Part shown: positions 1 through 26,118 of the stretch, piece by piece | How positions within the stretch are numbered: the stretch's first letter is position 1 | Layout of the letters: each line of letters starts with the position of its first letter | From: a virus | DNA: 26,118 nt | Virus record (IMG/VR): IMGVR_UViG_3300035698_003233 | Coordinates: 1-26,118 of that record | Reading direction: 5' to 3' (one strand) | Made by a program: the position numbers and the translations under genes | Notes under the pieces: model-generated | The model's database searches: none | The model's input: only the letters and a program-made list of their open reading frames with translations | What the model was told of the DNA's origin: nothing

Positions 1-414
1 GTAATTAGCCCACACGGCTTCAGCTCCATAAGTAGCAGAAGTAGCATAGTCCGCAGCAGTGCCATTCCCATAGTAGATATAGTAATCAGTATTAACCGTA
101 GAACTTAAAGTGCCAGCAGCTTTAAAATGAATCTCCCCATTAGTTCCATCACAAAATACAATCTCTCTTGCTATCTCTGTAGTTTCATCAGTCTTAGTAA
201 TTCTAACATCGCCACAATCTGCTTGAGCATTAGCATAAAAGCCTGTAGCAAGATCATCAGTATTCACATATACAGGGAAATCAGTTAAGTCAGCGTTTAC
301 TTTTGTATTGTCTACTGTAATCTTTTGTCTGTAAATGAAACTAGAATCAGCGTACCAAGCCGCATGAGCTGGTGTCGCCAACAGAATTAGCAATAGTAAA
401 CTTACTATTCTCAC
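1..414 (-). CDS. Secreted DUF2341-type protein, 3' end cut off by window
   Basis: This is the first 138 codons of a gene that continues past the left edge. It starts at GTG (414-412), which overlaps the TAG stop of the upstream gene by one base and has a purine-rich GAGG just before it. Residues 1-18 form a clear Sec signal peptide: Arg2, a Leu/Ile core and an AHA|A cleavage site after Ala18. The mature part begins Trp20-Tyr21 and matches the DUF2341 pattern: a YRQKITVDN strand (28-36), LTDFPVYV (43-50), a DVRIT strand (69-73) and YYIYYGN (111-117), then a VW segment (134-135) where such proteins usually enter a LamG/concanavalin-like domain. From family knowledge it is probably an exported or surface carbohydrate-binding protein. 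A signal peptide is odd for a virion fibre; it could instead be a secreted phage-encoded factor. The domain call is by eye. Confidence 0.75.
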   Translation of the reverse strand, partial: MRIVSLLLLILLATPAHAAWYADSSFIYRQKITVDNTKVNADLTDFPVYVNTDDLATGFYANAQADCGDVRITKTDETTEIAREIVFCDGTNGEIHFKAAGTLSSTVNTDYYIYYGNGTAADYATSATYGAEAVWANY

Positions 415-809
415 TATTCACCCTCAACGATCACCCATTCACCATCTAGATCAGCAGCATATTTAATCGCTGTATCTAATCTGAACTTAGCGAATTGTAC
501 TCCAAGCTGTGACATATCAAGCATTGTGAAAGCACCTAATGTCTTTAAATATTCAAGCCTCTGCTTTAACATTCCTTCTCTGCTAGTTAAAACTGGTGGA
601 GCTTTACCATTGTAATCGGCAACCTCTGTTATTAAACCTTCGTCTATAACTACAATAGAATAATTCTCCTCTCTGAAACCCTGTTCAGTAGATATTCTTG
701 TATTGAAAGAATATTCTTTATCACCACCATTTAATGTGCTGACTGGGAAAGTGTTAATCACCTTCACCACTCTACTATTTAAATCTGCAATTCGTTCTGC
801 TTTATTCAT
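414..809 (-). CDS. Hypothetical protein, 131 aa
   Basis: The reading frame extends further upstream, but ATG at 809 is chosen because AGGAG lies five bases before it; the upstream extension contains this ribosome site. The product is mixed alpha/beta. The N-terminal half (about residues 20-60) is strand-rich and contains Tyr/Val/Ile runs such as NYSIVVIDEG. The C-terminal half is helical, with LKQRLEYLKTLG and a QFAKFRLDTAIKYA helix, and the protein ends in acidic VIVEGE. There is no signal peptide, unlike both neighbours. It sits between two exported fibre-like proteins, starts 8 bases after the upstream stop and is probably co-transcribed. It could be a fibre chaperone or small tail component, but I do not recognise the family. 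Confidence 0.7.
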   Translation of the reverse strand: MNKAERIADLNSRVVKVINTFPVSTLNGGDKEYSFNTRISTEQGFREENYSIVVIDEGLITEVADYNGKAPPVLTSREGMLKQRLEYLKTLGAFTMLDMSQLGVQFAKFRLDTAIKYAADLDGEWVIVEGE

Positions 810-817
810 AATGTCTC

Positions 818-2092
818 CTATTTGAAATCTAATCCTGCTTGGCAATTGTAATTAGTGCCATCGTAATAACAGCTCACAAAGTCGACTGCCGCTGCTGTTG
901 TTGTAAGCGTTGGTGCTGTCCCGCCAGGCCAATCTACTGTACCAGGCCAAGTAGCTAATCTACTACCAGTGCCATCTTGTATTAATTTTAAAGTTAATGT
1001 AGTTGGTCCTCCTGGAGCAGTAAAGGTATAAGTGACGTTACCTGTCATTGTTGACTTGTGGTGGTTACCAGTACCCCAGTCGATAGTGTCTGCTGTAGAA
1101 GAGTTACCGTCATCTACTTCTGCATCAAAATAGATACTCTCTTGCGACTGTATATCGCCAGCTACATTAACAAATCCACTACCTACTACCTTAGGGCTGA
1201 TGACTAAATTCGTGCCATCATAATAGATATCTGCATCACCGCCTGTACCAAACGTAGCGTTAACACTATCGTTGAAGGTAAGGTCACCAGTCATAATATC
1301 GCCAGTGTCATTCACTTTTGCACCAAATTGTGTTTGTATTGCACTCGTAACGCCCTTGACGTGAATTAATTCCGTCAATGATGGGTATGTGGCTACTGCC
1401 GCTGAGACTATATTCTTAGAGCCATCCGTGATAATGATCTCTGAAGCAGTAAGGTAATCACCTATTACTGAAGTAGTGAAGGTTGGTGAGGTTCCAAAGA
1501 CTGCTACTCCTGTACCTGTTTCGTTACTAAGAACGCCTGCTAATTGAGCAGAAGTTGTTGCCGCGAATTGAGATAACGGGTCAGTAGTTAAAGCATCTCC
1601 TATCCCTTTAGCGTTTAGCTGTGTTTGTATCGCGCTGGTAACGCCCTTGACGTGAATTAATTCTGCTAAAGAAGGATACGTAGCTACTGCTGCTGAAGCA
1701 AGATTCTTAGAACCGTCTGTAATAATTATTTCTGAAGCAGTAAGCCCAGATAAGAGGACACCAGCAGTACTAAGAACGCCAGCGTTGCTTAACGTTGCCG
1801 CGCTGTTCTGTATTACTTTCCCTGTTGTAGCATCAAATCTAACAATCGCATCATCAGTAGCACTTGATGGTCCTACTACATCACCAGATCCACCACTACC
1901 GCCGCCAGTAGCAGGGTCCCATTGTATGGTTGTTCCATTCATGCTTAAAACGTAACCAGCAGTACCTTTCGGTCTGAGTTTACTTATATTGACACTCTTA
2001 CTAGGGTTGATTAAATCAGCGCAAGCTGGTAATGCACCCAATAATAATGCTAAAACAACTAAGTAGTTGCTATACGAACTTCGCCTTTCCAT
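818..2092 (-). CDS. Tail-fibre-like protein with N-terminal export/lipoprotein signal
   Basis: This 424-residue protein starts at ATG 2092, preceded by AGAGGA at good spacing, and overlaps the end of the collagen-like gene by 34 bp. Residues 1-10 are polar with Arg3-Arg4, residues 11-21 are strongly hydrophobic, and LPAC at 21-24 can be read as a lipobox (Cys24) or as an AxA signal-peptidase I site (A23-C24-A25). Then come a Gly/Ser linker (62-71) and a fibre-like body. A 46-residue unit is duplicated at 117-162 and 214-259 (TASEIIITDGSKN, then IHVKGVTSAIQTQ). The segment around 290 has DADIYYDGTNLVISP, and the C-terminus has FVSCYYDGTNYNCQAG, both typical of phage fibre or spike sequences. 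It is likely a receptor-binding or host-surface protein; the export signal is unusual and clear in the sequence. Confidence 0.75.
   Translation of the reverse strand: MERRSSYSNYLVVLALLLGALPACADLINPSKSVNISKLRPKGTAGYVLSMNGTTIQWDPATGGGSGGSGDVVGPSSATDDAIVRFDATTGKVIQNSAATLSNAGVLSTAGVLLSGLTASEIIITDGSKNLASAAVATYPSLAELIHVKGVTSAIQTQLNAKGIGDALTTDPLSQFAATTSAQLAGVLSNETGTGVAVFGTSPTFTTSVIGDYLTASEIIITDGSKNIVSAAVATYPSLTELIHVKGVTSAIQTQFGAKVNDTGDIMTGDLTFNDSVNATFGTGGDADIYYDGTNLVISPKVVGSGFVNVAGDIQSQESIYFDAEVDDGNSSTADTIDWGTGNHHKSTMTGNVTYTFTAPGGPTTLTLKLIQDGTGSRLATWPGTVDWPGGTAPTLTTTAAAVDFVSCYYDGTNYNCQAGLDFK
1316..1744 (-). repeat. Internal duplication inside the fibre gene
   Basis: Two copies of a 138-bp coding unit, 1607-1744 and 1316-1453, encode nearly the same 46 residues. 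The longest shared DNA block includes cgcccttgacgtgaattaat on the plus strand. Differences are mostly silent or conservative, so the copies arose by duplication and have been kept under protein-level selection. About 150 bp of non-repeated fibre sequence separates them. Confidence 0.85.
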
Positions 2093-2880
2093 ATCATTTC
2101 CTCTACCGCAGACCCGATAACTACTATGTCAAACCCTTCTTTCGTGGCTTGAATATCAAAACTTAATTTATGGTCTGATTTTCTACAAATATAATTAGGG
2201 ATATCATTCTCAATCTTCATTACTTTAAATGGTGCGCTGTCTAACTTGTATAGCAAACAATGCTTTTGTCCATAAAAGTAACTGACCCTATTAGAACCTC
2301 TACCCATTAACGTAACACTAACACCAATAGCGCCACCTGTTTCTATCTTATGGCTGAAAATTACTTTAACTGGCTCTTCGGCGTTACTGAAAGAGTCTAT
2401 CTCTCTTAGTTCTACCCACTTACTGAAGGCTGCATCTTCACCCTTATCGCCTTTCTCGCCTGTCCCGCCTTGTGGACCTTGATCTCCGTTAGTACCATTC
2501 TTACCGTTGGCCCCATTCTTACCGTTGATCCCATCTATGGCATTTTTACCATTGGTTCCGTTCGTTCCGTTGGTTCCGTTCTTACCTGGGGCTCCGTCTT
2601 TACCATCAGTCCCATCTTCACCCTTATCGCCTTTCTCGCCGTTGGTTCCGTTAGTACCATTCTTAGCTAGTGTTGCTGCTTTACCAGGCTCGCCCGCTTC
2701 TCCAGGAGGCCCTTTTTTACCTTCAGGTCCTCTAATGTCTTTAATATCTATCTGACTGTCGTTAGTTAACGTAATAACTAACCCAGTACCAACCTGTTTC
2801 CAGTCCTTAATGCCTATACCAGCCTCTCCTGGTCGTCCAGGAGCACCTTTTGACTTTTGATTCTTCTTAGTTCCAAACAT
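2059..2880 (-). CDS. Collagen-like fibre protein (Gly-X-Y repeats)
   Basis: The 273-residue product begins MFGTKKNQKS. Short Gly-X-Y stretches occur at about residues 12-20 and 50-68, with a long one at about 73-146 rich in GKNGTNG and GEKGDKGED triplets. Between the first two lies a small strand-rich insert (TGLVITLTNDSQIDI). Residues about 150-273 form a globular tail with four or five hydrophobic strands and Cys at KHCLLY and YICRK. Collagen-like triple helices are common as stiff shafts in phage tail fibres, so the role is probably a trimeric fibre shaft with a C-terminal knob. The start at ATG 2880 has no good Shine-Dalgarno; a TATAAT box lies six bases upstream, which suggests a promoter and possibly a leaderless message. 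Confidence 0.85.
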   Translation of the reverse strand: MFGTKKNQKSKGAPGRPGEAGIGIKDWKQVGTGLVITLTNDSQIDIKDIRGPEGKKGPPGEAGEPGKAATLAKNGTNGTNGEKGDKGEDGTDGKDGAPGKNGTNGTNGTNGKNAIDGINGKNGANGKNGTNGDQGPQGGTGEKGDKGEDAAFSKWVELREIDSFSNAEEPVKVIFSHKIETGGAIGVSVTLMGRGSNRVSYFYGQKHCLLYKLDSAPFKVMKIENDIPNYICRKSDHKLSFDIQATKEGFDIVVIGSAVEEMIWKGEVRIATT

Positions 2881-2881
2881 A

Positions 2882-2892
2882 CTACTATTATA
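2882..2892 (-). promoter_or_regulatory. Promoter box TATAATAGTAG before collagen-like gene
   Basis: On the minus strand a perfect -10 box TATAAT (2892-2887) is followed by AGTAGT and then the ATG at 2880, which puts +1 at or next to the A of the start codon. The -35 is weak (TTGGAG about 19 bases upstream). The 11-base box also occurs on the plus strand at 25241 and 26020. A second AATAGTAG copy lies 17 bases upstream (about 2900-2907). Confidence 0.45.
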
Positions 2893-2915
2893 ACCCTATT
2901 CTACTATTAAGCTCC

Positions 2916-2942
2916 AAGGCAAACAAGGATATTACTTGCCTT
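2916..2942. other. Hairpin at end of the 124-aa gene
   Basis: AAGGCAA (2916-2922) and TTGCCTT (2936-2942) are perfect inverted arms around a 13-base loop, spanning the stop codon of the upstream gene. There is no T-tract after it in the direction of transcription, so it is better read as an RNA-stability or processing hairpin than as a terminator. Confidence 0.35.
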
Positions 2943-3306
2943 CTAAGACTTTAACACTCACTGTGCCTGATGCACATGCAAGATAGAAACCAGCGCCGCC
3001 GTTTGTTGAAGCACTGATTGGATACTCGTTCAAAGTAGCAGATTCTGAGGCTTCTGAAGACCAGTCATCGCCAGCTTCAACATTCCAGCCATCAGTAGCT
3101 GTTTGAGTTGAACTTTCTAGGATATAAAAAGCAGCTGTAGCGTCGAGGTTTCTCAAGATCAAAGATCTACGACCTACTAATGAGGTTCTACCTGCCACGG
3201 CAGTAGTTAACAAAGCATCAAGGCTCGTTGCTGCAGTTGTGACCGTTATAGTGGTAACTCGTACCCCTGTTCCGATCGTAAAAGTGTTTGCATACCAAAT
3301 ACTCAT
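2932..3306 (-). CDS. Small beta-rich virion protein, 124 aa
   Basis: The product starts MSIWYANTFTIG at ATG 3306, with AGGAG about 12 bases upstream. It is rich in Thr, Ala and Val strands (VRVTTITVTTAATS), contains a short basic stretch (GRRSLILRNLD) and ends in TVSVKVLEGK. This pattern is typical of small phage decoration or fibre-base proteins, but no named family is evident. It lies between the HNH gene and the collagen-like fibre gene, in the same direction as the fibre module. A structural role is inferred from composition and position only. Confidence 0.6.
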   Translation of the reverse strand: MSIWYANTFTIGTGVRVTTITVTTAATSLDALLTTAVAGRTSLVGRRSLILRNLDATAAFYILESSTQTATDGWNVEAGDDWSSEASESATLNEYPISASTNGGAGFYLACASGTVSVKVLEGK

Positions 3307-3321
3307 AGCTCTATTTTACTC

Positions 3322-3575
3322 CTATTTTTTCTTTTTCGCATTTTTATCTCTTGCGAATGAGCGATTTGTGCTTTTAGGTTGCACTCTTAAGTTCTTACTG
3401 CCGTTGCCTTTAGATACACCCTTAACGTGATCTACGTCCTTATTATCACCCTTCTTAACCTTACCAGCCTTCTCCATCTTAGATCTAGCTGCATTGCGGG
3501 TAGCACGGTTCTTCTTCTGCTCAGGCTTGCCCTGATAATTGTCGTATTCTTTTCTGTAGTTACGTTTTTCTGGCA

Positions 3576-3576
<1 letters not shown>
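3322..3576 (-). CDS. Small HNH-type nuclease-like protein, 84 aa
   Basis: This highly basic protein (many Lys/Arg) has RNYRKEYDNYQGKPEQ at the N-terminus and a short HNH-like core near the C-terminus: DVDH (Asp49-His50), then NLRV (Asn62) and STNRS (Asn71). Small phage proteins of this kind, with a VDH...NLR...NR pattern and a KPEQKKNR lead, are usually annotated as HNH endonucleases; the third catalytic position here is Asn rather than His, as in many family members. There is no CxxC zinc pair. The ATG overlaps the stop of the polyglycine gene by one base (TAATG). It may be a mobile nuclease-like gene lodged in the fibre module, or a DNA-binding virion factor. Confidence 0.65.
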
Positions 3577-4798
<1,222 letters not shown>

Positions 4799-4802
<4 letters not shown>

Positions 4803-5455
4803 ATTAAATACCAATCTCCTGCTGTTGCGTCATAGGTTAAATATACTTTCGCATAATTACTATTAACAACCATATCTTCACTTAAATCCATTATCCCTTC
4901 ACCGTTTCTACCTATCGTGAGGTTATTAGAACCAAATGTACCTTTGATGTCTACAAAACCAACTAGATCACCTTCGCTTGGAGCTAAAGGTAACGTAGCC
5001 GTGAAAGCTGCGCTTGTTGTGTCTATAGGGTAAACATTACCAGTAACTGCTGTAAAACCTGTTGTCTGTATAGCTGCTTTAGCATAGTTAAGACTTATAG
5101 AACCTGCTGCCGCTATCTGTGCGTTTGTATATAACTGGGTAGCTACTTCTAAGTCAGAGTCAGTACCACCGTATTTGAACGTACCGTTGCGTAATATAAC
5201 GTCAGAAGATCCCGTGAGAGACTCCAGGTACGCTGTTTTAATGATATTAAAGGTTTGATCGCCTGTGAAGGTATTAGCCGCTGTAAGCTCAACTCCACTG
5301 TCAATGATCCAGTTAAAGGCTAAAATAATAGCGTTAAGGTTAAGAAGGTTATTAGCGTTCTCTACTTCAGCGAGTACCTTTTCGCCAGAAGATACCTGAA
5401 CTAAGTTAGTAGTACTTGGCTTATCTGTGGAAATGTCGGTCTTTGTTACTGTCAT
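4799..5455 (-). CDS. Short tail fibre / fibre-attachment protein
   Basis: The 218-residue protein starts at ATG 5455, overlapping the TAA of the large ejection gene by one base (TAATG), with AAGGG just upstream. The N-terminal part has a helix-like VSSGEKVLAEVENANNLLNLNAIILAFNWIID. The middle has fibre-style TFTGDQTFN and a strand set around NGTFKYGGTD. The C-terminal part has TSAAFTATLPLAPSEGDLVGFVDI and ends AKVYLTYDATAGDWYLI, a typical closing motif of phage fibre or spike proteins. It sits between the ejection protein and the polyglycine adhesin, consistent with a fibre base that joins the adhesin to the tail. The family is not certain. Confidence 0.7.
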
Positions 5456-8400
5456 TATAGATTACCCTTCTCATACTCACTTCTTACTACCTTCATTATA
5501 TACTGACTTTGATTATTTAGCACGTCATCATGTTGCTTTTGAGTTATCTTGCCTGCTTTATAATAAGCCTCTAGTCGCTTCAGAACGTCTCTCTCTACTA
5601 TTGGGTAAGCCGCTTCGTATACTTGCCTTTTAGCCGCTTGTTCTGCGTCAAGGGTTTGGTAATTCTTCAATCTTGAACGATTACGCTTAAAGTCAGCTAG
5701 TTCGTCTTTAAATTTCTTAGTTCTTATCTCACCTATATTCTCTGTGTTTAATGGTCCATGTTCCAGTGCATACTTAGCTCTTTCTTTGACTCTATTCGCC
5801 TCTAATATCTTAGATTCCCTTTTGATTTTATTACCCTTGGCTTCTCGACCAGCGTGGGAAGCTTGATAAAGAGGTTCCATTATAACCCTTGGTGGTAGAT
5901 ATCTCGCTGACGGATTTTTATCGAAACTAAAAGGATTTTCGCCACGAGCCGCAGTCCCTAGTGTATCTCCTGCAATCTTGCTTAATGTGCCAAGCCCTGG
6001 TGAAGCATAGTCGGCAATAGCTTTGCCTGTATTGCCGCCTCTCTGCGTACTCGTAATGAGATCCATAGTCCGAGCGAGTACAGGATTCGCCTGTCTAATG
6101 CCTTCTGTCGCTATCTTCTCAGGCTTTTTGGCGTCTTCCCATGCCTTACCTGCCTTCTCTCCAAGCCTCATTTCGTTAGCCAATATATAGACTGGTAATA
6201 CTGCAACGAATCCAGCTGCTGTAGCGACGCCAGAACGTACTTTTTGTGCGTTGCCTTCCTTGATGCCCTCTACTATCATCTGTCTAGTGTTCATATCAAC
6301 TTCATCAGCAAATTTTTGGACGAAAGACTGGAAGGTTAAGAACATTTTACCTGGTTCATTACCTAACGCTATAGGGCTTCTATCCCATTCGGATACTACT
6401 AACTGTTCGCCTGCTCTAGCATCCACAGCTCTATTGATTAATTTGTCACCTGCTGCGTCTTTATGTCTGCCCTTCTTCACTAGTTTTAAGCGACGTTTCA
6501 AACTAGCCATTTCATTCGGAGTAAATAGGCTACCGTATCTATCTTCAAATATCTTAAAGTTTGATTTATTCAAATTGTTTTTAAGCCACGCTAATTGAGT
6601 CTGATAAGTAACTTCTTTCTCGCCCCATCTATCTACTAATTGTAATGGGGAGAAAGCACCTTTACGAACTGTCTTACCTATCTTGCCTCCTGTCCCTGTA
6701 CGCTTGCTGCCGAGATAGTTTTTCAAAGTCTGGAATGATTCTATCCCTGCATCATTTAGATTCTGCATAGTATTAAGTGGATTCAAGAACTCTGTGTAAC
6801 TAGGTGTGTTCCCTGTCATCGCCTTCAGGGTATTAAAGCCACCTTCAATAGTCGAGAGAAGCCCTGATTTTCTCACGTTTGTTATTACAGATGTTAATTG
6901 AGCTAATAAGGTAGCAGGTGCAGTTACTAACGCACCACTAACTGATGACTGCATAACCTTGACAACCATTGCCGACGCTGTATTGGGTGACATATCCCTT
7001 TCAAGAAATACTTTACTTAACTGGTCTACTGCTAACGGAATATCCTTCGTAGCAAGATCATCTGACTCCATTACTAACCTGGGGATTAATTCTGAGAAGA
7101 TGTCGGGCTCCAGGTTGCCCCCAAATAGCTCTGCGTCACCATACACTGTTGCATATCGGTCAATTAAAGACTCTAGCGCCTCTGGCATTGGTTTATAAGC
7201 ATCCATCATCTCAGGAGTATATTTCTTAATAACCCTACCTTTCTCAAATCTAGTATTTAACCCAGTGATATCCTTTTGGTCTATATTGTCTATCGTGACA
7301 GGCTCTCCCGTACTCTGCTTAAGTTCTTTTAGATAAGTTGAAATAGCAGAACTAGCATCTTCATTGGTTTCACGAAGCTTAGTCAGGTTTTGTACATCAA
7401 ACGGGAAATATAATTCACCTTTACTCTCTGGCACTTCATGCCCACTAGATTTAAGGAAAGTTTTCATCTTCACGACCTCTGGTTGCATAGCCTCAAGAGG
7501 AGCTAAAAGATCTGCTGGTAAAACTGCTTTCTTTTGACGCCCTGCAACAACTTCGCCAAGAGTAGCCATTACTTCATTATTATTAACATATTTATTTAAA
7601 GCCTTCTCTAGCCCTGCCCCTTTCACTTTTTTGAACAGTTCTTGTCTCGCAAACTTGGCCGTTTGTAGACTTCGATTGACTTTATTAGCTAACTTCTTAG
7701 ATATACGGTAAAGTCTTTTTCTCACTGTTTGTAAATTCTTATAAAATTTACCAAAACTTCTCTCTGGGTTAAGATCATTAGGGGTTAAACCTCGATCTTC
7801 TAACATCTTGGCTACGGATGTCTTCTCTCCACCAGGGACTACTATATCGCCTTCTGGAGTTACAGAAACTCCTTCTTTTACTGGCAACCCAGTAACAGGA
7901 TCGTACTCTTTGATCCCTTGCTTACCAGAAATGAACCTTGGTTTTGGTTGACTCACTTCAGGAGCTTTCTCTATAACAGCAGGTAATTGAGGCTTAGACG
8001 CAAAGTCCGTAACTTCTTGTTTCTGCTTCTGTACTTTATCTAGTTTCTTTTGGTAACTAGATTTCTCTTTTTCATATTTATTAAAAAGGCCGTCTGCTTC
8101 TTTCTCTAGATCCTGAACAAGTTTTTGCTGTTCTGTTTCTTTCTGTTTAAACAGTTCTTGTTTTATAGCTTCCTTCTCTTCAGCGACTCTAGTTACTTCT
8201 GCTTCTACTTCAGCCTTCTTAACAGGGACGGTCTGCTCCATGCTCTTCTCAATCTTGTCTAGTTGCTTTTGAATCTTACCTATGTTCTTCTCACTAGCTA
8301 AGATGTCTTTGTCTAATGCTTTTTGCACCTTCTCTATAGGCTTACCAAAGTCTTTCTGTAATTCTTCTAGAGTTTTCTTTTTGATTAACTGAGCAAGGTT

Positions 8401-9675
8401 TTTCTCTTTCTCTTTAAGCTTCATTTGCTTAGACATTGCCGTATCCATCTCTGCCTTCACTTTCGCCTTGGCTTTAGTTTGTACTGTGTCTGCCTCTACT
8501 TTTTTCGCTGCTCTGATGTTATCAACGATTTCCTTCTTGTTCTTAGGCCCAGTATAAGCGTCTGCTATCTCCTTCTCGTTGACTTCAATAGGTTTAGCCT
8601 TCACTTCTTCTATGTAGTTAGCAGTAGTATCAATATCTTTTTCGATCTTGCTTGATGTGGTTTGGAAGTCATCTGCGTGTTTAGTCTCTTCAACAGTGAG
8701 CCTTGCTAGGTCTTCCTCTTGGAGTTTGGTGATATTAGGTTGTTCTGCGTAGCTAGGGACTTTTTCAGCGAAGGTTCTTTCTATCGTTGGTGCAGGAGCT
8801 GCTTCCACCTGAGGCTTATAAAATTCATTAGTAACAGCTTCTTGGGTTTGAGCCATTTGTTCCATCTTCTGACGCTGCATGTTCCCTTCTGATATCTGCT
8901 TCCTGATCTTCATGTTCTCTGATTGCTTAATCATTCCGCTAACACCTTGAACCACGTTATCGAGAGCGCCTTTTAAACCTTTTACCGCCGCAGGGATAGC
9001 AGGCAAAGCCCCAAGCGTCGCTCCAGCACCAGCACCGATTCCCATGATTTGCAAAGCTTTGCCCTTATCAATCTCGCCTGTTTCTTGGTCTGTTGCGTAA
9101 TGGATAGCAGGAAGCGCCGTAGCTCCACCACCGACCGCCATACCTGCTCCCATTGTTTGTAGTGGGGTTTTAGCTAAATTAAATAACTGTGTAGCACCTG
9201 GTGAACCTGACATGACATCTAGGCCTACGTTCGCCGCTTTCGCCGCACCACCAGCGCCTGCTAAAAAAGGTAAAGCAGCAGCAGCCCCAATATATTCTGC
9301 TGACCCTAACGCTATATCCCCATAAGGCTTCTGTAGTATCTCATCTCTCTGCCCAAAAGTACCGTACTCTTGCAACTTATCCCTTATCTTGTGTTCAGGG
9401 ATAGAACGGATAAACTCTCCTGCGTCTGACTCTGCGATTTGAGCCGCCCATGGTTGCTCTCTACCTAACTTATCGAATAACTTACCTTGCGCTCGGCCTA
9501 AATCAAGAGAACCTTTAAGAGCGTCTACCCCAAAATCTGCGGCCCCTCCTAAAAAAGACAAGGCTAGGTTTAATGGATTATATATATTTAAAATAGAAGT
9601 GCCTAATTCCCCAACAGGCAGTTCTGCCCCTGATGGTATTGTTCCTGGGCCTGTATAAATGTACTCTCTCGCCAT
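5455..9675 (-). CDS. Large internal virion / DNA-ejection protein, 1406 aa
   Basis: The start ATG 9675 is preceded by AAGGGG. Residues about 20-245 hold several Gly/Ala-rich hydrophobic stretches (IGAAAALPFLAGAGGAAKAA, then AGMAVGGGATALPA, then IMGIGAGAGATLGALPA) that look like glycine-zipper membrane segments. Residues about 270-580 are a highly charged Lys/Glu coiled coil (for example KALDKDILASEKNIGKIQKQ). The C-terminal about 800 residues are mostly helical and soluble-looking, with one Ala/Leu-rich segment near 910-935 (SVSGALVTAPATLLAQL). Size, composition and position after two smaller Ala/Gly/Gln-rich proteins match the internal virion proteins of podoviruses (P22 gp16/gp20, T7 gp15/gp16), which are ejected to form a channel through the cell envelope. 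I see no clear lysozyme catalytic motif. The family assignment is inferred from architecture. Confidence 0.7.
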   Translation of the reverse strand: MAREYIYTGPGTIPSGAELPVGELGTSILNIYNPLNLALSFLGGAADFGVDALKGSLDLGRAQGKLFDKLGREQPWAAQIAESDAGEFIRSIPEHKIRDKLQEYGTFGQRDEILQKPYGDIALGSAEYIGAAAALPFLAGAGGAAKAANVGLDVMSGSPGATQLFNLAKTPLQTMGAGMAVGGGATALPAIHYATDQETGEIDKGKALQIMGIGAGAGATLGALPAIPAAVKGLKGALDNVVQGVSGMIKQSENMKIRKQISEGNMQRQKMEQMAQTQEAVTNEFYKPQVEAAPAPTIERTFAEKVPSYAEQPNITKLQEEDLARLTVEETKHADDFQTTSSKIEKDIDTTANYIEEVKAKPIEVNEKEIADAYTGPKNKKEIVDNIRAAKKVEADTVQTKAKAKVKAEMDTAMSKQMKLKEKEKNLAQLIKKKTLEELQKDFGKPIEKVQKALDKDILASEKNIGKIQKQLDKIEKSMEQTVPVKKAEVEAEVTRVAEEKEAIKQELFKQKETEQQKLVQDLEKEADGLFNKYEKEKSSYQKKLDKVQKQKQEVTDFASKPQLPAVIEKAPEVSQPKPRFISGKQGIKEYDPVTGLPVKEGVSVTPEGDIVVPGGEKTSVAKMLEDRGLTPNDLNPERSFGKFYKNLQTVRKRLYRISKKLANKVNRSLQTAKFARQELFKKVKGAGLEKALNKYVNNNEVMATLGEVVAGRQKKAVLPADLLAPLEAMQPEVVKMKTFLKSSGHEVPESKGELYFPFDVQNLTKLRETNEDASSAISTYLKELKQSTGEPVTIDNIDQKDITGLNTRFEKGRVIKKYTPEMMDAYKPMPEALESLIDRYATVYGDAELFGGNLEPDIFSELIPRLVMESDDLATKDIPLAVDQLSKVFLERDMSPNTASAMVVKVMQSSVSGALVTAPATLLAQLTSVITNVRKSGLLSTIEGGFNTLKAMTGNTPSYTEFLNPLNTMQNLNDAGIESFQTLKNYLGSKRTGTGGKIGKTVRKGAFSPLQLVDRWGEKEVTYQTQLAWLKNNLNKSNFKIFEDRYGSLFTPNEMASLKRRLKLVKKGRHKDAAGDKLINRAVDARAGEQLVVSEWDRSPIALGNEPGKMFLTFQSFVQKFADEVDMNTRQMIVEGIKEGNAQKVRSGVATAAGFVAVLPVYILANEMRLGEKAGKAWEDAKKPEKIATEGIRQANPVLARTMDLITSTQRGGNTGKAIADYASPGLGTLSKIAGDTLGTAARGENPFSFDKNPSARYLPPRVIMEPLYQASHAGREAKGNKIKRESKILEANRVKERAKYALEHGPLNTENIGEIRTKKFKDELADFKRNRSRLKNYQTLDAEQAAKRQVYEAAYPIVERDVLKRLEAYYKAGKITQKQHDDVLNNQSQYIMKVVRSEYEKGNL

Positions 9676-9685
9676 CTATATCCCC

Positions 9686-10300
9686 TTAATAACCTAAGTC
9701 AACATCCGCACCTGAGAACTCAACCATCCCTGGACGACTTCCTTGCCCAAAATTACCCAAAACATTCTTGCCAAAATCAAGAACACTTCTACCACCACTA
9801 AATAATCCATCCATATACTCATTCTGTCCTGAACCCCCTGGCCTCCCCGCTGCTAGGTCATCGAGTCTCGTATTAAGTCTGTCTGTCGCAGAATTTCTCG
9901 CCCCATAAGCGTCAGCTCTAATCTGAGCGTTCTCTTGTGCGTAAATTGGGTCAAACGCTGAATCAGCGCCCATTATATTTTTGTAGTTCCCACTGAATTG
10001 ATCCATTGTGCCTGGAGTCATTCCTAGCTTCAGCATCTTTAACCTCAGAAGATTTTCGTTACCGATTCTTTGTTCGGTCTTGCCACCGCCGTCTACTAAG
10101 GATTGAAAATATTTCATTTGATCGTCTACAGCGCCACCCATTTTATCATATTGACCCTGATTAACCTGATTCTGAGCGCTAGATTGAATACCGCCTGCTA
10201 GTCCACCAAGGGCCCTATTGAAAGTTTGGTTTCTTACCGCTTGATCCATTTTGCCTTGTATCCCGCTGACTGCATCTACTGCACTGTATCTGTTTTTCAT
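9686..10300 (-). CDS. Probable ejection (internal virion) protein, 204 aa
   Basis: Starts at ATG 10300 after AGAGGA. It is rich in Gly, Asn, Gln, Asp and Met with few strands. It contains a short glycine-zipper-like segment, FNRALGGLAGGIQSSAQNQV (about residues 28-47), a helical middle with ENLLRLKMLKLGM, and ends in GMVEFSGADVDLGY. Small Gly/Gln-rich proteins beside the very large ejection protein are typical of the P22 gp7/gp16/gp20 set, which leave the head with the DNA. It is separated from the upstream ejection-type gene by 12 bases and from the large one by 10 bases, so all three are probably made together. The role is inferred from position and composition. Confidence 0.6.
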   Translation of the reverse strand: MKNRYSAVDAVSGIQGKMDQAVRNQTFNRALGGLAGGIQSSAQNQVNQGQYDKMGGAVDDQMKYFQSLVDGGGKTEQRIGNENLLRLKMLKLGMTPGTMDQFSGNYKNIMGADSAFDPIYAQENAQIRADAYGARNSATDRLNTRLDDLAAGRPGGSGQNEYMDGLFSGGRSVLDFGKNVLGNFGQGSRPGMVEFSGADVDLGY

Positions 10301-10312
10301 AATTTTATCCTC

Positions 10313-11536
10313 TTAAACGCTTATGGCCTTAGGTTGTCCCCATGTCTTCGCTGCCGCACCAGCAACAGGCCCTAACATTGGAGCTACTGAGCCCATGAGA
10401 TTACCCCAGAACCCAGGCTGTTCAGGCATTACGCTGACTGGTTGAGTGTTGATTTGATTTGCCATTCCTTGGTCTGTTTGTCTGTTGCCAATAGCTGCTT
10501 GTTGCAACTGAGCTGCCATGCCAGCAGACTGAGGATCTGTGAAGAGCCCTGCTCCCGCTGGATTCATAACGCCACCTAAGACAGAATTGATCCCTTGACC
10601 TTTGCCAAGAGTGTTGAATGAGTTAAGGAGATTGTTTAAGTTCTGAGTACCCATGCCTGAAGCTTGAGAAAGGAAGCTTTGTTCTTGCCCTGCCATCTTA
10701 GCCATTGCATCTGTCAAGTAGTCTGATTGAGATTGGTATGCTGTGTCTCTGAGGTAATCGCCTGCAAGGTTAGAAGAATTAAACCCTGAACCGATAAGGT
10801 CAGAAGTTGCACCTCTCATTGAGTTTCTATAAACGTCTTTGAAGTCAGTAAGATACTTATTCTTCATATTCTGAAGCGCTTCTTCTTGAGAAGAATATAA
10901 ACCACTAGCACCAACTCCTTGGCCAAGGTAATCCATCGCTTGGTTGCGTAAACCGCCTCTAGCACTAAGAGCGCTAGCTTCTTCAGCGCCATACATCTGT
11001 GGTAATCCACTAGCGGCATTAATAGATTCCATCCCAAGGTTCTGCATTGCTTGACGCATATCTTCTGATTCAGGGGAAACATCTACTCCGCCTTGATTAA
11101 ATTCAGTAGCAGCTCTAATCTTGCCACCTTTCTGTTGAGATAGAGATTGACTACCACCTTGTCTAACAAAGCGACTGAACTCTTTGTCTTGTTTAAAATT
11201 CTCTTTTGAAGTAGAAGCTATTTGCTGGGCTCTGGCTTGAGCGTTCTCAGGGGTATATCCTTTCTTCTCAGTTAGATACTTAGCGTATTCTCTAACCTTA
11301 ATCTCCTTTTGAGACATCTGGCTAGATTGTCGAGATGTAACCCCGCCTGCGCTGTAAGAAGGAGTACCTGCTTGTACATTTTGTTGGTTCTGGTACTGAC
11401 GCATTTGCGCTATAGCATAGTCAAGCATTTCAGGGGTGTACACGTTAGTAGGCCCCGCTGGAGCTTGCTGACCGCTACTAGCACCGCCCTTCATTGCGCC
11501 TGCTGCTGCCATTATTAACTGAGGAGGTATTGCCAT
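10313..11536 (-). CDS. Probable ejection (internal virion) protein, 407 aa
   Basis: The N-terminus MAIPPQLIMAAAGAMKGGA is hydrophobic, and the C-terminus (about 377-400: FWGNLMGSVAPMLGPVAGAA) is another Gly/Ala hydrophobic segment. The body is helical and rich in Gln, Ser, Gly and Met, with few aromatics (QSLSQQKGGK, GLYSSQEEALQNMKNKY). The architecture, with hydrophobic ends and a Q/S/G-rich middle, fits a podoviral ejection protein that inserts in the envelope. It follows the nozzle gene by 13 bases. Upstream of ATG 11536 is TATAAT followed by AAGGGT, so the start may be served by a short-spaced ribosome site or by a promoter placing +1 at the ATG; the -35 region is poor, so I lean to the ribosome site. 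Confidence 0.65.
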   Translation of the reverse strand: MAIPPQLIMAAAGAMKGGASSGQQAPAGPTNVYTPEMLDYAIAQMRQYQNQQNVQAGTPSYSAGGVTSRQSSQMSQKEIKVREYAKYLTEKKGYTPENAQARAQQIASTSKENFKQDKEFSRFVRQGGSQSLSQQKGGKIRAATEFNQGGVDVSPESEDMRQAMQNLGMESINAASGLPQMYGAEEASALSARGGLRNQAMDYLGQGVGASGLYSSQEEALQNMKNKYLTDFKDVYRNSMRGATSDLIGSGFNSSNLAGDYLRDTAYQSQSDYLTDAMAKMAGQEQSFLSQASGMGTQNLNNLLNSFNTLGKGQGINSVLGGVMNPAGAGLFTDPQSAGMAAQLQQAAIGNRQTDQGMANQINTQPVSVMPEQPGFWGNLMGSVAPMLGPVAGAAAKTWGQPKAISV

Positions 11537-11549
11537 ACCCTTATTATAG

Positions 11550-13205
11550 CTATCTTCCTAAGAATCTGCCTCGAAAGACGATAGAATGAATGAAAATATT
11601 TTGCTCCCCAGTGTGTCTTATCCTACCTTTTAATATTTTCCCTTGTTTATTATGTGGGGTAAATTCAACTTTTGAGAACTTTTTACCAGCGAAAGATTCC
11701 CATTCATCTGTACCAAATTCAGCCTCCCCGAATACTGATGAGTTTGAGGAGGGGATTGTAACTGTCTTATATCCAGCTTGGTCATTATTCCATAGATGGT
11801 AGAAGGTTACATCGGCGTTGGTTGCACTGAGATTGCTCACGTAAATAATGATTTGTTCTATTTCTTTCCGCATATCAGGATCACCAAAGTCTAGTGTTGA
11901 TAGCTGGTAAATCATGTCAATAGCTTCACCGTCATAGGTTAATCCAGCGTTACCGTTTAGGAACTTAGTTGGGGTAACTAGCACTTGCTTGTTGTTTTCA
12001 TCATCGACGAATGTATCTCGCAAGTAGAAGTCGCCGAACCCCTTGTCAATAGACCATTCTTCATCATCTTGTAGTTCTGAATAGTTAAAAATAAATCTTT
12101 GATCTGGGTATCGTAGATAGCTCTTGCTTGGTACAAAGAACTGTAATTCACCTTTGATTTGGTGGTTGACTAAATACCCGCGCTTCATGGTTGGTATGTC
12201 AATCTCTTGCAATAACGGGTGTATTTTAGCGGATATCCCAGTTGGTTTAACGTCTTGGAAGTTAGCTGTGTTATTCAGCGTATAGATCAGTCCGTTGTTA
12301 GCTACGAAGTAATGGTCGTTATTCCCCTTCTCTACGACCAGTCTAGGGCCTAAGCAACCAACCGATGGGTTGAGCTTCTTAATTGAGAAGTGTGGTGTAG
12401 GGAAGCCAGTAGCAGGCGGAAACTTACCTGACATGATAAGTATTTCTCTCTCGCAATAAATGACCATGAATTGATTATTAACTACTTTCAAGGCTGTTAT
12501 TGGTGATTCAGATTGAACATCAATAAAGAAAGCTACATCGAAGGTAGAACCGCTGTTTGTACCAAATTGATCGTAGTCTAAAACTTTACTCACGTAGATA
12601 CGCTGAGGAGCTAGTGTATCACCCGCTACCCATGATCTATTCTCGTATAAGGCCCCAAAGCTAGGGAAGCCTATGTTTGTACCTAGAGTCGTCGGATTGG
12701 CTGCTGTAGTGTCTGGGCTCAGGTCTAAGAGAGAATTGTTTTGTACGTTGTATGTAGGCGGCCAAGTCGCTGTAGCGACCGTTAGAGCCCCTGTAGCGCT
12801 ACTCGATATTAGTCTCGGAGCATTGCTACCATCAACCATTAACATTTGAGCGTTATTGAAGGGTATGAAGAAAGGAACGCCATCTGCTACTAACGTCGTA
12901 TCTATAGTCGTTGGAAAACCATTGATACGATTATGTACGTGCATCTCAGGATATGAAACTGAAACATAATGTTTAACACCAGAGAGGTCTGTAAAATTAG
13001 TAGCTCCAGCGAAACTGTAAGATGTGTCAAATTCACCAAATAGATCTTCAAATCCAAGCTTTTTTTTTAGCCCTGTTTGTTTAGTGATCTCGAAATTTTG
13101 AGCTTCTGGGCTTTGTCCAATCGTCAGATTATTCTCATCATCCCGCTTATTAATGCCACGAAACAACTTGTATTCATATTGGAAGGTTTGTCCACTATCT
13201 ACCAT
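11550..13205 (-). CDS. Tail nozzle / DNA-stabilisation protein (P22 gp10-like)
   Basis: The 551-residue protein begins MVDSGQTFQYEYKLFRGINKRDDENNL and continues QSPEAQNFEITKQTGLKKKLGFEDL, the usual opening of phage nozzle/stopper proteins (a gene-10-like start in which the contributing features are listed and a reference point is fixed). The remainder is a series of beta-strand repeats with aromatic turns (FFIPFNNAQMLMVDGSNAPRL, NQFMVIYCEREILIMSGK, NDHYFVANNGLIYTLNN), compatible with the beta-propeller of P22 gp10 or T7 gp12. It would close the tail below the adaptor and hold packaged DNA in. It begins at ATG 13205, overlapping the upstream TAA by one base, and lies next to the adaptor and ejection genes as expected for this role. 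Confidence 0.7.
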   Translation of the reverse strand: MVDSGQTFQYEYKLFRGINKRDDENNLTIGQSPEAQNFEITKQTGLKKKLGFEDLFGEFDTSYSFAGATNFTDLSGVKHYVSVSYPEMHVHNRINGFPTTIDTTLVADGVPFFIPFNNAQMLMVDGSNAPRLISSSATGALTVATATWPPTYNVQNNSLLDLSPDTTAANPTTLGTNIGFPSFGALYENRSWVAGDTLAPQRIYVSKVLDYDQFGTNSGSTFDVAFFIDVQSESPITALKVVNNQFMVIYCEREILIMSGKFPPATGFPTPHFSIKKLNPSVGCLGPRLVVEKGNNDHYFVANNGLIYTLNNTANFQDVKPTGISAKIHPLLQEIDIPTMKRGYLVNHQIKGELQFFVPSKSYLRYPDQRFIFNYSELQDDEEWSIDKGFGDFYLRDTFVDDENNKQVLVTPTKFLNGNAGLTYDGEAIDMIYQLSTLDFGDPDMRKEIEQIIIYVSNLSATNADVTFYHLWNNDQAGYKTVTIPSSNSSVFGEAEFGTDEWESFAGKKFSKVEFTPHNKQGKILKGRIRHTGEQNIFIHSIVFRGRFLGR

Positions 13206-14014
13206 TATCTATATCGTGGGGCTCGTCTCTCCGCTTTAACCACTCCTGGTCTGTTTGCTTTTCTACTAGCTCCGCTAGGAGGCCTACTGCCAGCGAGTCC
13301 TTGCCCTTGCTCACTTTGCCAGAAAGCGTCTGTACTGCCATAAGCGTCTTCTGCTTTTTGCGTAGCACCCTTACTTAGATTACCAGTACGTCTGTAATAG
13401 TCTCCTGTAATATCTGCATTAGGTGCTTGAGTCACTGGTTGGATACCAGGGTATCCACCGCTCCATTGCCCTCCTTGTTGGAGTGGGGCTTTTGGTTGTG
13501 CCCCAGGCTGCCCTCTTCGTCTATCGTCTATGCCGTCACCATCAGAATCTTTGAAGTCCATTGTGTCCATACCACCTTCGCCATAATAAACATCGTCGCC
13601 AGCGCCAGTAGCAGCAGCAGGAGCACTATCACCAGGTAGAGCTTTAGTGTCAAAGAATTTACTCTCAATATCATCTAGTTGCCCCTGAAACTGATCCAAG
13701 AATCCGCCACCGAAACTAGGATAACCACCGCCGTATTGACCGCCACCGAAACTAGGATAACCACCGCCGTATTGACCGCCACCGAAACTAGGATAACCAC
13801 CGCCGTATTGACCGCCACCGAACATCCCAGGATAACCGCCACCATATTGACCGCCGCCGAACATCCCACCGCCGTAACCAGGATAGCCGCCGCCACTATT
13901 TCCGCCACTACCGAACATCCCAGGATAGCCGCCGCCATATTGACCGCCCATTCCGCTGATTTGTTGTTGGTAAGGGTTATACCCTTGATATATTCCGTCA
14001 AAATCTGTTCCCAT
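13205..14014 (-). CDS. Gly/Tyr-rich tandem-repeat protein, 269 aa
   Basis: Starts at ATG 14014 after AGGAGA, whose bases are also the end of the adaptor gene. Residues about 20-110 are low-complexity repeats of GGGQYGGGYPSF or GGGYPGMFG, with three identical 12-residue units. Residues 110-160 are acidic, with a DSDGDGIDDRRR segment that resembles a calcium-binding thrombospondin-3-type loop. The last 60 residues are basic and Ser/Gly-rich and end in VKAERRAPRYR. Its location between the adaptor and nozzle genes suggests a virion or assembly role, but no matching family comes to mind. It may be a flexible linker, a phase-separating assembly factor or a fast-evolving decoration. Function is unknown. 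Confidence 0.6.
   Translation of the reverse strand: MGTDFDGIYQGYNPYQQQISGMGGQYGGGYPGMFGSGGNSGGGYPGYGGGMFGGGQYGGGYPGMFGGGQYGGGYPSFGGGQYGGGYPSFGGGQYGGGYPSFGGGFLDQFQGQLDDIESKFFDTKALPGDSAPAAATGAGDDVYYGEGGMDTMDFKDSDGDGIDDRRRGQPGAQPKAPLQQGGQWSGGYPGIQPVTQAPNADITGDYYRRTGNLSKGATQKAEDAYGSTDAFWQSEQGQGLAGSRPPSGASRKANRPGVVKAERRAPRYR
13704..13811. repeat. Three perfect 36-bp tandem repeats
   Basis: Units at 13704-13739, 13740-13775 and 13776-13811 are identical, and degenerate copies follow to about 13950. Each encodes FGGGQYGGGYPS on the minus strand. The repeat stays in frame, so copy-number change would lengthen or shorten the protein without a frameshift. Confidence 0.9.
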
Positions 14015-14016
14015 AA

Positions 14017-14709
14017 TTATAATCTCCTGTCTGCTCTATTAGGTACTACCCTAAACTTACGCTTGCCACGCCTTTTATAGGTGTGCTTGTTGCGTTGGTA
14101 GAATTTCATTACAGAGCCTTCAAACATCTGGTATAGAGTCATCCATTGAGGATCACCAGCTTGCTCTCGGATATAAGCATAAATGCCGTCTGAGAGTGTC
14201 TTCAGAGCCGTGTTGGGTAATATAATAGTGTCGTTCATTTCATCAGCTGTAATGTCTGGATACATTTGCTGGTAGAATACTTTTAACGCATGGGCAGATG
14301 TCGGCACAGGCAGGATATAAATACCACCATTATTGACATACCAGAAGCGAGGATTATTGTTCTCAAAGGTTTTAAGTTTATATTCTTCTGCTGTTTCAAA
14401 GTCTATTAAGACTAATGGTTGCAGGAAGTCTTTCCCTGATTCTAGCCATTTAACAGATTTAACAACATTAGTATCCCAAGATGGAGTTGGGGCGGCCAGT
14501 AAGCTTGTACCAGAAGTCGCTGTAATAGCGCCTACCTTCTCAGTAGCGTCTAAGTCGAAGCTATTGTCTGAGAATACTGCTACAGCGTTATTAACCGCCT
14601 GTATCCCTTGGAGAGCATCACCAGATCCATCTCCTATGCCAGAGGCGGAGATTGGGGTTCCAGCTTGTCTAGCTCTTGCCCGATTTAGAATTTCCCGATA
14701 AGTTGCCAA
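14017..14709 (-). CDS. Head-tail adaptor (connector) protein
   Basis: The 230-residue protein starts at TTG 14709 (MATYREILNRARARQAG), with AAGG six bases upstream, and overlaps the previous gene by 41 bp. The early helix TYREILNRARAR, the Asp-rich middle, the strand region FWYVNNGGIYILPVPTSAHALKVFYQQMYPD and the later helices DGIYAYIREQAGDPQW and YQMFEGSVMKFYQRNKH match the layout of podoviral adaptor proteins (P22 gp4 / T7 gp11 type): an open helical ring that binds the portal and receives the nozzle. The basic C-terminal tail (YKRRGKRKFRVVPNRADRR) fits docking to portal or DNA. The gene order, after the capsid protein and before the nozzle, supports this. Confidence 0.6.
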   Translation of the reverse strand: MATYREILNRARARQAGTPISASGIGDGSGDALQGIQAVNNAVAVFSDNSFDLDATEKVGAITATSGTSLLAAPTPSWDTNVVKSVKWLESGKDFLQPLVLIDFETAEEYKLKTFENNNPRFWYVNNGGIYILPVPTSAHALKVFYQQMYPDITADEMNDTIILPNTALKTLSDGIYAYIREQAGDPQWMTLYQMFEGSVMKFYQRNKHTYKRRGKRKFRVVPNRADRRL

Positions 14710-15301
14710 CAGCTACCTTCTCTTTTAATTTTGGGGATTCGGCTTCCTTGCGAAGCTCTATCTCTTTCATTATACGTTGATACTCGCTTTTTGTTAGTCT
14801 CATTACCCCTGGAAGGTTAACTTTATTAACTTTCAGCGCTTGATCGAACTCACCTAGTTCATTTAATTTATCAATTACCCACATAGGGAAAGCGAGGTTT
14901 GTCTCTGGATCTACCCTAATGTCATCAATATGCGGCTCAAAATACATATCGCCACCTTTGAATTTCTGACGTTCATAGTCACGCATAAAGCGTCCCCAGT
15001 CAGTAATTTTCATCGCTGCTTCATCTTCGAGAATTTCTTGTCCTGAAGTGAATCTATGGGTTAATATCTTATAAACTGGCATCTCGTTCCAATTCATATC
15101 TGCTGGATTCGGTTGTCCTCTCCAAATAAACTCTCTCATTTGAGCCCCATTCGGGTTGAAATCAAAGTGTTCCCCATCTGTTAAATCTAATGATTTAAGA
15201 CGGTTCCCTGTTTGTTCAAGATCTCCTGTCTTTGGGTCAAACCTATCGTAAGTTATATCCCAATTAAGTTTCGTGCTACCTTTCACTGTTACAATCGGCA
15301 T
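14669..15301 (-). CDS. Hypothetical head-associated protein, 210 aa
   Basis: Starts at ATG 15301 with AAGGAG seven bases upstream, just after the intrinsic terminator that follows the capsid gene. It begins MPIVTVKGSTKLNWDITYDRFDPKTGDLEQ, with short strands, then has a charged helical middle (MKITDWGRFMRDYERQKFKG) and a C-terminal helix LTKSEYQRIMKEIELRKEAESPKLKEK followed by a Ser/Gly/Lys tail. Its position between the major capsid protein and the adaptor suggests a head-completion or assembly protein. I do not recognise the family. The 41-bp overlap with the adaptor gene indicates coupled translation. Confidence 0.65.
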   Translation of the reverse strand: MPIVTVKGSTKLNWDITYDRFDPKTGDLEQTGNRLKSLDLTDGEHFDFNPNGAQMREFIWRGQPNPADMNWNEMPVYKILTHRFTSGQEILEDEAAMKITDWGRFMRDYERQKFKGGDMYFEPHIDDIRVDPETNLAFPMWVIDKLNELGEFDQALKVNKVNLPGVMRLTKSEYQRIMKEIELRKEAESPKLKEKVAVGNLSGNSKSGKS

Positions 15302-15347
15302 CTGTTTCTCCTTTTTTCTATTCTGTTCTTTTCGTCTCTTTCCTTAT

Positions 15348-15378
15348 AAAAAGAAAAGGGGCCAAACTTGACCCCTCT
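15348..15378 (-). terminator. Intrinsic terminator after major capsid gene
   Basis: On the minus strand a hairpin of about nine pairs (AGAGGGGTC against GGCCCCTTT, with two wobble pairs) encloses the loop AAGTTT and runs into a T-rich tract. It starts 24 bases after the capsid stop and should lower transcription of the downstream tail genes relative to capsid. Confidence 0.8.
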
Positions 15379-15401
15379 ATTATATCGTTTATTGTTCTAA
15401 T

Positions 15402-16628
15402 TTACAATCTAACTAAATTGCTACGGTGTCCTAGCAACCAAGGAGATTTAACACAAACTGTATATGTTACTGAGAACATTTTGATTGAGTTGTCGCCTCT
15501 GTCTAGTTTAGGTTGCTCTTCAAGCATACGAACAACTCTTACTTTAATTAGGTCGTCTTGTGGGACGTAAAGTACTTCGTTGTCAGCCATACCGTCTGAA
15601 GGGCAGAACTCAAGGATAACGCCGTTAACTTGGATTGCTCTAGTGAAAGTACCAGCAGTACCTCCATTTTTATCTGATTGAGCAAAGAAAGCTTCAGGGG
15701 CTCTTTGGATTCTAACTAATTTGTTAAGGTCACTTAGAGTAACTTCGTTACAGTAAACCTTGCAGTAAGACATTCCGAATTCACGAGTTCTAGCACTCAT
15801 TGTAGTGAAAGCACCACGCTGTCTAAGAGTTCTAACGTCTGTTTCTAAGATATCCTCAGAAAGAGCAGCAGATCCAGTAGAAGCTGTGTACATACCCCTT
15901 GCATTACCAAGAGTGATGATACCACCAGCTCTAGAGCCATTACCTGATTGGGTAGTGTTTCCATTTCTAGCAGTTGCGCCAGTACCTTGAACTCTGTAGT
16001 CTTTAAGACAACGTCTTTCAATAGTTCTGATTGCTTCTGGGATGTTGTTTTCAAGTTGATTCTCGAAAGTGATTTCGTCGAAATGATACAACAATTGGCC
16101 GTTCTGATTCATGTTCGCAATTTTAATTGTGAATGAGAAATTAGAAAGGTAGTTGTAGTCAGACGTTGCGTAAGCTGTATCGTTATGAGAGCCTGCATCT
16201 TCGCCGATTGAACTATCTCTAATTAACCAGAGTTCAACATTATCAGCCAAACTAGCATCAGTACCTTGATCTAAAATGATTGTTAATGAGTTAGTCGCTG
16301 AATCATAAGCTGTAATGTTGTAGATTGCACTGTTATTAGTAGTTTGCAATTGGTGAACACCAACTTTAATTGAGTAAGGGGCTACTAGCGAATTAGCATC
16401 AATAGTTACTGATCCTGCTCCCGCTGTGTAAGCTCCGTCTAATGTAACGCTTCCGTTACCTAAGTTTTGGTCGAACCATTCAACTCTTGAACCAGTTTCT
16501 GATTTCATTTCCATGTGTTCTTGAAAGACTGGTGCGTAAACACGTGATGTCTTGACAAGTGATTCTAAAACTTCTATTTTCGCTGCTTGCGAATCGAATG
16601 TTGCTGTACCGTTTGATAATAGTGGCAT
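15402..16628 (-). CDS. Major capsid protein (HK97 fold, SU10/DUF5309-like)
   Basis: The 408-residue protein starts at ATG 16628 with AGGAGA upstream. Its N-terminus has VLESLVKTSRVYAPVFQEHMEM, then the core EWFDQNLGNGSVTLDG and a sheet of Thr/Ala-rich strands. A helix ENQLENNIPEAIRTIERRCLKDYRV (about 190-213) resembles the spine helix of HK97-fold capsid proteins. The C-terminal part with YVPQDDLIKVRVVRMLEEQPKLDRGDNS, then an MFSVTYTVCV strand and a HRSNLVRL end, is typical of SU10-like (DUF5309) capsid proteins. It lies between scaffold and adaptor genes, is preceded by the same 33-bp leader as the probable decoration gene and is followed by a strong terminator, which fits a highly expressed shell subunit. 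Confidence 0.85.
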   Translation of the reverse strand: MPLLSNGTATFDSQAAKIEVLESLVKTSRVYAPVFQEHMEMKSETGSRVEWFDQNLGNGSVTLDGAYTAGAGSVTIDANSLVAPYSIKVGVHQLQTTNNSAIYNITAYDSATNSLTIILDQGTDASLADNVELWLIRDSSIGEDAGSHNDTAYATSDYNYLSNFSFTIKIANMNQNGQLLYHFDEITFENQLENNIPEAIRTIERRCLKDYRVQGTGATARNGNTTQSGNGSRAGGIITLGNARGMYTASTGSAALSEDILETDVRTLRQRGAFTTMSARTREFGMSYCKVYCNEVTLSDLNKLVRIQRAPEAFFAQSDKNGGTAGTFTRAIQVNGVILEFCPSDGMADNEVLYVPQDDLIKVRVVRMLEEQPKLDRGDNSIKMFSVTYTVCVKSPWLLGHRSNLVRL

Positions 16629-16629
16629 A

Positions 16630-16662
16630 ATTTATATTCTCCTATTCACAAATTAACACCAA
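16630..16662 (-). promoter_or_regulatory. Shared 33-bp leader upstream of capsid gene
   Basis: These 33 bases immediately before the capsid start are identical to 21106-21138 before the 189-residue probable decoration gene. The block includes the ribosome site (GGAGA) and an AU-rich spacer. It sits directly against the scaffold stop. It is probably a translation-enhancing leader copied between two high-copy structural genes. Confidence 0.8.
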
Positions 16663-17484
16663 TTATTTCTTTCCGCTACTATTGAGCAGTAAATTTAAAG
16701 CATCTCCTAAAGTTTCTTCTCCTCTAGCCTTTTTTTCCATGAACTGAGTATAAGCATCTGAGTTATCAATCCCCGCTTTAACTTGTCTGCCATTAGCCGC
16801 TGGGCTTAACGATGGTGTCACTTTTTTCACAGGAGCGTTTCTCGCCGCTGGTAGGTATGTTTGTGTAAATTGGTTCCAATGCGTTTGCACTAAAGTTTTC
16901 ATTTCTTGAGGTGAAAGGATAGCGACAGCCTGTTGAGTCTTAGGGTCCATCATCAAACGGCCTCTCTTAGCGGCTTCAGTCATCTTCAGGTTATCAAACA
17001 ATAAAGCGGCTTGATTGACCATGTGAGGGTTGTCTTTTAAGTCGATCCCATGCTCTGCTAATTTGCGTATGAATTTCTGCTCATATTGTTGTCTAACTAC
17101 TTCAGCACCTTGCACAGTTTGCTGTATCGTGTCATGCGCTTGTTGTTGTTGTTGTTGTTCTCGTCTGACTCTATCAACGATTTTATTCTCATATTCAGCC
17201 AAATCTTTCTTGCTGAGATAAGTCATATCGTCATCATCGTCTTCAGATTTCTCACTCTCTGGTTTAATCTTTTGTTTTTCTAAAACTTTGCCGACTATAT
17301 TCTCAATCACTTGGTCATAATCTGGCTCTTGAGCTACTGGCTCAGGTTCTGGGCTTCCAATATCATTGAAATCCATATTAAAGTCAGGAGCTGGGGCTTC
17401 TTCTACCGCTTCCTGTACTACTTCTTCTGCTACCTGTTCTACTTCTTCCTGCACTATTTCTTCTGTTATCTGTTCTTCTTCCAT
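16663..17484 (-). CDS. Capsid scaffolding protein
   Basis: The 273-residue protein starts at ATG 17484, with AAGGAGA overlapping the end of the upstream gene. Residues 1-75 are extremely acidic (MEEEQITEEIVQEEVEQ), with a further DDDDDM block near 86-91. Then comes a long helical, Gln-rich segment with seven consecutive Gln (about 110-116) and coiled-coil-like QQTVQGAEVVRQQYEQKFIRK. The C-terminal region is basic (PVKKVTPSLSPAANGRQVKAG), as is usual for the capsid-binding end of scaffolds. Acidic start, helical middle and basic end, placed directly before the major capsid gene, are the standard profile of phage scaffolding proteins, which guide procapsid assembly and then leave or are cleaved. 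Confidence 0.8.
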   Translation of the reverse strand: MEEEQITEEIVQEEVEQVAEEVVQEAVEEAPAPDFNMDFNDIGSPEPEPVAQEPDYDQVIENIVGKVLEKQKIKPESEKSEDDDDDMTYLSKKDLAEYENKIVDRVRREQQQQQQAHDTIQQTVQGAEVVRQQYEQKFIRKLAEHGIDLKDNPHMVNQAALLFDNLKMTEAAKRGRLMMDPKTQQAVAILSPQEMKTLVQTHWNQFTQTYLPAARNAPVKKVTPSLSPAANGRQVKAGIDNSDAYTQFMEKKARGEETLGDALNLLLNSSGKK

Positions 17485-17486
17485 TT

Positions 17487-17711
17487 CTATTCTCCTTCGT
17501 CTATTTCGTTGAACTTGCGTAAAAACTGTACTGCCATCGTCTTACGATGGTATTCAGCCTTCACGACTTCTACACATTCAGCATCTACCCTTACTGGGTA
17601 AGCTTGCTTCCGTATATATCCTACCAACAAAGCCCAATCATCAGGGCATCTTTGTCTAATATTTATTGCAGCCGTAGCTACATTATCAATTGTCTTCGTC
17701 TTGTCTCTCAT
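17487..17711 (-). CDS. Hypothetical protein, 74 aa
   Basis: A short, mostly helical basic protein: MRDKTKTIDNVATAAINIRQRC, then DDWALLVGYIRKQAYPVRVD, ending KAEYHRKTMAVQFLRKFNEIDEGE. It lies between portal and scaffold, with 3 bases to the portal stop and 2 bases to the scaffold start, and its last codons carry the scaffold ribosome site. Small proteins at this position are common in podoviral head modules, but I cannot assign a function. The start ATG 17711 has only a weak upstream GGATAAGAA, suggesting translation coupled to the portal gene. Confidence 0.65.
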   Translation of the reverse strand: MRDKTKTIDNVATAAINIRQRCPDDWALLVGYIRKQAYPVRVDAECVEVVKAEYHRKTMAVQFLRKFNEIDEGE

Positions 17712-17714
17712 TTC

Positions 17715-20042
17715 TTATCCAAACTGAGCTGGTTGTGATCCAGGCGTACCTTGCGATGCTATGTCCTGAAGCTGTTGCTGTCTCAGTTGTTCCTTCTTCT
17801 GTGCCTCTTCTTCTCTTAACAATTGTGTCTCGTCTTTCAGCATATCACGTAATGCTACATCGTTTGCTCTTGCAAGCATTTGTAACATTCCGTTGAAATC
17901 TACTTTCATTACAGCTTCTTGAGGGAACTCTCTTAATGCGTTCAATAGCATCAATAGATTCTCTCTAGCCAGCTCCTTGCTGATCGTTGTCATAGAACCT
18001 GTTACTGCGATATCACTATCTGTAATAGGAGCTGTAAGCATTTCATAGAATAATTTTTTACTTGGAGGTGGTGGCTCTTTAGTATCAGCGAAGGTTAAAG
18101 ATTTAATCTTCATGTCAACTTCAAGTCTTTTAGCCTCTGATCTCATTTGCTCTTTCTGTTGTTGTTGAGCTTGAACCCATTGTCCTTGCATCGCTGCTAT
18201 TTTAGCAGCAGGAGGAACAACTATTGTTCTCGCTGGGTTATTAGGGTCAGGGATTTCTCTCTGTGGGATAGGCGGTGGTGGCTGTATAGGGCCGTCAGCC
18301 TGTTGAATCAACTGTTGAATATGTTGCCCCATTTGCTGGACTTCTTGGAAGATGTTCATATCCTCGAGTCTTTCAGCCTGGGTCTTCTTGTAGAAGTTCT
18401 CGTAAGCAGTCTCAACACCTGAATAATTTAACAATCTATTAAACAATTCATTACCAGTGAGAGCCATGTCATAAGCTGCTTCTTCGTCTTGGACTTCTGG
18501 TGATTCTGCTAGTTCTTCAACTTGCCGTTTGATCTGGTCTTCTAGAATTTGTTGTGTAGCACGAATACGACAAATGATACTAGGTCTAAGTACCTGCTCA
18601 TCGAAACGGCCAGCCGCTTCAACTATATTCAATTGAGAACCTGAGTAAGATTCTTTGATCTCGGTAGCTGTCTTACGCCCTTGGTGCATTGAACCAAGTT
18701 GGCCTTTACTTATGCCGACTCCTTCTTCAACTACGCCTTCAAGGTATTTAAGCATTGATATCCCTACGTTGATGGAATTACTTGCATCTGTAAGGTTGAT
18801 AAGCGATTCAACTTTGACATTGGTATATGCAGCCCCAGCTTCAAAAGGCTCGATTGGGGTTTCCGTCGGATCAATCACGCCGCCTGGTAATGGGATTATG
18901 TTTTTAGGTGGATCGTTAGCCATACCAGCAGTTCTAGCTATCTCACTAATGAATTGGTTAGAAGTGTATTGGTGTGGTAGGAAGGGTTGTAAAGGGCCTT
19001 GGTTGTAGAAAACCCCTGGTAGGTTCGTTGAAAAAGCTGCAAATAATAACCCATGTTCTACTGGGCTTACGTTCTGGGTTGCTTTCAATACATAGACTTT
19101 CTTATGCTCTAATTTAGAGTCTGAATCTAATCGTGGTTGTAGAACTGCTGTTACATATACGTTCTTGGCTACGAACTTCTCGCCATCTTTGCCCTTGAGG
19201 TACACACTTGGGAGGAAGTAGTCATATAGTCTTACCTTGCCGAAAGGCTCTGTATTCCTGTAGTGGTCCTTAATAGAGCTAGAACCATAACCAGCCATAG
19301 TGCTACCGCTACTGCCCGTTGTCTGAGGCTCTATCTGCGTTAGCACTTCCTGGTCAAAGTCTTCTCTGTCTAATAACTCTGAGTAATTGACATCGTAATA
19401 AAAAACTAGGTTAGATTTGCGCCAGTTGTCGCTAATTGGATAAATACCAGCTTGCCCTATACCTGGAGTAAATGGCTCGATATAATGCGAATGTGGGTTA
19501 AAACTGTGTCCTAGCACCGTATTGCCGTAAGAAATACATTCAGCCATTGCTGTTTTGTAGATATCTTTACAGTCAAATCGTTGATTCTCGGTCTTGATGA
19601 TATCAACCCAAGCGTCATTCGTGAACGGTAAGAACTTCTCTATCCCTGTTTTATAAAAATATTGGCTAAAACTACGAGTAACATTCAACCAATCTCCATT
19701 AGAAGGGAAGTTAAGGTTGCTCATGTTGACTAAATAAGCTCTAAAGAACTTCAGCATCAAAGGTAAATATAAATCACTGTATGAATCTGGAGATATATTC
19801 TCTAGCGCTTCTAGTTCTTCGCCTGTAAGCTTGCTTATGCTATCAGTGTCTAAGTTGTATCTAAGGTAATCTCTGTTAGAAAGCCCTTGGTCCATGAACT
19901 CTTGTTTAAGAGCCAGGTCCATTTGCCATCTACGGTAATCAAATTCGTTCCTTACAAAAGCCCGTTCAGCAATTTGTACAAGGTAGTCATCCCTTAAATC
20001 AATAAGTTCTGGCTCTAAAGAGTTGAAATCTAATTCTTGCAT
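17715..20042 (-). CDS. Portal protein
   Basis: At 775 residues it matches the size of large podoviral portals (P22 gp1 is about 725). It starts at ATG 20042 (MQELDFNSLEPELIDLRDDY), overlapping the upstream TAA by one base, with AGGAAGG before it. The N-terminal third is helical with YSDLYLPLMLKFFRAYLVN. The middle contains the stem/clip-like block IYKTAMAECISYGNTVLGHSF (about 155-175) and FIS-type helices (HQYTSNQFISEIARTAG). The crown and barrel region is long, helical and Gln-rich, with a Pro-rich bend QPPPPIPQREIPD near 590 and QQQQ runs toward the C-terminus. It would form the dodecameric ring that packages DNA with the terminase and receives the adaptor. The assignment rests on size, helical pattern and gene order rather than a single motif. 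Confidence 0.82.
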   Translation of the reverse strand: MQELDFNSLEPELIDLRDDYLVQIAERAFVRNEFDYRRWQMDLALKQEFMDQGLSNRDYLRYNLDTDSISKLTGEELEALENISPDSYSDLYLPLMLKFFRAYLVNMSNLNFPSNGDWLNVTRSFSQYFYKTGIEKFLPFTNDAWVDIIKTENQRFDCKDIYKTAMAECISYGNTVLGHSFNPHSHYIEPFTPGIGQAGIYPISDNWRKSNLVFYYDVNYSELLDREDFDQEVLTQIEPQTTGSSGSTMAGYGSSSIKDHYRNTEPFGKVRLYDYFLPSVYLKGKDGEKFVAKNVYVTAVLQPRLDSDSKLEHKKVYVLKATQNVSPVEHGLLFAAFSTNLPGVFYNQGPLQPFLPHQYTSNQFISEIARTAGMANDPPKNIIPLPGGVIDPTETPIEPFEAGAAYTNVKVESLINLTDASNSINVGISMLKYLEGVVEEGVGISKGQLGSMHQGRKTATEIKESYSGSQLNIVEAAGRFDEQVLRPSIICRIRATQQILEDQIKRQVEELAESPEVQDEEAAYDMALTGNELFNRLLNYSGVETAYENFYKKTQAERLEDMNIFQEVQQMGQHIQQLIQQADGPIQPPPPIPQREIPDPNNPARTIVVPPAAKIAAMQGQWVQAQQQQKEQMRSEAKRLEVDMKIKSLTFADTKEPPPPSKKLFYEMLTAPITDSDIAVTGSMTTISKELARENLLMLLNALREFPQEAVMKVDFNGMLQMLARANDVALRDMLKDETQLLREEEAQKKEQLRQQQLQDIASQGTPGSQPAQFG

Positions 20043-20479
20043 TAAACCTTCCTGTTAGCGAGTAGGTCAAGAGTGATATCTGTGAAATTAGTATGAACCG
20101 CCGCTATGGTATATTTTACCCTAATATAGCGATCTATGTTGGAATCTTTTACATTCCACATCTGTCTAAGAACGGTAGCCGTTTCTGTAGCAGCTGGGAG
20201 TGTTGTGTTATAAGGGACTTGGGTGAATTTAAGCGCAGTTGTGGACCCATCTGGATCTGTCAATTCGATAACCATTATCTTGTAAGCATTACTGAAGTCT
20301 TTCTCGCTACTCGCTTCGATCCAAAAATCAGCAGTACCAGAAGTGGTGCTACCTGTAGTGGGCATCCTAAGTTTAAATGAAAAATCTCTAAAGTCCTTTG
20401 TGTCAAAGGCATTACTATAAAAAGTAGTCGCCGAAGCAGGGCTAACAGAGTTTAATAAAGGTTGTAAATAATCAGCCAT
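20042..20479 (-). CDS. Small beta-rich virion protein, 145 aa
   Basis: Begins MADYLQPLLNSVSPASATTFYSN and is mostly beta strands: DFRDFSFKLRMPTTG, SGTADFWIEASSEKDF, IMVIELTDPDGSTTALKFTQV, then DRYIRVKYTIAAVHTNFTDITLDLL and a basic end. This looks like an Ig-like or jelly-roll decoration or portal-associated protein. It lies between the 189-residue probable decoration gene and the portal gene and shares the portal start by a TAATG overlap. ATG 20479 comes two bases after a terminator-like hairpin and T-tract and lacks a visible Shine-Dalgarno. That is unusual and may make its expression low or dependent on read-through. Confidence 0.6.
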   Translation of the reverse strand: MADYLQPLLNSVSPASATTFYSNAFDTKDFRDFSFKLRMPTTGSTTSGTADFWIEASSEKDFSNAYKIMVIELTDPDGSTTALKFTQVPYNTTLPAATETATVLRQMWNVKDSNIDRYIRVKYTIAAVHTNFTDITLDLLANRKV

Positions 20480-20481
20480 AA

Positions 20482-20515
20482 TAAAAGAGGAGGGGCCCCG
20501 TTTTCACAGAACCCC
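20482..20515 (-). terminator. Terminator-like hairpin after the 189-aa gene
   Basis: On the minus strand GGGGTTC pairs with GGGCCCC (two wobble pairs) around a ten-base loop and is followed by a TCCTCTTTTAT tract. It parallels the terminator behind the capsid gene. A competing GAAC-GTTC hairpin exists just upstream, so efficiency is uncertain. Confidence 0.5.
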
Positions 20516-20534
20516 GTTCATTGAGGGAGTGAAA

Positions 20535-21104
20535 TTAACTAGATGTGTCTCTTTTCACAATGTCGTAGTACATAACTAGACAAGAAGAACCAGCCGTTAA
20601 AGCTGCTACCGCGATTGTCATAGTAACGTCTCTCGTTGCAGTTGTGATGTTAGACTGAGAAGCTGCTGTACTGACTGGGATAAGAGCGATTGCGCCTGCC
20701 GCGCCAATTGTTCCTACCGCTGTTGCTGCTTTGATACCAGCTACGTCGTCTGTTAAGAGTCCTAGTGATATCGTCGCAGATCCGCCTGAAGTGATTGCTG
20801 TTGTGTTGTACAGATAACCACCTGTAATAACCGCACCAGTAGGTAATTGAGGGCCTCTTAGTGTGATTGCACCGATTGCTCCGCCGTCTGTTGCGAAGTC
20901 GTAGTACCATTTGCCGGTAAGTCCGAACTCTGAAACAAACCCACCCGTACTGATTGCTGGGGTAAAATTAGTTGTATCGAAACCTAATGCGATAATCTCG
21001 CCAGTGTCTGCCACTGTTTTAAGTGAACTAGCTGCACCAGTCAAGTCGCCTTGTTCTGTCGCGCTGAAAACTTTTGGTAATGTATTTTTTGCTTGTAATG
21101 CCAT
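20535..21104 (-). CDS. Probable capsid decoration protein, 189 aa
   Basis: Starts at ATG 21104 with GGAGA upstream inside the 33-bp leader shared with the capsid gene. It is rich in Ala, Gly, Thr and Ile with few charged residues: short TLPKVFSATEQGDLTG start, middle GKWYYDFATDGGAIGAITLRGPQL, then repeated strand-turn units (GGYLYNTTAITSGGSATISLG), and near the end VMYYDIVKRDTSS. Small beta proteins of this kind between terminase and portal are often head decoration or cement proteins, and a highly expressed shell partner would explain the shared leader. A fibre-type protein is the alternative. The role is inferred from regulation and composition. Confidence 0.6.
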   Translation of the reverse strand: MALQAKNTLPKVFSATEQGDLTGAASSLKTVADTGEIIALGFDTTNFTPAISTGGFVSEFGLTGKWYYDFATDGGAIGAITLRGPQLPTGAVITGGYLYNTTAITSGGSATISLGLLTDDVAGIKAATAVGTIGAAGAIALIPVSTAASQSNITTATRDVTMTIAVAALTAGSSCLVMYYDIVKRDTSS

Positions 21105-21105
21105 G

Positions 21106-21138
21106 ATTTATATTCTCCTATTCACAAATTAACACCAA
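21106..21138 (-). promoter_or_regulatory. Shared 33-bp leader upstream of the 189-aa gene
   Basis: Identical to 16630-16662. It contains the Shine-Dalgarno and AU-rich spacer of the 189-residue gene. Sequence identity ends sharply on the upstream side (AAATTC here against AATTAT before capsid), so the block itself, not a larger region, was copied or conserved. Confidence 0.8.
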
Positions 21139-21157
21139 ATTCTTTTATATGCAAGCT

Positions 21158-22717
21158 TTAGCGCCTTGTTCTTGTCCGCCGTCTTTGCTGCTTTATAGCA
21201 CGGCTGCGCTGGACTAATCCCTCGCGCTGAGCAAATCGTTCCTCAAAGTCGCTTGGCATTAACCCTGGATATAAATAGATAAACATATAGCCGAAAGCAT
21301 CAAAGAAATGCTCATACCACTGATCTTTCTTATATGTTAATTTATGAACACCCACACTGTTGCCACGTACCTTGTCATACACTAAACCTGTCTCAAAACC
21401 TTCAATCATTAAACCGACTTCAATTTCGCCAGTAACATGATGAGCTTCACCTAACATTGGGTGTAAAATTAGACCAGGATGACCATTAATAAGTTTGCCC
21501 ATAAGTTGCTTAATCGCTCGAACCCTATCAGCAGGACCACTCCGAATACTGCGAACTGCCTTACGGAACCGCTGCTGCAAAATCGTTTGGGCAGGAGGCG
21601 CTGTTCCTTGACCGTTGACCATAGCCCCTGCTGGGTCACAATAGATCCTGTAGTCAAACCCTGGGAACTCTCGCTCCCTGATCTCAGCGATCCTGTCCAT
21701 AAACAGGTATAAATCCTCATCTACGCCCATAACTGCCTTATGGAGAATTAAACTACCTATCGGCGAACGCTGACCACATACCCACGCTGGATGGTGACCA
21801 CCAAAGTCCCAGCCCTCTTCTAAAGGCACATCTGCTAATACACCGTACTCTTTATATGGTTTGCAATACGTTTCCTTTCTAAAGTCTTGGAACACTGGCT
21901 TACCTACTGGTAACAACCACTTCAGGTTATACTCCACCTGATAAGCTAACTCGCCCTCGGTCTTCTTGACATCCGCTATCCACTCTTCACTGCGCTTGGC
22001 AGGGTCAGCGGTGTGGTGCACATACATAACACAGTGACCTCTAGTGTTACGCTGCTCTGTTACACCTTCCATGATCTGGATAGGTTCAAAGTCCATATCC
22101 AACTCCTTCCTCCCTAAATCCTCATACAAACTCTTCGGCACTGGCGTACTGTTGATAATCAACTTCGCTATCGGGCCCTTAGCTGCTGCCATCGCTGACC
22201 TAAGCGTAGCCTCTTGGTTCTCTTGGAACCCAAACTCATCTAACCAAACCCGCGTGAATGTCTTACCCCTCATCTTGTTACTCGTACTTGCCGTAGCTAT
22301 AATACGACTCACCATTGCTTCATTAATGATTGTCAGCCGCTTAATCACTAACTTAGGCCATGGGTAATCCTTCGATAACCTCTCATACAAAGGGGCTATC
22401 CGTGTCTCTAAAAGATCCGCCGCATCTTCCTCATTCTGGTTCATCACGCCCAAACGCACGTTCTTCTGGAATAAAACCATCCAAAGAAAATAAGCCGCAA
22501 AATAATGAGTGAAAAACATCTGCCGTGACTTGACGATCACTATGTGCTTATTCGCCCTCACTGCCTTATCTACCTCCCTCAGATAACGCATACGAGGAGC
22601 TAAACGGATCTCTCCTGAACCCTCATCTGTTGTCCGAATACAATCAAATAAAAAATCAATAAACGAGTACTTCCATCTCGCCATATCCTTTGCTAGTTCT
22701 TCTGCACTCTTACTCAC
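21158..22717 (-). CDS. terL: Terminase large subunit (DNA-packaging ATPase/nuclease)
   Basis: The 519-residue protein starts at GTG 22717 (MSKSAEELAK), overlapping the end of the upstream small gene by 8 bp. ATPase motifs: a variant Walker A IVKSRQMFFTH (about 61-71), Walker B RVWLDEFGF (156-163, with Asp160-Glu161) and a coupling motif INSTP (188-192). Nuclease motifs of the RNase H fold: WDFGG (Asp304), YCDPAG (Asp361) and a third acidic candidate in FFDAFGY (Asp473). The C-terminus is strongly basic (RSRAIKQQRRRTRTRR). It pumps DNA into the procapsid through the portal and cuts unit lengths. It is the most secure assignment in the window and fixes the phage nature of the region. Confidence 0.93.
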   Translation of the reverse strand: MSKSAEELAKDMARWKYSFIDFLFDCIRTTDEGSGEIRLAPRMRYLREVDKAVRANKHIVIVKSRQMFFTHYFAAYFLWMVLFQKNVRLGVMNQNEEDAADLLETRIAPLYERLSKDYPWPKLVIKRLTIINEAMVSRIIATASTSNKMRGKTFTRVWLDEFGFQENQEATLRSAMAAAKGPIAKLIINSTPVPKSLYEDLGRKELDMDFEPIQIMEGVTEQRNTRGHCVMYVHHTADPAKRSEEWIADVKKTEGELAYQVEYNLKWLLPVGKPVFQDFRKETYCKPYKEYGVLADVPLEEGWDFGGHHPAWVCGQRSPIGSLILHKAVMGVDEDLYLFMDRIAEIREREFPGFDYRIYCDPAGAMVNGQGTAPPAQTILQQRFRKAVRSIRSGPADRVRAIKQLMGKLINGHPGLILHPMLGEAHHVTGEIEVGLMIEGFETGLVYDKVRGNSVGVHKLTYKKDQWYEHFFDAFGYMFIYLYPGLMPSDFEERFAQREGLVQRSRAIKQQRRRTRTRR

Positions 22718-22886
22718 TATACGCCACCACCCGCTGACACTCGTGACTCTTGCTCAATTGCTTATCACACTCACCTAGCCGCTTAATCAATTCCATCCAT
22801 GCTCCATCAGGAGCCTTAACCTCATAATCAAGTAACCACATATCTACGATATCCGTCATTAAATCAAATACCCCGCAACCCTTCAT
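22710..22886 (-). CDS. Hypothetical protein, 58 aa
   Basis: ATG 22886 forms an ATGA overlap with the stop of the 86-residue gene, and its TAA lies inside the terminase start. It reads MKGCGVFDLMTDIVDMWLLDYEVK, then APDGAWMELIKRLGECDKQL, SKSHECQRVVAYSE. It is helical, with two Cys and a His near the C-terminus (CDKQLSKSHEC), which is not a full zinc motif. The chain of ATGA overlaps around it strongly suggests it is translated. A terminase-linked regulatory or small-subunit role is possible, but nothing in the sequence shows it. Confidence 0.6.
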   Translation of the reverse strand: MKGCGVFDLMTDIVDMWLLDYEVKAPDGAWMELIKRLGECDKQLSKSHECQRVVAYSE

Positions 22887-23143
22887 AAACCATACCCATC
22901 CTCTATATCTATAATACCGATCTCACGAGTATAAACCACATACAATTCCTCGCGATTAAACTGACGCATCGGCATCGTAAACCGTGGCTCCACACCATGC
23001 TGCGCAATAATACCCAACATCCGCTCTCGATCACCTATATACAACATATACTCAGGGGCTTCAAACACCAACACAATCACGTCTAACACTGGAGCTGCAT
23101 CATGGATGTATGAAACACACTCCTTAAATAAATAACTACTCAT
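22883..23143 (-). CDS. Hypothetical protein, 86 aa
   Basis: Begins MSSYLFKECVSYIHDAAPVLDVIVLVFEAPEY, with a hydrophobic strand at about 20-28, then a helix RERMLGIIAQHG and a last strand pair EELYVVYTREIGIIDIED. The layout is a compact alpha/beta fold. It starts at ATG 23143 in an ATGA overlap with the zinc-finger gene and overlaps the following 58-residue gene by 4 bp. I do not recognise the family. The neighbours place it in a small packaging-linked operon ahead of the terminase. Confidence 0.6.
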   Translation of the reverse strand: MSSYLFKECVSYIHDAAPVLDVIVLVFEAPEYMLYIGDRERMLGIIAQHGVEPRFTMPMRQFNREELYVVYTREIGIIDIEDGYGL

Positions 23144-23445
23144 AACAAATCATTCCCCTTCGCCCGCTTGCGTACCCTGTAACAAGCCTGACAATAAAGA
23201 GCGTAAGCGTCCTGATGCTCCACCCCACACTTTTGACAAATCTTCACCTTTTTGGTGGCGATGCCTGTCTCTGTGCGCTTTTTGGCTTGAATTGACCGTA
23301 TCTCCTTCCTATCAATCTCTCGACACTTCTCTGAACAGAATCGTAGATACCGCCCCTGTGCGCCCTGAAAATACCCATGGTATCTAGCCTGTAGAAACGA
23401 CTCGCCGCATATCTTACAGTCCTTCTCTATAATATCTTTAATCAT
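23140..23445 (-). CDS. Double zinc-ribbon protein, 101 aa
   Basis: ATG 23445 is chosen; a TTG one codon earlier is also in frame. Two zinc-binding clusters are visible. The first is CKIC, a spacer with aromatic and basic residues, then FCSEKC (about residues 9-12 and 36-41), the treble-clef pattern also seen in HNH-type proteins. The second is CQKC (about 70-73), then EHQDAYALY, then CQAC (about 85-88). There is no HNH catalytic pattern after either, and the end is basic (RVRKRAKG), so DNA or RNA binding is more likely than cutting. It is the second zinc protein in this operon, and its second cluster matches the neighbouring 57-residue protein. Confidence 0.65.
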   Translation of the reverse strand: MIKDIIEKDCKICGESFLQARYHGYFQGAQGRYLRFCSEKCREIDRKEIRSIQAKKRTETGIATKKVKICQKCGVEHQDAYALYCQACYRVRKRAKGNDLL

Positions 23446-23500
23446 CAAACACCAGTATCACTATAAACACTAAACCTATCGCACATATTAACTCAATCAT
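23438..23500 (-). CDS. Possible 20-residue hydrophobic peptide
   Basis: A short frame MIELICAIGLVFIVILVFDD lies between two zinc-protein genes, overlapping both ends. It is almost entirely one membrane-spanning segment with an acidic tail. It overlaps the previous gene's last codons, and its stop lies inside the next gene's start. It may be a chance frame, and I see no dedicated ribosome site beyond GAAG a few bases upstream. Confidence 0.25.
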   Translation of the reverse strand: MIELICAIGLVFIVILVFDD

Positions 23501-23666
23501 CCTTCTTAACATCTTCTTCCCACCAATTACGGAACACCAGGGGCTCCGCTAACATAGCCCGATACGCCTTCTCCTTAACACGCCAAGCTGCCTGATAACA
23601 CTTACCGCACACCCGCGTATACCCATCTGCATGCTCTATACCGCATGTCTCACACTTCAACTTCAT
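23493..23666 (-). CDS. Small zinc-ribbon protein, 57 aa
   Basis: ATG 23666 makes an ATGA overlap with the upstream 233-residue gene. The N-terminal half is a zinc ribbon: CETC (residues 5-8), GIEHADGYTRV, then CGKC (20-23). The rest is an amphipathic helix with aromatic and acidic ends (AYRAMLAEPLVFRNWWEED). The CxxCGxEHxDxY...CxxCY spacing is shared with the second cluster of the next gene's product, so the two are probably paralogues. Small ribbon proteins in phages often bind nucleic acid or host polymerase, but I cannot tell the partner here. Confidence 0.65.
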   Translation of the reverse strand: MKLKCETCGIEHADGYTRVCGKCYQAAWRVKEKAYRAMLAEPLVFRNWWEEDVKKDD

Positions 23667-24364
23667 TCTACTAACTCATACTCCGTACACTCTATTAAAC
23701 CTACTGGCATACGCTCCGCTGCTTCCATTATCGCCATAAACTGCTCCGTCGGGCCAATCTCTATATGCTTCTTCTCTACTAACTCACCTGTAACCTGCGC
23801 CAACAACCTACCTAACTCCGTAAACGCCTTCAACGCTTCCTTCGCCGTTAACTCATCACTCTCTAAACCCTCCAACGCCTTACGACCTAAACGCTTCACT
23901 ATCGGACGCAATTGCGCTTCCACCTTCACGTCAACTACTGCGAAATCCCCCACTAAACCACTGATCTGACCCAATACCCACTTGCGCTCTGCTAAAAATC
24001 CACGACGCGCTGACATCAACTGCAAACTCTTTGCCTCTACCTTCAACTGACGACTCGCATCAACGGCACTAACTCCGCTGATATGCAAACCCAATGCGCG
24101 TAAACTCTCTGGCTCCCAATCTGCATAACGCTTCGATAGACCCTTCCACAGCTCGTCCTTCACTAACTCTACTGTATTCGCTGGTACTGAGCCTATCTGC
24201 ACATCCTCCAGCGCACCATTAATGGCCTTATCTACAAAACCATCCACCGTTAAACCAAAAGCCACTATACCTGCCTCAAATCCTGTCTCAGACTGTAAAC
24301 GTAATAACGCTCCCTCGCCGTCACCACTCAATAACGCCTCCCTAGCTCTTTTAATACTACTCAT
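23663..24364 (-). CDS. Putative terminase small subunit, 233 aa
   Basis: Starts at ATG 24364 (MSSIKRAREALLSGDGEG) in an ATGA overlap with the RHH-like gene. It is mainly helical. An N-terminal helical block contains FGLTVDGFVDKAINGALEDV, and a mid region has a possible helix-turn-helix ISGVSAVDASRQLKVEAKSL (about 95-114). The later part has KEALKAFTELGRLLAQVTGELVEKKHIEIG, which resembles the closing segment of many small terminases (a helix of the ALKALELLGKHLGL type, then a VEI strand). The position shortly upstream of the large terminase supports this. I do not see an unambiguous family signature, so this stays a candidate. The alternative is a DNA-binding regulator. Confidence 0.45.
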   Translation of the reverse strand: MSSIKRAREALLSGDGEGALLRLQSETGFEAGIVAFGLTVDGFVDKAINGALEDVQIGSVPANTVELVKDELWKGLSKRYADWEPESLRALGLHISGVSAVDASRQLKVEAKSLQLMSARRGFLAERKWVLGQISGLVGDFAVVDVKVEAQLRPIVKRLGRKALEGLESDELTAKEALKAFTELGRLLAQVTGELVEKKHIEIGPTEQFMAIMEAAERMPVGLIECTEYELVE

Positions 24365-24726
24365 GCACCCTGCAACTCCTTGATACGATTAAAAAACACA
24401 TCATTCGCCTCATCTGGAACCCTCTTGCCAGACTCATATAGATCATTCCTATAATCTTCCCAATTCTTCTCAAGCTCTTGCAATGTCTCACTAGTAGCTA
24501 CATAACGACCGTGCTTCACCCATAACTCGTCTAACTCCCAACTCGATGCGGATGTAACCCCTACTGAGAATGCCGCTCCGAAATATGCCGCCAATGCCTC
24601 CTTCAACACCACACTCTTCGTCTTACCGCTTCGCTTGATCTTCGTCGCCATCTCTAACGATATCCTTCCACATATCGGAACCGTACATCCGCGGGCTATC
24701 TCTAAATCTATTGTAATCTCTGTCAT
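24361..24726 (-). CDS. Ribbon-helix-helix-like DNA-binding protein, 121 aa
   Basis: The frame extends 20 codons further upstream, but ATG 24726 is chosen because a good promoter lies inside that extension. N-terminal strand TEITIDLEIARGCTVPICG is followed by an RHH-like run: RISLEMATKIKRSG (about 21-34) and SVVLKEALAAYFG (about 38-50), joined by a KTK turn. This matches the strand-helix-helix layout of small repressors of the MetJ/Arc superfamily, with the basic turn and the hydrophobic second helix. Residues 60-121 are a helical C-terminal part (ETLQELEKNWEDYRNDLY). RHH proteins bind short palindromes, and palindromes overlap this gene's own promoter, so autoregulation is likely. The gene heads the ATGA-linked chain that runs to the terminase. 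Confidence 0.6.
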   Translation of the reverse strand: MTEITIDLEIARGCTVPICGRISLEMATKIKRSGKTKSVVLKEALAAYFGAAFSVGVTSASSWELDELWVKHGRYVATSETLQELEKNWEDYRNDLYESGKRVPDEANDVFFNRIKELQGA

Positions 24727-24732
24727 CTGTCT

Positions 24733-24761
24733 ATAGTAGCACAACTGTGTATTAAATACAA
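24733..24761 (-). promoter_or_regulatory. Leftward sigma70 promoter before the RHH-like gene
   Basis: -35 TTGTAT (24761-24756), a 17-base spacer, extended -10 TGCTACTAT with core TACTAT (24738-24733), then AGACAG and the ATG at 24726. +1 falls at or beside the start codon, so the mRNA is predicted to be leaderless. The palindrome 24748-24760 overlaps the -35 and spacer. Confidence 0.65.
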
Positions 24762-24975
24762 GCGAAATAAATAAATAAATACTCACCTCTCGTAATATAT
24801 ACTCACATTCACGTACTTAATACACTTATTACACGTTGAATACACGGCAAAATATACTGAATACTTTAAAAATGTCGAAAATTAATACAAAAATCAAGTA
24901 TTTAATACTCAATAACGTGTAATAAATACACGGCAAACTGTATGCAAATAGCGAAAAATGTATGTAATAAATACA
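24748..24975. repeat. Array of 13-bp palindromic operator-like sites
   Basis: Perfect palindromes TGTATTAAATACA (24748-24760) and AGTATTTAATACT (24897-24909), one-mismatch copies TGTAATAAATACA at 24918-24930 and 24963-24975, and a weaker CGTACTTAATACA at 24812-24824. Half-site AATAC also occurs at 24839, 24860 and 24884. Centre-to-centre spacings of 64, 85 and 21 bases fit whole helical turns, but 45 does not. They look like binding sites for a dimeric protein, probably the RHH-like product. Confidence 0.6.
24826..24937. repeat. 12-bp inverted repeat with 13-bp direct repeats
   Basis: TTATTACACGTT at 24826-24837 and its exact reverse complement at 24914-24925, each followed by the direct repeat AATACACGGCAAA at 24839-24851 and 24925-24937. 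They lie inside the AT-rich operator array and may be part of the same regulatory or replication-origin structure. Confidence 0.7.
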
Positions 24976-25035
24976 TATAAATATATAGGTAAATACCATA
25001 CAAAATTAGGTGGTAATTAACATAAACAACCGAAA

Positions 25036-25225
25036 GTGGGAGGGCCCACATTTGCCGAGGTGGCGGATATTAGCGGCCGAAGGCGGGGCGCACGTGGGGG
25101 CTGGCGAGAGAGGAAGGGGGGGGTTTCCAGTGATTGAGCGGGATTGATTAACGCGCCGCTGGCAGGGTGGCAGGGCAGATTTGACCTCATTAAGGGGATT
25201 GGGGGTATTCAGAGGGATTGCGGGG
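25036..25225 (+). other. G-rich block on the plus strand
   Basis: About 190 bases with many G-tracts, including a G8 run near 25117, a GTGGG-CCCAC hairpin near 25036-25049 and a GGCAGGGTGGCAGGGCAG repeat near 25161-25178. Composition is sharply different from the AT-rich array next to it. It is a candidate for an origin, packaging site or transferred segment. Confidence 0.5.
25194..25225 (+). promoter_or_regulatory. G-quadruplex-type motif overlapping the -35
   Basis: Four G-tracts of 4, 5, 3 and 4 bases (25194, 25201, 25214, 25222) with loops of 3, 8 and 5 bases. The last loop and tract contain the -35 box of the small-RNA promoter, so folding of this strand could block or tune that promoter. 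Confidence 0.55.
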
Positions 25226-25246
25226 TTTAGTTAATGGCTGTATAAT
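25218..25246 (+). promoter_or_regulatory. Rightward promoter of the small RNA
   Basis: -35 TTGCGG (25218-25223), a 17-base spacer and a perfect -10 TATAAT (25241-25246), followed by AGTAGG. Predicted start near 25253. The -10 is part of an 11-base box, TATAATAGTAG, that recurs at 26020 (plus) and 2892 (minus). Confidence 0.75.
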
Positions 25247-25252
25247 AGTAGG

Positions 25253-25400
25253 GCAGTCAAGCTCCCATCACGAACGCTCTTCAATGACAGCTCCCTTACA
25301 AGGGTAGGCATACGGTCCGCCTATCGAGTAGCAAAAGCCAGAAACTCGAATTCAACCGAATAAATAGAATTAAACAGCGGGTAATTAACCCGCATTTTTT
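25253..25400 (+). ncRNA. Structured small RNA, about 148 nt, family unknown
   Basis: The unit has its own promoter, no significant reading frame and an intrinsic terminator. Hairpins seen: CCCT/AGGG (25293-25304), TAGGC/GCCTA with a nine-base loop (25305-25323), TCGAGT/ACTCGA with a 14-base A-rich loop (25324-25349), then the terminator stem. The first 40 bases repeat AGCTCCC twice (25260 and 25290). I tried tRNA, tmRNA, hammerhead and common riboswitch layouts and none fits. It could regulate the neighbouring rightward gene or a host or phage mRNA. A seven-codon frame starting near 25284 (ATG ACA GCT CCC TTA CAA GGG TAG) has no ribosome site. Confidence 0.65.
25377..25400 (+). terminator. 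Intrinsic terminator of the small RNA
   Basis: GCGGGT (25377-25382), loop AATTA, ACCCGC (25388-25393) and then A plus six T (25395-25400). A perfect six-pair GC-rich stem with a T-tract is a strong rho-independent terminator on the plus strand. Confidence 0.88.
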
Positions 25401-25731
25401 GCGTTTAACGAAAGCTTAATTTTCAAGATATCTCGACATTGATAACAAACACTACATAACAAGGAATTTGTAGAACCCTCTGTCTGACAGCGTTTGCAGC
25501 TACCCCTCTTATAACCTATTAATAATACACAACGTAATAATGTTGACTATATTATCTTGCGTGGTTGCAGCACCACACAGTTTATGTATTAACAGAACCT
25601 CAAAATTCCGTTACTGGCACAATATAATCATGTTTCTTATCTAATTGCTGTGCTGTTCCTTACATATGTAACGGGGCCTTCTTATCTTACCCGCGTAACA
25701 CGCTGGTATCACTCACTTTTTGAAAGAAAAT

Positions 25732-25750
25732 TACTACTACTACTACTACT
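25732..25750. repeat. TAC trinucleotide repeat, six units
   Basis: Six TAC units plus T in a non-coding stretch. About 40 bases downstream two poly-T runs (25792-25799 and 25802-25809) follow. No reading frame uses the repeat. Confidence 0.85.
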
Positions 25751-25843
25751 TTGAGTTAGGTTTAAAGAAAGAGGACAGCCCCGTGTGAGAATTTTTTTTA
25801 ATTTTTTTTATTAACCCTCTGCGAGCCAGTGTCTGTATTTTTT

Positions 25844-25890
25844 ACAACTCACGCCTCAATTGGCGTCATTGCTAGGTAAGTGCGAGTTGT
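25844..25890. other. Nested inverted repeats
   Basis: Outer arms ACAACTC (25844-25850) and GAGTTGT (25884-25890) are perfect. Inside lies a second hairpin, ACGCC (25851-25855) / GGCGT (25862-25866). The block could fold as RNA or DNA. No T-tract follows on the plus strand; on the minus strand TGTAAAAAAT follows the outer arm, which is not a U-tract. Confidence 0.5.
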
Positions 25891-25895
25891 TGAGT

Positions 25896-25919
25896 TATTT
25901 GTAAGAGTATTTGTAAGGG
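25896..25919 (+). repeat. Two 12-bp direct repeats before a -35 box
   Basis: TATTTGTAAGAG (25896-25907) and TATTTGTAAGGG (25908-25919) are in tandem, with a partial third (TATTG) running into TTGACA at 25922-25927. A -10-like TATGTT lies 15 bases further on. They may be activator or repressor sites for a rightward promoter. Confidence 0.5.
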
Positions 25920-25996
25920 TATTGACAGAACACTTTTGTTTATATGTTGTTAATCATAACACACACTCAAGATTAAGATTAATTAACAATATTATA

Positions 25997-26030
25997 GTTA
26001 CATCTTAACAGTAGTGTGGTATAATAGTAG
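25997..26030 (+). promoter_or_regulatory. Rightward promoter before the 26078 gene
   Basis: Extended -10 TGGTATAAT with core TATAAT at 26020-26025, followed by AGTAG. A -35 GTTACA (25997-26002) lies 17 bases upstream and matches four of six consensus bases. Predicted start near 26032, giving a 46-base leader with AGAGGA (26067-26072) before the ATG. Confidence 0.65.
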
Positions 26031-26077
26031 TATAGAGATCAGTCAAGGGATTGAGTAACAAAAAAAAGAGGAATATT

Positions 26078-26118
26078 ATGGAAAAAATAAAATTTTACAG
26101 TCGTCACGAAGTGACGCA
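26078..26118 (+). CDS. Start of a rightward gene, cut off by window
   Basis: ATG 26078 has AGAGGA five bases upstream and lies 46 bases after a predicted transcription start. Thirteen complete codons are visible: MEKIKFYSRHEVT. It is the only plus-strand gene supported here and marks a module read in the opposite direction to the virion genes. Bases 26102-26116 form a perfect six-base inverted repeat inside it (CGTCAC/GTGACG around GAA). Too little is visible to propose a function. Confidence 0.7.
   Translation, partial: MEKIKFYSRHEVT

Follow-up and report, generated by a model that had tools for sequence, protein, structure and literature searches.

Ribbon-helix-helix (RHH) repressors of viruses are reported to occupy sites that extend over their own promoters, with degenerate sites filled from distal high-affinity ones (PMC5569661). 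The phage locus described here resembles the systems of viral SvtR, AvtR and F55 and of plasmid CopG in combining a small protein with several AT-rich inverted or tandem sites that overlap the promoter of its own gene, and it would resemble them in being filled from the strong, distal sites (PMC5569661). Unlike those systems, which have one to a few sites, it has 12, set in a strict lattice of two turns, and stands at the start of a packaging operon, and the RHH nature of its protein is putative. RHH centromere proteins bind comparable promoter-overlapping iteron arrays (PMC5016525): at parC-ParR of pSK41 and R1 and at parS-omega of pSM19035, which are bound by RHH dimers and autoregulated, tandem iterons likewise lie upstream of or over the promoter. 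Here, in contrast, the units are quasi-palindromic with 10-bp gaps, and a phage packaging operon follows. HicB proteins autorepress via palindromic operators in their own promoters, which they contact with HTH or RHH domains (PMC10865869). Iteron replication origins have in common with our array a period of about 21-22 bp, a single direction and AT richness, but they differ from its quasi-palindromic units placed on a promoter. The gene order recalls the late operon of Burkholderia phage BcepC6B, in which a small annotated repressor gene directly precedes TerS and TerL. Its product, gp01, was considered as a relative and is dissimilar to our 121-aa protein; the array motif was not apparent in the preceding 175 bases.

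The window, by which we mean the whole stretch of DNA analysed (26,118 bases), is a full IMG/VR virus record of an unclassified bacterial virus, classed as a linear fragment without end repeats. All clear genes up to position 24726 are transcribed leftward, beginning with the 121-aa gene, the 233-aa gene, small zinc-ribbon-like genes and the large terminase, and continuing with a portal or head-tail adaptor candidate, scaffold and capsid candidates, and tail and collagen-like fibre genes. To the right of 24726, about 1.35 kb contains no convincing gene before a rightward gene that starts near 26078, and the array lies inside this non-coding gap between divergent operons. The early region, the expected home of an initiator, main repressor or motor gene, is absent from the contig.

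The array (Table 1) has a period of about two helical turns, points in one direction throughout and is 74% AT. Between 24755 and 24992, its half-site AATAC occurs 10 times on the + strand, with successive gaps of 23, 41, 20, 21, 24, 20, 21, 45 and 22 bp. All nine gaps correspond to one or two lattice steps (1.4 expected; matched by none of 20,000 random placements), and the Rayleigh R of the lattice was 0.938, a value that a fraction of only 0.0002 of random placements reached when every period between 9 and 30 was allowed. The two vacant lattice positions hold TATAC (24798) and AATAG (24947), which brings the total to 12 units. A T at position -2 is present in 11 of 11 clear units, and the left half-site GTA-T is matched at 33 of 44 positions, compared with about 12 expected and with no value as high in 20,000 resamplings; the baseline per AATAC was 1.12 of 4 in shuffles and 1.10 of 4 elsewhere in the window. 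Because of this excess of left half-site matches, we regard each unit as a quasi-palindrome in which one arm is strong and the other weak. A coding tandem repeat was ruled out because the spacings of 20, 21, 22, 23, 24, 41 and 45 do not keep to multiples of 3. The rest of the window contains no second non-coding lattice of this kind, and the same lattice detector, run on 1.5 Mb of other loci, returned only lattices of the coding-repeat type, with periods of 15 or 18 bp, and, in HTVC104P, a single weaker case in AT-rich sequence.

The first-pass annotation had described this region as a set of 13-bp palindromes of one type with spacings of 64, 85, 21 and 45. These values are exact, and they equal 3, 4, 1 and 2 steps of the 21.45-bp lattice; the sites are real but the description was incomplete, as the five palindromes are those members of the 12-unit lattice that have two good arms. 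Five 11-mers with at most one mismatch from GTATTWAATAC occur in the region, compared with a mean of 0.08 in dinucleotide shuffles, and at least five occurred in 0 of 2000 shuffles. Palindromes of any type are ordinary here (six of 13 bp with at most one broken pair, a count equalled in 109 of 2000 shuffles). The excess therefore concerns palindromes of one type and not palindromes generally, and for the same-type sites the shuffle tests rule out chance palindromes arising from AT richness. Outside 24727-25000, the window holds just two more 13-mers with at most two mismatches from the motif.

The predicted +1 of the leftward promoter at unit 1, position 24726, is the A of the ATG of the 121-aa gene, which predicts a leaderless transcript, and a Shine-Dalgarno sequence is absent before 24726 (3 of 6 matches, compared with 4-5 of 6 for most other genes). 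Unit 1 overlays all but one of the six -35 bases and extends into the spacer. The earlier placement of a palindrome over the -35 and spacer of an extended -10 promoter is thus borne out by the positions, although this -35 matches the consensus at just 3 of 6 bases. Because there is one unit per 21 bp, any promoter inside the array necessarily overlaps a unit; promoter-like sites in the region number nine, compared with 5.7 expected by chance. Leftward transcription arriving from upstream would be kept out of the array by the weak terminator-like hairpin at its far side.

Table 1. Coordinates of the array, its units and the neighbouring features in the window.
Feature	Sequence	Position	Strand	Remarks
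Tandem array	GTA-nT-n-AATAC (consensus)	24749-24996	+	12 quasi-palindromic 11-bp units (11 clear, 1 degenerate); period 21.45 bp; half-site AATAC always on + strand
13-mer palindrome	TGTATTAAATACA	start 24748		perfect
13-mer palindrome	CGTACTTAATACA	start 24812		2 of 6 pairs broken
13-mer palindrome	AGTATTTAATACT	start 24897		perfect
13-mer palindromes	TGTAATAAATACA	starts 24918 and 24963		1 pair broken
Unit 1	GTATTAAATAC	24749-24759	+	perfect palindrome (13 bp, 24748-24760) over -35 and spacer of leftward promoter
Unit 2	TAAATAAATAC	24772-24782	+	degenerate left half
Unit 3	GTAATATATAC	24792-24802	+	TATAC replaces AATAC
Unit 4	GTACTTAATAC	24813-24823	+	
Unit 5	ACGTTGAATAC	24833-24843	+	
Unit 6	ATACTGAATAC	24854-24864	+	within spacer of second possible leftward promoter
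Unit 7	AAAATTAATAC	24878-24888	+	
Unit 8	GTATTTAATAC	24898-24908	+	perfect palindrome; overlaps IHF-consensus match 24892-24904
Unit 9	GTAATAAATAC	24919-24929	+	top-scoring unit
Unit 10	TATGCAAATAG	24941-24951	+	degenerate, AATAG at 24947; lattice position filled, core broken
Unit 11	GTAATAAATAC	24964-24974	+	
Unit 12	TAGGTAAATAC	24986-24996	+	
Predicted extended -10 promoter	TTGTAT (24761-24756), 17 nt, TACTAT (24738-24733)	24733-24761	-	TGC before -10; predicted from sequence
Second possible leftward promoter	TCGACA-16-TATATT	24851-24878	-	inside array; 10 of 12 consensus matches
Weak terminator-like hairpin		25036-25049	-	poor T-run; far side of array
121-aa gene		24361-24726	-	first gene of leftward operon; possible RHH DNA-binding protein (residues about 13-49); relatives not found
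233-aa gene		23663-24364	-	probable small terminase, from position and HTH-like stretch
Large terminase subunit		21158-22717	-	phrog_2, E 7e-23

The 121-aa product had been proposed to be RHH-like. With the full-length protein, hmmscan against Pfam, PHROGs and NCBIfam gave no RHH family and nothing useful. With trimmed N-terminal fragments, RHH_1 was the sole Pfam family (E 0.11-0.17; 12.4-12.9 bits, compared with a cut-off of 20.5), in a match that spans the two helices and leaves the strand uncovered. Two low-confidence single-sequence AlphaFold2 models (pLDDT 52 and 57) place helices at residues 16-33 and 37-49, which coincide with the RHH_1 helix placement. Because the fold had been proposed ahead of the profile test, the RHH_1 match lends it mild support, though below the Pfam cut-off. 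What stood of the proposal is this sub-threshold match over the helices; a full-length match is absent, as is the strand from both match and models, and the RHH identity of the protein is thus weakly supported. On visual inspection, ISLEMATKIKRSGKTKSVVLKEALAAYF looks like RHH helices A and B, which we note as a lead only.

Searches of IMG/VR with the 121-aa, TerL, capsid, portal and tail proteins found no close relatives, nor did a search of bacterial genomes with TerL or a TerL alignment scan, although the records closest to the window may have been outside the reach of these searches. Distant tail homologues occur in HTVC103P, HTVC104P, Slicky01 and RHph_N3_13, which have the same late/early divergence and a long gap before the terminase genes. 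A homologous array is absent from these gaps and their repeats differ, being TACTTGAAGTA in RHph_N3_13 and of the TAGCCCTT type in Slicky01, neither with a 21-bp lattice. The early/late gap of the Rhizobium phage RHph_N3_13 (37388-38050, with a second locus at 1-800) contains many unannotated copies of its palindrome (CTTGAAG).

A scan of IMG/VR for pairs of the array palindrome 19-47 bp apart returned 50 loci, 47 of which are coding repeats and just three of which are non-coding places. One of the latter is the hicA-hicB toxin-antitoxin promoter of a Lactobacillus prophage, an operator of a class known as autoregulated, where two copies of GTATTTAATAC lie exactly 21 bp apart over the promoter; unlike our array, it has two sites only and unrelated genes, and common descent is not evident. 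The palindrome-pair scan of bacterial genomes gave 18 loci, mostly dispersed repeats of Latescibacterota and Gemmatimonadota, and the remainder included one rcnR operator-like case and the same hicAB locus. Because no general link to RHH genes was seen among these 18 loci, the hicAB case is suggestive only. In the Latescibacterota and Gemmatimonadota MAGs (8 loci), two or three tandem CGTATTTAATACG-type palindromes stand 21 bp apart, mostly in short non-coding stretches and at several places per genome. In MW495066.1 (Microcystis phage MaAM05, 274 kb), a phage-like cassette is surrounded by lepA, proS, ftsH, glgX and purB, and the record resembles a piece of bacterial chromosome.

From the lattice and direction of the array, the way it overlaps the predicted promoter, and the order of the genes, we infer a cooperative multi-site operator that is bound by the 121-aa protein of the first gene and autoregulates the late operon, a reading that we prefer tentatively and rate a little below an even chance. 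The 11-bp quasi-palindromes would be occupied by a small DNA-binding protein that forms dimers, most likely the product of the 121-aa gene and possibly of the RHH type. Because the sites recur every two helical turns, bound dimers would share nearly the same face of the DNA and could line up next to one another. Filling would start at the better sites (units 1, 8, 9 and 11) and extend to the weaker ones, giving a steep on/off response. Occupancy of unit 1 would block the leftward promoter at its -35 and spacer, and the filled array would repress that promoter, turning off the first gene together with the packaging, head and tail operon. Speaking for an operator, the unit on the promoter is a perfect 13-bp palindrome, and the array ends where the small 121-aa gene starts; as expected of an autoregulated array, there are multiple related sites, one of them on the promoter, here a predicted one, of the putative regulator gene.

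Phage operators usually comprise a handful of sites. Twelve sites over 250 bp far exceed what a repressor of a single promoter needs, and because of this surplus we keep an iteron origin, a packaging site and a centromere as alternatives. The autoregulated switch of the packaging and capsid operon suggested by the first-pass annotation survives in part, in that a multi-site operator is the best reading and unit 1 sits on the promoter, but a tandem array also admits roles in replication, packaging or partition. If the operator reading is true, 12 strictly phased sites at the entrance to a packaging operon would make an unusually sharp late switch; alternatively, transcription control would be combined with replication, packaging or segregation. 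In either case, the pairing of the array with the orphan 121-aa protein is compact and open to direct test, and it comes from a phage lineage for which no close relative was found.

A role as an iteron-type replication origin, at which an initiator from the unsequenced early region would bind the 12 iterons and open the AT-rich DNA, we consider unlikely. The period of about 21 bp, single orientation and 74% AT agree with the direct repeats of about 20 bp expected of such an origin, the array contains an IHF-consensus match, and the 1.35-kb gap is where the GC skew changes sign, although this change is confounded with the divergence of the operons. The gap has no DnaA box, no initiator gene was found among the genes of the 26-kb fragment, which is incomplete, and the quasi-palindromic unit and exact promoter overlap better suit an operator. 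That operator could serve another regulator, either an early-region repressor of the phage or a host protein, with the 121-aa gene merely its first target. No observation ties the 121-aa protein to the sites, and the early region with a possible main repressor is missing from the contig; however, the motif is so rare outside 24727-25000 that the window offers no second regulon promoter, and we find this reading quite improbable.

Small terminases form HTH rings that recognise pac sites (PMC4737164), which counts for a pac-like packaging site, where such a ring would wrap the phased repeats before cutting. The array stands some 360 bp ahead of the probable small-terminase gene and shares an operon with the large terminase. 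Nevertheless, quasi-palindromic units fit dimers and not rings, the contig shows no genome end at the array, and the 233-aa protein matched no terminase family, which leaves a packaging site distinctly unlikely. Each turn of a ParR assembly comprises 12 dimers, and omega sites, with 7-10 iterons, extend over promoters (PMC5016525). An autoregulating centromere bound by the 121-aa protein as a ParR/omega-like partner would account for tandem iterons right before the promoter of a putative RHH gene, with about one iteron per dimer as in plasmid parC/parS. Against such a partition site, which we rate as very improbable, no ParM, ParA or TubZ-like motor was seen in the fragment, the RHH fold is only putative, and the 121-aa gene heads not a par operon but a packaging operon of zinc-ribbon, terminase, portal and capsid genes. 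A slim chance is also given to a parC-like wrapped complex of twelve dimers of an RHH-like protein of a new family, which would act both as a late-transcription switch and as a mark for packaging or segregation.

At about 25000, the right edge of the array, the GC skew turns from strongly negative to positive. Further to the right, a possible small RNA gene (25218-25400) consists of TTGCGG-17-TATAAT (25218-25246), a 150-nt ORF-free stretch and, at 25377-25393, a terminal hairpin (GCGGGTAATTAACCCGC) with its T-run. The candidate scored better than shuffles on folding (z -2.1), and Rfam gave zero family matches, including for this stretch. The rightward promoter candidates at 25241-25251 and 26020-26030 have TATAATAGTAG in common, and the latter, ahead of the rightward gene that starts at about 26078, includes a complete extended -10 (TGGTATAAT). 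In the leftward operon, the two adjacent zinc-ribbon-like small proteins encoded at 23140-23448 and 23493-23666, with a common CxxC segment (44% over 27 aa, E 5e-6), appear to be products of a duplication. A near-identical leader on the - strand, TGTGAATAGGAGAATATAAAT, precedes both the capsid-candidate gene and a 189-aa gene (16629-16650 and 21105-21126), pointing either to high expression matched between the two genes or to duplication of the leader.

Follow-up and report, generated by a model that had tools for sequence, protein, structure and literature searches.

A promoter, a non-coding body and an intrinsic terminator, set in the border between two divergent gene modules of an uncultured, podovirus-like phage, probably make up a real small-RNA (sRNA) gene of about 148 nucleotides (nt), an orphan of a known kind, the phage sRNAs. 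The phage comes from a virus record of 26,118 bases, which is referred to here as the window. Positions 414-24,786 hold, on the minus strand, a structural operon in podovirus order, and a gene-poor border separates this operon from a plus-strand gene, which begins at 26079 and runs off the end of the record. The main features of this setting are as follows.

21158-22717, minus: large terminase, structural operon
17715-20042, minus: portal-like protein, structural operon
Minus: scaffold-like protein, structural operon
15402-16628, minus: putative capsid protein, structural operon
14017-14709, minus: SU10-type adaptor, structural operon
Minus: tail and internal proteins, structural operon
24787-26078: border of 1.3 kb between the minus-strand operon and the plus-strand gene, without a convincing gene
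24839 and 24925: AT-rich direct repeats AATACACGGCAAA in the border
25194-25225, plus: G-quadruplex-like G-rich tract, directly 5' of the sRNA unit and overlapping its -35 element
25997-26025, plus: promoter of the plus-strand gene, GTTACA-17-TATAAT, its -10 context common to the candidate sRNA promoter

Elements of the transcription unit

Within the border, the candidate unit consists of the following elements, all on the plus strand.

25218-25223, plus: -35-like hexamer TTGCGG within the G-rich tract, with 3 of 6 consensus bases (TTGACA)
25241-25246, plus: -10 box TATAAT, in the context GTATAATAGTAG (25240-25251)
25253-25400, plus: predicted transcript of about 148 nt, its start placed by distance from the -10 box
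25254-25261, plus: CAGTCAAG, predicted sRNA 5' end, also found in the plus-strand gene's leader (26040-26047)
25260-25266, plus: first AGCTCCC motif, UCCC-type and complementary to GGGAGCU, mean unpaired probability 0.43 (start 25253)
25289-25295, plus: second AGCTCCC motif, mean unpaired probability 0.20 (start 25253), predicted to be mostly paired
25293-25304, plus: hairpin CCCU-UACA-AGGG, 4 bp, pair probabilities 0.82-0.96
25305-25323, plus: hairpin UAGGC-AUACGGUCC-GCCUA, pair probabilities 0.80-0.94
25324-25349, plus: hairpin UCGAGU-AGCAAAAGCCAGAA-ACUCGA, pair probabilities 0.81-1.0
25350-25361, plus: weak hairpin AUUC-AACC-GAAU, pair probabilities 0.63-0.71
25377-25400, plus: intrinsic terminator GCGGGT-AATTA-ACCCGC, then A and T6, the only one this strict in the window

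The sequence-only reading had described a clean TTGCGG-17-TATAAT promoter. Both elements are present at that spacing (17 nt), but the promoter is not clean, as half of its -35 departs from the consensus and a standard promoter scan of the window misses this element. The -10 region supports the promoter. The 12-mer GTATAATAGTAG has an exact second copy at 26019-26030, in the promoter of the plus-strand gene, and the window has three copies of TATAATAGNAG for an expected 0.1 (0 of 200 shuffles). At the corresponding place before its corresponding gene, the relative L029 carries TATAATAGAAG. The stretches downstream of the two -10 boxes share CAGTCAAG (3 in the window versus 0.79 expected, a number reached in 4 of 100 shuffles), a likeness that is modest alone (P ~0.02).

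At its 3' end the unit closes, as had been proposed, with a terminator, whose hairpin (25377-25393; 6 bp, 5 of them G-C, -9.4 kcal/mol) is followed by an A and six T (25395-25400). The body is likewise non-coding: no open reading frame (ORF) of at least 50 amino acids lies inside the unit on either strand, and a coding explanation was rejected, as the six frames give no usable ORF. The length of about 148 nt agrees with the earlier estimate, given a start 7 nt after the -10 box. Promoter (with a weak -35), non-coding body and Rho-independent terminator thus follow one another on one strand, as in the sequence of an independent, intrinsically terminated sRNA gene.

Under strict rules (TTGnnn, 16-18 nt, TATAAT and a terminator no more than 400 nt downstream, its stem having 6 bp or more with 5 or more G-C pairs and being followed by 6 or more T), the two strands of the 26-kb window hold just this one promoter-terminator unit. 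Strand-shuffling the border 4,000 times produced none, a result that is an upper bound on the strength of the non-randomness because the rules were chosen after the feature had been seen. A looser generic scan found terminators in numbers no higher than chance. The sequence elements, their non-random arrangement and the shared promoter context are the firm part of the case.

Three hairpins had been claimed for the body, a description that does not match the ensemble computed from 25253. Two body hairpins are strongly predicted (25305-25323 and 25324-25349), as is the terminator; in addition there are one 4-bp hairpin, one weak hairpin and a 5' part of which the first 40 nt are undecided. Compared with shuffles, the whole RNA folds mildly better (z -1.9), and the 3' half reaches z -3.0. 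None of the Rfam 15 covariance models (including pRNA, 6S, tmRNA, riboswitches and ribozymes) matched at the gathering cut-off or at E 10; the best overlapping match was L20_leader, at 15.3 bits versus 58.7 required (E 7.4). ARAGORN found no tRNA or tmRNA in the unit. The sequence therefore supports the proposal of a complete sRNA gene that sits at a module border and belongs to no known family; the border between divergent modules is real and occurs in relatives too.

Two other properties of the border were observed. The G-rich region 25030-25228 has quadruplex-like spacing and yields spurious ORFs, such as 25017-25190. The border folds most strongly (z -4.1) on the minus strand at 25530-25649, a stretch with no assigned promoter or family.

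Relatives of the phage and of the RNA

No similar DNA was found in cultured phages at E 0.01, with merely 24-28-nt fragments at E 0.5 or worse, and an exact 24-mer of the sRNA was not found in IMG/VR. Scans with rigid 8-residue peptides from single proteins (terminase, portal and putative capsid protein) returned no relatives, and a terminase motif pattern returned remote terminases only. True relatives were reached through alignments built from motif-pattern matches and then through a portal alignment. Their portal identity to the window is 34-57% overall, with L082-L084 at 54-55% and L085-L094 at 36-38%; for terminase, L027 and L028 show 51-52% and L029-L031 33%. The relatives have the same gene order, and one of them, L096 (JABSOS010000004.1), lies in a Candidatus Caenarcanales metagenome-assembled genome (Melainabacteria), on a scaffold of 358 kb. 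Five tRNA genes lie near this copy, whose place on that scaffold is a host-range clue for the phage group.

The complete divergent border is present in L083 and L029, and neither has a comparable promoter-terminator unit there. Other features of the border recur. L028 (minus strand, from 238) has a G-tract 5' of its structural genes, in the same orientation relative to the modules as in the window, and L083 is also G-rich (minus strand, ~4180-4060). An (ACT)6 tract lies ~340 nt before the next gene both in the window (25733-25750) and in L083 (3907-3890, minus), and TCTTATCTTACC precedes it in these two distant relatives. With the (ACT) tract, and not without it, the alignment of the window and L083 in this part exceeds 300 of 300 shuffles.

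Neither sequence nor covariance searches, which may not have reached records very near the window, brought up a homologue of the sRNA in 14 relative records. Sequence comparison of the sRNA with the relatives' borders gave chance-level results, and the covariance model gave nothing above noise beyond the window itself. The contig of the nearest relative, L028, ends close to, and before, the expected site of the unit; a 19-mer extension past its end in IMG/VR returned L028 alone and no overlapping record. With the homologue searches empty and L028 ending where it does, the sRNA appears to be either lineage-specific or changed beyond recognition in a fast-changing border. The lack of homologues is weak evidence against a function.

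Of 194 Vampirovibriophyceae genomes, 47 were matched at E 0.1 by a covariance model built from the single sRNA. These matches were rejected as homologues, as the five best, which were inspected, rest on a terminator hairpin. The weak matches fall on host terminators of like form (GCGG-loop-CCGC, then T6), and so this type of terminator occurs in the class that holds one relative of the phage.

Several arrangements in the structural operon were also recorded. In the window (2892-2878, minus) and in L029 (6775-6761, minus), TATAATAG(T/A)AGT is directly followed by ATG, so that the mRNAs would be leaderless; the window gene lacks a clear ribosome-binding site. In the gap that separates the putative capsid gene from the next (15407-15350, minus), TTGTAA-17-TATAATAG runs immediately into a GGGGTCAAGTTTGGCCCC-TTTTCTTTTT hairpin, so that a promoter-like box overlaps a terminator-like hairpin. 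An identical 21-nt leader, TGTGAATAGGAGAATATAAAT, lies upstream of 16628 (putative capsid gene) and 21104 (second structural gene), both minus, and is perhaps a duplicated strong ribosome-binding site.

Possible roles of the unit

Our preferred reading, to which we give a probability of roughly 45%, is that the unit is a lineage-specific phage sRNA gene whose product acts in trans through its AGCUCCC motifs. Host RNA polymerase would start the sRNA at a promoter with the same -10 context as that of the plus-strand gene, and because of this shared context the sRNA would be expected in the same phase as its neighbour. The intrinsic terminator would stop transcription and release a separate RNA about 148 nt long. 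Its 5' third, predicted to have no stable fold and carrying the two motifs, may pair with purine-rich ribosome-binding sites and block translation, with the two 3' hairpins and the terminator stabilizing the molecule. Transcription, timing, action in trans and the ribosome-binding-site mechanism are all steps that we infer. Such pairing through UCCC motifs is used by LhrC, RsaE, FsrA and RNAIII and is experimentally supported in LhrC and other sRNAs of low-GC bacteria (PMC4132741). Targets would be host genes or phage genes outside the window. Points that count against this reading are the second motif, predicted to be mostly paired, the merely mild fold advantage of the whole RNA and the weak -35. 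A duplex-energy search of translation starts among the window genes, beyond which lie the plus-strand module and the host, gave none that was significant versus shuffled RNA (best z -1.1). With no significant target in the window and no homologue in the relatives' records, the new regulatory RNA suggested earlier stays a plausible candidate rather than an established one. A lineage-restricted phage RNA has a precedent in PAK_P4as15, reported to be missing from the related phage PAK_P3 (PMC12197685).

The same elements could have other explanations. The terminator might act as an insulator that blocks stray plus-strand transcription into the plus-strand module, the promoter-like sequence being incidental or a decayed duplicate of its neighbour's. 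The poor -35, a -10 context that could be a decayed copy and the unconserved body would fit, but the copy of the -10 context is exact over 12 nt, the body hairpins at 25305-25349 are strongly predicted and the 3' half folds better than shuffles, which leaves this explanation somewhat unlikely. Alternatively, the unit could serve DNA replication. The border would then be the origin of the phage, and transcription starting at 25241, downstream of the G-rich tract and the AT-rich repeats, would open the DNA or supply a primer, with the RNA sequence mattering little, as with promoter pO of lambda. Transcription from pO is reported to matter in lambda replication (PMC12197685). The border is gene-free and has AT-rich direct repeats and a strong G-rich tract, and the (ACT)6 tract stands at nearly equal distances from the next gene in the window and L083. 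Against this, L083 and L029 keep the border without the unit, so that the unit is not a conserved part of an origin, and no replication gene lies beside it within the window; we regard an origin role as unlikely.

A cis-antisense RNA, of the type of lambda OOP or P22 sar, would cover the mRNA of an opposite gene, and phages are known to regulate repressor and lysis-lysogeny genes with RNAs of this type (PMC12197685). Across 25253-25400, however, no opposite-strand ORF of at least 50 amino acids is found, the nearest minus-strand ORF (25017-25190) looks spurious, and the promoter scan places the structural operon's best minus-strand match at 24878-24851, beyond the unit. Because nothing is encoded opposite it, a cis-antisense role is very improbable.

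A bolder form of the trans-acting sRNA reading would make the RNA the first member of a new phage regulatory RNA family, made together with the plus-strand module's genes in a podovirus-like group (one relative lying on a Melainabacteria scaffold) and using its two AGCUCCC motifs to silence messages of the host or the phage; we consider this doubtful. Phage sRNAs are known chiefly from phages that infect a few cultured bacteria. If real, the candidate would add an example from phages whose group has no close cultured member among the collections searched, and it would show how quickly such genes are gained and lost, with relatives retaining the divergent border and not the sRNA. Alone, without homologues or expression, it alters little.

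Comparison with known RNAs

Lambda OOP RNA is, like the candidate, a short phage RNA near a possible replication region. OOP is antisense to cII, an opposite gene that it overlaps, whereas the candidate overlaps no opposite gene. The packaging RNA (pRNA) of phi29 is a phage non-coding RNA of similar size. A pRNA-like packaging role was rejected, as the candidate has no Rfam match and its phage has a large terminase; in relatives, the protein upstream of the large terminase resembles a small terminase subunit. The trans-acting phage sRNAs PreS of lambda and VpdS of VP882 are also short non-coding RNAs between phage genes, but they are Hfq-binding RNAs with tested targets (PMC12197685), whereas the candidate is known here from its sequence. 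LhrC, RsaE and FsrA are bacterial genes with shown use of their motifs (PMC4132741), whereas the candidate belongs to a phage, has no Rfam match and carries motifs whose use is predicted and which are predicted to be partly paired; what it has in common with them is repeated CU-rich UCCC motifs, hairpins and an intrinsic terminator.
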